Assembly (NCBI RefSeq): GCF_023476645.1
Contig: NZ_JAMCOJ010000001.1
Coordinates: 744,001 to 808,000, forward strand
Length of the DNA: 64,000 bases
Direction: 5' to 3'
Source: Cellulophaga sp. 20_2_10
Lineage (GTDB): Bacteria > Bacteroidota > Bacteroidia > Flavobacteriales > Flavobacteriaceae
Positions 1-64,000 of the stretch are shown here, piece after piece. Position numbers and translations under genes: made by a program. Position 1 is the stretch's first letter; each line of letters begins with the position of its first letter. Under the pieces are notes generated by a model that saw nothing but the letters and a program-made list of their open reading frames with translations, was not told where the DNA came from and did no database searches.

Positions 1-629
1 CTGCTAATTTAGATCCTTATGCTATAGATAACAAGGGAACTAGAATTAACACCCTTAATATTAATAATGGCGGTAGCTTAGCTAGATTAACTAGTGCTAG
101 AGCCAATATTGGTTACTCTTTAAGCAGTAAAATGTTTAATAAAAAAGAAGGCGAAGATGATGATGAGGAAGAAGACGATTCTTATGTAGCTACCAGTGGT
201 GGTAGAACAGATGATTTATTTGGTACTTCTGATAATTTTAGCGACTCTAGACCCGGTACTAGAGGTGATGAAGATGAAGAGGTTGAAGAAAACCCGCTAT
301 ACAGAAATGCAATTCCTTGGGATGTTAGATTGGCTTATGCAGTTAGCTATAGCAACCCTAACAGGCAAGATGAAATTAGCAACCACTCGTTAATGTTCTC
401 TGGAAATGTTGACTTAACTCCAAGATGGAAAGTTGGAGTATCTTCTGGTTACGATTTTAAAAATCAAGGTTTTTCTTTAACACAATTGCGTTTTGAAAGA
501 GATCTTAAGAGTTTTAGGCTTAACTTTAACTGGACACCATTTGGTACATACGAAAGATGGTATTTCTTTATAGGAATTAAGAGTAGCATACTTAAAGACC
601 TTAAATGGGAACAAAGAAGTCAGAGATAA
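1..629 (+). CDS. lptD: LptD-like LPS assembly outer-membrane protein, C-terminal part (5' truncated)
   Basis: The frame is open from base 3, so the gene begins before the window; about 208 residues remain. The end has the alternating polar/aromatic pattern of outer-membrane beta strands (for example the run of strands around W-K-V-G-V-S-S-G-Y-D-F). An Asp/Glu-rich loop in the middle is the kind of acidic extracellular loop seen in flavobacterial LptD homologues. LptD with LptE inserts lipopolysaccharide into the outer leaflet of the outer membrane. The position directly before ridA matches the arrangement I know from other Flavobacteriaceae. The family call rests on this C-terminal part plus context; the N-terminal OstA domain is not visible. 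The gene ends in two consecutive stops (TAA TAG). Confidence 0.75.
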   Translation, partial: ANLDPYAIDNKGTRINTLNINNGGSLARLTSARANIGYSLSSKMFNKKEGEDDDEEEDDSYVATSGGRTDDLFGTSDNFSDSRPGTRGDEDEEVEENPLYRNAIPWDVRLAYAVSYSNPNRQDEISNHSLMFSGNVDLTPRWKVGVSSGYDFKNQGFSLTQLRFERDLKSFRLNFNWTPFGTYERWYFFIGIKSSILKDLKWEQRSQR

Positions 630-676
630 TAGAGGTATTATTTATTCTTTTACATTAATTAAAACTACTAATTAAG

Positions 677-1057
677 ATGAAAAAAATTATTACAACGGTA
701 CATGCACCTGCTCCTATAGGACCATATAACCAAGCTGTTTTAACTGGCAATACGTTATATATTTCTGGTCAAATACCAATAGATCCAAAAACAGGAGATT
801 TGGTAGAGGGTGATATTAAAGCTGAAACTAAACAGAGTATGGAAAACTTAAAAGCTATACTAACAGAAGCCGGAATGACATTTGAAAACGTAGTGAAATC
901 TTGTATTTTTGTAAACGATATGCATCAGTTTGCAGAAATTAACGAAGTTTATGGTTCTTACTTTAATGCAGATACTGCACCCGCAAGAGAAACGGTAGAA
1001 GTAGCTAACTTACCTAAATTTGTTAACGTAGAAATTTCTATGATTGCTGTTCAATAA
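677..1057 (+). CDS. ridA: RidA family enamine/imine deaminase
   Basis: The protein has 126 residues, the normal length of the YjgF/YER057c/UK114 (RidA) family. RidA hydrolyses reactive 2-aminoacrylate-type enamine/imine intermediates released by PLP enzymes, protecting cytosolic enzymes. Visible family features are the N-terminal A-P-x-P-I-G-P-Y segment, S-G-Q-I-P near residue 30, the substrate-binding Arg104 in P-A-R-E-T-V-E-V and Glu119 in N-V-E-I. It lies 47 bp after the LptD-like gene on the same strand and is followed by a strong hairpin terminator. Trimeric cytosolic enzyme by family knowledge. Confidence 0.95.
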   Translation: MKKIITTVHAPAPIGPYNQAVLTGNTLYISGQIPIDPKTGDLVEGDIKAETKQSMENLKAILTEAGMTFENVVKSCIFVNDMHQFAEINEVYGSYFNADTAPARETVEVANLPKFVNVEISMIAVQ

Positions 1058-1082
1058 GTAAAACAACAAAAATAAAAGCATA

Positions 1083-1117
1083 AAAAAAGCGTAACTCTAA
1101 AAGGTTACGCTTTTTTA
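1083..1117. terminator. Bidirectional intrinsic terminator between ridA and the BadF-like gene
   Basis: Perfect stem of AAAAAGCGTAAC with GTTACGCTTTTT around an 8-base loop, A-rich on one side and T-rich on the other. It can end transcription of ridA (plus) and of the convergent glycolytic operon (minus). Confidence 0.85.
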
Positions 1118-1147
1118 TTTATAAGCTATTTAACAACTACACTAGTA

Positions 1148-1999
1148 TTAAATAGTGCTTCTATGAAAGTCTACCAATCCTTCAATTGGCCTTCTTCTTA
1201 TAACACCTAAAATAAGGTCGTTTCTTTCTATAACTTTAGCTAATTCATCTCTTAAAAAATAAGAAATACTACCCACAAAATTTACAGGTACTTTAGTAGC
1301 CAATTCAAACTGCATTACATTGTTATTAATAAACTGTTGCAATCCTTTATTAATAACGCCTCTAGAATAAGGATGATCTTTATTCTCTATAATAAACCTA
1401 GCAAAAGTTGCCAAGTATGTATTTGGATTAGGCTGTTTGTATAAATTTTCTTTTATAACATCTGCTTCTAAATCATATTCAGCTGCAAACTTATCTGCCA
1501 AATCCTTAGGTATTTTATGAAAATAGTAATCTCTTAGTAGTTTTCTTCCAAAGAAGTTACCACTACCGTCATCCATTAAAATATACCCTAAAGATGTTAC
1601 TTTTTGATGCACATTTTCTCCATCATAATAACTACAATTAGACCCTGTACCTAAAATACAAACAATACCAGGATCACCAAGCTTTGTAGTAGCGTGTATT
1701 GCCGCATAAGTATCTTCTTTTACCTCCGCTACCGCGTTAGGGAAAAAGACCTTAAAAATATCTTTTAAAAATAAGCGCATACGCTCAGTACCACAACCAG
1801 CTCCATAGAAATGTAACTTGGTAACTTTCTCTTTGTTTTTAGACAATTCAAAGTTATTAGCCAACCTATCTTCTATAACCTCTCTAGTTAATACTTCTGG
1901 ACTTAAACCTAAGGTTTGCGTCATAAACAATTGCTCGCCTTTATCATTCAAGGCAATCCAATCTGACTTAGTAGCACCGCTATCTACAATTAAAATCAT
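1148..1999 (-). CDS. BadF/BadG/BcrA/BcrD-type ATPase, N-acetylglucosamine kinase-like
   Basis: The 283-residue protein belongs to the ASKHA (actin-like ATPase) fold of sugar kinases. The phosphate-1 loop D-S-G-A-T-K-S-D-W is at residues 6-14. A second nucleotide-binding element, G-T-G-S-N, is at 117-121, followed by D-D-G-S-G-N-F-F-G at 143-151. This signature is typical of GlcNAc kinase-like BadF proteins; the substrate is inferred, not proven. It is the last gene of a minus-strand group after pfkA and gapA, 84 bp behind gapA and separated from it by a hairpin. The link to glycolytic genes suggests a role in amino-sugar entry or cell-wall recycling. Confidence 0.8.
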   Translation of the reverse strand: MILIVDSGATKSDWIALNDKGEQLFMTQTLGLSPEVLTREVIEDRLANNFELSKNKEKVTKLHFYGAGCGTERMRLFLKDIFKVFFPNAVAEVKEDTYAAIHATTKLGDPGIVCILGTGSNCSYYDGENVHQKVTSLGYILMDDGSGNFFGRKLLRDYYFHKIPKDLADKFAAEYDLEADVIKENLYKQPNPNTYLATFARFIIENKDHPYSRGVINKGLQQFINNNVMQFELATKVPVNFVGSISYFLRDELAKVIERNDLILGVIRRRPIEGLVDFHRSTI

Positions 2000-2020
2000 A
2001 CGTTATTACTTAAAATTAAT

Positions 2021-2062
2021 GTATCCTGAAAAAAAGTAATTATTAACCAATTTTCAGGATAC
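2021..2062 (-). other. Intercistronic hairpin between gapA and the BadF-like gene
   Basis: A perfect 12-bp inverted repeat (GTATCCTGAAAA with TTTTCAGGATAC) encloses an 18-base loop directly downstream of gapA on the minus strand. No T-run follows on the minus strand, so it is not a textbook terminator; an mRNA-stabilising or processing hairpin that sets gapA above its downstream gene is plausible. Confidence 0.5.
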
Positions 2063-2083
2063 TATATCACATTTATAAAACGA

Positions 2084-3106
<1,023 letters not shown>

Positions 3107-4093
3107 TTATGTTGACATTATGTCTGAAACTCTAATGAGCTCTTTATCTATTTTTGTGTGTCCTTTTATTGCTTGTTCTATTGGTGTTAGAATAATTTTG
3201 TTATTCTGAGTGCCAACCATTAAGTTGCTTTTCCCTTCTAACAAAGCTTCTACAGCCCTAACTCCCATTCTACTCGCTAATACACGATCAAAACAAGAAG
3301 GTGAGCCACCACGTTGCATATGTCCTAGCACAGATACACGTACATCGTAAATTGGCAAATGTTCTTCTACATATTCCTTAAGTTCAAAAACATTTTTACC
3401 TGTCTTATCTCCTTCAGCAACAATTACAATACTAGACGACTTACCTGATTTTTTACTACGCTTTAAAGATTCTAGCAAACGATCTAAACCTAAATTTTCT
3501 TCAGGAATAAGTATTTCCTCTGCTCCCGCACCAACACCTGCATTTAATGCAATATGGCCAACATCTCTACCCATAACCTCAACAAAGAAAAGTCTGTTAT
3601 GAGAACTTGCTGTATCTCTAATTTTATCTATTACCTCTACAACGGTATTTAAAGCAGTATCAAAACCTAGAGTGTAGGTTGTACCAAAAATATCGTTATC
3701 TATAGTTCCAGGAATACCCATTACTGGGAAATTATATTCTTGATTAAAGATCATTGCTCCGGTAAAACTACCATCGCCACCAATTACAACAAAAGCATCT
3801 ATATTATTTGCTATTAAATTATCGTACGCTTGTTTACGACCTTCTTTTGTTCTAAAAGAGTCTGAACGAGCCGATTTTAATATTGTACCACCTTTGTTAA
3901 TAATGTTGTTTACACTACGGGCATCCATTGGTTTAAAATCTCCTTCAACCATTCCTTCATACCCTCTATAAATACCTACACACTCTATCTTTAAATAAGC
4001 ACATGTACGCACAACAGATCTTATTGCAGCATTCATCCCAGGAGAATCTCCACCAGATGTAAATACTGCTATTTTTTTAATTTTTGACGCCAT
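3107..4093 (-). CDS. pfkA: ATP-dependent 6-phosphofructokinase
   Basis: The 328-residue enzyme phosphorylates fructose 6-phosphate to fructose 1,6-bisphosphate, the committed step of glycolysis. The ATP-binding start T-S-G-G-D-S-P-G-M-N-A-A is near residues 12-23. G-G-D-G-S (105-109) has Gly rather than Asp at the position that separates ATP from pyrophosphate enzymes. The catalytic loop P-G-T-I-D-N-D-I (128-135) contains Asp132, and M-G-R-D-V-G-H is at 174-180. It heads the pfkA-gapA-BadF operon; the 206 bp upstream must hold the promoter, but I could not find a convincing -7 box there. Confidence 0.97.
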   Translation of the reverse strand: MASKIKKIAVFTSGGDSPGMNAAIRSVVRTCAYLKIECVGIYRGYEGMVEGDFKPMDARSVNNIINKGGTILKSARSDSFRTKEGRKQAYDNLIANNIDAFVVIGGDGSFTGAMIFNQEYNFPVMGIPGTIDNDIFGTTYTLGFDTALNTVVEVIDKIRDTASSHNRLFFVEVMGRDVGHIALNAGVGAGAEEILIPEENLGLDRLLESLKRSKKSGKSSSIVIVAEGDKTGKNVFELKEYVEEHLPIYDVRVSVLGHMQRGGSPSCFDRVLASRMGVRAVEALLEGKSNLMVGTQNNKIILTPIEQAIKGHTKIDKELIRVSDIMST

Positions 4094-4299
4094 TTATAAA
4101 TTTATAGTAGTAAAGCTAGGAAACTTATTTTAATAAATTAACGGTATGAACCCTAAATTTTGGCACGACTAAAACTTCAAACGTTTTCGTTAATAAGTTT
4201 TATCAAAAGCTCTTAAAAATATGTGATTTTAAAGTCGAAAAATGATGAATTCTGAAGAAAAAATGATTTTTAGAAGATAGTCTTGAACTATATTCAATT

Positions 4300-7200
4300 T
4301 TAATTTTGAGCTGTTTTTTGCTTTTCCTTTACTTTTAGCTCTTCTTCTTTGCGTGCTTTTTTAGGGAAAATTTTATGCATTAACTCTTTAAACGTATCAA
4401 AATCTACTTGATATGTTAATCCAACTCCTTGAGTATATCCTTGACGCTCTGCTAAAAATTGTTGAATTTCGTTTTCTCTATTAAATACTTTAGCACTTAG
4501 TGTTCCTTTTTCATTTAAGATAACCTGTACTTCCATATCACCTGCAACAACAGATTCGCCAACACCACCTACAGGAACTCCAAACTTACCGTTAAACAAG
4601 ATTCTTTCTCCAAGCCTTGTAGACACAGTTACACCAACTCTATTTTCTGTTTGTACCGCATTAGGATTAAGATTTCCTTGCTCGTACACAATACCTAAAT
4701 CTAGGTTTTCTCCATTATTTTTAAAAACCGAATTAAGTAAACCAGATGCTGTTTGCGCTAGGTTGCCACTTAGCGCTGTTGCATTTAAGCCGCTTTCTTC
4801 ATTTACAAAAGTTCCCTGCGCTAGCAAGTAAAATGCATTGTTTTGCTCAAAGTTATGATCTAGTAGTCTATATTCTAGTTCCGACTTTACAATAGAACTG
4901 GTTCCAGGAAATTCTATATTAAAATCTATTTCTGTTTTCTCTAATGGGCCTTCTAAGCTTACTACAACATCTACAGGGATACGGTTTCTGTAATCAGAGT
5001 TATCTAACAACGGAGCTGGGTTTGCTTCTAAAGAATATTTGGCTTTCATATTTACCTCAGCATTTAAAGGTGAACCATCCCAAATAATAGAACCTCCTGG
5101 CTCTACCGTAAACTTACGGTTTATGATACCTCCGTACTTGTAATTGTATTCGCCAGTAGCTGTCGCAAATTCGCCGTACATATTAAATTTACCGTTGGTA
5201 TTAATTTCCATCAAAATAGTACCACCTCCTGTTCCTTTTAAAGAACTTTTTGTACTAGGATCTATTACAATCTCTACTTCTGCTTCTGGAGTTACATCTA
5301 AATCGAACATTAACTCTAAACCTTCATAGCTTCTAAGAACACGTCCTTTTTCTTCTTCTGTTTCTTTTGTTACAAAGTTTATAAAATTATAATCGCCCAC
5401 AGTAGCTACATCACTTAAAGGTATTTTTAAAGAGGTTCCTTTAGCCGTTGCCCCTAACACATCTATATTAAGTGCTTTTGTAGGGCCATAAATTTTTCCG
5501 GTACCATTTAAATACCCTGTTCCATAGTATAAACTTTCTTCGTTATACTCTGTATTAAGAATTAAAAAACGATTGTTGTTTGTGTTTACATTTAAATCCA
5601 AATCCCACTTCGCAAATTCTTTATGACTAATAGTGCCATCTAACGTAGCTGTAGTGTTCATAGCAATATCTGTTAGCTGTATCTCTTCAAAATCAAAAGT
5701 TTGCTTAAACAGATTAACCACAGAGTTATCTGCAAAACTATAATCTACATTTAAATAATCTACACCTATACCTGCATTGCTTAAAAACAACTTGCCCGTA
5801 ATTTCTGGGTTAGAAAGACTTTCTGTTATTTTTGCTTCACCATTTATAGATCCTCTAATATTAGTAATAATACCTTCTCCTAAAGCCGAAAAAGGTTCTA
5901 ATAAAAAGTCTTTAAAATCTACATTTAAATCTGCTGTTGGTATATTGTCGTTATTATTAATAACACCAGTTACAACGAGGCGATCTTCCCCCTTATTACG
6001 CAAATGCGTTTCTACATCAAAAACAGTTAAATCATCGTTACCAACAACTTCTATACCTAGATTCCCTAATCTAATCTTATTAATGGTAAAATCTGTCATC
6101 GTTAAATTACTAGATGGCATATACTTCCCATCTTCTTGGTAAATATTTAAAGATCCATTTACCTCGCCATCTAACTCTAAATTTTTTAACGCTGGTGTTA
6201 CTTTATATAATGACACGTCATTAAACTCTAGCAGTAAATCTTTGTAGGTAGAATCTATAACTTTACCGCTAAGTTTTATTTGCTCGTCTTGTGCATTGTT
6301 AAAGACAATTTCTTTAATATCTATACTGTCTAAAGTTGTATTAATAATAACCTTATTATTTTTATCCCTATTCTTATTAATTACCCACTCGTTTCCTTTT
6401 AAAAGAACAGTAGACCTTTTAAGCCCAATTACAGATCTATTGTCTTTGTTAAATGTGTGGTAAAAGTTTAAGAAGTAATTATCATCATACCCACGGCCAC
6501 CAGCAAATTCCGTTCTAAAAAATAGCGTATCTTTTAACTTGGTATTGATCAACTTAAAATTTTTAACATCGTAAAAACTAGTAGTGGCATCGTCTACAGA
6601 AATAAAGGTATTAAAAAGCGGATTTTTATTATCAATCTTAACATCTATCTTATCTAACTTATTGCCATAAGCTTCTATACCGGGTGATTTAAATGTTAGT
6701 TTAAAATCTCCTTCGTCTGCAACAACACTTCCTCTAATAAATGTATTGGGTCCAAATTTAACCTCTGGAAAAAACACATCTACAATTTTATTGTAAACAT
6801 TAAATTTAAAATCTACATACTGACCCTCAGATATCGTATGTGGTTTATAGTTGGTATAAATACTACCAACAGAATTCTGCATTAATTTGCCAAGCTCATT
6901 TACCCTAAAATTACCCTCTAAATAACCGGTAATAATATCTGGTGAGTTAATTGCTATTTTACGAAGAGAATCATTTTCAAAATCTGAAGTTACTTTAAAA
7001 TCTTCAAAATAGTACGTATCGTTTTTATTCTGATAACTAGTTTCTGTAAATTTAATAGCACCAACAATGTTATCTAGTGTATTCCCTGTAATATCCATAT
7101 TAATATTACCCTTAAATACAGAAACACTATCATTTATAAAATTTAAAGCTTTAAAATTTGCGTGATCTACAGATGCAATAAAATCGAACGTATTTTTTTC

Positions 7201-8682
7201 TGATGAAAAATCGGCAAGACCTTTAAAGTTTAATTTTAAGTTTTCATCATTGCTAATTAAAGCACCGTCAAAAAACTGTTCCTTTAATATACCTGAAACT
7301 ACTTTTATATTTCTATACGTGTACTTATTAAATTGTATACTGTACACTTCCCCTGTAATTTCTGTGTTCATTGTTTTTGCAACAAACCCTTTACCGTCTA
7401 CATTAATATCTACTGTTGCCTTACCAAAGCTTTTAGACTCTAAAAAGCTAGCCAGATCAAAATCTATTAAAGAAACAAAACCGTGATAATTTGCATTATC
7501 TATATTATTAATATTTGTAAGTTCTATATCTGCATAACTACTACCAATGGCCGTATTTATATTTACCTTGGCTTTTACCAAAGTTTCTGTAATAGAGGTG
7601 GTACCTCTAACTGTAAATTGTCCAAATTTAGCAAAAGAAGAAGGCAATACACTCCCCAATATGTTTGGTAATAAAGAGCGCAACTCATAATAACTAGTCG
7701 TTACACTTTTCATATTAGCATCTATAACATAAGGCTTACTTAGTGTAAATAGGTTTTTAAAGTTAAAATCGCCACGAACACCAGTGTTATCAGAAAAAAG
7801 CATAAGACGATCTGTTTTTAAATCGTTTAAAACACCGCTAACCTTTGTAGACAAGGTTACTTTTTTACCACTACCAAACTCATTATAGAGCATGTTAATA
7901 TCGTCTAAAGCAACTTCTGAGTCTGTAAAGTTTGCATCTATCTGCACTTTATTAATAAAATCTGCAAAGTCTTTACGATCGTAATTAAAAACTAAATTCC
8001 CTTTTAAGTTAGACTCTTTTGTTTTTATCTCTAAAGCGTCAAATCTCATTTGAGTTCTAGAATACTTAAAGGCCGTGGTTAAGTTTTCTACCTTAGGTCC
8101 TTTTCTACTTGTAAAGGTAAGTGTGTTTATTTGTGCAGATACATCTGGTCCTAATATTAGAAAATCTGTTGCTCCAATATTCAAGTTTTTAAAATCTAAC
8201 TGCTGTGGTCGTTCTAAATTATCATCAATTAACTGAAACCTACTATTTTCTATTCTGACATTAGAAGATCCTAACTTAAAAGGTTTGCTACCAGCAGCAC
8301 GTGGTTTTTTATCATCTAATTTCTGTATAAAAACTTCTAAATTAGTCGAAGGGTCCCCTTTATATCTTTTTAATTTTAAATGAAGATCATCTATGTCTAT
8401 ATCTCCAAACTCCAATTGACCTTTTACTAAATTTTTTATATCTAAGATAGACGTGGTAAGATCACCTATATAAAAAAGAGTGTCTTTTTTTTCATCTTCT
8501 GCGTAGATGCCTTTTGCAGAAGTGTTCCAAGTAATAAAGTTAACTTTAAGCTTGTCTATTTTTAAATTGGTACCATAATCTTCGTTTATGGTTTTTGTTG
8601 CATAATTAGCTAAGCTCGTCTGTACAGAAGACAAGGAAAAAATAAGGGTCGTAATAAGACAAAGCAGTATAATAACCAGCAA
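4300..8682 (-). CDS. tamB: Translocation/assembly module TamB-like protein (DUF490)
   Basis: A very long protein (1460 residues from a TTG start) with an N-terminal hydrophobic anchor followed by repeated beta-rich AsmA-like segments. The C-terminal part (about 1000-1430) has the TamB-domain feature set, ending in outer-membrane-like strands and a charged Lys/Glu tail. TamB-type proteins bridge inner and outer membrane and take part in outer-membrane protein insertion and lipid transport. The start is doubtful: TTG at 8682 begins inside the hydrophobic stretch. In-frame upstream codons add a positively charged I-K-K-L-F-K-I-L-L-R-I segment typical of such anchors, but contain no ATG/GTG/TTG before the stop at 8722-8724. 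Divergent from tsaD. Confidence 0.85.
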   Translation of the reverse strand: MLVIILLCLITTLIFSLSSVQTSLANYATKTINEDYGTNLKIDKLKVNFITWNTSAKGIYAEDEKKDTLFYIGDLTTSILDIKNLVKGQLEFGDIDIDDLHLKLKRYKGDPSTNLEVFIQKLDDKKPRAAGSKPFKLGSSNVRIENSRFQLIDDNLERPQQLDFKNLNIGATDFLILGPDVSAQINTLTFTSRKGPKVENLTTAFKYSRTQMRFDALEIKTKESNLKGNLVFNYDRKDFADFINKVQIDANFTDSEVALDDINMLYNEFGSGKKVTLSTKVSGVLNDLKTDRLMLFSDNTGVRGDFNFKNLFTLSKPYVIDANMKSVTTSYYELRSLLPNILGSVLPSSFAKFGQFTVRGTTSITETLVKAKVNINTAIGSSYADIELTNINNIDNANYHGFVSLIDFDLASFLESKSFGKATVDINVDGKGFVAKTMNTEITGEVYSIQFNKYTYRNIKVVSGILKEQFFDGALISNDENLKLNFKGLADFSSEKNTFDFIASVDHANFKALNFINDSVSVFKGNINMDITGNTLDNIVGAIKFTETSYQNKNDTYYFEDFKVTSDFENDSLRKIAINSPDIITGYLEGNFRVNELGKLMQNSVGSIYTNYKPHTISEGQYVDFKFNVYNKIVDVFFPEVKFGPNTFIRGSVVADEGDFKLTFKSPGIEAYGNKLDKIDVKIDNKNPLFNTFISVDDATTSFYDVKNFKLINTKLKDTLFFRTEFAGGRGYDDNYFLNFYHTFNKDNRSVIGLKRSTVLLKGNEWVINKNRDKNNKVIINTTLDSIDIKEIVFNNAQDEQIKLSGKVIDSTYKDLLLEFNDVSLYKVTPALKNLELDGEVNGSLNIYQEDGKYMPSSNLTMTDFTINKIRLGNLGIEVVGNDDLTVFDVETHLRNKGEDRLVVTGVINNNDNIPTADLNVDFKDFLLEPFSALGEGIITNIRGSINGEAKITESLSNPEITGKLFLSNAGIGVDYLNVDYSFADNSVVNLFKQTFDFEEIQLTDIAMNTTATLDGTISHKEFAKWDLDLNVNTNNNRFLILNTEYNEESLYYGTGYLNGTGKIYGPTKALNIDVLGATAKGTSLKIPLSDVATVGDYNFINFVTKETEEEKGRVLRSYEGLELMFDLDVTPEAEVEIVIDPSTKSSLKGTGGGTILMEINTNGKFNMYGEFATATGEYNYKYGGIINRKFTVEPGGSIIWDGSPLNAEVNMKAKYSLEANPAPLLDNSDYRNRIPVDVVVSLEGPLEKTEIDFNIEFPGTSSIVKSELEYRLLDHNFEQNNAFYLLAQGTFVNEESGLNATALSGNLAQTASGLLNSVFKNNGENLDLGIVYEQGNLNPNAVQTENRVGVTVSTRLGERILFNGKFGVPVGGVGESVVAGDMEVQVILNEKGTLSAKVFNRENEIQQFLAERQGYTQGVGLTYQVDFDTFKELMHKIFPKKARKEEELKVKEKQKTAQN

Positions 8683-8729
8683 TATTCTTAGTAGTATTTT
8701 AAATAGTTTTTTGATAGCCCTTTATGTTT

Positions 8730-8737
8730 TACCTTTG
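8730..8737 (+). promoter_or_regulatory. tsaD operon promoter, -7 box TACCTTTG
   Basis: A perfect match to TAnnTTTG. A TTG lies at 8711-8713, 16 bases upstream, slightly short of the usual 17-23. The predicted RNA start near 8742 is after the upstream TTG codon but before the GTG at 8765, supporting GTG as the tsaD start. Confidence 0.55.
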
Positions 8738-8755
8738 TTACTTCAATATTTATTC

Positions 8756-8763
8756 CAAAAATA
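8756..8763 (-). promoter_or_regulatory. Possible tamB promoter, -7 box TATTTTTG (minus)
   Basis: A TAnnTTTG match on the minus strand about 75 bases upstream of the tamB TTG; no TTG at the expected -33 distance. It overlaps the tsaD 5' region, so the two divergent transcripts would start within a few bases of each other. Confidence 0.35.
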
Positions 8764-8764
8764 C

Positions 8765-9793
8765 GTGGAAAAAAACAATATATACATACTTGCAATAGAA
8801 TCTTCTTGTGATGACACGTCTGCGGCCGTTTTACATAACAGTAAAATGCTTAGCAACGTTGTTGCTACGCAAAAGATTCATGAAGAATATGGAGGTGTTG
8901 TTCCCGAGCTAGCCTCTAGAGCACACCAACAAAATATAGTGCCGGTGGTGCACCAAGCATTAGCTAAGGCAAATATCAACAAAAAAGACTTATCTGCAAT
9001 AGCTTTTACAAGAGGACCTGGATTAATGGGTTCCTTGCTTGTTGGTACTTCTTTTGCCAAATCTTTAGCCCTGGGGTTAAACATACCTTTAATAGAGGTT
9101 AACCATATGCAGGCTCATATTTTAGCTCATTTTATTGATAACGAATCTGGTAAAAAACCTACATTCCCATTTATTGGAATGACTATTAGTGGCGGACACA
9201 CGCAAATTGTGTTGGTTAAGAGTTATTTTGATATGGAAATTTTAGGTCAGACTTTAGACGATGCTGTTGGTGAAGCCTTTGATAAAAGTGCAAAAATATT
9301 AGGCTTGCCTTATCCTGGAGGTCCTTTAATAGATAAATATGCACAATTGGGTAACCCTAAAGCTTTTCCTTTTCCTAAATCTAAAGTAGGCGCATTAGAC
9401 TTTAGCTTTAGTGGGTTTAAAACAAGTGTACTCTATTTTATACAAAGAGAAACACAGAAAAACCCTAATTTTATTACCGAAAACTTGAATGACATTTGTG
9501 CTTCTATACAGTACACAATTATTAGCGTTTTATTAGACAAATTAAAAAAGGCAGTAGCGCAAACCGGAGTAAACCAAATAGCTATAGGTGGCGGCGTATC
9601 TGCTAATTCGGGAATTAGAAAGGTTTTACAGGAAGCAGAACAAAAACACGGTTGGAAAACTTTTATTCCTCCTTTTGAATTTTGCACAGACAATGCTGCT
9701 ATGATTGGTATTGTTGGTTATTTAAAATACAAAGAAGAATTATTTGCTACACAAGAAATAACAGCAAAAGCACGTTACGTAATTAACGAGTAA
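8765..9793 (+). CDS. tsaD: tRNA N6-adenosine threonylcarbamoyltransferase
   Basis: TsaD transfers the threonylcarbamoyl group to A37 of ANN-decoding tRNAs, working with TsaB and TsaE. From the GTG start it has 342 residues, the family norm. It opens with Y-I-L-A-I-E-S-S-C-D-D-T-S, as in other TsaD proteins. The metal-binding H-M-Q-A-H motif has His114 and His118; S-G-G-H-T and a C-terminal T-D-N-A-A element follow. An in-frame TTG at 8711 would add 18 hydrophobic residues not seen in the family and lies upstream of the predicted RNA start. It is first gene of a five-gene operon. Confidence 0.95.
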   Translation: MEKNNIYILAIESSCDDTSAAVLHNSKMLSNVVATQKIHEEYGGVVPELASRAHQQNIVPVVHQALAKANINKKDLSAIAFTRGPGLMGSLLVGTSFAKSLALGLNIPLIEVNHMQAHILAHFIDNESGKKPTFPFIGMTISGGHTQIVLVKSYFDMEILGQTLDDAVGEAFDKSAKILGLPYPGGPLIDKYAQLGNPKAFPFPKSKVGALDFSFSGFKTSVLYFIQRETQKNPNFITENLNDICASIQYTIISVLLDKLKKAVAQTGVNQIAIGGGVSANSGIRKVLQEAEQKHGWKTFIPPFEFCTDNAAMIGIVGYLKYKEELFATQEITAKARYVINE

Positions 9794-9824
9794 ACAAAAC
9801 AAACAGTAACCTAATTATAAATTT

Positions 9825-10532
9825 ATGCAATTATTTTATAGCGAGACATTAGACAATAGTATTTCTCAATTTGTTTTTCCTTCAGAAGAAAGCAAACATA
9901 TTGTTAAGGTGTTACGTAAAACGGAAGGAGATGAATTGTACATAACCAATGGTAATGGCTATTTATTTACTGCTAAGATTATGGTTGCTGATATGAAAAA
10001 ATGTAAGGTTCAGATTATTTCTAAAGAAAAAAAACACAGACCAATGCATTGGATGCACGTAGCTGTTGCACCAACTAAAATGAATGATAGGTTTGAGTGG
10101 TTTTTAGAGAAAGCTACTGAAATAGGTATAAACGAGATAACTCCTATAATTTGCGATCATTCTGAACGTAAAATTATCAAATTAGAACGTATGGAGAAGG
10201 TATTGCAATCTGCGATGAAACAATCCTTGCAAACGTACCTTCCAAAATTAAATGCTCCTATTGCATATTCAGAATTTGTAAAAAAAGAACATAAAGATCT
10301 ACTGTTTATTGCACATTGTGAAGATGAGGAAAAAGCAGAACTTAAAAGGAGAGTTGCAGCAGACAAAGACGTAACTATTTTAATTGGACCAGAAGGTGAT
10401 TTTTCTCCCTCTGAAATAACACAGGCCTATGAAAATGGTTTTATTCCTGTATCTTTAGGTAAAAACAGATTGCGTACAGAAACTGCTGCTATAGTAGCCT
10501 GCATCACTGTTGCTATGATAAATAACGGATAG
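9825..10532 (+). CDS. rsmE: 16S rRNA (uracil(1498)-N(3))-methyltransferase
   Basis: The 235-residue protein methylates N3 of U1498 in 16S rRNA of the 30S subunit. The N-terminal PUA-like part is followed by a SPOUT knot. Its SAM-binding loops are visible as I-G-P-E-G-D-F-S (187-194) and L-G-K-N-R-L-R-T-E-T-A-A (211-222), both diagnostic of RsmE. It follows tsaD after 31 bp on the same strand. Confidence 0.95.
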   Translation: MQLFYSETLDNSISQFVFPSEESKHIVKVLRKTEGDELYITNGNGYLFTAKIMVADMKKCKVQIISKEKKHRPMHWMHVAVAPTKMNDRFEWFLEKATEIGINEITPIICDHSERKIIKLERMEKVLQSAMKQSLQTYLPKLNAPIAYSEFVKKEHKDLLFIAHCEDEEKAELKRRVAADKDVTILIGPEGDFSPSEITQAYENGFIPVSLGKNRLRTETAAIVACITVAMINNG

Positions 10533-10569
10533 TATTTTTTAAATCCATAATTACAACACCATTAATTTT

Positions 10570-11220
10570 ATGAAAAAAACTGCTCTTTTTTGCTTGCTAC
10601 TATTATTTGTTACCACAACAGCTTTACAAGCACAAGAAATTGCTATTTTAAAATACAATGGTGGCGGAGACTGGTACGCTAACCCTACTGCATTGCCTAA
10701 TTTAATTCAATTTTGCAATACCGAAATAGGAACAAAAATAAAAGCAAAACCAGCAACCGTAGCGGTTAACAATGTTGGTATTTTTCAGTATCCTTTTTTA
10801 CATATGACGGGACACGGTAATGTGGTTTTTTCTGATGAAGAAGCAGCAAACCTAAAAACGTATTTATTATCTGGTGGGTTTTTACATATTGATGATAATT
10901 TTGGTATGGAACCTTACATTAGAAAAGAGCTAGCAAAATTATTTCCCAACAATAAACTTGAAGAATTAGGCGCAAACCATCCTATATTTAACCAAAAATA
11001 TAAATTTACTGATGGTTTACCTAAAATACACGAGCACAACGGAAAAAGACCACAAGCTTTTGGCATAACTCACAATAATAGACTTATATTGTTATTTACT
11101 TTTGAGAGCGATTTAGGTGATGGGTGGGAAGATCCAGAAGTTCATAATGATGCTCCTGAAGTAAGATTAAAAGCTTTACAAATGGGAGCCAATATTATTA
11201 AATACGTTTTTAACAACTAA
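10570..11220 (+). CDS. DUF4159 domain-containing secreted protein
   Basis: The 216-residue protein has a Sec signal peptide ending around A-L-Q-A-Q (residue 21), so it should act in the periplasm or envelope. The rest matches the DUF4159 family: G-G-D-W-Y-A-N-P near the start, H-M-T-G-H-G-N, a G-G-F-L-H-I-D-D motif and H-P-I-F-N. The fold is probably class I glutamine-amidotransferase-like; the function is unknown. It sits between rsmE and an AI-2E family permease, 4 bp before the latter. Confidence 0.85.
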   Translation: MKKTALFCLLLLFVTTTALQAQEIAILKYNGGGDWYANPTALPNLIQFCNTEIGTKIKAKPATVAVNNVGIFQYPFLHMTGHGNVVFSDEEAANLKTYLLSGGFLHIDDNFGMEPYIRKELAKLFPNNKLEELGANHPIFNQKYKFTDGLPKIHEHNGKRPQAFGITHNNRLILLFTFESDLGDGWEDPEVHNDAPEVRLKALQMGANIIKYVFNN

Positions 11221-11224
11221 ATTA

Positions 11225-12313
11225 ATGAAATCAAAAACAATAGCAGATGGTATTTTACGCGCTCTAGGTATTATAGTTGGCGTTCTTTTATTATGTTTTT
11301 TTCTCTATAAAATTAGTTCTGTATTAGCGTATATCTCTATTGCAGCAGTCGCCTCTTTAATTGGCAGACCTATTGTTATTTTTTTACGAGACAAATTAAA
11401 GTTTAATAACACACTAGCTGTTATTATAACCATGCTATTGCTCATTAGCATTATAGGTGGCATTATTGCTTTATTTATTCCGCTGATTATACAGCAAGGT
11501 AAAAATTTATCTCTTTTAGATATAGACCAACTACAAGGAAACGCAGAAGACTTATACACAGAAGTTGTAAATTACTTTGGAGTTAGCACACACGATATAG
11601 AAGAAAATGTAAAGTCCTCCAATTTTTTCAGTAAATTAGATTTTGCATTTATTCCAGATTTTTTAAACTCACTTGTTGGTGTACTTGGCAGTTTAAGCAT
11701 TGGTTTATTTTCTGTACTTTTTATAACTTTTTTCTTTTTAAAAGATCGCAAACTTTTTAGTGATGGACTTTTAATGTTAATACCACAAACCAAAGAAAAC
11801 AGATTTAAAAAATCTATGGACACCATAAGTAACTTGCTATCTAGATACTTTGTTGGTTTGGTTTTTCAGATCTTAATCTTGTTTGTTATTTACACTATTG
11901 TTTTACTGGTTATAGGTATAGAAAACGCTATTGTAATTGCCTTTTTATGTGCATTACTAAATCTTATACCCTACGTAGGGCCAATTATTGGAGGTGTATT
12001 AATGATGGCCCTTACAATGTCTAGTAATTTAGGAGAGAGCTTTAGCGATGTAATATTACCAAAAACAGGTTATGTTATGATCGGTTTTGCTATTGGTCAG
12101 TTGGTAGACAATTTCTTTTCGCAACCTGTTATATTTTCCAATAGTGTAAAATCTCATCCCTTAGAAATTTTCCTAGTTATTATTATTGGCGGTTTACTTT
12201 TTGGCATTACAGGTATGATAATAGCTGTACCGGGATACACGGCTATAAAAGTAATTTTAAAAGAGTTTTTTGCAGAGAATAAGATTGTAAAATCTATGAC
12301 AAAAAATTTATAG
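11225..12313 (+). CDS. AI-2E family transporter (TqsA/PerM-like permease)
   Basis: The 362-residue protein has about eight hydrophobic segments arranged as three, then a soluble loop (residues about 95-145), then five. The C-terminal half contains the conserved L-I-P-Y-V-G-P-I-I-G-G element and G-P-Q/G-Q-L-V-D-N-F motif of the AI-2E/UPF0118 family. Members export autoinducer-2 or act as ion antiporters; the substrate here cannot be read from sequence. It is tightly packed with its neighbours (4 bp after DUF4159, 8 bp before the methyltransferase). Confidence 0.9.
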   Translation: MKSKTIADGILRALGIIVGVLLLCFFLYKISSVLAYISIAAVASLIGRPIVIFLRDKLKFNNTLAVIITMLLLISIIGGIIALFIPLIIQQGKNLSLLDIDQLQGNAEDLYTEVVNYFGVSTHDIEENVKSSNFFSKLDFAFIPDFLNSLVGVLGSLSIGLFSVLFITFFFLKDRKLFSDGLLMLIPQTKENRFKKSMDTISNLLSRYFVGLVFQILILFVIYTIVLLVIGIENAIVIAFLCALLNLIPYVGPIIGGVLMMALTMSSNLGESFSDVILPKTGYVMIGFAIGQLVDNFFSQPVIFSNSVKSHPLEIFLVIIIGGLLFGITGMIIAVPGYTAIKVILKEFFAENKIVKSMTKNL

Positions 12314-12321
12314 TTTAAAGC

Positions 12322-13500
12322 TTGAATACAACTATTTTACATACCAGCGTACAAGATTTTATTACTGAAAATTTAAGCACAGATATAATGTCTATTCTGC
12401 TTAAAAAAGAGGTGCTAAACAATGTATCTAACAAAGAAATAGCAGCGCAAATTGAGGCTAAAAACAAGTGCAAAGACAAGTTACCTACTTGGTACAATAC
12501 ACCCTATATATATTACCCTAACAAACTAAACATAGAGCAAACCTCATCAGAAAAAACAGCCGCATACAAAGCTTCTATTGTAAATAACAAAACACTTATA
12601 GACCTTACAGGTGGCTTAGGTGTAGATTGCTTTTTTTTTGCAAAAAAACTAGCTACTGTTTACCATTGTGAAATTTCTGAAACCGTATCTAAAATAGCAA
12701 CACATAACTTTAAAACGTTAGGTGCAAACAATATTAATACCTACGCAGAAAACGGTTTAGATTTTCTACAAAAAACACCTCTGTTTTTTGATTGGATATA
12801 CATTGACCCCTCTAGAAGAAATGACGCCAAAGGAAAGGTCTTTTTTTTAGAAGATTGCTTACCTAATGTACCAGAACATTTAAGTTTAATTTTTAGTAAA
12901 ACTGATCACATTCTTATAAAAACATCACCGCTATTAGATTTCTCAATTGGAATAAAATCGTTACAAAGTGTAAAAGAAATTCACGTTGTAGCACTTCATA
13001 ACGATGTAAAAGAATTGCTATGGGTTTTAGAGAAAGGCTATACAGGAGACATTTATATTAAAACTATAAATCTAACTAAAACCGAAGATGCAATTTTTTC
13101 TTTTAATTATACTGAAGAAAAAGAAGCCGCCTGTACCTATAGTACACCTCAACAATATGTTTATGAGCCCAATTCGGCTATTTTAAAGGCAGGAGCGTTT
13201 AAATCTGTTGCTGCTCATTACAATATAAGTAAACTTCACGAGCATACCCATTTATACACGTCTAATGAAATCATAGATTTTGCTGGCAGATCTTTTAAGG
13301 TTGAAAAACAAATAGCCTTTAATAAAAAGGAAATTCAGCGTTTACAACTCACAAAAGCAAATATTACCACACGTAACTTTCCTGAAAGTGTTGCAAACAT
13401 TCGCAAAAAATTTAAAATTAAAGATGGTGGTACAAACTATTTGTTTTTTACTACAGATTGTAACAATAATAAAATTGTTCTTCTATGCCGTAAAGTATAA
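12322..13500 (+). CDS. THUMP-like class I SAM-dependent methyltransferase (PG_1098 family)
   Basis: The 392-residue protein has an N-terminal helical domain, a central Rossmann methyltransferase with motif I L-T-G-G-L-G-V-D (95-102) and the nucleic-acid-type motif I-D-P-S-R-R (161-166). The C-terminal region matches the THUMP-like/ferredoxin-like domain of Bacteroidota PG_1098 homologues. An RNA or nucleotide substrate is inferred. It starts at TTG 8 bp after the AI-2E permease. Its stop is 4 bp from the stop of the convergent dipeptidase gene with no hairpin between, so the two transcripts must overlap. Confidence 0.85.
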   Translation: MNTTILHTSVQDFITENLSTDIMSILLKKEVLNNVSNKEIAAQIEAKNKCKDKLPTWYNTPYIYYPNKLNIEQTSSEKTAAYKASIVNNKTLIDLTGGLGVDCFFFAKKLATVYHCEISETVSKIATHNFKTLGANNINTYAENGLDFLQKTPLFFDWIYIDPSRRNDAKGKVFFLEDCLPNVPEHLSLIFSKTDHILIKTSPLLDFSIGIKSLQSVKEIHVVALHNDVKELLWVLEKGYTGDIYIKTINLTKTEDAIFSFNYTEEKEAACTYSTPQQYVYEPNSAILKAGAFKSVAAHYNISKLHEHTHLYTSNEIIDFAGRSFKVEKQIAFNKKEIQRLQLTKANITTRNFPESVANIRKKFKIKDGGTNYLFFTTDCNNNKIVLLCRKV

Positions 13501-13504
13501 CAAA

Positions 13505-14233
13505 CTACTCTGGACAATCCCACTTAAAATTAGCCACCTTTGCATTAGACATAGCAGATAAATTGTAATGCCACCACTCTGTACGTATAGACCAAAAGCC
13601 GTGTTTTTCCATTGTTTCTTTTAACAATTTTCTATTTGTTAAAATATCTTCAGCTAAGTTAGTATTATCATGGTACGCTTTTTTTCCAAAGAAATCAAAA
13701 TCTGTTCCCATATCTACTTCTTTACCATCTAAGGTTTCTAAGGTAATATCTACGGCGCCGCCTTTGTTATGTATAGATCCTTTTTTAGGGTTAGCCACAT
13801 ATTGCGGATTAGGTACTATCTCCCACATTTTATATTGCACAGAATTTGGCCTGTAACAATCAAAAAACTTAATTCGGTATCCAAGTTTCATAAAATATGC
13901 ATTAGCCTTTAAAAGCGCTTTAGCTGTTTTTACACGAGTGTAACACTCAGGACAATCGTACACTTTAGCTTTTAAAAAATTATTGGTAGTTGCATAGCGC
14001 AAATCATAAGCAAAATCTCCACTAAAATCTGCCAAGCGCACAAACGTAGTATCTGCCAAACCAGTAAGAGATTTGTATTTTATCTCTTCTAGGACTGGCG
14101 CAGTTATAACTGTATCTTGCTTAATTGTAATTGTACCTTTCTTTACTGTATTAATTACATCAGCTGTTTTATTGTCTTTACAAGCTATTAACAAACTAAT
14201 TAGCACTAATGATGTTATGTATTTAATTTTCAT
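13505..14233 (-). CDS. ddpX: D-alanyl-D-alanine dipeptidase lipoprotein (VanX/DdpX type, peptidase M15D)
   Basis: The 242-residue protein begins with a lipoprotein signal ending in L-I-A-C (Cys18). The zinc-binding motif S-x-H-x-x-G-x-A-x-D is S-I-H-N-K-G-G-A-V-D at 153-162 (His155, Asp162). Glu219 and His222 lie in E-W-W-H, and the D-Ala-D-Ala-recognising Arg128 lies in Y-R-P. Such enzymes hydrolyse D-Ala-D-Ala in the periplasm, for peptidoglycan turnover or nutrient use; there is no vanA/H neighbour, so resistance is unlikely. It lies 5 bp behind an unknown gene and is probably translated from the same message. Confidence 0.92.
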   Translation of the reverse strand: MKIKYITSLVLISLLIACKDNKTADVINTVKKGTITIKQDTVITAPVLEEIKYKSLTGLADTTFVRLADFSGDFAYDLRYATTNNFLKAKVYDCPECYTRVKTAKALLKANAYFMKLGYRIKFFDCYRPNSVQYKMWEIVPNPQYVANPKKGSIHNKGGAVDITLETLDGKEVDMGTDFDFFGKKAYHDNTNLAEDILTNRKLLKETMEKHGFWSIRTEWWHYNLSAMSNAKVANFKWDCPE

Positions 14234-14238
14234 AATAT

Positions 14239-14907
14239 TTAATTTCCGTAAATTAACTCTCCTTGTTCTATTAGCTTAGCGCTATAATCATCTTCCTCTC
14301 TAAGGTCTATTATGTCAAAAAAGTTATGCTTATAAAATCGTTTATAAAGTACTTTTTCTATGTGTTTTATATCTAAAGCATCTGTCCCTGTAATTTTAAA
14401 TCCAATTACTGTATATGGAGATTCATATTCTTCTGTATTAATAAATTCTGCAACGTAAATATTTTCAATTGGCACCAAATTTCTATTCAGCTCTTTTATT
14501 GTTTTAACGATTTCTTTCTTTTCAGTTTTATCAACCTTAGAAAAAATAGTATGCATAATTTTTATATCTACCTCTTTATCAACTAAACTATCAGAAGTTA
14601 TATTTAGCATAATATCTTTAGTAACATCTATACCTCCTTTAACATTAGACTTATAAATATCGAATGTTAAAAATGGTCCTTTAAATATAAACCAAGGTCC
14701 TAAAAGAAGATTTCTTCTATTATATTTTCTTTTAAAAAAATCTAACTCTTCTTTATTTTCTATAAAAATTGCAGGTGAAAACCGCAATAAAGAAATAAAA
14801 CCTAAACCAACTCTATAGTTAAACACCACAAATTTACTCCCAGAATCTACACCGGATTTAAGAATCGTAATATCGTTAGTCTTTAGATTACCTAACTTAT
14901 GTATCAT
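14239..14907 (-). CDS. Unknown protein cotranscribed with ddpX
   Basis: A 222-residue protein I do not recognise. It has no signal peptide; a weakly hydrophobic stretch around residues 25-45 (F-V-V-F-N-Y-R-V-G-L-G-F-I-S-L-L) precedes a basic segment, and the rest is charged and soluble-looking. The C-terminal half has alternating acidic patches (D-L-R-E-E-D-D). It is followed after 5 bp by ddpX on the same strand and preceded by the terminator of the dehydrogenase operon, so it should have its own promoter in the short stretch 14908-14926, where I see no TAnnTTTG box. Confidence 0.7.
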   Translation of the reverse strand: MIHKLGNLKTNDITILKSGVDSGSKFVVFNYRVGLGFISLLRFSPAIFIENKEELDFFKRKYNRRNLLLGPWFIFKGPFLTFDIYKSNVKGGIDVTKDIMLNITSDSLVDKEVDIKIMHTIFSKVDKTEKKEIVKTIKELNRNLVPIENIYVAEFINTEEYESPYTVIGFKITGTDALDIKHIEKVLYKRFYKHNFFDIIDLREEDDYSAKLIEQGELIYGN

Positions 14908-14925
14908 ACAAACAGATTTAAAAGC

Positions 14926-14961
14926 AAAATTGCCCCTAGATTATAACTCTAGGGGCAATTT
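14926..14961 (-). terminator. Intrinsic terminator of the GMC dehydrogenase operon
   Basis: Perfect 13-bp stem (AATTGCCCCTAGA with TCTAGGGGCAATT), 7-base loop; on the minus strand it runs into TTTTGCTTTT. It closes the two-gene operon 17419-14990. Confidence 0.85.
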
Positions 14962-14989
14962 AACACTCTTAACTTAAAACTTAATTAGA

Positions 14990-15697
14990 TTATGTTATTA
15001 AATTCATATTATCATCCCATTCTGCCATTACATTTCTTTTGCTTTGGTCTACAAATTTTGACATCCATTCTTTAGGATAAGATTTACCATGCTTATCTAA
15101 CACATCTTGTGGCACTCCGTCCCAAACATTAGGTGTATTCCCTTTGTATCCTAAATCTTCTATTCCTTCTTTAGTGGTGTAATATCCTGTTACTGTTAAA
15201 TTACGCACTAAAGAAAAGAAATTCTGTTCGTATGTTGGCTCTTCCTCATCTGGAAAAGCAATACCATCTAAAATTACTTTTTGCTGCTCTGGCGTCGCTT
15301 TTTTAAACTCTACACTATAGTCTTTGTTGCTTTTATGATCTAACCACATTAAACCACCTTTAAGCTCTGTTTGGTATGCTGGAATATCTTTTGCCATAAA
15401 CTCTATAAAATCTGGCACACCTGCATCTGCGGCGCTACCATATTTTTCGTTTGCAGGTAAAATTAGTGCACATAAGACACCTAATGTTTCCATCTGGTGC
15501 TCGTTAAAAAACTGCTCTGCGTTTAATTTTGCTATTTGTTCTTTTTCTTCAGGTGTACGTCCAAAATACTTTTCGTCTACAGCAGCCTCTTCAGGTACAG
15601 CAGCATCACTATCTGTACCAGGTTTACAGCCGTTTAAAGCTAAACCACCGGCTACACCACCAAGAATAATAGATTTTATACTTTTTCTTCTATCCAT
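14990..15697 (-). CDS. Gluconate 2-dehydrogenase subunit 3-like small subunit
   Basis: The 235-residue protein begins M-D-R-R-K-S-I-K-S-I-I-L-G-G followed by a hydrophobic run and N-G-C at Cys24, a twin-arginine-like signal combined with a possible lipobox. The body has the family's E-Q-F-F-N-E-H-Q-M-E-T-L start and a T-G-Y-Y-T-T-K-E-G-I element. Small subunits of this family escort a GMC-type catalytic partner through the Tat system and hold it in the periplasm. It starts 3 bp after the large subunit ends, which fits a two-subunit enzyme. Confidence 0.88.
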   Translation of the reverse strand: MDRRKSIKSIILGGVAGGLALNGCKPGTDSDAAVPEEAAVDEKYFGRTPEEKEQIAKLNAEQFFNEHQMETLGVLCALILPANEKYGSAADAGVPDFIEFMAKDIPAYQTELKGGLMWLDHKSNKDYSVEFKKATPEQQKVILDGIAFPDEEEPTYEQNFFSLVRNLTVTGYYTTKEGIEDLGYKGNTPNVWDGVPQDVLDKHGKSYPKEWMSKFVDQSKRNVMAEWDDNMNLIT

Positions 15698-15700
15698 AAC

Positions 15701-17419
15701 TTAGATATTTTGCTTTTTAAACTGTTCTACTATATAATCTGATGTTCTCCAAGCTAAGGCTAAAATTGTCCATGTTGGATTTTTATCGGCTTGAGAAACA
15801 AAAGGACCTGCATCTACAATAAATACATTGTCTACATCATGCATTTGCTCGTATTGGTTAACTACAGATGTTTTTGGATTATCTCCCATACGTGTAGTAC
15901 CAACCTCATGTATAATTTCTCCTGGTTTATTAAGTCCGTAATCTTGCTCTGCTGTTGGTGTATCTCCTAACACCTTGCCACCCATATTATGAATTATTTC
16001 TTCAAAGGTTTGTTGCATATGCTTTGCTTGGTTACGTTCGTAGTCTGTCCATTTATAATTAAAACGCAATACAGGAATACCAAATTCATCTACGGTATTA
16101 GGATCTATTTCACAATAATTACTTTCTTGAGCAATAGACTCTCCTCTACCACCAAAACCTAAGGTAGCACCGTAATACTTTTTAACATCTGAACGTAAAC
16201 TATTACCATAGCCACCAACTTTTTCTCCAAAGTACTCGTTAAAATTATTAGGATTAAAACCAAAACCGTAGTTAGGCATACCCATACCACCCCAAACTTC
16301 TATATGGTAACCTCTAGGGAAATCTAATTTTTTATTATCTAACCACCAAGGCGAATATACGTGCATACCACCTACTCCGTCTTCGTTATACATTTTACGG
16401 TCCATCATAGACGGTATAAAACCACCTCTACTAGCACCAGTAGAATCATGTAAATATTTACCAACTAAACCACTACTATTTCCTAAACCAGCAGGATGTT
16501 GCTCGCTCTTAGAATTTAATAAAATACGTGCAGAACTACAAGCAGATGCGGCCATTACGACCACTTTACCTTTTAATCTGTATTCTTTACGATCTTCTTT
16601 ATTTATGTATAAAACTCCTGTTGCTTTACCCTCATCATTTGTAGTAACCTCTCTAACCATAGAGTTTACAAATAAATCTATTTGTCCGCCATTATTTTGA
16701 GCCGGAAAAATTAAGCAACTACCAGATGAAAAATCTGCATAGTATTGGCAAGCTCTAGCACATTGTCCGCAATACACACAAACACCTCGGTCTTTGTTCA
16801 CTTTTTTAGTTACCATAGACATACGTGCAGGAATTACAGGAACTCCAGATTTTTTTGCACCATCCATATAGTATAGCTCATGTAATCTGGGTTTTGGCGC
16901 TGGCAAGAAAAAACCATCAGGCTCATTAATAAGTCCTTCTTTTGAACCAAAAACACCAATTAATTTATCTACTTTATCATAATATGGTCTAACATCCTCA
17001 TAACCAATAGGCCAGTTATCTCCTAAACCATCTACATCTTTATGCTTAAAATCTCGTTCACTAAAGCGCAGCGATATACGTCCCCAGTGGTTGGTTCTAC
17101 CTCCAAGCATTCTAGATCTAAACCAATTAAACTTAGATCCATTTTTTTGCGTATACGGTTCTCCTTCTATATCCCAGCCACCTAAAGCCATATCAAACTC
17201 ACCAAAGTCTCTTACGGTATTAGCACCTCTTCTTGGCGATTCGTAAGGCCATTTAAATTGTGTTTGTTGTTTAGGGTCTTTGGGGTCAAAAAATGGGCCT
17301 GCTTCTACTACAGCTACTTTAAGTCCGGCTTCTGACAAAACTTTAGTTGCCATACCTCCACCAGCACCAGAACCAACTATGATAACATCATACATAGTTG
17401 AAGATTCTATTATCTGCAT
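15701..17419 (-). CDS. GMC-family FAD oxidoreductase, catalytic subunit of a periplasmic sugar/alcohol dehydrogenase
   Basis: The 572-residue protein has the FAD-binding G-S-G-A-G-G-G motif at 16-22 and the C-terminal GMC element E-V-G-T-T-R-M-G. It has no signal peptide, consistent with export together with the Tat-tagged small subunit. Cys214, Cys217, Cys220 and Cys224 form a C-x2-C-x2-C-x3-C cluster. From family knowledge, two-subunit FAD glucose and glucoside-3-dehydrogenases carry a [3Fe-4S] cluster on cysteines at about this place. The substrate (glucoside, gluconate or other sugar) is not decidable from sequence. A second in-frame ATG (residue 9, M-Y-D-V-I) is an equally plausible start. 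Confidence 0.88.
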   Translation of the reverse strand: MQIIESSTMYDVIIVGSGAGGGMATKVLSEAGLKVAVVEAGPFFDPKDPKQQTQFKWPYESPRRGANTVRDFGEFDMALGGWDIEGEPYTQKNGSKFNWFRSRMLGGRTNHWGRISLRFSERDFKHKDVDGLGDNWPIGYEDVRPYYDKVDKLIGVFGSKEGLINEPDGFFLPAPKPRLHELYYMDGAKKSGVPVIPARMSMVTKKVNKDRGVCVYCGQCARACQYYADFSSGSCLIFPAQNNGGQIDLFVNSMVREVTTNDEGKATGVLYINKEDRKEYRLKGKVVVMAASACSSARILLNSKSEQHPAGLGNSSGLVGKYLHDSTGASRGGFIPSMMDRKMYNEDGVGGMHVYSPWWLDNKKLDFPRGYHIEVWGGMGMPNYGFGFNPNNFNEYFGEKVGGYGNSLRSDVKKYYGATLGFGGRGESIAQESNYCEIDPNTVDEFGIPVLRFNYKWTDYERNQAKHMQQTFEEIIHNMGGKVLGDTPTAEQDYGLNKPGEIIHEVGTTRMGDNPKTSVVNQYEQMHDVDNVFIVDAGPFVSQADKNPTWTILALAWRTSDYIVEQFKKQNI

Positions 17420-17855
17420 ATTAATTTAGTTTGAGTTAATTTGGTTAATTTCTTTGATTAAAGCTACAAGTTAAGCAACTTCATTTATTTTTTGTTTGGT
17501 ATTCATCAAAAAACAGAAGCTACTAATTTAGATTTTTTAATCCTATTACAATTTAAATTTATGTTAATACAAATAAATTTAGTGTTATTAATAGACGGAT
17601 AACAAAATATCATCGACTAGCGTAAAAAATAAAAGAACCGCTCTAGTTTGCCACATACCTTACTACTACGTAGTCTAAAACCTAATAAAAATAGACTTTC
17701 ATTAAAAATAAAAAAAATAAATTATCATTTTTTGTAACAAAACAAAAATAGGTAGACTTACTATTTATAATTTATTTAACAGTATACTACTAAGGGTATG
17801 GCGTTATTTAAGCGTCTTTTAATAATATACTAACAAAAACTAACAAAATTTACAA
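17420..17855. other. Divergent intergenic region between the GMC operon and the M16 peptidase
   Basis: 436 AT-rich bases that must hold both promoters. I find no clean TAnnTTTG with a -33 TTG on either strand. A perfect 10-bp palindrome ACTACGTAGT at 17665-17674 is a possible operator. No ORF or RNA gene is visible. Confidence 0.4.
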
Positions 17856-20657
17856 ATGAAGAAAATCACAACTCTGCTTAGTTTATTTCTATGTATTGGC
17901 CTCTCTGCCCAACAGTTAGATTTAAACCAACCATTGCCAGTAAACACTAAATTTAAAAAAGGTGTTTTACCAAACGGCATGACGTATTACATATATAATA
18001 CAGACGTAACAAAAGGTGTTGCTAGTTATTATATTATACAAAATGTAGGTTCTATTTTAGAGAACGATGACCAACAAGGTTTAGCACACTTTTTAGAGCA
18101 TATGGCTTTTAATGGTACTAAAAATTTTGCTGGAAAAGGTATTTTAAATACACTACAAAAACACGGTGCGGTTTTTGGAAAAGATATTAATGCATATACT
18201 GGTTTTGATGAAACTGTATATAATATGGATAATATACCAACTAAAGATGGTTTGGTAGATACTTGTCTATTAGTTTTAAATGACTGGTCTAATTATTTAT
18301 TACTTACAGATGAAGAAATAGATGCAGAAAGAGGTGTTATTAAAGAAGAGTGGAGAACACGCCAAAATGGTGGAATGAGAATTCTTCAACAATCCTTACC
18401 TGTTATGTTTAACAACTCTAAATACAGCAATAGATTACCTATTGGTTTAATGGACGTTGTAGACAATTTTGAATACAAAGCTTTACGTGATTTTTACCAT
18501 GATTGGTACCGTACAGATTTACAAGCTATCGCTATTGTTGGTGATATTAATGTAGACGAGATTGAGCAAAAAATAAAAGACAAATTTTCTAAAATTCCAG
18601 CTGTTAAAAATCCTAAAGAGCGTTTTTCTGTAGAGATTCCTGGAAACAAAGAAATGCTTTATAATATTGCTATGGATGAAGAAGTTTCTACTGCAAGTAT
18701 TTCTTTCAGTATTAACCATCCTAAAAAAATAAAAGACCAAACTATAGGGGATTTAAAAGAATCGCTATTAAAAGGTATGGCAACTTCTATGTTATCTACG
18801 AGATTAAACGAGATTAGACAACAGCCAGATGCTACTTTTTTAGGAGCTAGAGTTGGTTTTAGAGAAAAAGCTAGATTAAATAACGATTTTTCTGTTAATC
18901 TTACTCCTAAGCCTGGACAACAACAAGAAGCTTTTAAAACAGTAATGGATGAAATTAACAGAGCTGTTAAATTTGGATTTACGGATGGCGAAATAGATCG
19001 TATTAAAAAGCAATATGAAAGTTATTACGAAAATAGTATTAGTAAAGAAGATGATATGTCTCACGGACAACTTATCAACTCTATAAAATCTAACTATTTA
19101 TCTAACGAAACGATTACTCCTATTGCAGAAGAATACAAAATTGTACAAGCAATATTTGCATCGGTAACTAAAGAAGATTTTCATACAATCATAAAAAATC
19201 TTTATACTACAGAAAATAGAACACTTAACGTAACTGGTGTAAAAGGAAAAAACAACTTAACTAAAGAAGAAGGTTTAGCTATAATTTCTGCATCAGAAAA
19301 CAATAGTGAATTAACTGCTTATGCTGATGAGTTTAGTGGTAAAACTTTAATTTCTGGAACAACAATTAAAGCCGGCAGCATTGTATCTGAAGAAGAAAAC
19401 AAAGAAACTGGCGCTACAATTTTTACGCTAAGTAATGGAGCTAAAGTCTATTACAAGTTTGCAGATAAAAACAAAAACGATGTAAAATTAACTGCTACTA
19501 GTTATGGTGGTACATCTTTATTAGAAGATAAAGACTTGCCATCTGCAAACATTATGAGTAGCATAGTGCAAATGTCTGGTTTAGGAGATTTCTCTGCTAC
19601 AGAGTTACCTAAAGTATTGGCAGGTAAAACAGCTAACACAAGTGTTAACTTATCTAGCTTGTCTGAAAGCATTAGTGGTTCTTCTACAACTAAAGATGTA
19701 GAGACGATGTTACAAATGGTTTATTTACGTTTTGAAAATCCTCGTTTTGATGAAGATGCTTATAAAGTACTACAAGGTAACATTACCAACTTTTTAGCAA
19801 GAAAAAGTAAAGACATTAACTCTAAAATGCAAGATAGCGTTACTGTTACTTTATATGGTGACAACAATCCTAAAGAACGTCTTATGGATGAAGCTTATAT
19901 GCAAGATGTTTCGTTTAACAAAATGAAAGAGATCTACTTAGAAAGGTTTAAAAATGCAGCCGACTTTACTTTCTTTGTTGTTGGTGATATTCAAAAAGAT
20001 GCTTTAAAGCCGTTATTAGCTAAGTACATTGCTAGTATTTCTGCTAACGCAACAAAAGAAAACTACAAAGTAAATCCTTCTGCTTGGATAAATAATTCTA
20101 TAGACAAAGATATTTTCTTAAAAATGGAAGATGAAAAAGGTTCTGTTAGAGTTGGTTATAAAAACGAAATGAAATACAGCCTTAAAAACGATATTCTAGC
20201 AAGTGCCTTAGGTGATATTTTACAACTAAGAATTACAGAAACAGTAAGAGAAGCAGAAGGTGGTGCGTACTCTCCTAGAGCTGGCGCAGGTTTTTCTAAA
20301 AGACCAGTATCTGAAGGTAGTATTAGTGTTAGTTTTGATTGTAACCCTGATAAAGTAGATGATTTATTAAAAATTGTACACACAGAAATTAAAAAAATAG
20401 GTGAAGGCGAAATTAGTCAAGTAGATTTAGATAAAACTTTAACTAACTTTATTAAAGAACGTAAAGAATCTAAAGATTACAATGGATATGATATGAGCCT
20501 ACTTCAAAACTATGTTTTAGAAGGTTATAATATGAACGATCCTAAGAATTTTGAAAACATTGTAAATTCAATTACAGTAAAAGACATTCAAAAATTCACG
20601 AAAAAATTATTAAAAGGCGCAAAAACATATGAGATTGCGTTTAAACCTAAACAATAA
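17856..20657 (+). CDS. M16 family zinc metallopeptidase (pitrilysin/insulinase-like), secreted
   Basis: The 933-residue protein has a signal peptide (about residues 1-18, ending G-L-S-A-Q). The inverted zinc motif H-F-L-E-H is at 78-82, and Glu158 lies exactly 76 residues after His82, the third zinc ligand spacing of the family. A second M16 half follows from about residue 510 without the HxxEH motif, giving the usual active/inactive two-half clamp. It should degrade peptides or misfolded fragments in the periplasm. It lies 6 bp before a TlpA-like lipoprotein gene and is likely cotranscribed with it. Confidence 0.93.
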   Translation: MKKITTLLSLFLCIGLSAQQLDLNQPLPVNTKFKKGVLPNGMTYYIYNTDVTKGVASYYIIQNVGSILENDDQQGLAHFLEHMAFNGTKNFAGKGILNTLQKHGAVFGKDINAYTGFDETVYNMDNIPTKDGLVDTCLLVLNDWSNYLLLTDEEIDAERGVIKEEWRTRQNGGMRILQQSLPVMFNNSKYSNRLPIGLMDVVDNFEYKALRDFYHDWYRTDLQAIAIVGDINVDEIEQKIKDKFSKIPAVKNPKERFSVEIPGNKEMLYNIAMDEEVSTASISFSINHPKKIKDQTIGDLKESLLKGMATSMLSTRLNEIRQQPDATFLGARVGFREKARLNNDFSVNLTPKPGQQQEAFKTVMDEINRAVKFGFTDGEIDRIKKQYESYYENSISKEDDMSHGQLINSIKSNYLSNETITPIAEEYKIVQAIFASVTKEDFHTIIKNLYTTENRTLNVTGVKGKNNLTKEEGLAIISASENNSELTAYADEFSGKTLISGTTIKAGSIVSEEENKETGATIFTLSNGAKVYYKFADKNKNDVKLTATSYGGTSLLEDKDLPSANIMSSIVQMSGLGDFSATELPKVLAGKTANTSVNLSSLSESISGSSTTKDVETMLQMVYLRFENPRFDEDAYKVLQGNITNFLARKSKDINSKMQDSVTVTLYGDNNPKERLMDEAYMQDVSFNKMKEIYLERFKNAADFTFFVVGDIQKDALKPLLAKYIASISANATKENYKVNPSAWINNSIDKDIFLKMEDEKGSVRVGYKNEMKYSLKNDILASALGDILQLRITETVREAEGGAYSPRAGAGFSKRPVSEGSISVSFDCNPDKVDDLLKIVHTEIKKIGEGEISQVDLDKTLTNFIKERKESKDYNGYDMSLLQNYVLEGYNMNDPKNFENIVNSITVKDIQKFTKKLLKGAKTYEIAFKPKQ

Positions 20658-20663
20658 TAACTA

Positions 20664-22043
20664 ATGAAAAAATCGATTTATGTTTTAGGCCTAGCTGTAA
20701 TAAGTTTAGCCTCTTGTAAAGAAGAAGTAGTAGCACCTATAGATTATGCAGTAGTAACTGGTAAAGTTGCTAATGCCACTACCAATCAAGTATTAATTGC
20801 TAGCTACGAAAACAGAAAAAAAATAGATACACTTACTCTAGCTGCAGATGGTTCTTTTATAGATACTATACAATCTCCTAAAGGGCAGTATGCACTTATT
20901 AACGACAAAAATAGAACTAGTATCTATTTAGAGGAAGGGTTTAACATTGCTTTTAATGCAGACGCTAAAGATTTTGCTAAAAGTATAGCTATGACTGGTA
21001 CTGGCTCTTTAGAAAATAACTTTTTTAAGGCTAAAAGCGAGAAAGAAGCTACTTTTAAAAGTGGTGACAACCCATACACTTTAGACGAAGCTGCTTTTAA
21101 AGAAAAAATGGCTGGTCAAAAAACAGCTATTAATTCTTTATTAGATAGTACAGAAGGCTTATCTGAGACTTTTAAAACAACTCAAAAAAATGATAACAAC
21201 TACAACTATCTTGTAAGCTTATCTAATTTTGAAAGTTACCACCAACATTATGCTCAAAAGCCCGACTTTAAAGTTTCTGAAAACTTTTTAGCTGAGTTAG
21301 ATGCTGTGGATATTAGTAACGAAGAAGATTTTAGCAACTCTAGTTCTTACAAATCTTTAGTAAATGCTCACTACGGTAAAATAGCAGGAGCAAAAGCAGA
21401 GAAAGATTCTATTTCTTATGACCTTGCTATGTTAAAAACTGTGGCTCCTATAAAATCTGAAGTAATTAGAAATGGCTTATTAAAAGAAACTGTTTTTGGT
21501 ATTACAGTTACAGAAAAACTAGATGAGTATTACAATACTTTTATGGCTGCTTCTACAGATGAAGATCAGAAGGAAATTATAAAAGAGTATTACACTAAAT
21601 TAAAAGCAGTAGAAGCAGGCAACCCTTCTCCTAAGTTTGTTGGCTATGAAAACCACGCAGGTGACAAAACCTCTTTAGAAGATTTAAAAGGTAAATATGT
21701 GTACATAGATGTTTGGGCTACTTGGTGTGGACCTTGTTTAGCAGAGATCCCAGCTTTAAAAGAAACTGAAAAAGCATACCATGGTAAAAACATAGAATTT
21801 GTAAGTATTTCTGTAGATAGACCAGATGCTTATGATAAGTGGAAACAAATGGTTGTTGATAAAGAATTAGGAGGTATACAATTAATTGCCGACAATAATT
21901 TTGATTCAGATTTTATTAAAGATTATGTTATACAAGGTATTCCTAAATTTATATTATTAGATACAGAAGGTAATATTGTAAATGCAAATGCGCCAAGACC
22001 GTCTGACCCTAAATTAAAAGAAGTTTTAAATAGTCTATTGTAA
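20664..22043 (+). CDS. TlpA-family thiol-disulfide reductase lipoprotein, copy 1
   Basis: The 459-residue protein has a lipoprotein signal ending S-L-A-S-C (Cys18). An N-terminal DUF4369-like beta domain and a helical middle part precede a thioredoxin-fold domain from about residue 325. Its active site is W-A-T-W-C-G-P-C (Cys355, Cys358), and G-I-P-K-F carries the cis-proline. It probably reduces disulfides at the periplasmic face, fed by the DsbD protein encoded downstream. Copy 2 follows; the thioredoxin domains and even the 3' non-coding ends are nearly identical while the N-terminal halves differ strongly. Confidence 0.92.
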   Translation: MKKSIYVLGLAVISLASCKEEVVAPIDYAVVTGKVANATTNQVLIASYENRKKIDTLTLAADGSFIDTIQSPKGQYALINDKNRTSIYLEEGFNIAFNADAKDFAKSIAMTGTGSLENNFFKAKSEKEATFKSGDNPYTLDEAAFKEKMAGQKTAINSLLDSTEGLSETFKTTQKNDNNYNYLVSLSNFESYHQHYAQKPDFKVSENFLAELDAVDISNEEDFSNSSSYKSLVNAHYGKIAGAKAEKDSISYDLAMLKTVAPIKSEVIRNGLLKETVFGITVTEKLDEYYNTFMAASTDEDQKEIIKEYYTKLKAVEAGNPSPKFVGYENHAGDKTSLEDLKGKYVYIDVWATWCGPCLAEIPALKETEKAYHGKNIEFVSISVDRPDAYDKWKQMVVDKELGGIQLIADNNFDSDFIKDYVIQGIPKFILLDTEGNIVNANAPRPSDPKLKEVLNSLL

Positions 22044-22107
22044 AATAGCAAACTACAAGCTTTAAAATATAAAAATCATCTTGGTAATTTATCAAGATGA
22101 TTTTTTT
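22015..22107 (+). repeat. Direct repeat, copy 1: TlpA 3' end plus terminator
   Basis: From the last codons of TlpA copy 1 through the terminator, the DNA is practically identical to 23541-23632. The non-coding part is as conserved as the coding part, which points to recent duplication or gene conversion. Confidence 0.85.
22071..22107 (+). terminator. Intrinsic terminator after TlpA copy 1
   Basis: Stem AAAATCATCTTG with CAAGATGATTTT followed by a T-run. It is part of a block repeated after copy 2. Confidence 0.85.
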
Positions 22108-22172
22108 GTCCATTTTTTTTAAAAATAAGAAAAAACTTACTAATTTGTTGCCAGAAAAGAAAATCCAATCTT

Positions 22173-23567
22173 ATGAAAAAACCACTCTACATTCTAGGGC
22201 TATCTATTTTACTATTGGCATCTTGTAAAGATAAAGAAGCACCTTTAGTAGATTATGTAATATTAAAAGGAAATATTACAAACACTAATAGTAATAAAAT
22301 ATTACTTACTAAAGAGCTTAGTACATATGCTGATACCTTAATCGTTACTGCAAATGGCGCGTTTTTAGATACAATTAAAGTTCCTATTGGCGAATATTCT
22401 TTTATGGTTGACAACAATAAAATTAAACTGTACTTAGAAAAAGAATTTAATCTTAAAATTAATGCTGATGCAAAAGATTTTGATAATACAATCTCAATCG
22501 TTGGCAAAGGTGAATTAGAGAATAATTATTTAAAATTTAAAAAAGAACAAAATTCTAGTTTTAAAGTTGATGCTGACTTGTTAAAATTAGAAGAGAACTC
22601 TTTTAAAGAAAAAATCAATAATCATAAAACAACTCTAAATAATAAATTAGATAAAACTGAAGGTCTTTCTTATAAGTTTAAAGCATTTCAGAAAAAGGAC
22701 AACAACTATAATTACCTTTTAGCTTTATCAAGCTATAAAAATATGCATACTCGCTATGTAGAGAATAAGGAGTTTAAATTGTCTAAAGAGTCTTTACAAG
22801 AACTTGAGCAGGTTACATATTATAGCGATGAAGATTATAAAAATCATGATGGGTATAAAACGTTAGCCATACTAAAATTACGAAATGAAATAATAAAAGA
22901 GTCTAAAAATAGTAAGTATCCTGTTTTAGCTGTTGCAGCCAAATTACAATCAGAGTTCATTAAAAATGAATTGTTATTACAAGTCAAATATGTAATTACA
23001 CATAAAGTAGATATGCATCAAAACTCTGAGCCCAACTTTAATATGGATGAGTATTATGCTAAATTTAAGTCAATTGCCACAGATAAAGAATTAATAACTC
23101 AAATAGAAAAGCAGTATAAAAACTTAAAATTACTAGATAAAGGTAATCCATCTCCTAAGTTTGTTGATTATGAAAACCACGCTGGTGGCAAAACCTCTTT
23201 AGAAGACTTAAAAGGTAAATATGTGTACATAGATGTTTGGGCTACTTGGTGCATACCATGTATAGCAGAAATACCTGCTTTAAAAGAAACTGAAAAAGCA
23301 TTCCACGGTAAAAATATAGAATTTGTAAGTATCTCTTTAGATAGTCATAATCATTATGAAAAATGGAAGCAAATGGTTGTTGATAAAGAATTAGGTGGTA
23401 TACAATTAATTGCTGATAAAGAATTTGATTCAGATTTTATGCAAGACTACGTCATACGAGGTATTCCTCATTTTATTTTAATAGATACAGAAGGTAATAT
23501 TGTAAATGCGCATGCACCAAGACCGTCTGACCCTAAATTGAAAGAAGTTTTAAATAGTCTATTGTAA
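22173..23567 (+). CDS. TlpA-family thiol-disulfide reductase lipoprotein, copy 2
   Basis: The 464-residue paralogue of the preceding gene has the same layout: lipobox L-L-A-S-C (Cys18), diverged DUF4369-like and helical parts, and a C-terminal thioredoxin domain. The active site here is W-A-T-W-C-I-P-C (Cys360, Cys363), with Ile in place of Gly in the CxxC, which should shift the redox potential. The middle domain is more basic than in copy 1. The terminator upstream means it probably has its own promoter between 22108 and 22172, but no clear box is visible. Confidence 0.92.
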   Translation: MKKPLYILGLSILLLASCKDKEAPLVDYVILKGNITNTNSNKILLTKELSTYADTLIVTANGAFLDTIKVPIGEYSFMVDNNKIKLYLEKEFNLKINADAKDFDNTISIVGKGELENNYLKFKKEQNSSFKVDADLLKLEENSFKEKINNHKTTLNNKLDKTEGLSYKFKAFQKKDNNYNYLLALSSYKNMHTRYVENKEFKLSKESLQELEQVTYYSDEDYKNHDGYKTLAILKLRNEIIKESKNSKYPVLAVAAKLQSEFIKNELLLQVKYVITHKVDMHQNSEPNFNMDEYYAKFKSIATDKELITQIEKQYKNLKLLDKGNPSPKFVDYENHAGGKTSLEDLKGKYVYIDVWATWCIPCIAEIPALKETEKAFHGKNIEFVSISLDSHNHYEKWKQMVVDKELGGIQLIADKEFDSDFMQDYVIRGIPHFILIDTEGNIVNAHAPRPSDPKLKEVLNSLL

Positions 23568-23632
23568 AATAGCAAACTACAAGCTTTAAAATATAAAAAT
23601 CATCTTGGTAATTTATCAAGATGATTTTTTTT
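23541..23632 (+). repeat. Direct repeat, copy 2: TlpA 3' end plus terminator
   Basis: Second copy of the block at 22015-22107, including the stop codon, the AT-rich linker and the terminator stem. Confidence 0.85.
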
Positions 23633-23633
23633 T
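23595..23633 (+). terminator. Intrinsic terminator after TlpA copy 2
   Basis: Same stem as after copy 1 (ATCATCTTG with CAAGATGAT) followed by nine T. Confidence 0.85.
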
Positions 23634-23795
23634 ATATCTATTATTCGTTTTTTGTCACCCTAAACTATAAAAATCTACTCTTATATTAAGAAAGCGTAAA
23701 CTTAACTTTAAAATATTAACCAAATTTAACAGCATTAAAGTAAGGGTTCTTTGTTATTTTTACGTCTTATATTATATATCCATAAATATTATATT

Positions 23796-25775
23796 TTGAA
23801 CAAACGTACTTTTTATTTTCTCCTAGTTATTTTTACTGCTATTTTTAGTAGTACTGTAAAAGCACAGATACTAGACCCTGTTAGTTGGTCTACATCTGTA
23901 GAAAAAATTTCAGAAACAGAATACGACTTAGTAGTAAAAGCTACTATAGATGGTTCTTGGCATTTGTATTCTCAACATTTAGAAGAAGGCGGACCAGTAG
24001 CTACTGAATTTACTTTTGTAGAAAGTGAAGACTATACATTGGTAGACACACCAACTGAAGAAGAAGGCCATTCTGCTCCAGAACCTGCTTTTAATAATAT
24101 GATGGTTAAGTATTTTGAAAACTCTGCTACATTTAAACAACGTATAAAGCTTTTAAATAAAGAGTTATCTGTTGTAAATGGAGAAGTAAGTTATATGGTT
24201 TGTAATGACTCGCAATGCCTGCCTCCTACTTACAAAGACATTGTATTTAATATAAAAACGGAAAATGCTCCTGCAGTTGCAGCAGCTAAAAAGGAAGATG
24301 CTCCCGCTGATAAAAGTTCTAAAGAAAAAGATGGTTCTGAAAAAGGATTGTTTTCTATATTCTTTTTAGCATTTTTATCTGGTTTTGCCGCCTTATTAAC
24401 CCCATGTGTATTTCCTATGATACCAATGACGGTTAGTTTCTTTACAAAGCAAAGTAAAACCAAAGCCAAAGGGATACGTAACGCTATTATTTATGGTCTT
24501 TCAATTATTATAATATACCTTTTATTAGGTATTATAGTTAGTGCTGTTTTTGGTGCTGATGCACTAAATGCATTATCTACCAATGTATGGTTTAATGTAA
24601 TTTTCTTTGTACTATTATTAGTATTTGCAGCATCGTTCCTTGGAGCTTTTGAAATTATGTTACCTAACTCTTGGGCTAATAAAGTAGACAAACAAGCAGA
24701 CCGTGGTGGTTTGGTTGGTATTTTCTTTATGGCTCTTGCTTTAGCAATAGTTTCATTCTCTTGTACTGGTCCAATTGTTGGTACATTATTAGTACAAGCA
24801 GCATCTGGTGGTAGCCAAATAGGACCAATTGTAGGTATGTTTGGTTTCTCTTTAGCTATAGCATTACCATTTGCTTTGTTTGCAGCTTTCCCAGGTTGGT
24901 TAAACTCTTTGCCAAAATCTGGTGGATGGTTAAACTCTGTAAAAGTTGTTCTAGGATTTTTAGAACTTGCTTTAGCATTTAAATTCTTATCTAATGCAGA
25001 TATGGTTTTACAAATGCACTTATTAGAGCGTGAGGTATTTATAGCAATATGGATAGCCGTTTTTGGAGCCTTAACACTATACTTATTTGGAAAATTACAA
25101 TTACCACATGATTCGCCTTTAAAACATATTTCTGTAGGTAGATTAAGTATGGGTCTGGTTACATTGGCCTTTACCATATATATGATTCCTGGTTTATGGG
25201 GAGCACCATTAAATTTAATTAGTGCTTTTCCACCACCACAACATTATAGTGAATCTCCTTATGGAGTTGGTAATATGCAAACTGGTGGTGGCGCAGCCAC
25301 ACATACTCAAGAAATACCAGAAGGTGCACATTTAATGGCACCATATGATATACTTGCTTTTAACGATTATGAAAAAGGATTGGCTTACGCTAAAAAAGTA
25401 AACAAACCAGTAATGATAGATTTTACAGGTCACGCTTGTGTAAACTGTAGAAAAATGGAACAGAACGTTTGGGTAAAAGACAATGTACTAAACGTTTTAA
25501 AGAATGATGTTATTTTGATTTCTTTATATGTTGATGAAAAAATTAAGTTTGAAGGTGAAGCTCCTGACTCTAAAATACGTCCTGGAAAAAAATTACGCTA
25601 TACAGGTCAGCAATGGAGTGAACTTCAACAATTACGTTATGGTACAAATGCACAACCATATTACGTTCTTATAGATCATAATGAAGAAAATTTAAATGAC
25701 CCAGTTGCTTATACCCCAGATGTAGAAGAATATCACATATGGTTAAAAGAAGGAGTTGGTAACTTTAAAAAATAG
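23796..25775 (+). CDS. dsbD: Thiol:disulfide interchange protein DsbD
   Basis: DsbD moves electrons from cytosolic thioredoxin across the inner membrane to periplasmic reductases. From a TTG start the 659-residue protein has a signal peptide ending V-K-A-Q. An N-terminal DsbD alpha domain follows with [11 protein letters not shown]. Eight membrane segments carry the two redox cysteines in L-T-P-C-V-F-P and S-F-S-C-T-G-P. The C-terminal thioredoxin domain has Cys548-V-N-Cys551. An earlier in-frame TTG at 23751 would put 15 extra residues before the signal peptide, so 23796 is preferred. It is followed after 45 bp by a free-standing copy of its own N-terminal domain. Confidence 0.93.
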
Positions 25776-25820
25776 TTGGTATAAATTTTGATTTTAACAA
25801 TATAATCTTAAAAAAATCTA

Positions 25821-26270
25821 ATGAAAAAATACATTCTAGCCGCCGTAGTTTTACTAATTAGCATAAGTTCTTATGGACAAATATTAGATCCTGTAAAATG
25901 GACAACATCAGTAAAAAAAATATCTGCAACCGAGTATGATTTAGTGGCTACAGCTACAATAGATGCTGGTTGGCACTTATACTCGCAAAATGTTCCAGAA
26001 GGCGGACCAATAGCTACTGCTTTTATTTTTGAAAAAGGCAATAACTATAGTGTTTCCGGAAAAACATTAGAAGAAAAAGGACATACTGTAGATGACACTA
26101 TGTTTAAGATGAAAATTACATATTTTGAAGGTAAAGCAAAATTTACACAACGTGTTAAATTAGCTAAGCCCGGTAAAACAACTGTTGTTGCCGAAGTTGA
26201 GTTTATGGTTTGTGACGACTCTAGATGTTTACCTCCTACTTATGTAGATTTAGATTTTACAATACAATAG
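25821..26270 (+). CDS. Free-standing DsbD N-terminal (alpha) domain protein
   Basis: The 149-residue secreted protein (signal peptide ending S-Y-G-Q) aligns along its whole length with residues about 20-150 of the adjacent DsbD. It begins I-L-D-P-V-K-W-T-T-S-V and ends with the redox motif M-V-C-D-D-S-R-C-L-P-P-T-Y. It should act in the periplasm as an extra electron acceptor of DsbD or as a shuttle to clients such as the TlpA lipoproteins; this is inference from homology and position. It closes the operon before a strong terminator. Confidence 0.9.
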   Translation: MKKYILAAVVLLISISSYGQILDPVKWTTSVKKISATEYDLVATATIDAGWHLYSQNVPEGGPIATAFIFEKGNNYSVSGKTLEEKGHTVDDTMFKMKITYFEGKAKFTQRVKLAKPGKTTVVAEVEFMVCDDSRCLPPTYVDLDFTIQ

Positions 26271-26292
26271 AAAAAGAACACATAAATAAGTC

Positions 26293-26330
26293 AAAAAAGA
26301 GAGTTACCTATTGGTAACTCTCTTTTTTTA
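26293..26330 (+). terminator. Intrinsic terminator of the dsbD operon
   Basis: Stem AAAGAGAGTTACC with GGTAACTCTCTTT and a T-run. Confidence 0.88.
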
Positions 26331-26372
26331 TACATAAAACTGAATTTAGTTCGCTAAAAGACTAGCCATCAT

Positions 26373-26402
26373 TTGCTATGGTCTTAAAATTTCTTAAATT
26401 TG
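26373..26402 (+). promoter_or_regulatory. yebC promoter, TTG-N19-TAAATTTG
   Basis: TTG at 26373-26375, a 19-base spacer and TAAATTTG at 26395-26402: an ideal Bacteroidota housekeeping promoter 32 bases before the yebC ATG. Confidence 0.75.
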
Positions 26403-26434
26403 TCTTTATACTAATTTTTATAGCATTTTAATTT

Positions 26435-27148
26435 ATGGGAAGAGCGTTTGAGTTTAGAAAAGCACGAAAAATGAAACGTTGGTCTGCAATGTCTAAAGCA
26501 TTTACTCGCATTGGTAAAGATATTGTAATGGCTGTAAAGGATGGCGGACCAGATCCGGACACTAACTCTCGTTTAAGGGCTGTTATACAAAACGCAAAGT
26601 CTGTAAATATGCCTAAAGACAATGTTGAGCGTGCTATTAAAAGAGCATCTGACAAGAGTCTTGGTGATTATAAAGAAGTACTTTTTGAAGGTTACGCACC
26701 TCATGGTATTGCTATTTTAGTAGAAACTGCTACAGATAACAATACAAGAACTGTTGCAAACGTACGTAGTTACTTTAATAAGTGTAATGGTAGCTTAGGA
26801 ACTTCTGGTTCTGTAGAATTTATGTTTGACCATACCTGTAACTTTAGAGTACCTGCAGAAGGTTTAGATCCTGAAGAACTAGAATTAGAATTAATAGATT
26901 TTGGTGCAGAAGAAGTCTTTGTAGATGATGATGGTATTTTAATATATGCTCCTTTTGAAAGTTTTGGTGCACTACAAAAAGAATTAGAATCTAGAGAATT
27001 AGAAATATTATCTTCTGGTTTTGAACGTATACCACAAGTAACTAAAGCACTTGATAACGAAGAGCACGTTGCAGAGGTAGAAAAGCTTTTAGAAAAGCTA
27101 GAAGAAGATGATGACGTGCAAAACGTATATCATTCTATGCAAGAATAA
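26435..27148 (+). CDS. yebC: YebC/PmpR family protein (transcriptional regulator / translation factor)
   Basis: The 237-residue protein has the canonical YebC start M-G-R-A-F-E-F-R-K-A-R-K followed by K-R-W-S-A-M-S-K-A-F-T-R-I-G-K. The domain-2 element N-R-T-V-A-N-V-R-type (N-T-R-T-V-A-N-V-R) and F-x-K-x-x-G-x-L-G-x-x-G-S-V-x-x-M-F are also present. Family members bind DNA and, as shown for relatives, help ribosomes at difficult proline stretches. It stands alone with its own promoter and terminator. Cytosolic. Confidence 0.95.
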   Translation: MGRAFEFRKARKMKRWSAMSKAFTRIGKDIVMAVKDGGPDPDTNSRLRAVIQNAKSVNMPKDNVERAIKRASDKSLGDYKEVLFEGYAPHGIAILVETATDNNTRTVANVRSYFNKCNGSLGTSGSVEFMFDHTCNFRVPAEGLDPEELELELIDFGAEEVFVDDDGILIYAPFESFGALQKELESRELEILSSGFERIPQVTKALDNEEHVAEVEKLLEKLEEDDDVQNVYHSMQE

Positions 27149-27167
27149 GACATACCAACTATGTAGG

Positions 27168-27203
27168 AAAAAGCCCTCAAAATTAATTTTGAGGGCTTTT
27201 TTT
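27168..27203. terminator. Bidirectional terminator between yebC and the acyltransferase gene
   Basis: AAAAAGCCCTCAAAATT is fully complementary to the following half, giving a long hairpin with A- and T-runs at its ends between two convergent genes. Confidence 0.88.
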
Positions 27204-27233
27204 AATCAATCTATATTTTAATAATAATAATAA

Positions 27234-27773
27234 CTACATATTTCTTTTAACCCTACCTTCTACTCCTTCAAAAAAAGCTTCATAGGTTTTAAAGTCTAAT
27301 TCAGTGTTCTCTGTAGTACGCATGGCCTCAGATATTTTTATTTCTTTTTTACCGTAATCAAAAGCAACCATTACTACAGGTACATTTGCTTGCTTTGCTA
27401 TGTAATAAAAACCTGTTTTCCATTTAGATACTTTACTACGTGTACCTTCTGGCGCAAGCGTTAGGTGTATTTTAGGTGTGTTTTTTATTAAGTCTGTACA
27501 CGCATCTACAAAATTATTACTTTTTGTACGATCTATTGGCATACCGCCTTGCCATCTAAAATACCAACCAATTGGCCATTTAAATAGGCTCTTTTTTCCA
27601 ACAAAATTAAACTCTTCATTAAGGACTCTACGTATTAGTAAGCCCATAAAAAAATCTAAATTACTAGTGTGTGGCACAACGATTACAACACATTTATCAA
27701 TTTTAGGAAAAGACCCATTTACGGTCCACCCCATTATTTTAAAATATATAAATTTTGCTAGTGCATGCATCAT
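27234..27773 (-). CDS. 1-acyl-sn-glycerol-3-phosphate acyltransferase-like protein (PlsC family)
   Basis: The 179-residue protein has the acyltransferase motif H-T-S-N-L-D (His35, Asp40) and the phosphate-binding P-E-G-T-R-S at 108-113. It is shorter than classical PlsC (about 240 residues) and has no strong N-terminal membrane anchor. It may therefore acylate a different substrate, such as a membrane-lipid head group; that part is open. The C-terminus is basic. A -7 box (TATTTTTG) lies at 27811-27818 on the minus strand, inside the 3' end of the upstream gene. Confidence 0.85.
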   Translation of the reverse strand: MMHALAKFIYFKIMGWTVNGSFPKIDKCVVIVVPHTSNLDFFMGLLIRRVLNEEFNFVGKKSLFKWPIGWYFRWQGGMPIDRTKSNNFVDACTDLIKNTPKIHLTLAPEGTRSKVSKWKTGFYYIAKQANVPVVMVAFDYGKKEIKISEAMRTTENTELDFKTYEAFFEGVEGRVKRNM

Positions 27774-27810
27774 CTTTCTTCCTCTTAATCATTATTACAA
27801 TAGTAAGATA

Positions 27811-27818
27811 CAAAAATA
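27811..27818 (-). promoter_or_regulatory. Possible acyltransferase promoter, -7 box TATTTTTG
   Basis: A TAnnTTTG match on the minus strand 38 bases upstream of the start codon; no TTG at -33 distance. Confidence 0.4.
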
Positions 27819-27820
27819 CA

Positions 27821-28954
27821 TTACTCTTTATCTAAAGTATAGATGTAATGCATTTTTTTATCTATCATAGATTTTGGCATACTCCTAAACACCATATTTC
27901 TAATACTTGCTCCAAAACCTAAATGGGCAACTTTACCAGTTAACCAAGACTGATTTACAATAGAAGAGACCTTTTTATATCGTGTATTTTGAAATTCTGC
28001 AAATGTATTTTCAGTCTTCTCCTCAGCAATAATTTTAGCTAAAAAATAAGCATCTTCTATTGCCTGTGCGCCTCCTTGACCCATATTTGGAGTTGTAGCG
28101 TGGCCAGCATCACCTAGCAAACACACTTTATTAGAATACCATTTTTTAATTGGCTTAAGATCTATAATATCATTCCTAAGAATATTACTTGTATCTGTAT
28201 TTGCAATTAAATCTTTAACTACAGTTGTATAGTCTTCATATTTTTTAAGTAAATCATCTTTTAGCGTCTCTTTATTATCGGTTAAAAAAGGTTTACTTTT
28301 AACTACTGCAAACCAAGATGTTTTATCCTTAGACAACTTAGAGATCCCAAATCTTGTTTGCTTTCCCCACATTTCTAAACCACGATGATTAAAATCTACA
28401 GGTAACTTAAAATTTGTAACACCTCGCCAGCAGGTTTGTCCGCTATATCTAATTTCACTTTCAGGAACCAGTTGTTTACGTATTACAGAGTTTATACCAT
28501 CTGCTGCTATTAAATAGTTTACACTAGTTGTTGTAGCATCTAAAAACTGAAGTATTACTTCTTCTGTTGTTTCTGTGTAACTCTCTAAGCCTTTTCCCCA
28601 GCTAATATTAGTCTTAGGTACATTTTTAGACAATACCTTTTGCAACTCTGCTCTATGGATCGCTATTGTAGAATATCCGTATTCTTCCTTAGCTTCATCT
28701 TGTTTACTATCCGTAAGTGGTTTTAAGTCAGCCGTTGCAATCGTAATACGGTTTATAGAGTTGCCGGCTTCTTTTATCTGATCTAAAATACCTAACCACT
28801 CATACACCTTTAATGCATTTGGAGCTAACCATATTCCAGCACCAATGGCATTTATAGCATCTGATTTCTCATACAAATGATACGGTATATTTAACTTTTC
28901 AAAAGCTAAAGCCGTTGTTAACCCTCCAATACCAGCACCTATAATAGCGTACAT
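27821..28954 (-). CDS. FAD-dependent aromatic-type monooxygenase
   Basis: The 377-residue protein has the FAD-binding motif G-A-G-I-G-G-L (6-12) and the second FAD motif G-D-A-G-H-A-T-T-P-N-M-G-Q-G near residue 280, typical of PHBH-type flavin monooxygenases (UbiH, kynurenine and salicylate hydroxylases). Length fits the single-domain group. No membrane segment. The substrate is not evident; neighbours (acyltransferase, Kdo-type genes) give no clear pathway. Confidence 0.9.
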   Translation of the reverse strand: MYAIIGAGIGGLTTALAFEKLNIPYHLYEKSDAINAIGAGIWLAPNALKVYEWLGILDQIKEAGNSINRITIATADLKPLTDSKQDEAKEEYGYSTIAIHRAELQKVLSKNVPKTNISWGKGLESYTETTEEVILQFLDATTTSVNYLIAADGINSVIRKQLVPESEIRYSGQTCWRGVTNFKLPVDFNHRGLEMWGKQTRFGISKLSKDKTSWFAVVKSKPFLTDNKETLKDDLLKKYEDYTTVVKDLIANTDTSNILRNDIIDLKPIKKWYSNKVCLLGDAGHATTPNMGQGGAQAIEDAYFLAKIIAEEKTENTFAEFQNTRYKKVSSIVNQSWLTGKVAHLGFGASIRNMVFRSMPKSMIDKKMHYIYTLDKE

Positions 28955-28990
28955 TTTGTTCTAATTTATAGTTATTTATAAAATTACTAC

Positions 28991-29029
28991 AAAAAAAGCC
29001 GAAAGTGAATAAACACTTTCGGCTTTTTT
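28991..29029 (-). terminator. Intrinsic terminator after the KdnB-like gene
   Basis: Stem AAAGCCGAAAGTG with CACTTTCGGCTTT; on the minus strand it is followed by a T-run and lies 19 bases after the stop at 29048. Confidence 0.85.
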
Positions 29030-29047
29030 AAAATTATATAAAGTCTA

Positions 29048-30127
29048 TTATATTTTAGCGTAAATAGATCTTAATTTCTCTGGTGTTGCTGTTTTTTTCC
29101 ACTCTTTACCTAAAGCATTTTCCCATAGCGGCTCTAAGCTTAAAGCAACATTTATCATCGTAGTAAATTCTTCTTCAGTAAGGTCTTTACAAATACCTGT
29201 TGGTAATGTAATGTTGTGCTTATCCATCATTTTATAAAATACTTTTACACCTTCTGGGTAAAACTCCTCTAAATGATTAAAAACTAAACAGTTTCCTATA
29301 CCGTGTTTTACTCCTAACAAATAAGACAATCCGTAGCTTAATGCATGTGCTACACCTACTTGAGAGTAAGCAATACTCATACCACCGTGCCAAGATGCCA
29401 TCATTAATTTATCTCTAGACTCTGACTCTGGAATATCTTTTAGGTACACATCATTACAAAGCTCCATAGCTTTTTCGCCATAACTTTGACTAAAAGCATT
29501 TAAAAAAGTACCTTCTAAAGACTCTACACAGTGAATGTAACAATCCATACCCGTGTAAAACCATTGCTCTTTAGATACACCTTGCGTTAAATCTGGATCT
29601 AATACAACCTGATCAAAAGGAGTGTAATCTGAGTTTATACCTAATTTACGTTCTGGGCCTAATAATACAGTTGTTCTAGAAACCTCTGCACCTGTACCAC
29701 TAATTGTAGGTATACCTACATGGTAAATCGCTGGGTTTTTAACCAAATCCCATCCTTGGTATTCTGCAGAGCTACCTGGGTTGGTTAACATAATAGCTAC
29801 AGCCTTAGCCATATCTAATAAAGTACCGCCGCCAATACCTATAATACCAGAAGGCAACTCATTATACTCTGCCTTAATTTGTTCTACCAAAGCATCTACT
29901 TGGTATGTTTTTGGCTCAAATTCTGATGAAACAAATATAGTTTTATCATTCTCTACCAAGGGTATTCTAGTAGCTAACTCTTTTCCTTCAAAAACATCAT
30001 CAATTAAAAAAATAAAAGGTGCATTGGCACTTTTACGCTTCAATTTTAAAATATCTCCTATTTGGCTAAAACTACCGTTCCCAAAAATTACTCTAGGTAC
30101 CATTGGGAAATTTCTATATGTTGTCAT
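29048..30127 (-). CDS. Iron-containing alcohol dehydrogenase, KdnB-like (Kdo 8-oxidase candidate)
   Basis: The 359-residue protein has the NAD-binding G-G-G-T at 100-103 region and four metal ligands of the Fe-ADH family: Asp195, His199, His261 and His275. Its opening (F-P-M-V-P-R-V-I-F-G-N-G-S-F) and overall form resemble KdnB, the 3-deoxy-D-manno-octulosonate 8-oxidase of Shewanella, which makes the aldehyde later aminated to 8-amino-Kdo. kdsB and a HAD hydrolase lie just upstream on the same strand, which strengthens a Kdo-related role. The aminotransferase KdnA is not in the window. Substrate assignment is inference. Confidence 0.8.
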   Translation of the reverse strand: MTTYRNFPMVPRVIFGNGSFSQIGDILKLKRKSANAPFIFLIDDVFEGKELATRIPLVENDKTIFVSSEFEPKTYQVDALVEQIKAEYNELPSGIIGIGGGTLLDMAKAVAIMLTNPGSSAEYQGWDLVKNPAIYHVGIPTISGTGAEVSRTTVLLGPERKLGINSDYTPFDQVVLDPDLTQGVSKEQWFYTGMDCYIHCVESLEGTFLNAFSQSYGEKAMELCNDVYLKDIPESESRDKLMMASWHGGMSIAYSQVGVAHALSYGLSYLLGVKHGIGNCLVFNHLEEFYPEGVKVFYKMMDKHNITLPTGICKDLTEEEFTTMINVALSLEPLWENALGKEWKKTATPEKLRSIYAKI

Positions 30128-30155
30128 AGTATTATATCTATTAAGTATGATAAGA

Positions 30156-30163
30156 CAAATTTA
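30156..30163 (-). promoter_or_regulatory. Possible promoter of the KdnB-like gene, -7 box TAAATTTG
   Basis: TAnnTTTG match on the minus strand in the 81-bp gap between the HAD gene and the KdnB-like gene; no -33 TTG. It allows separate expression of the last gene. Confidence 0.4.
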
Positions 30164-30208
30164 AGAAAACCTATCTTGTTATGTGAATTTCTTTTTCTAA
30201 AAAAAATG

Positions 30209-30913
30209 TTATTTTAAGTAGTCTAAAATATCTTCAATCTTGTCTAAAGTTAAATAGGTGTTAGATTCCTCTTCTTCTTTTGATACCGTTTCATGTACCC
30301 AAGTGGTATGAAAAGGAATATGAACCGCCTGCGCACCCAACTTAACAATAGGCAACACATCTGACTTTAAAGAATTGCCAAGCATTATAAATTCTGATGT
30401 TTTAATTTGAAGGTGATCTAATAAATTTTTATAGTTAGATTCTTTTTTATCGCTTAGAACTTCTACGTGATGAAAATATTTTTGCAAACCAGATTTCTCT
30501 AGCTTCTGTTCTTGGTCTAACAAATCTCCTTTGGTTAAAACTATTAATCTGTATTTAGATTGAAGCTTTTGCAAAACAGACTCAACACCAGGTAGTAGTT
30601 CTACCGGTTGCGCTATCATCTCTTTACCAATATCTAAAATTTTTGCTATTACAGAATTGCTTACTTTGTTGTTAGACAGCTCTAGAGCCGACTCTACCAT
30701 AGACAATACAAATGCTTTTATGCCGTACCCGTAACGACCTAAATTTTGCATTTCCATTTTAAACAATTCCTGATCTATTTTATTTTTAGTTTCGTACCCT
30801 TCTAACAACTCTGCAAAACGCTCTTCTGCTTCTCTAAAGTACGTTTCATTAACCCAAAGTGTATCATCGGCATCAAACCCAATAACTTTTATATTCTTGT
30901 AATCTACTTCCAT
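30209..30913 (-). CDS. HAD-superfamily hydrolase
   Basis: The 234-residue protein has HAD motif I D-A-D-D-T-L-W (15-21), motif II L-T-K-G-D around residue 126 and a late motif with L-G-N-S-L-K-S-D. It looks like a class-I capped phosphatase of the YjjG/phosphoglycolate type. Its first codons overlap the end of kdsB by 10 bp, so translation is coupled. It may be the Kdo-8-phosphate phosphatase-like step or a general house-cleaning phosphatase; bacterial KdsC is usually shorter and capless, so KdsC itself is unlikely. Confidence 0.85.
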
Positions 30914-31632
30914 TCTGCCTGCGCTCTTTCTAAATCTTCTGGTGTATCTATCTCTATACCAGATGAATTATCTACAATCATTTTTATTTTTTTTCCATAT
31001 TCTAAATAGCGTATACACTCTACTTTTTCTGATGCTTCTAAAGGCAACATAGGCAAGTTGTAAAAATCCATTAAAGCAGATTTTCTAAAAGCATAAACCC
31101 CTTTATGCTCGTAGTATTTAAGATCTACATTTTTTTCTCTAGGATATGGTATTGGAGAGCGAGAGAAGTACAATGCAAAATTTCTATTATCTACTATTAC
31201 TTTTACAAAGTTTGGATCTTTAATATCTTCCTCATTTGTCATTTCTGACATAATAGTAGCAAGATCTATTTCTTTTTTTTCATCGTTCTTAAAAACAGAT
31301 AACAACTCTTCTAATCCTTCTTTAGGAGTAAAAGGCTCATCACCCTGAATATTAAAAACAATATCTACATCCATATTTTCTACAGCCTCCGCTATACGGT
31401 CGCTACCACACTCGTGCTCCTTAACACTCATTATAGCCTTACCGCCAGCTTCTGTAATGGTATTGTAAATAGTATCGCTATCTGTAACAACAAAAACAGT
31501 ATCAAACAAATTTGTTTTTACAGCAGTTTCATAAGTTCTAACAATTACAGGTTTACCTGCTAAATTCTGCATTAGTTTACCCGGAAATCTAGATGCTGCA
31601 TAACGCGCAGGAATCATTGCAATAATCTTCAT
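30904..31632 (-). CDS. kdsB: 3-deoxy-manno-octulosonate cytidylyltransferase
   Basis: The 242-residue protein activates Kdo (or 8-amino-Kdo in organisms that make it) as CMP-sugar for lipid A core assembly. The CTP loop [13 protein letters not shown] is at 7-19; Q-G-D-E-P-F and P-Y-P-R-E motifs follow, and the length is the family norm. It overlaps the HAD hydrolase gene by 10 bp and lies 28 bp after the DUF4126 gene across a three-copy 8-bp repeat. Confidence 0.95.
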
Positions 31633-31640
31633 GTATCTCT

Positions 31641-31664
31641 TTTTCTAGTTTTCTAGTTTTCTAT
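31641..31664 (-). repeat. Three-copy 8-bp tandem repeat between DUF4126 gene and kdsB
   Basis: On the plus strand the unit TTTTCTAG appears twice and a third time as TTTTCTAT. The array contains the DUF4126 stop codon (TAG) and ends about 9 bases before the kdsB ATG on the minus strand. Copy-number change would alter the spacing upstream of kdsB. Confidence 0.7.
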
Positions 31665-32230
31665 TTTTTACGTCTGGGCATTAATTTTCTGTACATTCTA
31701 AAAATTAATGTCAATATTATTACCACCAAAACAGCACCAATTACAGGAGCAATAATGGCCGCTGTAGATACAACCACAGCTGTACCTGTTTCTACTGTTG
31801 CTATAACGGGGTTTGCTAAGCCGCCTGTTGTTGCTGTAGATGTTAATCTTGTTGCGGCGGAAGTTCCTTTAATAGCACTAGCGGTACCACCACCAGCTAT
31901 TATAGCTAAAGACCAAGTTACTACGGGGTCTAAATTAGCTATTGTAGATACCATTACCGCTGTACCAGCTATAGCTGCCAAAGGTACGGCAGCAGTATCT
32001 AAAATATTGTCTACCCAAGGAATAAAATAAGCAAAAACTTCAACAAATGTAGCTACACCTAAAACTATTAATGCTGGTAAACTTCCTATCCAATTCCAGC
32101 TCTCATTTACTTCCCAAACCCCAAAATATGCGGCTAAACTTAGTGCAAATAAAGGTAAAAAGACTCTGAAGCCCACAGATGTGGCTAAACCTATTCCTAA
32201 AAAAATACTTATAATGGTTTCTGATGTCAT
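31661..32230 (-). CDS. DUF4126 domain-containing membrane protein
   Basis: The 189-residue protein has four or five hydrophobic helices: about 5-35, 50-70, 80-115 and 140-180, with glycine/alanine-rich segments and a basic C-terminus (R-K-L-M-P-R-R-K-K). This matches the DUF4126 family, inner-membrane proteins of unknown function. It is upstream of kdsB on the same strand with a 28-bp gap, so it may be cotranscribed with the sugar genes. Confidence 0.85.
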   Translation of the reverse strand: MTSETIISIFLGIGLATSVGFRVFLPLFALSLAAYFGVWEVNESWNWIGSLPALIVLGVATFVEVFAYFIPWVDNILDTAAVPLAAIAGTAVMVSTIANLDPVVTWSLAIIAGGGTASAIKGTSAATRLTSTATTGGLANPVIATVETGTAVVVSTAAIIAPVIGAVLVVIILTLIFRMYRKLMPRRKK

Positions 32231-32312
32231 TTGTAATGGTTTTATGTGTTTAAACTACTTATAAAAAGCAGCTATATGGTTAGTTATACACATATATTAT
32301 ACCAAAAATAGG

Positions 32313-33752
32313 TTATTCCCAATCAAGAAAAAAATCGTTCTTAAATCCTATAAGGTACAGTTTCTTTTTTGCTCTTGTTACAGCGGTATATAGCCAACGC
32401 AAATAATCTTTATCTATACCGTTTGGCAAGTATGGCTGTTCTACAAAAACAGTGTCCCACTGTCCGCCTTGGGACTTATGACATGTTATAGCGTAAGAGA
32501 ACTTCACCTGTAGCGCATTAAAATACTTATTGTTTTTAACCTTTAAAAACTTTTTATATTTAGAGGTTTCATCTGCATAATCTAACATTACTTCTTGGTA
32601 CAATCTATTGCTATCCTCATAAGGTAAAGATGGCGTTTCTGCATCTATGGTATCTAACATCAAAACAGTCTCAAACGGAGGCATATTAGGATAATCTACC
32701 ATTTTTACGTTTACTTCTGCAAACTTAAAACCGTATAATTCTTTTATGGCAAAAATCTCTAAAATTTCTATAATATCGCCGTTAGCAATAAAGCCTGCTT
32801 CTGTGGTTGGTTTAATCCAGAAATAGTTGTTTTTAACCACCATCATGTAATCACCGGTAGCTATTACGTTTTCTAGGTATAAAATTCTGCCTCTAATATT
32901 GGCATTGTATAAGTTCGCTCTTTTGTTAGAGCGCACTATAAAAGCTGTTTCTTCTTTTCCGTTTTGAGAGTAAGAGTCTTCTATAGCTTCTAAAATATCG
33001 TTCCCTTCTATTAAACGTACAATGTCTTTATAGGGGTTAACATCAAACTTAAAATCTTCAAAAAAACTACCGTGTAGTTGCTCTCTTAAATTTGTTGCGT
33101 TCATTAAAATACCAGAGTCTTCTGCTTGCCTCATTACTTCATCTAACTCTACCCTAGTTACTTCTTTATTGTAATTTAAAGACAAACGGTCTTCATCCAA
33201 AGCCGGACTAATATCTAATCTAACGGGTGGTAACTGAGCCGTATCTCCTATTAAAATTAACTTGCAATTTTTACCAGAATACACATAAGACATTAAATCA
33301 TCTAACAAAGAACCGTTTTCAAACAACTTAGAATCAGATGGTGCATCTGGTATCATAGAAGCTTCATCTACTACAAAAACAGTATCTGTATGCTTATTTG
33401 GCGCTAGGGTAAATTGTATACCTCCACCACTCTGCTTTTTGGGGAAATATATTTTTTTGTGTATCGTTAATGCCTTTGTATTTGCGTAATTAGACATTAC
33501 TTTAGCTGCTCTACCAGTTGGCGCTAACAAAACGGCTTTCATTTTAACATGCCATAGATTTGTCACAATAGTGCCTATAATTGTTGTTTTTCCCGTTCCA
33601 GCATATCCTTTTAACAGAAATAGCGTGTCTTTTTCCTTTGAAACTAGAAACTGTGAGAGCTTTTCTAAAGTTATAAGTTGCTTTAAAGTAGGCTCAAAAG
33701 GAAATTTATCTTTTAAAATTGTAAAAAACGATGTTGAGGTAGGTAGATTCAT
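32313..33752 (-). CDS. RecD-like superfamily 1 helicase / AAA ATPase
   Basis: The 479-residue protein has Walker A G-Y-A-G-T-G-K-T-T (49-57), Walker B D-E-A-S (129-132), a Q-L-P-P-V sensor element, the SF1B motif C-H-K-S-Q-G near residue 425 and the last motif Y-T-A-V-T-R-A-K-K. It is close in size to phage Dda and to stand-alone RecD2 cores without N-terminal domains. It should unwind DNA 5' to 3' in repair or replication. A -7 box (TATCTTTG) just upstream suggests a very short leader. Confidence 0.88.
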   Translation of the reverse strand: MNLPTSTSFFTILKDKFPFEPTLKQLITLEKLSQFLVSKEKDTLFLLKGYAGTGKTTIIGTIVTNLWHVKMKAVLLAPTGRAAKVMSNYANTKALTIHKKIYFPKKQSGGGIQFTLAPNKHTDTVFVVDEASMIPDAPSDSKLFENGSLLDDLMSYVYSGKNCKLILIGDTAQLPPVRLDISPALDEDRLSLNYNKEVTRVELDEVMRQAEDSGILMNATNLREQLHGSFFEDFKFDVNPYKDIVRLIEGNDILEAIEDSYSQNGKEETAFIVRSNKRANLYNANIRGRILYLENVIATGDYMMVVKNNYFWIKPTTEAGFIANGDIIEILEIFAIKELYGFKFAEVNVKMVDYPNMPPFETVLMLDTIDAETPSLPYEDSNRLYQEVMLDYADETSKYKKFLKVKNNKYFNALQVKFSYAITCHKSQGGQWDTVFVEQPYLPNGIDKDYLRWLYTAVTRAKKKLYLIGFKNDFFLDWE

Positions 33753-33759
33753 ATGTGTT

Positions 33760-33767
33760 CAAAGATA
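33760..33767 (-). promoter_or_regulatory. Helicase gene promoter, -7 box TATCTTTG
   Basis: TAnnTTTG match on the minus strand ending 7 bases before the ATG at 33752, which implies a nearly leaderless message. Confidence 0.45.
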
Positions 33768-33793
33768 ATGATGAAATTTAAGCTGAAATACTT

Positions 33794-33821
33794 TTGTGAT
33801 TAAAAAAAAATTGTAGATTTG
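33794..33821 (+). promoter_or_regulatory. Promoter TTG-N17-TAGATTTG for the 33856 operon
   Basis: TTG at 33794-33796, a 17-base spacer and TAGATTTG at 33814-33821; 34 bases before the ATG. Confidence 0.65.
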
Positions 33822-33855
33822 TGACAAACCACTAAATAAAAACAACAGTATACTG

Positions 33856-34509
33856 ATGAAAACCGTAATTAAAATTGTTCTTTGGTTAGCAGCTATCTTT
33901 TTTGGATACATGATCTACCAATCTGTAAATGGTCCTATAGAATTTAAAAAAGTAAAACAAGAGCGCTTTCAAGCTGTAGTAAATTCTCTAAAAGATATTA
34001 GAGATGTACAAGAAGCTCATAAATCTGCCACTGGTAAATTTGCTCCTAATTTTAAAGCTTTAGTTAATTTTGTAGAAAAAGGAAACTACTATATTATACA
34101 ACAAAGAGATTCGTCTTATATGGAGTATGATAAAGGTTTTGGTATTGATTTACAAAAAGATGTAAAAATTCTAGATACTTTAAGCGTAGTACCTGTTAAA
34201 GATTCTTTATTTAAATCTGATAAGAGATATGAAAGAATGATGTTTGTTCCTTTCTCTAAAGATGGTAAAACTGAATTTAAAATGAGTACAGCTACTATTG
34301 AAAAAGGTGGTAAATCTGTTTCTGTATTTAAAGCTTCTACTAAAAAAGATGTTGTTTTATACGATCAGCCAAAAGATTTAACAGAAAGAGAGAACGTTTT
34401 AAATAGTGTTGAAGAAATAAACGGCGATGAAATTATTGTTGGTGACTTAGAAGACGTAAGCACTAGTGGTAACTGGCCTCCGATCTATGACAGAAAAACA
34501 AAAAAATAA
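33856..34509 (+). CDS. Unknown membrane-anchored protein with pilin-like N-terminal helix
   Basis: The 217-residue protein has one N-terminal membrane helix (residues 5-24). A long amphipathic helix follows (Q-E-R-F-Q-A-V-V-N-S-L-K-D-I-R-D-V-Q-E) and then G-K-F-A-P-N-F-K-A-L, reminiscent of pseudopilin or GspH-like layouts, though no prepilin cleavage site is visible. The remainder is a basic beta-rich domain, probably periplasmic. It is the first gene of an operon with the DUF3822 protein and rsmD, and its end overlaps the next gene by 23 bp. I know such a gene only as a conserved flavobacterial hypothetical. Confidence 0.75.
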   Translation: MKTVIKIVLWLAAIFFGYMIYQSVNGPIEFKKVKQERFQAVVNSLKDIRDVQEAHKSATGKFAPNFKALVNFVEKGNYYIIQQRDSSYMEYDKGFGIDLQKDVKILDTLSVVPVKDSLFKSDKRYERMMFVPFSKDGKTEFKMSTATIEKGGKSVSVFKASTKKDVVLYDQPKDLTERENVLNSVEEINGDEIIVGDLEDVSTSGNWPPIYDRKTKK

Positions 34510-35314
34510 TACGTTAGATTCTACATCTAATTATAAAAAATTGTCCATTCAAATTAGTTTGAATGGACTTTCTTTTTGTGTTGTTGATACACTAGATAAT
34601 TCTATTTTAGTATCAGACCAAAAAACTTTTGATGAAGAACTAAACCCTATAGAGTTAGAAAAAGAGTTGGTTACTATGTTTACTGAACATAAAATTACCA
34701 CGCAAAAATTTTCTGAGGTCATAGGTATACATCGAAATACACTTTTTTGTTTTGTTCCTAAACCACTGTTTGTTGAGGAAGAAGCAAAAAATTATTTAAA
34801 ATACAATACCAAAGTTTTAGCTACAGACCTAATAGCGCAAGACGAGATTACCAACTACGAGATTATAAACCTATACGTACCGCTGGTTAATATAAACAAT
34901 TATATCTATGACCTATTTGGTGAGTTTACTTATAAACACAGCTCGTCTATACTAACTTCCTCATTGTTAAATGCAAATACAAATAATGACATTACCTGTT
35001 ATATTTACGCATCTGAAAAACAGATGGATATAACTGTTCTTGACAAGAAAAAATTATTGCTTTTTAACAGTTTTGAATATACGACCACTGAAGACTTTTT
35101 ATACTATTTACTCTTTACTTGTGAGCAATTAAAGTTAAATAACGAAACACTACTACTTAGACTTTTTGGAGAAATAGAAGAGGATAGTGCTATTTACAAA
35201 GGAAGCCACAAACATTTTAAAAATGTTTCTATATACGCTCCTGACAGCAGTACTTTTCAATTAGGAGATTACACTAAAAAAAACATAGACCTTACCATCT
35301 TAAACGCTTTATAA
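34487..35314 (+). CDS. DUF3822 family protein
   Basis: From the ATG at 34487 the protein has 275 residues; a GTG at 34466 would add seven residues without support. It resembles the DUF3822 family of Bacteroidota: a duplicated actin-like fold beginning L-S-I-Q-I-S-L-N-G-L-S-F-C-V-V-D, possibly related to PilM-type ATPase folds but without clear nucleotide-binding residues. Function unknown. It overlaps the upstream gene by 23 bp and shares its stop/start (TAATG) with rsmD, so the three are translationally coupled. Confidence 0.8.
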   Translation: MTEKQKNNTLDSTSNYKKLSIQISLNGLSFCVVDTLDNSILVSDQKTFDEELNPIELEKELVTMFTEHKITTQKFSEVIGIHRNTLFCFVPKPLFVEEEAKNYLKYNTKVLATDLIAQDEITNYEIINLYVPLVNINNYIYDLFGEFTYKHSSSILTSSLLNANTNNDITCYIYASEKQMDITVLDKKKLLLFNSFEYTTTEDFLYYLLFTCEQLKLNNETLLLRLFGEIEEDSAIYKGSHKHFKNVSIYAPDSSTFQLGDYTKKNIDLTILNAL

Positions 35315-35862
35315 TGCGCATAATATCTGGAAAACACAAAAGTAAACGTATAACAGCTCCAAAAAGATTGCCTGTTAGACCAACAACTGATATGGCTAAA
35401 GAAGCCATATTTAACATCTTAAACAATCATTATTATTTTGAAGATGTTAGTCTTTTAGACTTATTTTCTGGTACAGGTAACATTAGCTACGAGTTTGCTT
35501 CTCGTGGTACAGAAAATATTATTTGTGTCGATGCAGATTATGGCTGTATTAAATTTATAAATCAGATTGCAAAAGAGCTAGATTTTAATTTATCTACTGT
35601 AAAAAGTGATGTTTTTAAATATTTAGAACGTACTTCTATAAAATCTAATGTAATTTTTGCAGACCCACCATACGACATATCACTAGAAAACTTTTCTAAA
35701 ATTCCGGAATTAGTATTTAAAAATGAACTACTTCTAGAAGACGGAATGTTGATAGTAGAACACTCTAAACACACCAAATTAGAACATCTACCCCATTTTT
35801 CTTACGCAAAAAGATATGGAGGAAGTGTTTTTAGCTTTTTTGAAAATAAATCTGAAGAATAA
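35314..35862 (+). CDS. rsmD: 16S rRNA (guanine(966)-N(2))-methyltransferase
   Basis: The 182-residue protein has methyltransferase motif I L-D-L-F-S-G-T-G-N (48-56), the acidic loop V-D-A-D and the amino-methyltransferase motif D-P-P-Y (117-120). The opening M-R-I-I-S-G-K-H-K-S-K-R is characteristic of RsmD. It methylates G966 of 16S rRNA. Its ATG shares a base with the DUF3822 stop. The stop lies only a few bases from the 3' end of the convergent RNase P RNA gene. Confidence 0.93.
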   Translation: MRIISGKHKSKRITAPKRLPVRPTTDMAKEAIFNILNNHYYFEDVSLLDLFSGTGNISYEFASRGTENIICVDADYGCIKFINQIAKELDFNLSTVKSDVFKYLERTSIKSNVIFADPPYDISLENFSKIPELVFKNELLLEDGMLIVEHSKHTKLEHLPHFSYAKRYGGSVFSFFENKSEE

Positions 35863-35866
35863 AAAA

Positions 35867-36176
35867 AGAGCAGGCAATAAGCCGGATTCTGTAAAGCTTC
35901 TAAAAGAAACTCCCCTATCATTTATCTAGGCTTTTGGTTACCCAAAAGCTCAAACCGCCTACCCTTTAGCTTGGGCGTGTACCCTTATAACGCTAATTTA
36001 CATGGCGTTGCACCGCATAGAGTTTACCTGGTTTCACTACAGCATTACCTGTACATACTTTCTGCTGCACTTGTCCTCGTCTTACAACGGACGGGCGTTA
36101 CCCGCTATACTGCACTATGGTGTCCGGACTTTCCTCTTTACAAAATAAATTGTAAAGCGATAGAGTAACCTGCTCG
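35867..36176 (-). ncRNA. rnpB: RNase P RNA (type A)
   Basis: On the minus strand the sequence contains the universal 5' element GAGGAAAGTCCGGAC, the GTAACGCCCG region, the ACAGTAATG-like segment of the core and the 3' element ACAGAATCCGGCTTAT. The P1 helix pairs GAGCAGG at one end with CCTGCTC at the other, fixing the ends to within a few bases. The RNA is the catalytic part of RNase P, which removes 5' leaders from pre-tRNA. A U-run after P1 can serve as terminator. Length about 310 bases. Confidence 0.95.
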
Positions 36177-36179
36177 CGG

Positions 36180-36187
36180 CAAAGGTA
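36180..36187 (-). promoter_or_regulatory. rnpB promoter, -7 box TACCTTTG
   Basis: A perfect TAnnTTTG on the minus strand, placed so that transcription would begin within a base or two of the P1 helix of RNase P RNA. No TTG at the -33 position. Confidence 0.65.
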
Positions 36188-36252
36188 ATTTAATTGTTGA
36201 TAAGTAAGTACTATATCTTTACAAAATACAAGGTAAAATAAGAGGGTATTTT

Positions 36253-36260
36253 TATATTTG
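36253..36260 (+). promoter_or_regulatory. dnaX promoter, -7 box TATATTTG
   Basis: TAnnTTTG match 38 bases before the TTG start of dnaX; no -33 TTG at the right distance. Confidence 0.5.
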
Positions 36261-36298
36261 TAGTGTTAACAGTAGTTCACTAAATAAAAGCAATATAA

Positions 36299-38113
36299 TT
36301 GGAACCATTTGTAGTATCAGCTAGGAAATATAGACCACAAACATTTAAAGATGTTGTGGGGCAACAAGCTATTACAAATACGCTATTAAATGCAATAGAA
36401 AGCAATCATTTAGCACAAGCTTTATTATTTACGGGCCCTAGAGGTGTTGGCAAAACAACTTGCGCTCGTATTTTAGCAAAAATGATTAACTCTGACGGGG
36501 AAGAACACTCTGATGAGGATTTTGCTTTTAATATTTTTGAACTAGATGCCGCCTCTAATAACTCTGTTGATGGTATTAGAAGTTTAATAGACCAAGTACG
36601 TATACCACCTCAAGTTGGTAAATACAAAGTTTATATTATAGATGAGGTACATATGTTATCTCAAGCAGCTTTTAATGCTTTTCTAAAAACATTAGAAGAA
36701 CCGCCTAAACACGCTATTTTTATTTTAGCAACCACAGAAAAACATAAAATAATACCAACGATTCTGTCTCGTTGTCAAATATTCGATTTTAAACGTATTA
36801 CAGTAAAGGACGCAGCAGAATACCTAAAATACATTGCAGAAAATCAAGGTATAGAAGCAGATGATGATGCTTTACACATTATTGCTCAAAAGGCAGATGG
36901 TGCAATGCGAGATGCGCTTTCTATATTTGATAGGGTTGTTAGTTTCTCTGGAAAGCAGCTTACACGTAAAGCTGTTACAGAAAACTTAAACGTATTAGAT
37001 TACGATACCTACTTTACAACTACAGATTACATTTTACAAAACGATATACCATCTTTACTAATCTTATTTAACACTACACTTAGCAAAGGTTTTGATGGGC
37101 ATCATTTTATTATAGGTCTTGCATCTCACTTTAGAGACTTAATGGTATGCAAACATCCTAATACTGTAGACTTATTAGAGGTTGGTGATGAAGCCAAGAA
37201 AAGGTATCTAGAACAGTCGCAGCAAACCAACAATGCATTTCTGCTAAAAGCAATAGATATTGCAAATAGCACGGATTTAGATTATAAGACAAGTAAAAAT
37301 CAGCGCTTGTTAATAGAACTTGCCTTAATGAAATTAGCCTCTATCACTTTTGATGGAGAAAAAAAAAATCCTGAATCTGTAGCACTAAGTAACCAAATTA
37401 TATCATTGGTTCCTGCATCTCATTTTAGAAATATAGAGACCACCAATACAAATACTACAACAAATAACGCTACTGCTAACCAAAATGTAGCTTCACCTAC
37501 AGAAGAAAAAGAGCAAATAATTGTTGCAGACACTAAACCAATTGTAGTTCCTACAACTGCTAATCCTATTGTTATAGCCAAAGAAACGAGCATAACAACA
37601 GCAGAAATTACGCCAGCTCCTGCATTAAAAAAACTAGACATTAATGCTCCTAAAAGAGTTTCTGGTTTATCATTATCTAGTTTAAAAGCAAAACAAGAGC
37701 ACAAACTAAACAAAATAGATGTTGTTATTGATGAAAGCGCTTTACCTAACGAGGACTTTGCTATAGAGAAATTAAGAGAGTTATGGAATATTTTTGTTGA
37801 TAAAATAGAAGCTGAAGGGCAACGTATTTTAGCGTCTAACCTTAATAGTGATATTCCACAACTAAAAGATAGAACTACTATAGCAATACAATTACCTAAT
37901 GATACAATGAAAAAAGAGGTCGAACGCGAAAAGTTTGAGCTTATGGAGTATCTTAAAAAAGAATTAAACAACTACTTTATTACATTAGATATTACTGTTA
38001 ACGAAGAAGCTGTAAAAAAGTTTGCGTTTACTCCTGAGGAAAAATACGCGAAATTAAGAGAAAAAAACCCTGTAATTGACTTATTGCGTCAAGAGTTTGA
38101 TTTAAGTATCTAA
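36299..38113 (+). CDS. dnaX: DNA polymerase III subunit gamma/tau
   Basis: The 604-residue clamp-loader ATPase has Walker A G-P-R-G-V-G-K-T (46-53), Walker B D-E-V-H (115-118) and sensor 1 A-T-T-E-K-H-K. It lacks the four-cysteine zinc module that normally follows Walker A; an acidic linker (S-D-G-E-E-H-S-D-E-D) stands there. The middle (about 380-470) is a low-complexity Thr/Asn/Pro linker before the tau-type C-terminus. It starts at TTG: a TAA stop is immediately upstream in frame, so no earlier start is possible, and M-E-P-F-V-V-S-A-R-K-Y-R-P is the usual flavobacterial opening. Confidence 0.95.
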   Translation: MEPFVVSARKYRPQTFKDVVGQQAITNTLLNAIESNHLAQALLFTGPRGVGKTTCARILAKMINSDGEEHSDEDFAFNIFELDAASNNSVDGIRSLIDQVRIPPQVGKYKVYIIDEVHMLSQAAFNAFLKTLEEPPKHAIFILATTEKHKIIPTILSRCQIFDFKRITVKDAAEYLKYIAENQGIEADDDALHIIAQKADGAMRDALSIFDRVVSFSGKQLTRKAVTENLNVLDYDTYFTTTDYILQNDIPSLLILFNTTLSKGFDGHHFIIGLASHFRDLMVCKHPNTVDLLEVGDEAKKRYLEQSQQTNNAFLLKAIDIANSTDLDYKTSKNQRLLIELALMKLASITFDGEKKNPESVALSNQIISLVPASHFRNIETTNTNTTTNNATANQNVASPTEEKEQIIVADTKPIVVPTTANPIVIAKETSITTAEITPAPALKKLDINAPKRVSGLSLSSLKAKQEHKLNKIDVVIDESALPNEDFAIEKLRELWNIFVDKIEAEGQRILASNLNSDIPQLKDRTTIAIQLPNDTMKKEVEREKFELMEYLKKELNNYFITLDITVNEEAVKKFAFTPEEKYAKLREKNPVIDLLRQEFDLSI

Positions 38114-38321
38114 GAAAAATAGAAATACCCCTACACAAATAAGGTTAATCGCTATTCTAATGATTAACATCCGTTTCCTTCTAAAAAAATTATTTTACCT
38201 TTTATAAGCCCCCTTTACTCTAGTTTTTCTTTGAAATAACAGAAAATACTCCCCCCTTTTCATATAAGAATAATAGTAGTATTGAAATAAATACGTCTTC
38301 AACCTACCTTGTTTTCTTTAA

Positions 38322-38341
38322 TTTAATCAGTATTTACCTAC
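38322..38341 (+). promoter_or_regulatory. Conserved upstream element of GH82-like gene 1
   Basis: The 20-mer containing TAATCAGTATTTAC occurs here and upstream of the paralogue at 39990-40009, with one mismatch. In both cases it ends exactly 74 bases before the ATG, while the bases between are much less conserved. A shared activator site is the likeliest reading. Confidence 0.55.
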
Positions 38342-38389
38342 AGATACATATTTTAGACTACAAACTACATTCGTTTTCTAGATAGCCTA

Positions 38390-38397
38390 TAGACTTG
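38390..38397 (+). promoter_or_regulatory. -7 box (TAGACTTG) of GH82-like gene 1
   Basis: Seven of eight bases match TAnnTTTG. It lies 18 bases before the ATG, the same distance as the perfect box of the paralogue. Confidence 0.45.
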
Positions 38398-38415
38398 CAA
38401 TAAAATTATACACTT

Positions 38416-39792
38416 ATGAAAAAGAACAATTTTAAATCAATTATTTTACTTCTATCTATTGGCACAATATTATCGTGTTCCAAAAAAGAAGAAACAACAG
38501 AAGAAGTATTAAATTCAACCGCTTTAGTTTACGAAGGAAACACCCCTAGAAGTCGGTTAGCAGATAATGAAGATCGATTTTACACAAACAGGATACCTAG
38601 TACAGAACTAGTATCAAACTTAAATGGTAATTGCAACCCTCTAGATAGTGCTATACTTAACAACGAAATAGATTCATTATCTACTGAAGGCGGAGGAATT
38701 ATTAAAATAAAACAAGGATCTTATTGCTTAAGAGACATTGTACTTAGGTCTAATATTCATTTAAAGATAGACCCAGAAGCTACAATTCAGCCCGATCTTA
38801 GTGGTGATATTAGAAATAAGAACATAACAATATTTGTTCTTGGAGAAGACTTTCCTATAAGAAATGTAGCTATTACTAATTTAAATGAAGACAGTAAAAA
38901 CAGATCTACTTGGTTTAAATCTAATATACCGGAAGGAAATTATGGAGGCGTAAAATTTATAGAATTTGGAAACGTAAAAAACTTTAAGTTGTCTGGTTTA
39001 TATCTAACAGATAGCAATTCTAAATTTTCCAATATTGTTCTAAATCTACCAGCTAGCCTAAAGACTGATGAAGTTTCAAAAAAAGGGATCATAAAAAATG
39101 TATTTATGACTAATATGCACGTTGGCTATGGTGTTATACAAATGCAAACAGGTAAAACTATTTTATGTAAAAATATTAGTGGTGAAGGCGGAATTACTAT
39201 GAGAGTAGAAACTGGCGCAGCCGGAACAAATATGGTAAATGAAAAAACAGTAGATGACATCGTTGTAAGAGACATAAATGTTAAAAATGGAGATGCCGCT
39301 ATGAACTTTTCTCCACATAGGGTAGATCAAGGACGAGTAGATGTTGAAAGGGTTGTTGCAATAAATTCTACACATGCAGTACAAATAGCTGCTGGATTTC
39401 TGGACAATAATACCGATGGCGTAGAGAATATTGGCACTTTTGACAACAGATCCTATGTTGGAGATATTACTGTAACTGGCGGCTATGGTGCACAAATAAA
39501 AAGCAAAGATTTTAAATATTATGATTGTGAAAAAAGAAAAGAACTAATAGAAACGTGTTATAATCCAGATGGAGAAAGTGTAACCGATACATCTATTGGC
39601 GTAATTAGAGATAATTCTAGTTTAGAAAGTGGCTGTGAAAACGGAAGTGATGGAGGGTGTTATGAAATTATTATTGGATCAATAAATAAAACCAATGAAA
39701 ATTTTGTAGTAGATAGTTTATTTACCCGTCCAAGTAACGCCGTAAAAGGATGTCCTAAAATTGAAAAACCAGCGGAAGGAAATTGCAATTAA
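38416..39792 (+). CDS. GH82-like (iota-carrageenase-like) right-handed beta-helix lipoprotein, copy 1
   Basis: The 458-residue protein has a lipoprotein signal ending I-L-S-C (Cys21) and a charged S-K-K-E-E stretch after it, which may be a surface-export signal. The body shows the beta-helix turns typical of GH28/GH82 and pectate-lyase folds (I-K-N-V-F-M-T-N-M, C-K-N-I-S). Gln242, Glu265 and His301 have spacings of 23 and 36 residues. As I remember the Alteromonas iota-carrageenase, its Gln222, Glu245 and His281 have the same spacings. The partner Asp (Glu+2) is Gly267 here. It probably acts on a sulfated algal galactan or a related polymer outside the cell; activity is unproven. Confidence 0.6.
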   Translation: MKKNNFKSIILLLSIGTILSCSKKEETTEEVLNSTALVYEGNTPRSRLADNEDRFYTNRIPSTELVSNLNGNCNPLDSAILNNEIDSLSTEGGGIIKIKQGSYCLRDIVLRSNIHLKIDPEATIQPDLSGDIRNKNITIFVLGEDFPIRNVAITNLNEDSKNRSTWFKSNIPEGNYGGVKFIEFGNVKNFKLSGLYLTDSNSKFSNIVLNLPASLKTDEVSKKGIIKNVFMTNMHVGYGVIQMQTGKTILCKNISGEGGITMRVETGAAGTNMVNEKTVDDIVVRDINVKNGDAAMNFSPHRVDQGRVDVERVVAINSTHAVQIAAGFLDNNTDGVENIGTFDNRSYVGDITVTGGYGAQIKSKDFKYYDCEKRKELIETCYNPDGESVTDTSIGVIRDNSSLESGCENGSDGGCYEIIIGSINKTNENFVVDSLFTRPSNAVKGCPKIEKPAEGNCN

Positions 39793-39818
39793 ATAGTTTT
39801 AAGTTAATAGTATCCTAT

Positions 39819-39852
39819 AAAGCGTCTCGTTCGTTTTTAACTTGACGCTTTA
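39819..39852 (+). terminator. Probable terminator after GH82-like gene 1
   Basis: AAAGCGTC pairs with GACGCTTT across a 17-base loop; a weak T-rich tail follows. Located 27 bases after the stop. Confidence 0.55.
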
Positions 39853-39989
39853 TTATATAATCTCATTAAAAAAAAATTCAACTATCATTTAACTGAGCAT
39901 TTTTATCTATGAAAAACAAAGCACAATAATCTATTTGGATTATTTAAGATATCTATACTAAATTACATTTCAGCAAGTTAAGCTTTTGT

Positions 39990-40009
39990 TTTAATCAGTA
40001 TTTACTTAC
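39990..40009 (+). promoter_or_regulatory. Conserved upstream element of GH82-like gene 2
   Basis: Second occurrence of the element around TAATCAGTATTTAC, again ending 74 bases before the start codon. Confidence 0.55.
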
Positions 40010-40057
40010 GAGTACAACTAATATACGATGAACAACGTTCTATATTTATATCAATCA

Positions 40058-40065
40058 TAAATTTG
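40058..40065 (+). promoter_or_regulatory. -7 box (TAAATTTG) of GH82-like gene 2
   Basis: Perfect TAnnTTTG, 18 bases before the ATG; -33 region has GTTC rather than TTG. Confidence 0.55.
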
Positions 40066-40083
40066 CGGAAATTTTAAAAACAG

Positions 40084-41475
40084 ATGAAGAAAAACAGTTT
40101 TAAGTCAATTATTTACACACTATTAATAGTTACCACTATTATATCTTGTTCAACAAAAGATGAGGATACCAATGAAAAAGAAGAGACTATAGAGCATAAA
40201 GATCCACTTATTCATATAGGAGAAACTACAAATGATAGGTTAACAGATACTGAAGAACGCTTTTATATTAATAAAATACCTAACAAAGAACTTGTAGTAA
40301 CCTTAAATGGTAATTGTAATACTTTAGATAGTGACATATTAAACAATGAAATAGAATCGCTATCTAATGACGGAGGTGGTGTTATTAGAATACAAAAAGG
40401 AGCTTACTGTTTAAGGGATATAGTACTTAGGTCCAATATTCATTTAAAGATAGACCCAGAAGCTACAATAGAGCCAGATCTTAGCGGAGATATTTCTAAC
40501 AAGAACATAACTATATTTGTTGTTGGTGAAGATTTTTTTATTGAAAATGTAGCTATTACAAATGTAGATGAAGACAGCACAGAAACATCTACTTGGTTTA
40601 AATCTAACATTCCTGAAGGCGATTACGGAGGTGTAAAATTTATAGAATTTGGAAATGTAAAAAACTTTAAGTTATCAGGAGTATCAGTAACAGATAACTT
40701 TTCTAAATTCTCTAATATTGTTTTAAACCTACCAGCTAGTTTAAAAACAGATGAAGTATCTACAAATGGAGTTATCAAAAATGTATTTATGACTAATATG
40801 CATGTTGGCTACGGTGTAATACAGATGCAAACAGGTAAAACTATTTTATGTAAAAATATTAGTGGTGAAGGCGGAATTACAATGAGAGTAGAAACTGGCG
40901 CAGCAGGAACAAATATGGTAAATGAAAAAACTGTAGACGATATTGTTGTTAGAAATGTTTATATTAAAAATGGTGATGCCGCAATGAACTTTTCTCCACA
41001 CAGGGTAGATCAAGGAAGAGTAGATGTAGAAAAAGTTGTTGCCGTAAACTCTACACATGCCATACAAGTAGCTGCTGGTTTTTTAGATAATAACACAGAC
41101 GGAGTGGACAACATTGGTACTTTTGATAGCAGGTCTTATATTGGTGATATTACCGTTACTGGTGGTTATGGTGCACAAATAAAAGGCAAAGACTATAAAT
41201 ATTTTAGTTGTGAAAAAAGAAAAGAGCTCGCTGAAAAATGTTATAACCCAGATGACGAAAGTGTTACTGGATCTTCAATAGGTGTTGTTAGAGACAATTC
41301 TAGTATTGATGGAGGTTGCGATAATGGTAGCGAAGGAGGCTGCTATGAAATAATTATAGGAACAATAACCAAGACGAATGAAGATTTTGAACTTGAGGAG
41401 TTTTATACTCATCCAAGCAATGAAATTAAAGGATGTCCTAAGGTTGAAAAAGCAACGGAAGGGAATTGCAACTAG
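40084..41475 (+). CDS. GH82-like (iota-carrageenase-like) right-handed beta-helix lipoprotein, copy 2
   Basis: The 463-residue paralogue is about four-fifths identical to copy 1 by eye from residue 65 on. The lipobox is I-I-S-C (Cys22), followed by an acidic S-T-K-D-E-D run. The putative active-site set is Gln247, Glu270 and His306 with the same 23 and 36 spacing, and Gly272 in place of the expected Asp. The C-terminal cysteine pattern (C-E-K-R-K-E-L, G-G-C, G-C-P-K, G-N-C-N) is also shared. The N-terminal tails after the lipid Cys differ most. No SusC/SusD or sulfatase gene is adjacent, so this is not a full polysaccharide-utilisation locus. Confidence 0.6.
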   Translation: MKKNSFKSIIYTLLIVTTIISCSTKDEDTNEKEETIEHKDPLIHIGETTNDRLTDTEERFYINKIPNKELVVTLNGNCNTLDSDILNNEIESLSNDGGGVIRIQKGAYCLRDIVLRSNIHLKIDPEATIEPDLSGDISNKNITIFVVGEDFFIENVAITNVDEDSTETSTWFKSNIPEGDYGGVKFIEFGNVKNFKLSGVSVTDNFSKFSNIVLNLPASLKTDEVSTNGVIKNVFMTNMHVGYGVIQMQTGKTILCKNISGEGGITMRVETGAAGTNMVNEKTVDDIVVRNVYIKNGDAAMNFSPHRVDQGRVDVEKVVAVNSTHAIQVAAGFLDNNTDGVDNIGTFDSRSYIGDITVTGGYGAQIKGKDYKYFSCEKRKELAEKCYNPDDESVTGSSIGVVRDNSSIDGGCDNGSEGGCYEIIIGTITKTNEDFELEEFYTHPSNEIKGCPKVEKATEGNCN

Positions 41476-41496
41476 CAACTTATGACATACTTCTAT

Positions 41497-41531
41497 AAAA
41501 AAAGCGTCTAGTTTAATCACTAGACGCTTTT
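41497..41531. terminator. Bidirectional terminator between GH82-like gene 2 and the ThuA gene
   Basis: AAAAGCGTCTAG pairs with CTAGACGCTTTT between convergent genes. Confidence 0.82.
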
Positions 41532-41549
41532 CTTATAGATAACAAATTC

Positions 41550-42275
41550 TTACTTTTCTCCAATTGCATACAGCAACCCTCCCAATAAATGTTCTAAAAA
41601 TTTAGCATCACTATAAGATTCTTTTGTATGCCCTAATCCTGTATAAAAAGCTCTTCCGCCATCATAGTTATGATACCAAGCCATAGGATGGTTAACACCA
41701 TTTTTACCGCCAGAGTAACTACCTTCATCTAACATTAATAATACATGTACATCTTCGTTTAAATCCTTGTAATTGTACCACTCATCTACCTTACCCCAAG
41801 TCTTACCCAACATTTTGGTAGCCAAATGTGTGCTATCTACTACTTGTAATGTTGCGTGTTGTACTTTAGGGTGTCCATTAAAATACGCTCCAACTAATTT
41901 ATTATACCAAGGCCAATTATACTCGGCGTCTGCCGCAGCATGTACACCCACGTAACCACCTCCAGTGTTGATATATTTTTTAAACTCAAGCTGCTCTTTA
42001 TTATCTAGTAAGTTTCCGGTTGAATTTAAGAACACTACAGCTTTATACTTCTTTAAATTCTTATATGTAAACAACAAAGAACTGCTAGTTGTATCTACAC
42101 TAAACTTATGCGCTACACCTAACTTTTGTAACGCTTCTACTCCTGCATCTATTGAGCTATGCCTAAAACCATCTGTCTTAGTAAAAACTAAAATTTTTGG
42201 CGTTTGCAAACGACACGAAAAAGAAACTAAACTAATTAATAATAGCACTAACACCTGAAAAACTCTACTCTTCAT
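41550..42275 (-). CDS. ThuA domain-containing lipoprotein
   Basis: From the ATG at 42275 the protein has 241 residues with a lipobox V-S-F-S-C; an upstream in-frame ATG at 42305 would place ten residues before the signal and is rejected. The body matches the ThuA (trehalose-utilisation) family of the glutamine-amidotransferase-like fold: V-F-T-K-T-D-G-F-R-H-S-S, G-G-G-Y-V-G-V-H-A-A-A-D and H-P-M-A-W-Y-H. Members are found in sugar-oxidation pathways in Bacteroidota. Here it neighbours two putative polysaccharide-active lipoproteins, suggesting a carbohydrate role; the reaction is unknown. Confidence 0.88.
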   Translation of the reverse strand: MKSRVFQVLVLLLISLVSFSCRLQTPKILVFTKTDGFRHSSIDAGVEALQKLGVAHKFSVDTTSSSLLFTYKNLKKYKAVVFLNSTGNLLDNKEQLEFKKYINTGGGYVGVHAAADAEYNWPWYNKLVGAYFNGHPKVQHATLQVVDSTHLATKMLGKTWGKVDEWYNYKDLNEDVHVLLMLDEGSYSGGKNGVNHPMAWYHNYDGGRAFYTGLGHTKESYSDAKFLEHLLGGLLYAIGEK

Positions 42276-42305
42276 TTCTATGTTTTTAAAGATTGATAAA
42301 CACAA

Positions 42306-42713
42306 TAGCTTAGTAAGTTAAACAATTTACAGCAAGCGTCCGCAATAGTACTTGGTACAGCACTTATAAATTATAAGAAAAATGGTTCAGAAAAAAAGAT
42401 AGAAAAAAACGTAATGTACTAAAAATAGGTGATTCACAAATTTAAAATAGGTTTTCATTGTTATGTAATTAAGTAACAAATAATACAAAATTGTTACTTT
42501 ACACCCTTTTTTATTTTATAAGTGAATCATTTATACTACATTTAGGTTTTAGTATAATTTTAACAGTAACACTTACTATTGTATTCTATTATAGAACAAG
42601 TGTTCTTTAAATCAATATTATATTTAAAATAACTAATCAACCTAAACCTTTAAAAGGCATATTTTCTATTATAGAAAATATGTCTTTTTTATTTACATAC
42701 TAATCAATATCCC
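42306..42713 (+). other. Non-coding region rich in inverted repeats upstream of miaE
   Basis: No ORF is visible. Inverted repeats: TGATTCAC (42430) with GTGAATCA (42522), enclosing AAGTAACAA (42471) with TTGTTACTT (42491); AACACTT (42568) with AAGTGTT (42598); and a long hairpin at 42651-42688. The motif TTCTATTATAGAA occurs twice. The plus-strand terminator-like hairpin lies before the miaE promoter, so it must end some other short transcript. Confidence 0.45.
42651..42692 (+). terminator. Terminator-like hairpin upstream of the miaE promoter
   Basis: AAAGGCATATTTTC pairs with GAAAATATGTCTTT (one G-T pair) around TATTATA and runs into TTTTTTATTT. No plus-strand gene precedes it. Confidence 0.6.
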
Positions 42714-42721
42714 TATTTTTG
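42714..42721 (+). promoter_or_regulatory. miaE promoter, -7 box TATTTTTG
   Basis: TAnnTTTG match 18 bases before the ATG, downstream of the hairpin at 42651-42692. Confidence 0.55.
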
Positions 42722-42739
42722 CACTATAATATATAAATT

Positions 42740-43321
42740 ATGCTAGGCTTAAAACTCCCTACAGATCCACGATGGGTAAACATTGTAGAAAAGAATATAG
42801 ATGATATATTAACGGATCATGCTTTTTGTGAACAGAAAGCAGCTGCTACAGCTATTTCGCTAATTGTAGGCTTTCCTGAATACACAGAGTTAGTACAAGA
42901 AATGGTTGCTTTATCTAGAGAGGAAATGGGGCATTTTAAAATGGTTCATGATCGCATTATTGCTCGTGGCAACACATTAGGTCGAGATCGCAAAGACTTA
43001 TACGTCATAGATCTTTTAAAATTTTTCCCTAAAGGAGGTAGCAGAACAACACAATTAGTACACAGACTCTTATATGCTGCCTTGATAGAGGCTCGTAGTT
43101 GTGAACGCTTTAGATTACTGTCTGAAGAACTTACAGATAAAGATTTAGCTGAATTTTATCGTAAATTAATGGTTAGTGAAGCCGGACATTATACCATGTT
43201 CTTAAACTTTGCCAGACAATACGGTGAACGCGATGAAGTTGACCAAAAATGGCAAGACTTATTAGAATACGAAGCTAGTTTAATGAAAAACTTAGGCGAA
43301 ACAGGAAATATACACGGATAA
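42740..43321 (+). CDS. miaE: tRNA-(ms2io6A)-hydroxylase MiaE-like
   Basis: The 193-residue diiron protein hydroxylates the isopentenyl side chain of ms2i6A37 in tRNA. The ferritin-like four-helix ligands are visible: Glu31 (F-C-E-Q-K), Glu62 and His65 (E-E-M-G-H), Glu117 (I-E-A-R-S), Glu147 and His150 (S-E-A-G-H). The length is near that of the Salmonella enzyme core. Free-standing gene with its own -7 box; it converges on the polyphosphate operon with only 3 bp between stops. Confidence 0.92.
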   Translation: MLGLKLPTDPRWVNIVEKNIDDILTDHAFCEQKAAATAISLIVGFPEYTELVQEMVALSREEMGHFKMVHDRIIARGNTLGRDRKDLYVIDLLKFFPKGGSRTTQLVHRLLYAALIEARSCERFRLLSEELTDKDLAEFYRKLMVSEAGHYTMFLNFARQYGERDEVDQKWQDLLEYEASLMKNLGETGNIHG

Positions 43322-43324
43322 TTA

Positions 43325-44221
43325 CTAAATAGACTCTTTGTTTTTTTGATACAAAGTCTTAATCATACCATCTGATAGTCCAATTTTTGGAACGTGTATT
43401 TTTTTTGCTCCAGACCATTTTGCTGCAGATAAAAATATACGTGTAGCTGGTATAATAACATCTGCCCTATCTTGGTTTAAACCAAGTTCAGATATTCTGT
43501 CCTCATAACTCATACTCTCTAAAAAGTGATACTGAGAATTTAACCAGATATAAGATAATGGCTCCCCTATTTTACGGCCAGACATTTTGTGCAACTTATT
43601 TATATTACCACCAGAACCTATAATAGAAACCTTTACAAGATCTTTTGTATACAACTTAACCCATTCTTCTAATTGGTTCCAAACTTTAACAACAACCATA
43701 TCATTTAACAGCCTAACCGTACCTATTTTAAAAGATTTAGATGCAATTAGCTTTCCTTCAGAAAAAACAGTAAACTCTGTGCTACCCCCACCAACATCGA
43801 TATACAGGTATGCCTGGTCGTTATTAATTAGTTCTTTTAAATCTGTTGATGCAATTATAGCGGCTTCCTTTTTACCGTCTATAACCTCAATCTTTACTCC
43901 TGCTTCGATCCTTATTTTTTCTATAACCTCGTACCCATTATTGGCCTCTCTAATTGCAGATGTGGCACAAGCCATATAACCATCTACACCATTTACGTTC
44001 ATTAATAATTTAAATGCCTTCATAGCATCAATCATTCGTTCTATGTTCCTATCAGATATTTCACCAACAGTAAAAGAATCTTCACCCAAACGTATAGGCA
44101 CCCTAACCAAAGAGCTTTTTCTAAACTCTGTCTTCTTCCCCTTGGTTTCAATAATGTTATGTATAAGCAAACGTATGGCGTTAGAGCCAATATCTATTGC
44201 AGCAAGCTTAAAAATCTTCAA
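43325..44221 (-). CDS. ppx: Exopolyphosphatase / Ppx-GppA family phosphatase
   Basis: The 298-residue protein has the ASKHA start A-A-I-D-I-G-S-N-A-I-R-L-L near residue 8, the phosphate-2 motif I-D-V-G-G-G-S-T-E-F near 142 and S-I-I-G-S-G-G-N-I near 200. It is a short form without the C-terminal HD-like extension, as in many Bacteroidota. It releases phosphate from polyphosphate or converts pppGpp to ppGpp. It lies 8 bp after ppk1, so synthesis and degradation genes share one message. Confidence 0.92.
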   Translation of the reverse strand: MKIFKLAAIDIGSNAIRLLIHNIIETKGKKTEFRKSSLVRVPIRLGEDSFTVGEISDRNIERMIDAMKAFKLLMNVNGVDGYMACATSAIREANNGYEVIEKIRIEAGVKIEVIDGKKEAAIIASTDLKELINNDQAYLYIDVGGGSTEFTVFSEGKLIASKSFKIGTVRLLNDMVVVKVWNQLEEWVKLYTKDLVKVSIIGSGGNINKLHKMSGRKIGEPLSYIWLNSQYHFLESMSYEDRISELGLNQDRADVIIPATRIFLSAAKWSGAKKIHVPKIGLSDGMIKTLYQKNKESI

Positions 44222-44229
44222 AATAAAGT

Positions 44230-46302
44230 CTATTTATTTAATTTCTCCTTATAATAATTGTATAACGCAAACTGTGATCGCAACTCTGGCATATTATCTT
44301 TGCGGTATGCATTATCTTGTTTAACTGAAAAGATACGCGCTTTTAAATTATCATTCCAAGAAATATCAAAAGTATCCAATAGTTGCTTTTTAATATCTTC
44401 ATCATAAATAGGACAACCAACTTCTACTCTAAAGTCCAAGTTTCTTGTCATCCAATCTGCAGATGAAATATAAATTTTTGGATCACCTTCGTTACCAAAA
44501 ATAAAAACACGTGTATGCTCTAAAAATTTATCAACTACACTAATGGCTTCTATATTCTCGCTCATTCCTTTAACTCCTGGAACTAAACAACAAATACCTC
44601 TAATAATTAATTGAACTTTTACCCCAGCATTACTAGCCTCGTAAAGTTTATCTACCATTTTATAAGAAGTTAAGCTGTTCATCTTAATTTTTATAAAAGC
44701 ATCTTTACCCGCCTTTGCATTTTCAATCTCCTGATCTATTAACGCTCTAAAAGCATTTTTTGTATAATGAGGCGACACAATTAAGTGCTTGTACTTATTA
44801 ATCTTATAACTAGTTTCAAAAAAATCAAAAACTTTATTTAACTCTTTTAAGATTGATGAGTGCGCCGTAAACAACGTATAATCTGTATAAATCTTAGCAG
44901 TAGACTCATTAAAGTTCCCGGTACTAATAAAACCATAACGTTTTAATCCTTCTGCTTCCTCTCTCTCTATAACACATATTTTACTATGTACTTTTAAGCC
45001 TGGTACTCCAAAAATAAGCTTAACTCCTTCTGCTTGTAACAACTCTGCATATTCAATATTTGCTTGCTCATCAAATCTTGCTTGCAATTCTATTTGAACA
45101 GTTACTTGCTTACCATTTTTAACTGCATTTATTAAAGAAGAAACTACTTGAGAATTACTTGCTAACCTATAAACAGTAAGCTTTATAGTTCTTACGTGAG
45201 GGTCTAATGCTGCCTCTCTTAAAAATTTAGTGATGTAAGAGAATGTATGGTATGGCGTATACTGCAAATGATCTTTCTCTGCAATACGCTCTAAAATACT
45301 ACCTTCTAAACTAAAATCCTTAACAGGTAAAGGGCTAATTTTCTCGTACATTAGGTCCTTACGACCTAAGCTAGGAAATTTCATATAATCTCTACGGTTG
45401 TGATAAATACCTCCCGGAATTATACTATCCGTTTCTTCTATCCCCATCTTTTCCATTAAAAAAGCCAAGGTATCTTTTGCTATTCTTTTATCATATACAA
45501 AACGAACTGGATCACTAATCTTACGATGCTCCACACTAGAAGAAATTTTCTCTATAAAACTCTTACTAAGATCATTATCTATATCTAATTCCGCGTCTCT
45601 AGTAATCTTAATCATGTGCGCTGAGATAGACTTATACGTAAACATATTAAAAATATGACGCAAAGAATACCTAATTAAATCATCCAAAAGAATAATATAA
45701 TTTTTATCTCCTTCTTTTGGCAATTCTACAAAACGCTCTATTTCTTTAGGAATCTCTATTAATGCATACTTATTTTCCGGAACACCATCTTCATCAACAT
45801 TATTTAATACCATTTTTATGGCCAAATAAGCTGCGGTATCTTTTAACAAAGGAAACTCTCTTAAATCATTTAAAACAATTGTCATTAAACGAGGGCTTAC
45901 TTTTTCGGTAAAGTATGTTTTTATAAAAGCTTCTTGATTTTTAGTAACTTCTTTTTCATTAATAATAAAGATATTCTTTGTCTCTAACTCTTTTTCAATA
46001 TCACCTAAAATCTTTAAACTTCTAGTCTGCTGCTTTATAACTATAGTTGTAATTTCCTCTAATAAATCTTTAGCTTTTTCGCCACCCAAAACACTTTTAC
46101 CTGTTTTACCTGCGTCTACAATACGCTTTACAGTTGCGTAACGCACCTTAAAGAATTCATCTAAATTATTAGAAAATATACCTAAAAAACGTAACCTCTC
46201 TATTAACGGAACTTTTACATCTGCACTTTCTTGCAATACTCGCGCGTTAAAACTTAACCAGCTAATTTCTCTATTTATATATTGATATTTAGTCTTAATC
46301 AT
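44230..46302 (-). CDS. ppk1: Polyphosphate kinase 1
   Basis: The 690-residue enzyme polymerises the terminal phosphate of ATP into polyphosphate. The N-terminal Y-I-N-R-E-I-S-W-L-S-F-N-A-R-V-L motif is diagnostic. The phosphorylated-histidine region V-H-S-K-I-C-V-I (about residue 440) and S-T-G-N-F-N-E-S-T-A-K follow, in two phospholipase-D-like domains. Its first codons overlap the SixA-like gene by 8 bp. Confidence 0.96.
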   Translation of the reverse strand: MIKTKYQYINREISWLSFNARVLQESADVKVPLIERLRFLGIFSNNLDEFFKVRYATVKRIVDAGKTGKSVLGGEKAKDLLEEITTIVIKQQTRSLKILGDIEKELETKNIFIINEKEVTKNQEAFIKTYFTEKVSPRLMTIVLNDLREFPLLKDTAAYLAIKMVLNNVDEDGVPENKYALIEIPKEIERFVELPKEGDKNYIILLDDLIRYSLRHIFNMFTYKSISAHMIKITRDAELDIDNDLSKSFIEKISSSVEHRKISDPVRFVYDKRIAKDTLAFLMEKMGIEETDSIIPGGIYHNRRDYMKFPSLGRKDLMYEKISPLPVKDFSLEGSILERIAEKDHLQYTPYHTFSYITKFLREAALDPHVRTIKLTVYRLASNSQVVSSLINAVKNGKQVTVQIELQARFDEQANIEYAELLQAEGVKLIFGVPGLKVHSKICVIEREEAEGLKRYGFISTGNFNESTAKIYTDYTLFTAHSSILKELNKVFDFFETSYKINKYKHLIVSPHYTKNAFRALIDQEIENAKAGKDAFIKIKMNSLTSYKMVDKLYEASNAGVKVQLIIRGICCLVPGVKGMSENIEAISVVDKFLEHTRVFIFGNEGDPKIYISSADWMTRNLDFRVEVGCPIYDEDIKKQLLDTFDISWNDNLKARIFSVKQDNAYRKDNMPELRSQFALYNYYKEKLNK

Positions 46303-46780
46303 TCTTTAAATTTTTAGGGAATAATACATTTAGCGTATTACCTTTGGTAATAGCTTTCCACTCTAACACATTAAAATTTAGCTCTACCAAACCTGCTGTG
46401 GGTACATTTTCAATCTCTTTATCTCCCCATAAATTAACAATATGAGTTAAGGCGTGGTTGTGTCCAAAAATAAAAACATTTTCCAAACTATTATCTAAGG
46501 ATTTTATAAAGTTGATTACGTGTTCTCCTGAGAAATCGTAAAGTTCATCATAAATACGTAAGTCACTAGAAGGTATGTTTAGCACTCTTAAAAAGATATT
46601 ACACGTATGTAATGCTCTGTTAGCCGGACTAGAAAAAACGGCATCTATAACCGGCTCTTTAATAGCACTAGCTACTAAATAAGCATCATTAATACCGCGT
46701 TCTAACAAAGGTCTATCTCTGTCTGAAACATCGTAATTCCAAGAAGATTTTCCGTGACGAATTAAGGTTAGCTTTTTCAT
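46295..46780 (-). CDS. sixA: SixA-like histidine phosphatase
   Basis: The 161-residue protein has the RHG motif L-I-R-H-G-K-S-S-W-N (6-15, His9) and the second catalytic histidine in F-G-H-N-H-A-L-T-H. This is the SixA branch of histidine phosphatases, which remove phosphate from phosphohistidine, for example in HPt domains. It is the first gene of the operon with ppk1 and ppx, overlapping ppk1 by 8 bp. Confidence 0.9.
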   Translation of the reverse strand: MKKLTLIRHGKSSWNYDVSDRDRPLLERGINDAYLVASAIKEPVIDAVFSSPANRALHTCNIFLRVLNIPSSDLRIYDELYDFSGEHVINFIKSLDNSLENVFIFGHNHALTHIVNLWGDKEIENVPTAGLVELNFNVLEWKAITKGNTLNVLFPKNLKND

Positions 46781-46875
46781 TCAATTTTAATGCTGTTATA
46801 GATTAAAAAATTAAATGGAAAAATACAAAAACTTATTAGAATTTACTCAATGTATTACCGCTTCTTAATCATTAT

Positions 46876-48051
46876 TTAATCTTTTCTCCACTTTTTTGTT
46901 TCTTCAAAAACGTGGGTCAAAATTGCTGCATCTTGTTCCGTAAATTCTATATTACGTCTTTCCATCATAACTTTTGCTGTCTCAAAAGCTTTTTTAGTGC
47001 CATAGGTTGTAAAACCAGAAGCTCCACCCCAACTAAAACTAGGTACAAAATTTCTTGGAAAGCCTGGTACGTAAATATTAACGTTTACACCTACTACCGT
47101 ACCTGTGTTAAACATTGTATTTATAGCACTTTTACTATGATCACCCATCATTAAGCCACAGAATTGTAGTCCTGTTTGCTCAAATTTTTCGGTTTCATAA
47201 CTCCATAACTTAACTTTAGCATAATTGTTCTTTAGGTTAGAGTTGTTAGAGTCTGCACCTATGTTACACCACTCTCCTAAAACAGAATTTCCTAAATAAC
47301 CTTCATGACCTTTACTAGAATACCCAAAAATAACCGAATTACTTACTTCACCACAAACTTTACCATAAGGACCAATAGTTGTAGCTCCGTATATTTTTGC
47401 TCCCATTTTTATTACCGCATTGTTACATAGTGCCAAACCACCACGTATCATTGCACCTTCCCAAATTTCTGCATCCCTACCAACATAAATAGGACCTTTT
47501 GTAGCATTAAGAATACAATGCTCTACAATAGCACCTTCTTCTATAAAAATGTTTTCTGGGTTAATTACAGTATTGGTTTTAGAAATAGGCATACTAGTTC
47601 TTCCGGCAGTAACAAGATCAAAATCTTCTTGCAATGCTTCTTCATTCTTAGAAAAAATATCCCAAGTTTGTTCTATTGTTAGTACGTCTCCTTTAAAATC
47701 TAGTACTTGGTAAGTATCAAAATCTATTTCATCTTGAGCCTCTTTAGCAAAAAAGGCAACAATATTATCGTTGTGATAGATGACCTGATTCTCTTTTAAA
47801 TCTTCAATTAAAGCAACCAAAGTAGCATTAGGAAGGTAAGATGCATTAATCATTACATTCTCTTCTAACTCCACCATAGGGTGTTTTTCACTTAAATAAT
47901 CTTCTGTAATTGTACTTGTAGTACTTCCAAGATGCATTTCCCACTTCTCACGAATGGTAAGTATACCTACTCTAATCTCTGCAACAGGCCTAGTAAAAGT
48001 GAAGGGTAATAATGCTGTTCTTGCGCTACCATCAAATAAAATATAATTCAT
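46876..48051 (-). CDS. GlmU-family sugar nucleotidyltransferase/acyltransferase-like protein
   Basis: The 391-residue protein has an N-terminal nucleotidyltransferase-like region (F-D-G-S-A-R-T-A-L-L-P-F-T-F-T-R-P-V-A-E-I-R-V-G-I). The C-terminal left-handed beta-helix shows hexapeptide turns (I-Y-V-G-R-D-A-E-I, I-F-G-Y-S-S-K-G-H-E-G-Y-L-G). This is the Bacteroidota GlmU-like family. The pyrophosphorylase signature L-A-A-G-x-G-T-R-M is missing, so it may not be a true GlmU; cell-envelope sugar metabolism is the general guess. A terminator and the rpmE2 gene lie upstream. Confidence 0.85.
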   Translation of the reverse strand: MNYILFDGSARTALLPFTFTRPVAEIRVGILTIREKWEMHLGSTTSTITEDYLSEKHPMVELEENVMINASYLPNATLVALIEDLKENQVIYHNDNIVAFFAKEAQDEIDFDTYQVLDFKGDVLTIEQTWDIFSKNEEALQEDFDLVTAGRTSMPISKTNTVINPENIFIEEGAIVEHCILNATKGPIYVGRDAEIWEGAMIRGGLALCNNAVIKMGAKIYGATTIGPYGKVCGEVSNSVIFGYSSKGHEGYLGNSVLGEWCNIGADSNNSNLKNNYAKVKLWSYETEKFEQTGLQFCGLMMGDHSKSAINTMFNTGTVVGVNVNIYVPGFPRNFVPSFSWGGASGFTTYGTKKAFETAKVMMERRNIEFTEQDAAILTHVFEETKKWRKD

Positions 48052-48080
48052 AAGATTAAAACTTTTTAATTAAAAACTAA

Positions 48081-48120
48081 AAAAAGTCACATTTCAAAAT
48101 AAATTGAAAAGTGACTTTTT
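48081..48120 (-). terminator. Intrinsic terminator after rpmE2
   Basis: AAAAAGTCAC pairs with GTGACTTTTT, with an additional TTTCAA/TTGAAA pairing inside; it lies between rpmE2 and the GlmU-like gene on the minus strand. Confidence 0.8.
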
Positions 48121-48141
48121 AAATATATTGTAAAGAAATTA

Positions 48142-48393
48142 TTACTTCGTAAATTTCTTGTATTTGTTTTTGAACTTGTCAATACGTCCAGCAGTATCTA
48201 CTAACTTAGCTTTACCTGTATAAAACGGGTGAGATGTTCTAGAGATTTCCAATTTTATTAATGGATACTCAACACCTTCTACTTCTAGTGTTTCTTTTGT
48301 ATTTGCTGTAGATTTAGTTAAAAATACCTCTTCGTTAGACATATCTTTAAACGCTACTAATCTATAATTCTCTGGGTGTATACCTTTTCTCAT
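48142..48393 (-). CDS. rpmE2: 50S ribosomal protein L31, type B
   Basis: The 83-residue protein starts [11 protein letters not shown] and contains S-H-P-F-Y-T-G-K, the hallmarks of L31. It lacks the C-x-x-C zinc motif and is longer than the zinc form, so it is the type B (zinc-independent) version. Monocistronic: a strong promoter upstream and a terminator downstream. Confidence 0.96.
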
Positions 48394-48433
48394 TTTTTAA
48401 AAACTTTAATTCTTCTAAATAAATTTAGCGGTG

Positions 48434-48463
48434 CAAAAATACGCATTTTTATGAAAACCACAA
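48434..48463 (-). promoter_or_regulatory. rpmE2 promoter, TTG-N19-TATTTTTG
   Basis: On the minus strand: TTG (48463-48461), 19-base spacer, TATTTTTG (48441-48434), about 40 bases before the ATG. An ideal Bacteroidota housekeeping promoter. Confidence 0.75.
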
Positions 48464-48558
48464 TGTTTATCTAAAAAAAAAGATAAAAAAAATAACATAG
48501 TTTGTACTGTAACAAATTTACAAAAAAGATTACTAACTAAGTAACAACCTAAAATAAT

Positions 48559-49083
48559 ATGAAAATGGAAGAAAATTTACCAAAAACTGGAAAGTACGCA
48601 TTAAACTACGGATTAATGTTAGGAGGTATTAGCGTGGTGTTTGGATTAATGTTATTCTCTTTAGATATGCATTACCAAGGTGGCGCAATGGTATTTGTTG
48701 TGTCTATGTTATTGACCTTAGCTTTTATCTTAATAGGTATGTTTCAATTTAAAAAAGCAAACGGAGGTTTTATTTCTGTTGGTCAGGCTTTAAAAATAGG
48801 AGTAGGTGTTAGTTTAGTTGGTGGTATTATAGGTATAATATTTAACCAAATACTTGTAGGTGTAATAGACCCCGACTTTATGACTAAAGCTACCGAATAT
48901 CAAAAAGCTATGCTTTTAGAGTCTGGCTTAACTATAGAACAAATAGAAGCAAATATAGAGATGACCAAACCATTTCAAACACCAACAATGCAAATCTTAT
49001 TTGGATTATTATATAGCATTATAATGGGCTTTATTCTTTCTTTAATTCCTGCATTACTAATAAAAAAGCAAGAAACTATTTAG
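48559..49083 (+). CDS. DUF4199 domain-containing membrane protein
   Basis: The 174-residue protein has four hydrophobic helices (about 14-32, 38-60, 74-100 and 145-167) with a soluble loop of charged residues between the third and fourth. This matches DUF4199, an inner-membrane family of unknown function found upstream of glycosyltransferase genes in this group. The start is M-K-M-E-E-N; the second ATG (48565) is an equal candidate. The next gene follows after 37 bp. Confidence 0.88.
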   Translation: MKMEENLPKTGKYALNYGLMLGGISVVFGLMLFSLDMHYQGGAMVFVVSMLLTLAFILIGMFQFKKANGGFISVGQALKIGVGVSLVGGIIGIIFNQILVGVIDPDFMTKATEYQKAMLLESGLTIEQIEANIEMTKPFQTPTMQILFGLLYSIIMGFILSLIPALLIKKQETI

Positions 49084-49090
49084 GAATTTG

Positions 49091-49098
49091 TACTTTTG
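49091..49098 (+). promoter_or_regulatory. Possible internal promoter, -7 box TACTTTTG
   Basis: TAnnTTTG match in the gap between the DUF4199 and glycosyltransferase genes, 22 bases before the ATG. No -33 TTG. Confidence 0.4.
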
Positions 49099-49120
49099 AA
49101 TATATTTTCAAGAGTACCTT

Positions 49121-50071
49121 ATGAACTTATCTATTGTTATTCCCCTTTTAAACGAGGAAGAATCATTAAAAGAACTACATGATTGGATTGTATCCGTAAT
49201 GCAATCCAATCATTTTTTATATGAAATACTTTTTATAGACGATGGCAGCACAGATAATTCTTGGAGCGTTATAACCGAGTTATCTGCAGTAAATCCAAAT
49301 GTAAAAGGTATTCGTTTTCAACGCAACTTTGGTAAGTCGCAAGCCTTACACGCAGGGTTTAAAGCTGTACAAGGCGATGTTGTTATTACTATGGATGCGG
49401 ATCTACAAGACAACCCAGAGGAAATTCCTGAACTTTATAACCTTATTATAAAAGACGGATTTGATCTTATTTCTGGCTGGAAAAAGAAGCGTTACGACTC
49501 TGTTATTGCTAAAAACTTACCTTCTAAATTATTTAATTGGGCTGCGCAACAAACATCTGGTGTTAAACTACATGATTTTAACTGCGGATTAAAAGCATAC
49601 AGAAAAGATGTTGTTAAAAATATTGAAGTTTCTGGAGAAATGCACCGTTACATACCTGTACTGGCAAAAAATGCAGGTTTTACAAAGATTGATGAAAAAG
49701 TGGTGCAACACCAAGCACGCAAATACGGAAGCACTAAATTTGGAATGGAGCGTTTTGTAAATGGATTTTTAGATCTAATTACAATCTGGTTTTTATCTAA
49801 ATTTGGAAAAAGACCAATGCATCTTTTTGGGGCCTTAGGAGCTATGATGTTTATTATAGGTCTTGGATTTGCCTTGTATTTAGGAATAGATAAACTTTTT
49901 CTTAATAAATTTGGACGGTTAATTACAGAAAGACCACAATTCTACATTGCCTTAACCGCTATGGTTATGGGTAGTCAGTTATTTTTAGCAGGCTTTATAG
50001 GAGAAATTATTGTCCGTTCTAAAAAAAATGAAACAAGATATTCTATCTCTGAAGAGCTAAATATCAACTAA
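49121..50071 (+). CDS. Family 2 glycosyltransferase with two C-terminal membrane helices (GtrB/ArnC-like)
   Basis: The 316-residue protein has the GT-A start I-V-I-P-L-L-N-E-E-E-S-L, F-I-D-D-G-S-T-D-N-S and the metal-binding D-A-D-L-Q-D motif near residue 92. The C-terminus has two membrane helices (about 236-256 and 272-295). This is the layout of polyprenyl-phosphate sugar transferases (GtrB, ArnC, DPM1), which charge a lipid carrier on the cytosolic face. It stands with a phosphohexomutase and an ABC exporter, so a surface glycan or lipid modification pathway is likely. Confidence 0.93.
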   Translation: MNLSIVIPLLNEEESLKELHDWIVSVMQSNHFLYEILFIDDGSTDNSWSVITELSAVNPNVKGIRFQRNFGKSQALHAGFKAVQGDVVITMDADLQDNPEEIPELYNLIIKDGFDLISGWKKKRYDSVIAKNLPSKLFNWAAQQTSGVKLHDFNCGLKAYRKDVVKNIEVSGEMHRYIPVLAKNAGFTKIDEKVVQHQARKYGSTKFGMERFVNGFLDLITIWFLSKFGKRPMHLFGALGAMMFIIGLGFALYLGIDKLFLNKFGRLITERPQFYIALTAMVMGSQLFLAGFIGEIIVRSKKNETRYSISEELNIN

Positions 50072-50103
50072 AATATATTTTACCACTTAAAAAACCATTA
50101 AAA

Positions 50104-51813
50104 ATGAGTTCAATTTTAGAATCTGCAAAAACTTGGCTTACAGCTACTTTTGATACAAATACAACATCTAAAGTAGCAGATTTAATACAAAACAAACCAG
50201 AAGAATTAAACGATAGTTTTTACAAAAACTTAGAGTTTGGCACTGGTGGTATGCGCGGTATTATGGGCGTTGGCACCAACCGTATTAATAAATATACGCT
50301 AGGTAAAAATACTCAAGGAATTAGTAACTACTTAAAAAAGGTATATCCTAATGAAGAATTAAAAGTTGTTATTGCTTACGACTGTAGGCACAATAGTGAC
50401 ACACTAGCCAAAACTGTTGCAGACGTTTTTTCTGCTAATGGTATTAAAGTTTATTTATTTTCAGATTTAAGAACAACACCTGCTTTATCATTTTCAGTTA
50501 AACATTTAAATTGCCATGTTGGTATTGTACTTACAGCATCTCATAATCCACCAGAATACAATGGCTATAAGGTATACTGGACAGATGGCGGACAAATTGT
50601 ACCACCACAAGACAAAGAGATTATATCAGAAATAAATAAACTAGATTTTAGTGAGGTGAATTTTAATGCTGATGAAGCTAAAATTGAATTAATAGATACA
50701 GAAGTAGATGAAGCCTTCTTAAGTGCTTCGGTAAAAAATGGTAGTTTTAATGCTAAAGGTAAAGACGATTTTAAAATTGTTTTCACTTCATTACACGGTA
50801 CTTCTATAACCGCTGTTCCAGAAGTTTTAAAACGTGCTGGCTATAAAAATGTAACTATAATAGAAGAGCAAGCAAAACCTGACGGTGATTTCCCAACAGT
50901 TGTTTCGCCTAACCCAGAAGAGCCAGAAGCACTTTCTATGGCGATTAAAAAAGCCGAGGAAATTGGAGCAGATATTGTTATTGGCACAGATCCAGATTGT
51001 GACAGGCTAGGTGTTGCTGTTCGTAATTTGGAAGGAAAATTAGAGTTGCTAAACGGCAACCAGACAATGGTTTTAATGACCAAGTTCCTTCTAGAACAAC
51101 GCAAACAAAAAGGATTTACAGGAAATGAGTTTATAGGCTCTACCATTGTATCTACGCCTATGATGAATAAGTTAGCAGATCTTTACAATGTAGAATGTAA
51201 AACTGCTTTAACTGGTTTTAAATGGATAGCTAAAATGATTAAAGACGCACCTAACCAATACTTTGTAGGTGGTGGCGAAGAAAGTTTTGGTTTTATGGTG
51301 GGCGATTTTGTACGCGATAAAGATGCGGTTACCTCTACCCTATTGGCTTGCGAAATTGGAGCAAATGCTAAAGCAAACGGAAGTTCTTTTTACAAAGATT
51401 TAATAGACACCTACGTAGACTGTGGTTTTTACAAAGAAAAATTAGTTTCTTTAACTAAAAAAGGAGCTACTGGAGCAGAGGAGATTAAGCAAATGATGGT
51501 CGATTTTAAAAACAATCCTGTAACAACCATAGATGGCTCTAAAGTAGCATGGATAGAAGATTACAATACATCTACAGCTAAAAATATAATCACTGGAGAA
51601 GAAAAAGAAATTACCATTCCTAAGTCTAATGTATTAATTTACATTGCAGAAGACGGCACAAAAATGGCTGCAAGACCAAGTGGCACAGAGCCTAAAATAA
51701 AATTTTATTTTAGTGTGAATACCACCTTAGAAAAAGCTGAAGATTTTACAGCTAAAAACATCGAGTTAGAAGAAAAAATAAACAGAATTCTAAAAGAACT
51801 GAATTTAAATTAA
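50104..51813 (+). CDS. Phosphoglucomutase/phosphomannomutase family (phospho-sugar mutase)
   Basis: The 569-residue enzyme moves phosphate between C1 and C6 of a hexose. Domain 1 has the phosphoserine loop T-A-S-H-N-P-P (Ser146). The metal loop G-T-D-P-D-C-D-R is at 294-301, and the phosphate-binding R-P-S-G-T-E-P-K lies near the C-terminus. The length fits the PGM2/PgcA group, which uses glucose or mannose phosphates. Its stop and the ABC transporter start overlap (TAATG). Confidence 0.95.
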   Translation: MSSILESAKTWLTATFDTNTTSKVADLIQNKPEELNDSFYKNLEFGTGGMRGIMGVGTNRINKYTLGKNTQGISNYLKKVYPNEELKVVIAYDCRHNSDTLAKTVADVFSANGIKVYLFSDLRTTPALSFSVKHLNCHVGIVLTASHNPPEYNGYKVYWTDGGQIVPPQDKEIISEINKLDFSEVNFNADEAKIELIDTEVDEAFLSASVKNGSFNAKGKDDFKIVFTSLHGTSITAVPEVLKRAGYKNVTIIEEQAKPDGDFPTVVSPNPEEPEALSMAIKKAEEIGADIVIGTDPDCDRLGVAVRNLEGKLELLNGNQTMVLMTKFLLEQRKQKGFTGNEFIGSTIVSTPMMNKLADLYNVECKTALTGFKWIAKMIKDAPNQYFVGGGEESFGFMVGDFVRDKDAVTSTLLACEIGANAKANGSSFYKDLIDTYVDCGFYKEKLVSLTKKGATGAEEIKQMMVDFKNNPVTTIDGSKVAWIEDYNTSTAKNIITGEEKEITIPKSNVLIYIAEDGTKMAARPSGTEPKIKFYFSVNTTLEKAEDFTAKNIELEEKINRILKELNLN

Positions 51814-53642
51814 TGAATTACTTTAAAAAAATATTAGTTTTTGCAAAGCCTTACAGAAAGTATGCAATACTAAATATAATTTCCAATATCTTTTATGCGC
51901 TATTTAGCACGCTAGCAATGGTATCTTTATTTCCAATGCTTGCTGTACTTTTTGGAGACACAGAAGCGGTTACTGTAGCTCCAGAATGGAGTGGAATTAC
52001 AGAAATGAAGGATTATACCATAGATTACTTAAACTTTTTTATTACTGAAAATGTTGGTGACGGTAACCAAGGAGATGCCCTTATGCTAATGGTTGGGCTG
52101 GTTATAGGTATGTTTTTCTTAAAAAATGTATTTGGTTACTTAGCAATGTATTTTATTACATTTTTAAGAAACGGTGTTCTAAAAGATTTAAGAAATGCTT
52201 TGTATGATAAAACTGTAGAACTACCAATATCTTACTATTCAGAAAAAAGAAAAGGAGATACTATTGCACGTATCACTTCTGATGTTTTAGAGATTCAACA
52301 TTCGTTTTTATCTGTATTAGAGTTAATAGTTAGAGAACCACTTACTATTATATTTACAATTGCAGCAATGCTTACTTTTAGTCCGCAATTAACCTTATTT
52401 GTATTTATTTTTCTACCTATTTCTGGATTTTTAATCTCATTAATAGGAAAGTCATTAAAAAAGAAATCTGATAAAGTACAGCAAGAACAAGGTACATTTT
52501 TATCAATTTTAGAAGAAACCTTAGGCGGTTTACGCGTTATAAAAGCCTTTAATGCAGAAAAAACTTTTGCAGGAACATTTCAAAAATCAACCAACAGATT
52601 TTTTAGATTTTCTAATAGCTTATTAAACAGACAAAATCTTGCATCGCCTGCTAGTGAATTTTTAGGCATTGGTGTAATTGGTATTTTACTTTGGTATGGT
52701 GGACGAATGGTCCTGGTTGAAAAAACGCTAGAAGCCGGTTTATTTATAACATATATGGGCCTTGCCTACCAAATACTAACTCCTGCTAAAGCAATGAGTA
52801 AAGCATCTTATGGGGTTAAAAAAGGAAATGCTGCCGCAGAACGTGTTATAGAAATATTAGAAACTAAAAACCCTATCGCAGAAAAAGAAAACGCAATTGT
52901 TAAAGAAGAATTTAAAAGTAATATTACTTTAAAAAACATCTCTTTTAAATATAATGATGATTATGTACTTAAAAACTTTAATCTAACTGTAAACAAAGGA
53001 AAAACAGTTGCTCTTGTTGGACAATCAGGTAGTGGAAAAAGTACCATTGCAAACCTGGTTACTCGTTTTTACGATGTTAACGAAGGTGAAATAACTATTG
53101 ATGGAGACAACATAAAAGACCTTACTAAAAAGTCGCTTAGAAATTTAATGGGGTTAGTTACACAAGATTCTATTTTGTTTAACGACAGTATAAAAAATAA
53201 CATTGCTTTAGGTAAAATTAACGCCACTGAAGAAGAAATTATTGAAGCCGCAAAAATTGCAAACGCCCACGACTTTATTATGGAGCAACCAAATGGCTAC
53301 GAAACTAATATTGGCGACAGTGGTAATAAATTAAGTGGAGGTCAAAAACAACGATTGTCTATTGCGCGTGCTGTTCTTAAAAACCCTCCAATAATGATTT
53401 TAGACGAGGCTACCTCTGCTTTAGATACAGAAAGCGAGCGTTTGGTACAAGATGCATTAGAAAAGATGATGCAAAATAGAACCTCCATTGTTATTGCTCA
53501 TAGATTATCTACGATACAAAGCGCAGATATAATTGTAGTTTTACAGAAAGGAGAAATTGTAGAGCAAGGATCTCATACAGAATTAATTAGTAATAATAGT
53601 GTCTACAAGAAACTAGTAGACATGCAATCTTTTGACGTTTAG
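51813..53642 (+). CDS. ABC exporter, fused permease and ATPase (MsbA-like)
   Basis: The 609-residue protein has a six-helix permease domain (residues about 15-330) and a nucleotide-binding domain. The latter contains Walker A G-Q-S-G-S-G-K-S-T (403-411), signature L-S-G-G-Q (507-511), Walker B I-M-I-L-D-E-A-T-S-A and the H-loop I-A-H-R-L-S-T. Half-transporters of this kind dimerise to flip lipids such as lipid A core or drugs. Coupling to the hexomutase and lipid-linked glycosyltransferase suggests a lipid or glycolipid substrate. Confidence 0.95.
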   Translation: MNYFKKILVFAKPYRKYAILNIISNIFYALFSTLAMVSLFPMLAVLFGDTEAVTVAPEWSGITEMKDYTIDYLNFFITENVGDGNQGDALMLMVGLVIGMFFLKNVFGYLAMYFITFLRNGVLKDLRNALYDKTVELPISYYSEKRKGDTIARITSDVLEIQHSFLSVLELIVREPLTIIFTIAAMLTFSPQLTLFVFIFLPISGFLISLIGKSLKKKSDKVQQEQGTFLSILEETLGGLRVIKAFNAEKTFAGTFQKSTNRFFRFSNSLLNRQNLASPASEFLGIGVIGILLWYGGRMVLVEKTLEAGLFITYMGLAYQILTPAKAMSKASYGVKKGNAAAERVIEILETKNPIAEKENAIVKEEFKSNITLKNISFKYNDDYVLKNFNLTVNKGKTVALVGQSGSGKSTIANLVTRFYDVNEGEITIDGDNIKDLTKKSLRNLMGLVTQDSILFNDSIKNNIALGKINATEEEIIEAAKIANAHDFIMEQPNGYETNIGDSGNKLSGGQKQRLSIARAVLKNPPIMILDEATSALDTESERLVQDALEKMMQNRTSIVIAHRLSTIQSADIIVVLQKGEIVEQGSHTELISNNSVYKKLVDMQSFDV

Positions 53643-53696
53643 TTTTAAACCTTTTTATTTTAATTAAGTCAAATAATTAAACAAGTACAGTTTTTG

Positions 53697-54236
53697 ATGA
53701 CCGAAGAAGCTTTAGTACATCAACTTAAAGAAAAAACCTCTCAGGCCAAGGCTTTTGAGGTGCTAGTTGATACCTATAAAGAAAGACTTTATTGGCATAT
53801 TCGTAAAATTGTACTAAACCACGATGACGCTGATGATGTGCTCCAAAATACATTTATTAAAGTATTTAGAAACATAGATAAGTTTAAAGGTGATAGCAAA
53901 TTATTCTCTTGGATATATCGTATTGCTACCAATGAGTCCTTATCCTTTTTAAAAACAAAATCTAAAATGCTTGGCGTTACTAGCGAGGAACTACAAGATT
54001 TATTGTTAAACAACTTGCAGTCTGATGTTTATTTTGAAGGTGATGAAATCCAATTAAAACTACAAAAAGCAATTAGCATACTGCCAGAAAAGCAAAAATT
54101 AGTGTTTAATATGAAATATTTTGACGAATTAAAATACGAAGAAATATCAGAGATACTAGGCACTTCCGTTGGTGGTTTAAAGGCTTCTTACCATCAAGCA
54201 GCAAAAAAAATTGAAAATTATTTAAAAAGCAATTAA
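53697..54236 (+). CDS. ECF-type RNA polymerase sigma factor
   Basis: The 179-residue protein has sigma region 2 (W-H-I-R-K-I-V-L-N-H-D-D-A-D-D-V-L-Q-N-T-F-I-K-V-F-R) followed by I-Y-R-I-A-T-N-E, and a region 4 helix-turn-helix (K-Y-E-E-I-S-E-I-L-G-T-S-V-G-G-L-K-A-S). The ATG at 53697 is directly preceded by an overlapping TTG at 53694; ATG is preferred. It is followed by a putative membrane anti-sigma factor and a secreted partner. Confidence 0.95.
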   Translation: MTEEALVHQLKEKTSQAKAFEVLVDTYKERLYWHIRKIVLNHDDADDVLQNTFIKVFRNIDKFKGDSKLFSWIYRIATNESLSFLKTKSKMLGVTSEELQDLLLNNLQSDVYFEGDEIQLKLQKAISILPEKQKLVFNMKYFDELKYEEISEILGTSVGGLKASYHQAAKKIENYLKSN

Positions 54237-54269
54237 ACCATTTAGAGTATTGACAGTCAAATTATAAGT

Positions 54270-54803
54270 ATGAAAAGTCTACCAAAAAATAGCGGATTTA
54301 AAATGCCGGAGTCTTATTTAGATAATCTCTCGGCTAAACTGAACAATTCTATTGCTCAGGATACTGCTATTCCAAAAACCGAAGGCTTCACCATACCTGA
54401 CGACTATTTTAATACACTGCATACCAAAATTCAAACCAAACTAAACCAAAAAGAACCTAAGGTTGTTAAGCTACATTCTTTTAAAAAGAAGCTATATGCA
54501 ACCTCTAGTATTGCTGCTGCAATTGCTATTTTAATTGCAGCCGTAGTATTTAACAACTCAAGTTCTACAAGTATCACATTTAACGACATAGCTGCATCTG
54601 ACATAGAGAGCTATTTTAATGAAAATGATATAGAATTCTCTACGTACGACTTGGCACAGATATTACCTGTAGATGACATTAATATTTCAGATGTTGTAGA
54701 GCGCAATTTTAATGAAGATGAAATTATGAATTACTTGGAGTCTAACAATAGTATAGACATACAAGATATATATTTAGAAGATGATGAAGAACAATACCCG
54801 TAA
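54270..54803 (+). CDS. Putative membrane anti-sigma factor
   Basis: The 177-residue protein has a soluble N-terminal part, one membrane helix (about 77-95, Y-A-T-S-S-I-A-A-A-I-A-I-L-I) and an acidic C-terminal part outside. Two short internal repeats, G-F-K-M-P-E-S-Y-L-D-N-L (9-20) and G-F-T-I-P-D-D-Y-F-N-T-L (39-50), may be the sigma-binding elements. There is no zinc-binding anti-sigma motif. The anti-sigma role is inferred from its position 33 bp behind the sigma gene and its topology. Confidence 0.75.
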   Translation: MKSLPKNSGFKMPESYLDNLSAKLNNSIAQDTAIPKTEGFTIPDDYFNTLHTKIQTKLNQKEPKVVKLHSFKKKLYATSSIAAAIAILIAAVVFNNSSSTSITFNDIAASDIESYFNENDIEFSTYDLAQILPVDDINISDVVERNFNEDEIMNYLESNNSIDIQDIYLEDDEEQYP

Positions 54804-55233
54804 CCTAATAACTGTTTTAGTCTTCTTTATAGGAACTACAGTTTTTTACGGTCAAAAAAATGACTGGGAAAAAATTAAATCCTTAAAAGTAGCCTACTTT
54901 ACAGAAAAACTAGAATTGTCTAGTAATGAAGCTAAAGGTTTTTGGCCTATTTATGATGATTTTGAAACAGATCTGCATAAATTATATGAAGGTAGAAGAG
55001 ATTTAAAGAAAAAATACGATTACAATAATTTATCAGAAAAAGATTCTAAACACCTACTAGATACATATTTAGAATTTGAGAAAGAGAAAGTTGATATTAC
55101 AAAAGCATACTACGCAAAAATAAGCAAAGTATTAAGCTATAGAAAAACATACAAGCTTGCACGTGTAGAGGAAGAATTTAAAAGGCAACTAATACGTGAG
55201 TATAGAGATAAACATCAAAAAGGAAAGCAATAA
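54781..55233 (+). CDS. Periplasmic 'sensor of ECF-type sigma factor'-like protein
   Basis: The 150-residue protein has a signal peptide ending V-F-Y-G-Q (about residue 24). An all-helical, highly charged body follows (S-N-E-A-K-G-F-W-P-I-Y-D-D-F-E, then K-K-K-Y-D-Y and basic coils), similar to Spy/CpxP-like envelope proteins. Proteins of this form are annotated in Flavobacteriaceae as sensors of ECF sigma factors. Its start overlaps the anti-sigma gene by 23 bp, so the two are translationally coupled. Confidence 0.8.
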   Translation: MMKNNTRNLITVLVFFIGTTVFYGQKNDWEKIKSLKVAYFTEKLELSSNEAKGFWPIYDDFETDLHKLYEGRRDLKKKYDYNNLSEKDSKHLLDTYLEFEKEKVDITKAYYAKISKVLSYRKTYKLARVEEEFKRQLIREYRDKHQKGKQ

Positions 55234-55249
55234 GCTTTCCTTTTTCTTT

Positions 55250-56278
55250 TTAGTTAAATACCAATTTAGCTATTCGGTCTTTACCTGCAGCATAAGCAAT
55301 AGTATCGTTTACAAATCTAATTGTATAAAAACTTTCGCTAGATAATTCTTTCCAAGTTTGTCCTTTATCCTTAGAATAAGATATCCCAGTAAAACCCACA
55401 GCAACCAACTCGTTACCTTTTCTTCCTGGTACAAACTGCACACAACTTTTATAATCTGGCTCTTTACCATCTGCTACTAGATTCCAAGTTTTACCTCCAT
55501 CTAAAGTAATAGCCTTGTTTCTTATATTTTTTTCTGGTTTAGTAAAATCGCCACCAATAGCAAAACCTAAATTTTCATCATAAAAATCTATAGAGAATAT
55601 ACCGTGTGTTTCCCCTAATCCATCCATAGGAACCGTATATGTTTGCCAATTGGCTCCTTTATCATCAGAAAAATACATACGTCCTTTAGTACTTGCTATC
55701 CACGTTTTATTACCTACAATAGCAATATTGGTATTACTAGCAGCAAAAGCACCTTCACCGGCAATACCTTCTGGTAAACTAGTACAAGCAACCTTATTCC
55801 AAGTAGCACCAGCATCTCTAGTAATAATAACAGATAAACAACCATCTACGCTATCGCCAACAGCAATACCTTCTAAATTATTCCAAAACTTAATGGCGTC
55901 GTAAAAAACACCGTCACCTTTTTCTGTATAAACCAACTCCATTTGGCCGTTTTCACCGGTTTTATATAGCAATGCAGGGTTAGTAACAGATAACATAAAA
56001 AAATCTGTTGCTGTATGTGCCGTAGCTCTAAACTCAGGTAAAATAGTATCATACTTTTGTATGTTAGTTAAAACTTTATCTGTTTTTAAATCTACAGAAC
56101 CAAAAATACCATTGCTACCTGCAAAACCCAGACTACCATCTAAAACATCTATAGCTCTAATGCTCACTTTTTCTGTATAAATATCTTTAACAGTAACAGC
56201 CGAAAACGACTTTACCTCTTTCTTATCTTCACAAGCAAAAAGTGCCAATGCACACAATACAAATACTACTTTCTTCAT
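55250..56278 (-). CDS. BNR/YCF48-type beta-propeller lipoprotein
   Basis: The 342-residue protein has a lipobox A-L-F-A-C (Cys16) followed by E-D-K-K-E. The body contains repeated Asp-box motifs of the type S-x-D-x-G-x-x-W: T-R-D-A-G-A-T-W, S-D-D-K-G-A-N-W, T-L-D-G-G-K-T-W and S-K-D-K-G-Q-T-W. A beta-propeller as in YCF48/HCF136 or sialidases is expected. No sialidase Arg triad is evident, so a binding or assembly role is more likely than hydrolysis. Envelope protein of unknown partner. Confidence 0.85.
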   Translation of the reverse strand: MKKVVFVLCALALFACEDKKEVKSFSAVTVKDIYTEKVSIRAIDVLDGSLGFAGSNGIFGSVDLKTDKVLTNIQKYDTILPEFRATAHTATDFFMLSVTNPALLYKTGENGQMELVYTEKGDGVFYDAIKFWNNLEGIAVGDSVDGCLSVIITRDAGATWNKVACTSLPEGIAGEGAFAASNTNIAIVGNKTWIASTKGRMYFSDDKGANWQTYTVPMDGLGETHGIFSIDFYDENLGFAIGGDFTKPEKNIRNKAITLDGGKTWNLVADGKEPDYKSCVQFVPGRKGNELVAVGFTGISYSKDKGQTWKELSSESFYTIRFVNDTIAYAAGKDRIAKLVFN

Positions 56279-56414
56279 TTTTTATCTAATTTTATGTATT
56301 CAATTACAGCTTTAAAAGAGCGTACTTCTTTATTTAAATACGCAAGAACACCTTTAAATAGCTATTAACATACATATAATTCATCAAAAATAAGTGTATT
56401 CCTTTCTAAAACAA

Positions 56415-56422
56415 TACCTTTG
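56415..56422 (+). promoter_or_regulatory. Promoter of the RsmB/NOP gene, -7 box TACCTTTG
   Basis: Perfect TAnnTTTG, implying an RNA start near 56428 and a leader of about 135 bases with an imperfect hairpin at 56449-56478. Confidence 0.55.
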
Positions 56423-56561
56423 CAGCCATATTTTTTTAAACGAATTGAATGTAATTTTTCTTCCGTGAAATTTTACATAGAAGAATAATTAAATTTATAT
56501 ACATTCTAGGATAGGTTTGCGTTTTGCGAACATCTAGATATCAAAAAAATAAAAAGTAAAA

Positions 56562-57773
56562 ATGAAATTACATAGAAACTTAGTATTTGCGGTTATAGAC
56601 GCACTAAATCTTATTTTTAATGAAGACGAATATGCAGATAAGGTTGTAGAAAAAGTTTTAAAGTTTGATAAACGTTGGGGATCTAGAGACCGTGGTTTTA
56701 TAGCTGAAACAACATATGACATCGTACGTTGGAAAAGGCTATACACAGAAATAGCAGAGGTTAAAGCTCCGTTTAGCAGACCTAATTTATTTAGAATTTG
56801 GACTGTCTGGGCTGTTTTAAAAGGAATAGAGTTGCCAGATTGGAAACAATTAGAAGACACACCTACAAGAAGAATTAAAGGTAGATTTGATGAATTATCT
56901 AAAGTTAGAAAGTTTAAAGAATCTATTCCAGATTGGATAGACGAATTAGGAGAAAAAGCTTTAGGTGATAAAAAATGGACTAAAGAGATGAATGCTTTAA
57001 ATATGCAAGCACAAGTTGTTTTACGTGTAAATACGCTAAAAGCAACTAAAGAAAGCTTACAAAAAGCATTATTAGAAGACAATATTATTGCCAACCCAAT
57101 CAAAGGGTACCCAGATGCATTAGTACTTACAGAAAGAGCTAATGTTTTTAAAACTGAAGCTTTTAAAAATGGTATGTTCGAGATGCAAGATGCGTCTTCA
57201 CAAACGGTTGCTCACTTTTTAGATGTTAAACCTGGTCAACGTATTATAGACACATGTGCTGGTGCTGGTGGTAAAGCTCTACATATTGCCGCTTTAATGG
57301 AGAACAAGGGACTTTTAATTGCTTTAGATATTTACGGTAACAAACTAAAAGAACTTAAAAGACGAGCTAAAAGAGATGGTGCTCACAACATTGAAACCAG
57401 ACCGATAGACTCTACCAAAGTAATTAAAAAACTATACAATAGTGCAGACCGTGTTCTTATAGACGCGCCTTGTACTGGTCTTGGAGTTTTAAGAAGAAAC
57501 CCTGATGCCAAGTGGAAATTACAACCTGAGTTTTTAGAGAAAATTACTAAGACACAGCAAGAAATTTTACAAAGCTATAGTAGAATGGTTAAAAGTGGAG
57601 GTAAATTGGTATACGCAACTTGCTCTATTTTACCACAAGAAAATAACGATCAAGTTATAGCGTTTTTAGCTTCTGAAGCTGGTGCAGATTTTACCTTAGC
57701 AAAAGAAGATAAAATATATGCTTCTACTTCTGGTTTTGATGGGTTTTATATGGCTTTGTTAGAAAAGAAATAA
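56562..57773 (+). CDS. RsmB/NOP family class I SAM-dependent RNA methyltransferase
   Basis: The 403-residue protein has an N-terminal NusB-like helical domain and a C-terminal m5C-methyltransferase domain. The SAM loop is D-T-C-A-G-A-G-G-K (around residue 228). The two catalytic cysteine motifs are D-A-P-C-T-G-L-G (around 306) and Y-A-T-C-S-I-L (around 350). Such enzymes methylate cytosine in rRNA (C967 for RsmB); the exact site here is not certain. Monocistronic with an unusually long leader and a strong terminator. Confidence 0.93.
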   Translation: MKLHRNLVFAVIDALNLIFNEDEYADKVVEKVLKFDKRWGSRDRGFIAETTYDIVRWKRLYTEIAEVKAPFSRPNLFRIWTVWAVLKGIELPDWKQLEDTPTRRIKGRFDELSKVRKFKESIPDWIDELGEKALGDKKWTKEMNALNMQAQVVLRVNTLKATKESLQKALLEDNIIANPIKGYPDALVLTERANVFKTEAFKNGMFEMQDASSQTVAHFLDVKPGQRIIDTCAGAGGKALHIAALMENKGLLIALDIYGNKLKELKRRAKRDGAHNIETRPIDSTKVIKKLYNSADRVLIDAPCTGLGVLRRNPDAKWKLQPEFLEKITKTQQEILQSYSRMVKSGGKLVYATCSILPQENNDQVIAFLASEAGADFTLAKEDKIYASTSGFDGFYMALLEKK

Positions 57774-57806
57774 AGTTTAGTACATATACAACTACATCTA
57801 TAAAAC

Positions 57807-57839
57807 AAAAAAGTCGGCTCTAACCAGCCGACTTTTTTT
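57807..57839. terminator. Bidirectional terminator after the RsmB/NOP gene
   Basis: AAAAAAGTCGGCT pairs with AGCCGACTTTTTT around TCTAACC... between convergent genes. Confidence 0.88.
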
Positions 57840-57865
57840 CCCAAATACAAATTATAAATTATCAA

Positions 57866-58300
57866 TTATAATCCAATTCTAACGCTAGGTACCCCAATAC
57901 CAACGCTAGTTCTTACTACATTAGAACGCCTTGGTGCTCTTCTGTAATTATTTTGACTATAGTAGTACGTAGTATGACTATGGTAGTAATCACTATGGTG
58001 ACAATGAGAATTGCAATGCTCAGCGTGTTCTGCATAAGCATCTCTCTTACCTTTCATATACGCTCTATAGGCTTTTCTATCTCTTTTCTTTAAATCTTTT
58101 TCATAAGCCTTTTGCTCATCCCAAAACTCTTCTTCGTCTTCTGTTACTACTTCAGTAGACTGCTCGTAAGCAGCATCTTCTTGCGCACGTTGCTGGTAAT
58201 AAGATAACTTTTCCTTTTCTGTAGTTTTCTTCTCCTGTGCTGTCACAGTAAATGTCATTGCAATTATAAATGCAGGCAATAAAAAATGTAGTTTTTTCAT
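57866..58300 (-). CDS. Secreted His/Tyr-rich protein of unknown function
   Basis: The 144-residue protein has a signal peptide (M-K-K-L-H-F-L-L-P-A-F to T-V-T-A-Q, about residue 22). A charged, coiled-coil-like middle follows (E-E-E-F-W-D-E-Q-K-A-Y-E-K-D-L-K-K). The C-terminal third is rich in His, Tyr and Ser with C-N-S-H-C-H-H and H-S-H-T-T-Y-Y-Y. The His/Cys cluster could bind metal. I know no family; it may be lineage-specific. The region upstream holds the small-RNA triplet. Confidence 0.75.
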   Translation of the reverse strand: MKKLHFLLPAFIIAMTFTVTAQEKKTTEKEKLSYYQQRAQEDAAYEQSTEVVTEDEEEFWDEQKAYEKDLKKRDRKAYRAYMKGKRDAYAEHAEHCNSHCHHSDYYHSHTTYYYSQNNYRRAPRRSNVVRTSVGIGVPSVRIGL

Positions 58301-58496
58301 AAAATCTGGATTTTTAGTTTAAATAATTACAACATTCTTCAACATTGCAATACCAACTTATAACAGCTATCATTTAAAAAACCCTACTTTATTTTTTAAA
58401 AAAAATTAAAACAACATAAGTTTCTTTACTAACAACAAGTATCTAGCAGTTGACAACATAAAATTTAAAAAACAAAACACTCATTATATATTAGCG

Positions 58497-58581
58497 GTAT
58501 AGTTAGTTAGAATAAATTTTTCATTTTCATATAGTGTTCTCGTAAAAAGAGTCTTGTTTTTGCCGACAAGACTCTTTTTCA
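58497..58581 (+). ncRNA. Candidate small RNA, copy 1
   Basis: About 85 bases from just after TATATATTAGC to the terminator. The stem is AAAAAGAGTCTTG with CAAGACTCTTTTT and the loop TTTTTGCCGA. The 5' end is a guess from the conserved upstream block. No ORF. Expected to be an independently transcribed RNA, because the terminator closes the unit before the next copy begins. Confidence 0.6.
58544..58580 (+). terminator. Intrinsic terminator of small RNA copy 1
   Basis: 13-bp stem, 10-base loop, T-run. Symmetric A/T ends mean it could act in both directions. Confidence 0.85.
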
Positions 58582-58718
58582 TTTAAAACCTTTTGTTTTT
58601 CTATTCATTTTTTTATTGATAAAAAAGCAAAAACCACATAAGTTACTTTACAAACAACAACTATCTAGAGGTTGACAACATAAAATTTAAAAATCAAAAC
58701 ACTCATTATATATTAGCA

Positions 58719-58803
58719 GTATAATTAGTCAGAATAAATTTTTCATTTTCATATAGTGTTCTCGTAAAAAGAGTCTTGTTTTTGCCGACAAGACTCTTTT
58801 TCA
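58719..58803 (+). ncRNA. Candidate small RNA, copy 2
   Basis: Same layout and length as copy 1, with identical terminator stem and loop; three changes lie in the 5' part just after TTAGC. Confidence 0.6.
58766..58802 (+). terminator. Intrinsic terminator of small RNA copy 2
   Basis: Identical to the copy 1 terminator. Confidence 0.85.
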
Positions 58804-58837
58804 TTTAAAACCTTTTCTATTTTTAAACGCAACCTCC

Positions 58838-58880
58838 CTTTTTAAATTAGTAGTTTTATTTTTAAATTAGTAGTTTTATT
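58838..58880 (+). repeat. Two-copy direct repeat of about 21 bp
   Basis: TTTTTAAATTAGTAGTTTTA occurs twice head to tail in the AT-rich insert between small RNA copies 2 and 3. No function visible. Confidence 0.7.
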
Positions 58881-59077
58881 TTTTTCAGATTGATAAAACT
58901 CGCTTTTCACCAAAATGAAGATTTACTACAGCGTACGAGAATTATTGAAAACCAATATTTATTCATTTTTTTCATTGATAAATAAGTAAAAACAACAAAA
59001 GCTTCTTAACTAACCACAATTCTAAAGCAGTTGACAACATAAAATTTATTAAACTACATCTCCGTTATATATTAGCG

Positions 59078-59163
59078 GTATAGTTAGTTATAATAAAAAT
59101 TTTCATTTTCATATAGTGTTCTCGTAAAAAGAGCCTTGTTTTTGCCGACAAGGCTCTTTTTCA
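59078..59163 (+). ncRNA. Candidate small RNA, copy 3
   Basis: Same layout, one base longer. The stem reads GAGCCTTG with CAAGGCTC, so one T-A pair has become C-G on both sides (a compensatory change) while the loop stays TTTTTGCCGA. The upstream spacer differs in sequence from copies 1 and 2 but not in length. Confidence 0.6.
59126..59162 (+). terminator. Intrinsic terminator of small RNA copy 3
   Basis: Same hairpin with one compensated base pair. Confidence 0.85.
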
Positions 59164-59326
59164 TTTTAGATATTTATTATTATAAAGTATACACCATAAA
59201 ACTCACTATAAATTCTAGACACTTTTCTTCCTACTTCCAAAACGTATAAAATAGGCGTAAGAAGAAATTAACAATCACCCCTAAAAACTGTTAACTATTC
59301 TTCTAAAAAAATACACTTAAAAAGTG

Positions 59327-59334
59327 TAAATTTG
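59327..59334 (+). promoter_or_regulatory. purL promoter, -7 box TAAATTTG
   Basis: Perfect TAnnTTTG. The predicted RNA start (near 59340) lies after the upstream in-frame start at 59332, supporting the ATG at 59368. Confidence 0.55.
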
Positions 59335-59367
59335 TGGCTTGTTAAACAAAACAACACAAGAGCTACA

Positions 59368-62300
59368 ATGATTCACTTTTTCGGAGACCATTCCAGCAAA
59401 ATCTTTGCTGTAGAAACCAAAAACAATCTTACACCAGAAGATATTACCAAGTTAACTTGGCTTTTTGGCAACAATCCTAAAATAAATGCGGCGTCTCTTG
59501 ACGCCTTTTTTGTTGGCCCAAGAGCAGCTATGATAACCCCTTGGAGTACAAATGCCACAGAAATTACCCAGAATATGGGTGTAGAAGGTATTTTTAGAAT
59601 TGAAGAATTTTTTGCTTCTACCGCAGATGCTAAAGATTTTGACCCAATGATTTCTCAGAAATACGCACAATTAAATCAGGATATTTTTAAAATTGATAGC
59701 ACTCCTGAAGCTGTATTACCAATTGAAGATATTTCAGCTTACAACCAACAAGAAGGTTTGGCTTTAAACGATGAAGAAATTGCTTATTTAGAAGGTGTAG
59801 CTACTAAAATAGGAAGAAAACTAACAGATTCTGAAGTTTTTGGTTTTAGCCAAGTAAACTCAGAACACTGCAGACATAAAATATTTAACGGCACATTTGT
59901 AATAGATGGTCAAGAAAAACCATCTTCTTTATTCAAATTAATAAAGAAGACTTCTCAAGAAAATCCAAGTACTATTGTTTCTGCTTATAAAGATAATGTT
60001 GCTTTTATAAAAGGACCTACTGTAACACAGTTTGCTCCAAAAACAGCAGATAAGCCCGATTTTTACCAAGAATCAGAATTTAACTCTGTTATTTCATTAA
60101 AAGCGGAAACGCACAATTTCCCAACAACTGTAGAGCCATTTAATGGTGCTGCAACTGGTTCTGGTGGAGAAATTAGAGACAGACTTGCTGGCGGAAAAGG
60201 TTCTTTACCCTTAGCTGGTACTGCGGTGTATATGACATCATACTCTAGGTTAGAAGAAAATAGACCTTGGGAAAAAGCAATGGAAGAACGTCCATGGTTG
60301 TACCAATCACCAATGGATATTTTAATAAAAGCATCTAACGGGGCTTCAGATTTTGGAAACAAATTTGGACAACCTTTAATTACTGGTTCTGTTTTAACTT
60401 TTGAGCATCAAGAAGATGCTCGTAAACTTGGGTTTGATAAAGTTATTATGCAAGCTGGAGGTATTGGATATGCTAAAGAAAACCAAGCTTTAAAAGACGA
60501 ACCTAAAGAAGGTAACAAAATAGTAATTCTTGGTGGCGACAATTACCGTATTGGTATGGGTGGTGCTGCTGTTTCTAGTGCAGATACGGGCGAATTTGCT
60601 TCTGGTATTGAGTTAAATGCAGTACAACGTTCTAATCCAGAAATGCAAAAAAGAGCAGCAAATGCTATTCGTGGTTTGGTAGAAAGTGAGGAAAACCCTA
60701 TTGTTTCTATTCACGATCACGGTGCAGGCGGACACTTAAACTGTTTGTCTGAACTTGTAGAAGATACAGGCGGACATATAGATTTAGACAAATTGCCTGT
60801 TGGCGATCCTACATTATCTGCTAAAGAAATTATTGGCAACGAATCTCAAGAACGTATGGGTCTTGTTATTGGTAAAGACGATATGGGCTTACTAAAGCGT
60901 ATTGCAGAACGTGAGCGCTCTCCAATGTACGAGGTTGGCGAAGTTACAAACAACCATAGATTTACATTTGAGTCTAAAACTACGGGAGAAAAACCGATGG
61001 ATTTAGCTCTAGAAGATATGTTTGGGAGTTCTCCAAAAACAATCTTAACAGATAAAACTGTTACACGTAATTATGAAAACCCTAATTATTCTTTAGAATT
61101 TTTTCACGATTACTTAGAGCAAGTTTTACAATTAGAAGCCGTAGGTTCTAAAGACTGGTTAACAAATAAAGTAGACCGTTGTGTTGGTGGCCGTGTTGCC
61201 AAGCAACAATGTGCTGGTCCATTACAATTGCCACTTAACAATTGTGGTGTAATGGCTTTAGACTTTAAAGGTAAAGAAGGTATTGCTACTTCTATTGGTC
61301 ACTCTCCTATTTCAGGATTAATAGACCCAGCTGCAGGTAGTAAAAATAGTATTACAGAAGCTTTAACTAATATTGTTTGGGCTCCTTTAAAAGACGGATT
61401 AAAATCTGTTTCTTTATCTGCAAACTGGATGTGGCCTTGTAAAAACGAAGGTGAAGATGCACGCTTGTATGAAGCTGTAGAAGCTGTATCTGAATTTAGT
61501 ATTGCTTTAGGCGTTAACGTACCAACTGGTAAGGATTCGCTTTCTATGAAGCAGAAATACAAAAATGAAGAAGTTATAGCTCCAGGAACCGTTATTATAT
61601 CTGCTGCTGCAAACTGTAACAATATTAACCAAGTAGTAGAGCCTGTTTTACAAAAAAACAGCAATGCTATTTACTACATAAACCTATCTAAAGACACCTT
61701 TAAATTAGGTGGTTCTTCTTTTGCTCAAACGCAAAACAAAATAGGAAATAGCGCTCCAAATGTTACTGATGCTGCTTATGTAAAAACAGTATTTAATACA
61801 TTACAAGACGCTATTAAAGCTGACAAAATTAACGCCGGACACGATGTTGCCTCTGGTGGTTTAATTACAACTTTATTAGAAATGTGTTTTGCTGATGTTA
61901 ATTTGGGTGCAAACTTAGACTTATCTGCTTTAGGCGAAGAAGACACTATAAAGTTATTGTTTGCTGAAAATGCTGGTGTTGTTTTTCAAGCAGATGCAAG
62001 TGTAGAAACTTTATTTGCTAACGCTGGAGTAACTGCTATTAAAATTGGTTCTGTGGTTGAAGAAGCTACACTAACCATCAAAAATAACGGTATGGAAATG
62101 GGCCTAAACGTAACTTCTTTAAGAGATACGTGGTTTAAAACATCATACTTATTAGACAATAAGCAAACAGCAAATAATTTAGCTAAAGACAGATTTGATA
62201 ATTATAAAAATCAGCCTTTACAATATACTTTCCCTGCTAACTTTACGGGTAAATTACCTTTAATTAATGGAGAAAGACCAAAAGCAGCAATTTTACGTGA

Positions 62301-63027
62301 AAAAGGAAGTAATTCTGAACGTGAAATGGCAAATGCAATGTTCTTAGCTGGTTTTGATGTAAAAGATGTGCATATGACTGATTTAATATCGGGACGTGAA
62401 AATCTAGAGGATATTCAGTTTTTAGGTGCCGTTGGTGGTTTCTCTAATTCTGATGTACTTGGTAGTGCAAAAGGTTGGGCTGGAGCAATTAAGTATAACG
62501 AAAAAGCAAACAAAGTAATAAACAACTTCTTTAAAAGAGAAGACACCTTGTCTATTGGTATTTGTAACGGTTGTCAGTTATTTATGGAATTAGACCTTAT
62601 TAACCCTGAGCACGAGAAACACGGAAAAATGACATATAACGATTCTCATAAACACGAGAGTAACTTTACATCTGTAACCGTAGAAGAAAACAACTCTGTA
62701 ATGTTATCTACTTTAGCAGGTACTACTTTAGGTGTTTGGATTAGCCACGGTGAAGGTAAATTTAGCTTACCACAAGCCAAAGAAAACTACAATATTGTTT
62801 CTACTTATGGGTATGAAGGCTATCCTGCAAATCCAAATGGTAGTGATTTTAACACTGCTATGTTGTGTGATAAAACAGGAAGACACTTAGTTACAATGCC
62901 ACATATAGAGCGCTCTACGTTCCAATGGAACTGGGCAAATTACCCAACAGACCGTAAGGACGAAGCTACGCCTTGGCTAGAAGCATTTACAAATGCTAGA
63001 GAGTGGATTTTAGAGCAAAAAGGATAA
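59368..63027 (+). CDS. purL: Phosphoribosylformylglycinamidine synthase (large, fused form)
   Basis: The 1219-residue enzyme carries out the fourth step of purine synthesis, FGAR to FGAM, using glutamine and ATP. From the ATG it begins M-I-H-F-F-G. Visible elements are the N-terminal PurS-like part and two AIRS-like halves with N-S-E-H-C-R-H-K, A-E-T-H-N-F-P-T-T-V-E-P-F-N-G-A and D-H-G-A-G-G-H-L-N. The C-terminal glutaminase has nucleophile Cys1069 in C-N-G-C-Q and its His in P-H-I-E-R. Fused PurL of this size is typical of Bacteroidota and Proteobacteria. Monocistronic. Confidence 0.96.
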   Translation: MIHFFGDHSSKIFAVETKNNLTPEDITKLTWLFGNNPKINAASLDAFFVGPRAAMITPWSTNATEITQNMGVEGIFRIEEFFASTADAKDFDPMISQKYAQLNQDIFKIDSTPEAVLPIEDISAYNQQEGLALNDEEIAYLEGVATKIGRKLTDSEVFGFSQVNSEHCRHKIFNGTFVIDGQEKPSSLFKLIKKTSQENPSTIVSAYKDNVAFIKGPTVTQFAPKTADKPDFYQESEFNSVISLKAETHNFPTTVEPFNGAATGSGGEIRDRLAGGKGSLPLAGTAVYMTSYSRLEENRPWEKAMEERPWLYQSPMDILIKASNGASDFGNKFGQPLITGSVLTFEHQEDARKLGFDKVIMQAGGIGYAKENQALKDEPKEGNKIVILGGDNYRIGMGGAAVSSADTGEFASGIELNAVQRSNPEMQKRAANAIRGLVESEENPIVSIHDHGAGGHLNCLSELVEDTGGHIDLDKLPVGDPTLSAKEIIGNESQERMGLVIGKDDMGLLKRIAERERSPMYEVGEVTNNHRFTFESKTTGEKPMDLALEDMFGSSPKTILTDKTVTRNYENPNYSLEFFHDYLEQVLQLEAVGSKDWLTNKVDRCVGGRVAKQQCAGPLQLPLNNCGVMALDFKGKEGIATSIGHSPISGLIDPAAGSKNSITEALTNIVWAPLKDGLKSVSLSANWMWPCKNEGEDARLYEAVEAVSEFSIALGVNVPTGKDSLSMKQKYKNEEVIAPGTVIISAAANCNNINQVVEPVLQKNSNAIYYINLSKDTFKLGGSSFAQTQNKIGNSAPNVTDAAYVKTVFNTLQDAIKADKINAGHDVASGGLITTLLEMCFADVNLGANLDLSALGEEDTIKLLFAENAGVVFQADASVETLFANAGVTAIKIGSVVEEATLTIKNNGMEMGLNVTSLRDTWFKTSYLLDNKQTANNLAKDRFDNYKNQPLQYTFPANFTGKLPLINGERPKAAILREKGSNSEREMANAMFLAGFDVKDVHMTDLISGRENLEDIQFLGAVGGFSNSDVLGSAKGWAGAIKYNEKANKVINNFFKREDTLSIGICNGCQLFMELDLINPEHEKHGKMTYNDSHKHESNFTSVTVEENNSVMLSTLAGTTLGVWISHGEGKFSLPQAKENYNIVSTYGYEGYPANPNGSDFNTAMLCDKTGRHLVTMPHIERSTFQWNWANYPTDRKDEATPWLEAFTNAREWILEQKG

Positions 63028-63050
63028 TATCTCTTTTTAAATTATAAAGT

Positions 63051-63084
63051 AAAATCCCGTTTCTTAGTTGAAACGGGATTTTTT
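63051..63084 (+). terminator. Intrinsic terminator of purL
   Basis: AAAATCCCGTTTC pairs with GAAACGGGATTTT and is followed by T residues. Confidence 0.88.
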
Positions 63085-63132
63085 ATGCTTGATAAAACAA
63101 CTTATCTTCACATTGCAAAACTCATAACTTAT

Positions 63133-63615
63133 ATGAAAACTATTATCGATTTTACTTCCACAACAGACTCCATAGAATGGCAAACCATTACCGACGCGGT
63201 TATGGGTGGTGTATCTAAAAGTAATTTTGAAGTTACAACTGATCATTTAGCTGTTTTTAGTGGTCACGTTTCACTTGACAATAATGGCGGTTTTGCAATG
63301 GTTAAACATAGCATTACAGCACATTGTAAAGACTACACTACTATTTGTATTACACTAAAGGGTGATGGTAAAGCATATCAATTTAGAATAAAAGAAAACA
63401 CAGCTACCAAGCATTGGTTTATTGCTTCTTTTACAACAAATGGAGAGTGGCAGACTATAGAAATTAAGCTAAGCAGTATGTATGCAATGTTTAGAGGAAA
63501 TAAGGTTGACATTCCTAATTTTAATGGTGACAACATTAACGAAATAGCCTTTTTAATAGGAAATAAAACAGCAGAGAATTTTAGTTTAGAACTGAAGAGT
63601 ATTGCTTTAAAATAA
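63133..63615 (+). CDS. CIA30 family protein (complex I intermediate-associated protein 30-like)
   Basis: From the ATG at 63133 the protein has 160 residues; an earlier in-frame start at 63085 would lie directly on the purL terminator and is rejected. It has the family opening I-D-F-T-S-T-T-D-S-I-E-W-Q-T-I-T-D-A-V-M-G-G-V-S and later G-D-G-K-A-Y-Q-F-R, with a jelly-roll (galactose-binding-like) fold expected. In mitochondria CIA30 helps assemble complex I; in bacteria the function is unclear. Confidence 0.88.
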   Translation: MKTIIDFTSTTDSIEWQTITDAVMGGVSKSNFEVTTDHLAVFSGHVSLDNNGGFAMVKHSITAHCKDYTTICITLKGDGKAYQFRIKENTATKHWFIASFTTNGEWQTIEIKLSSMYAMFRGNKVDIPNFNGDNINEIAFLIGNKTAENFSLELKSIALK

Positions 63616-63620
63616 CAATC

Positions 63621-64000
63621 TTACTTTTTTAGGCTTCCCTTCTTTATTAGTCTTTTTAGTTGTAAAAAACCGTTTGTAACATTTCCTTTATTTACCACAA
63701 TTGGTATCGCCAAGGTTACTAAAAGAGCAATACAGGCGGCAGAACCCAATCCGCCTCCAAAGCCTGTGAAAAATTTACTTGTATTTAAAAAAAGCAGTGT
63801 AAAAATTGCTCCAGATACACCTATTATCCAATAGCTTTTTACCAGATTAGAAGATACCATACCTATAAAAGAAGCTCCAAAACATACCAATGGTAAATTC
63901 TGCGATAAATAACTTGACAAGACATTAGGAAATAACAACACAAATAAACCCGAAAAAACACCAACCAATGAAGATGATCTTACAGCACTTTGCTTGTACT
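63621..64000 (-). CDS. Multi-pass membrane protein, 5' end outside the window
   Basis: The minus-strand frame is open to the window edge (residues ...Y-K-Q-S-A-V-R-S-S-S precede the visible hydrophobic part), so the TTG at 63968 is not the start. The visible 126 or so residues hold four hydrophobic segments with a glycine-rich G-F-G-G-G-L-G-S-A stretch and a basic tail ending K-K-G-S-L-K-K. I do not recognise the family. The stop is 5 bp from the CIA30 stop. Confidence 0.7.
   Translation of the reverse strand, partial: YKQSAVRSSSLVGVFSGLFVLLFPNVLSSYLSQNLPLVCFGASFIGMVSSNLVKSYWIIGVSGAIFTLLFLNTSKFFTGFGGGLGSAACIALLVTLAIPIVVNKGNVTNGFLQLKRLIKKGSLKK

Follow-up and report, generated by a model that had tools for sequence, protein, structure and literature searches.

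What is encoded by the three apparently non-coding units that lie head to tail between a minus-strand gene (57866-58300), probably for a secreted protein, and an open reading frame named purL (59332-63027, with a likely ATG at 59368) in Cellulophaga sp. 20_2_10? A preliminary description of the 64,000-nt stretch of DNA analysed here, hereafter called the window, had read them as genes of sibling small RNAs (sRNAs). To our knowledge, little is known about post-transcriptional control in Flavobacteriaceae. The units appear to represent an sRNA family of many genera for which a direct target can be predicted and a promoter code and a regulon proposed. In marine bacteria that live on surfaces, the family may connect the assembly of the envelope with gliding or adhesion.

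Three tandem units with a common architecture

The tandem arrangement proposed earlier was confirmed by alignment and by a direct repeat of 216 nt starting at 58388, 58610 and 58969; copies 2 and 3 are respectively 90% and 63% identical to copy 1 in ungapped comparison. The block of about 35 bases that had been seen as common to all copies corresponds to 34 nt, TTTTCATTTTCATATAGTGTTCTCGTAAAAAGAG, which are invariant in the alignment. Each unit is composed of three ACMACAW boxes in exact 21-bp steps, followed after 27 bp by the element TATATTAG and, 23 or 24 nt further, by a 24-nt core, a hairpin and T residues. The upstream spacer was thus wrongly described as drifting freely, since the spacing of the boxes within it is exact. 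The core, TTTTCATTTTCATATAGTGTTCTC, is identical in the three copies and is found three times in the window and never in 100 shuffles. Likewise, the 21-bp double-box pattern is found six times in the window, which corresponds to the three box triplets, and never in 100 shuffles.

All these features lie on the plus strand. In copy 1, the three boxes, putative activator sites, span 58411-58459 (58411, 58432 and 58453) and the promoter element, 27 bp past the third box, lies at 58487-58494. The predicted sRNA of about 86 nt, with presumed ends at 58500 and 58585, would contain the core (58518-58541), which is antisense to the target start codon discussed below, and the terminator hairpin (58544-58579, arms 58544-58557 and 58566-58579). 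In copy 2, the boxes span 58633-58681 (58633, 58654 and 58675, again 21 bp apart), with the promoter element at 58709-58716, the predicted sRNA at 58722-58807 (ends presumed), the core at 58740-58763 and the hairpin at 58766-58801 (arms 58766-58779 and 58788-58801). The corresponding positions in copy 3 are 58992-59040 for the boxes (58992, 59013 and 59034, with the same 21-bp spacing), 59068-59075 for the promoter element, 59081-59168 for the predicted sRNA, whose ends are presumed as well, 59100-59123 for the core and 59126-59161 for the hairpin (arms 59126-59139 and 59148-59161). Boxes and cores were located by pattern and core searches, the core of copy 1 also by its pairing; the promoter elements by their sequence and their spacing across 186 copies; and the hairpins by their repeat arms, completed by folding for copies 1 and 2, covariation for copy 1 and alignment for copy 3.

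A hairpin was indeed present in each copy as previously stated, with a length that needed correction: the arms measure 14 nt, and not 13, and are 100% complementary. The two-sided change noticed in the stem of copy 3 holds and concerns exactly one base pair, from T-A to C-G. The predicted RNAs of copies 1, 2 and 3 fold with energies of -19.1, -19.2 and -20.3 kcal/mol (z-scores of -4.41, -4.31 and -4.32), most of which is supplied by the terminator hairpin; for copies 1 and 2, the prediction adds a weak stem of 6 bp that touches the 3′ part of the core. On reading the sequences, we found no conservation between copies of a minus-strand mini-ORF starting with MKMK.

Rfam gave no family at gathering score in the sRNA region. 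It returned 18 matches at E ≤ 10, the loose ones at the locus lying below gathering, and neither Flavo-1 nor 6S-Flavo, the leads given by the preliminary description, is among them. No Rfam sRNA family reached the gathering level in ten related loci either. The sole gathering-level match of the whole window is RNase P, whose RNA (class A) lies on the minus strand at 35863-36176.

A multicopy family with an invariant core

The genome of Cellulophaga sp. 20_2_10 (4.17 Mb in 58 contigs) holds seven copies. Besides the triplet of the window there is another tandem triplet, and the seventh copy stands alone, flanked by a DEAD-box protein gene and by what we take, from its appearance, to be a menB-like gene. 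The gap between a short DEAD-box protein gene and this menB-like gene is a recurrent site for the sRNA (loci L042, L048, L049 and L009), and the first three of these loci have a further copy, placed between the DEAD-box gene and a gene for a serine hydrolase.

In a comparison of 60 genomes, 22 matched, namely the genome itself, every one of its 17 congeners and, among the 42 others, four, of which G023 matches weakly and in the promoter part only. The exact 22-nt core was found in at least 120 stretches of named genomes, and the matches listed include Maribacter, Allomuricauda/Flagellimonas, Zobellia, Arenibacter, Robiginitalea, Eudoraea, Muriicola and others. A covariance model matched 91 of 397 genomes of the family at E ≤ 1e-3, of which 71 at E < 1e-9 and 20 weakly (E from 4e-5 to 1e-3). 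Among 246 genomes of the order, 13 matched, 6 of them strongly, all Flavobacteriaceae, and 7 weakly, within the same range of E values. Four of these seven weak matches were read: they possess terminators and differ from the core at 9-10 of 24 positions, an agreement that other parts of these loci reach as well. Weak matches were therefore left out of the family, which is present in at least 32 genera (30 genera plus two from the 60-genome comparison) with several copies per genome.

Among 62 copies from BLAST-guided loci, the core is free of mismatches in 57, with one mismatch in two, three in one and five in two. Over all loci, we collected 188 distinct copies (from Cellulophaga, Maribacter, Muricauda, Zobellia and their kin), 187 of which show no mismatch over 21 nt, a figure that is biased because 120 loci were retrieved by the exact core and at most two mismatches were permitted. 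With a box-to-element gap of 26-29 bp and a box-to-box spacing of 20-22 bp accepted, box and promoter element lie at the expected spacing in 174 of the 186 copies with enough upstream sequence; the gap is 27 bp in 173 of these and 28 bp in one, and a spacing of exactly 21 bp is seen in each of the 159 box pairs. All 188 copies have a 3′ hairpin with an energy of -8 kcal/mol or better. In 51 aligned copies, both-sided changes occur at all nine hairpin pairs and 97.6% of the cells pair. The covariation score is 0.671, compared with 0.343 for shuffled alignments and no more than 0.151 for slid ones. Of the five covariation measures, two do not stand out clearly from the shuffles, 32 and 68 of 500 of which score as high. 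This covariation supports the hairpin, as it might for any terminator, and is by itself no proof of a trans-acting RNA.

Two of the checks suggested in the preliminary description, a search of other Flavobacteriaceae genomes and a covariation analysis of homologues, speak for its reading of the units as sibling sRNAs. There are several homologous copies per genome, nearly all with a predicted promoter and terminator of their own, and these share a seed with a conserved predicted target (see below). Altogether, judging from sequence, the units almost certainly form a family of sibling sRNAs with their own promoters and terminators. We recognised no report of this RNA in searches of the open PMC literature, judged mostly from the result listings, and this family of a marine Flavobacteriaceae clade is apparently undescribed.

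Complementarity to the start of a TPR-protein gene

The complement of the core, GAGAACACTATATGAAAATGAAAA, resembles a gene start region. In the genome of Cellulophaga sp. 20_2_10, one likely gene start carries 17 nt of this complement, and it belongs to a gene for a TPR protein of about 1010 aa. We defined the pairing run as the continuous match to the core across the TPR-gene start, with G-U allowed. Such a run, 11-17 nt long, covers the start codon of this gene in every one of the 19 sRNA-bearing genomes G000-G018. The prediction was then put to 30 further sRNA-bearing genera, where the run reaches at least 10 nt in 28 and at least 11 nt in 25, the exceptions being G143 (run of 8) and G175 (run of 6). 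In contrast, among 36 orthologues from genomes lacking a strong sRNA match (11 + 25, with G020 and G023 included despite their weak matches), one reaches 10 nt and none 11 nt. The pooled figures, 47/49 versus 1/36, are not 85 independent observations, because the sRNA-bearing genomes are related. Mean duplex energies are -19.8 and -17.4 kcal/mol in sRNA-bearing genomes versus -7.6 and -7.3 kcal/mol in those without a strong match.

As a baseline, 94 of 1001 other ORF starts reach a run of 10 and 31 a run of 11. With shuffled cores (300 or more), a run of at least 10 is obtained at a mean of 1.45 of the 30 target starts, compared with 28 for the true core; the maximum, 27, comes from one shuffled core and reflects the relatedness of those starts.

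Within Cellulophaga, the predicted pairing falls into two registers. Register 1, found in 7 of the 19 genomes, all Cellulophaga and including the species of the window, pairs over 15-17 nt up to position +13 through CTATATGAAAATGAAAA or its ATATGAAAATGAAAA part. Register 2, found in the 12 others (eleven Cellulophaga and G018), extends from -9 or -8 to +3 or +4 with the sequence [G]AGAACA(C/T)TATG. Among the 30 further genera, G166 shows register-1 pairing with ATGAAAATGAAAA. Among 38 of the 42 register-2 sequences (G166, G143, G175 and G190, with fewer than six matches, were excluded), 17 substitutions are found in the 7 nt before the ATG, and every one keeps the pairing by G-U. The 9-nt site has 22 pairing-breaking changes, all of them confined to its two initial bases, which are thus hardly under constraint. 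The change of register and the wobble-only substitutions are, in the sequences compared, the features least explained by common descent. Taken together, these data make direct pairing of the sRNA core with the start of the TPR gene very probable.

The target protein (1007 aa in Cellulophaga sp. 20_2_10) has TPR repeats, assigned to Pfam TPR families, behind a signal-like start, and matches NCBIfam tol_pal_ybgF above the cut-off. The gene is present in 25 of 25 sRNA-lacking genomes and is thus independent of the sRNA. A gene for a 589-aa protein begins 15 nt past it. This second protein has no match in Pfam, NCBIfam or PDB sequences, and we consider it a putative outer-membrane protein from its sequence features, since the fold predicted from a two-row alignment (pLDDT of 25.7) was uninformative. 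Upstream of the TPR gene, in the opposite direction, lies an ABC ATPase gene, presumably ftsE from its look. The available portion of a paper on the Bacteroidota BAM (PMC12611786) offers no name for the TPR protein.

Genes behind the same boxes

A stricter version of the box pattern gave 39 sites in eight sRNA-bearing genomes (reversed-pattern control, 5) and none in four genomes without the sRNA (control, 1). By position, 15 of the 39 precede sRNA copies and 24 lie elsewhere. The promoter element is found 27-28 bp past the box at 13 of these 24 sites and is absent at 11, several of which (L394, L396 and L402, for example) look like chance. With a looser pattern, the genome of Cellulophaga sp. 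20_2_10 has 29 sites versus 21 for the control: 12 at sRNA copies, 9 in ACA repeats and 8 others.

The genes that recur behind the boxes were identified by BLAST among the sites. A TPR histidine kinase is found in four genomes of three genera, with the HisKA_2 domain (Pfam) in both proteins tested; in G018 it is split over two frames. A giant protein, 6087 aa long in G004 and 5710 aa long in G072, carries a T9SS type B signal in both genomes, and that of G072, the one scanned with Pfam, contains SprB repeats and is followed by a PorP/SprF gene. In G072, a CHU_C protein, with a relative (L224) in Cellulophaga sp. 20_2_10, likewise precedes a PorP/SprF-type gene. An LRR protein also recurs, as does a short protein that we assume to be CrcB-like, the box lying about 260-340 nt upstream. 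Because SprB-type and PorP/SprF genes are among those recurring behind the same boxes, the sRNAs may well belong to a surface-adhesin regulon, a link to which we give about even chances.

Other transcripts may start from these promoters. Four apparently non-coding stretches of roughly 150-180 nt (L411, L412, L413 and L416), with one or more CCCAAAT elements, a terminator-like end and no Rfam match, lie behind the same box promoters and are possibly a second RNA family of the regulon. In Cellulophaga baltica (L397, G017:C35:103975), a hybrid stretch lies behind a box promoter: CCCAAATC comes first, then a variant of the core into which 2 nt are inserted, and then a terminator. A conserved small protein is possible at L231 (in Cellulophaga sp. 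20_2_10) and L405 (in G072), where short ORFs, about 33-40 codons long and alike in their FFSG...LTKKLFM end, also lie behind box promoters.

LytTR proteins bind two direct repeats about 21 bp apart. The spacing of the boxes recalls this, and there are 18 LytTR matches in the genome of Cellulophaga sp. 20_2_10, with nothing to tie one of them to the boxes. Besides LytTR proteins, a partner of the TPR/HisKA_2 kinase is a candidate for the factor that reads them. At two loci (L040 and L041), sRNA copies alternate with genes for 302-aa proteins. These were considered as LytTR regulators and rejected, their domains (HATPase_c and HisKA) being those of histidine kinases.

Proposed mechanism and alternative explanations

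We propose the following mechanism. A candidate transcription factor would bind the tandem ACMACAW boxes, 21 bp apart, and activate the TAnnTTWG promoter, from which an RNA of about 85-90 nt ending at its own terminator would be made. The 24-nt core of this RNA would base-pair across the start codon of the TPR-protein mRNA and block translation initiation of the operon for the TPR and putative outer-membrane proteins. The same factor would read the boxes before the sRNAs and before the SprB-type adhesin operons. The family, its promoter architecture, the conserved hairpin and the complementarity that is conserved and co-occurs with the sRNA can be read from the DNA itself. We infer that the units are transcribed with the ends given above, that the effect is repression rather than activation and that one common factor reads the boxes. 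Since the core is complementary to the start of a conserved envelope gene, the RNAs probably switch off its translation. As a whole, this mechanism of box-activated sibling sRNAs blocking translation of the TPR operon appears likely to us. Several results weigh against it: the short runs in G143 and G175, the breaking changes in the site, the two covariation measures close to the shuffles, the looser box pattern with 29 sites versus 21 for the control, and the core complements and AGAACAYTATG sites that do not exceed their controls (see below).

The units could instead be DNA-level repeats, mobile elements or spare terminators, as their tandem, multicopy and intergenic arrangement would suggest. 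Such elements would hardly be expected to keep box and promoter element at a fixed distance, as 174 of 186 copies do, nor to change their hairpins by compensation while the core is invariant; in addition, the copy of L009 lies on the strand opposite to both neighbours and no phage or plasmid match was found for copy 1. We thus regard this explanation as extremely improbable. If the units are RNA genes, their very long invariant and mostly unpaired stretch, present in multiple copies, might serve to bind a protein, in which case the RNAs would be decoys titrating that RNA-binding protein, following a CsrB- or RbpB-like logic; the available part of PMC11697453 describes binding of the RbpB protein to FopS sRNAs in Bacteroides. 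This remains improbable as a sole function, as it leaves unexplained the match of the TPR-gene start to the core in 47 of 49 genomes, its two registers and the wobble-only changes next to the start codon; a decoy role could nevertheless act in addition to target pairing.

A more serious contender, which we still find rather doubtful, is that the RNAs are real and act on many mRNAs, their two anti-AUGAAAA stretches dampening AUGAAA starts, so that the TPR gene would be just one target. Core-complementary 9-mers occur in 55 of 794 ORF start regions versus a mean of 16.4 for 300 shuffled cores (two of which are as high), and the enrichment is seen at ORF starts and not inside genes. The frequency of ATGAAAA starts explains part of it, however, and at least one of the 55 ORFs is the antisense of an sRNA copy. 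At starts that are probably genuine, the individual candidates are an aminopeptidase C-like gene in Cellulophaga sp. 20_2_10 and, in G018, a serine hydrolase gene close to one of the sRNA copies and a sulfatase-like gene, all three names being our presumption. Against multiple targets, 18-nt complements of the core with at most three mismatches are no commoner than the control in the genome of Cellulophaga sp. 20_2_10 without its seven sRNAs (16 sites versus 16). In the 12 genomes searched, AGAACAYTATG is not enriched either, being rarer than its control in the eight that bear the sRNA (62 versus 87); of these 62 sites, 52 were retrieved, and 11 of them coincide with a likely gene start, the TPR gene being the only one of these to recur from genome to genome.

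Returning to repression of the TPR operon by the sibling sRNAs, a broader scheme can be tentatively drawn, which we consider slightly more apt to fail than to hold. The sRNAs would be the post-transcriptional arm of a two-component regulon of marine Flavobacteriaceae that turns on SprB-type gliding adhesins and PorP/SprF and turns off the TPR/outer-membrane operon through the two-register core, the surface being rebuilt for adhesion or gliding. In this scheme, the target would have switched register within Cellulophaga with pairing kept.

Comparison with known systems

Among systems with several near-identical sibling sRNAs, a long shared core and one regulator are Qrr, LhrC and csRNA. They belong to other phyla and have other regulators and targets; in sequence, the comparison with them is that of the Rfam scan of the window.

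Within Flavobacteriaceae, Rfp18 of Flavobacterium psychrophilum is, in the part of PMC9723704 available, an sRNA that pairs through its third stem-loop and has protease targets. Like the RNAs described here, it is a conserved trans-acting sRNA of this family of bacteria; going by its description there, it appears to be a different sRNA, and the words multicopy and paralog are absent from the main text of that paper.

FopS of Bacteroides thetaiotaomicron appears to be the nearest known case. As far as the accessible text of PMC11697453 goes, its 14 paralogues have a terminator and a seed that is single-stranded; they block translation at start codons and target outer-membrane protein mRNA, a susC homologue. 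Both groups are multicopy sibling sRNAs of Bacteroidota that pair at start codons, the pairing in Cellulophaga being predicted from sequence. They differ in host family, in the 21-bp box-array promoter of the Cellulophaga RNAs and in the conserved target, which is a TPR-protein gene here and a susC homologue for FopS. An Rfam model for FopS has been deposited according to the same source; no gathering-level match to FopS was obtained in the window with an Rfam copy that may not include this model. The two would be alike in their working. The Cellulophaga RNAs appear to be a new family of the already known sibling-sRNA kind, that of FopS, Qrr and LhrC. They would point to start-codon antisense by sibling sRNAs as a strategy that reaches beyond Bacteroides and its FopS to Bacteroidota more widely.
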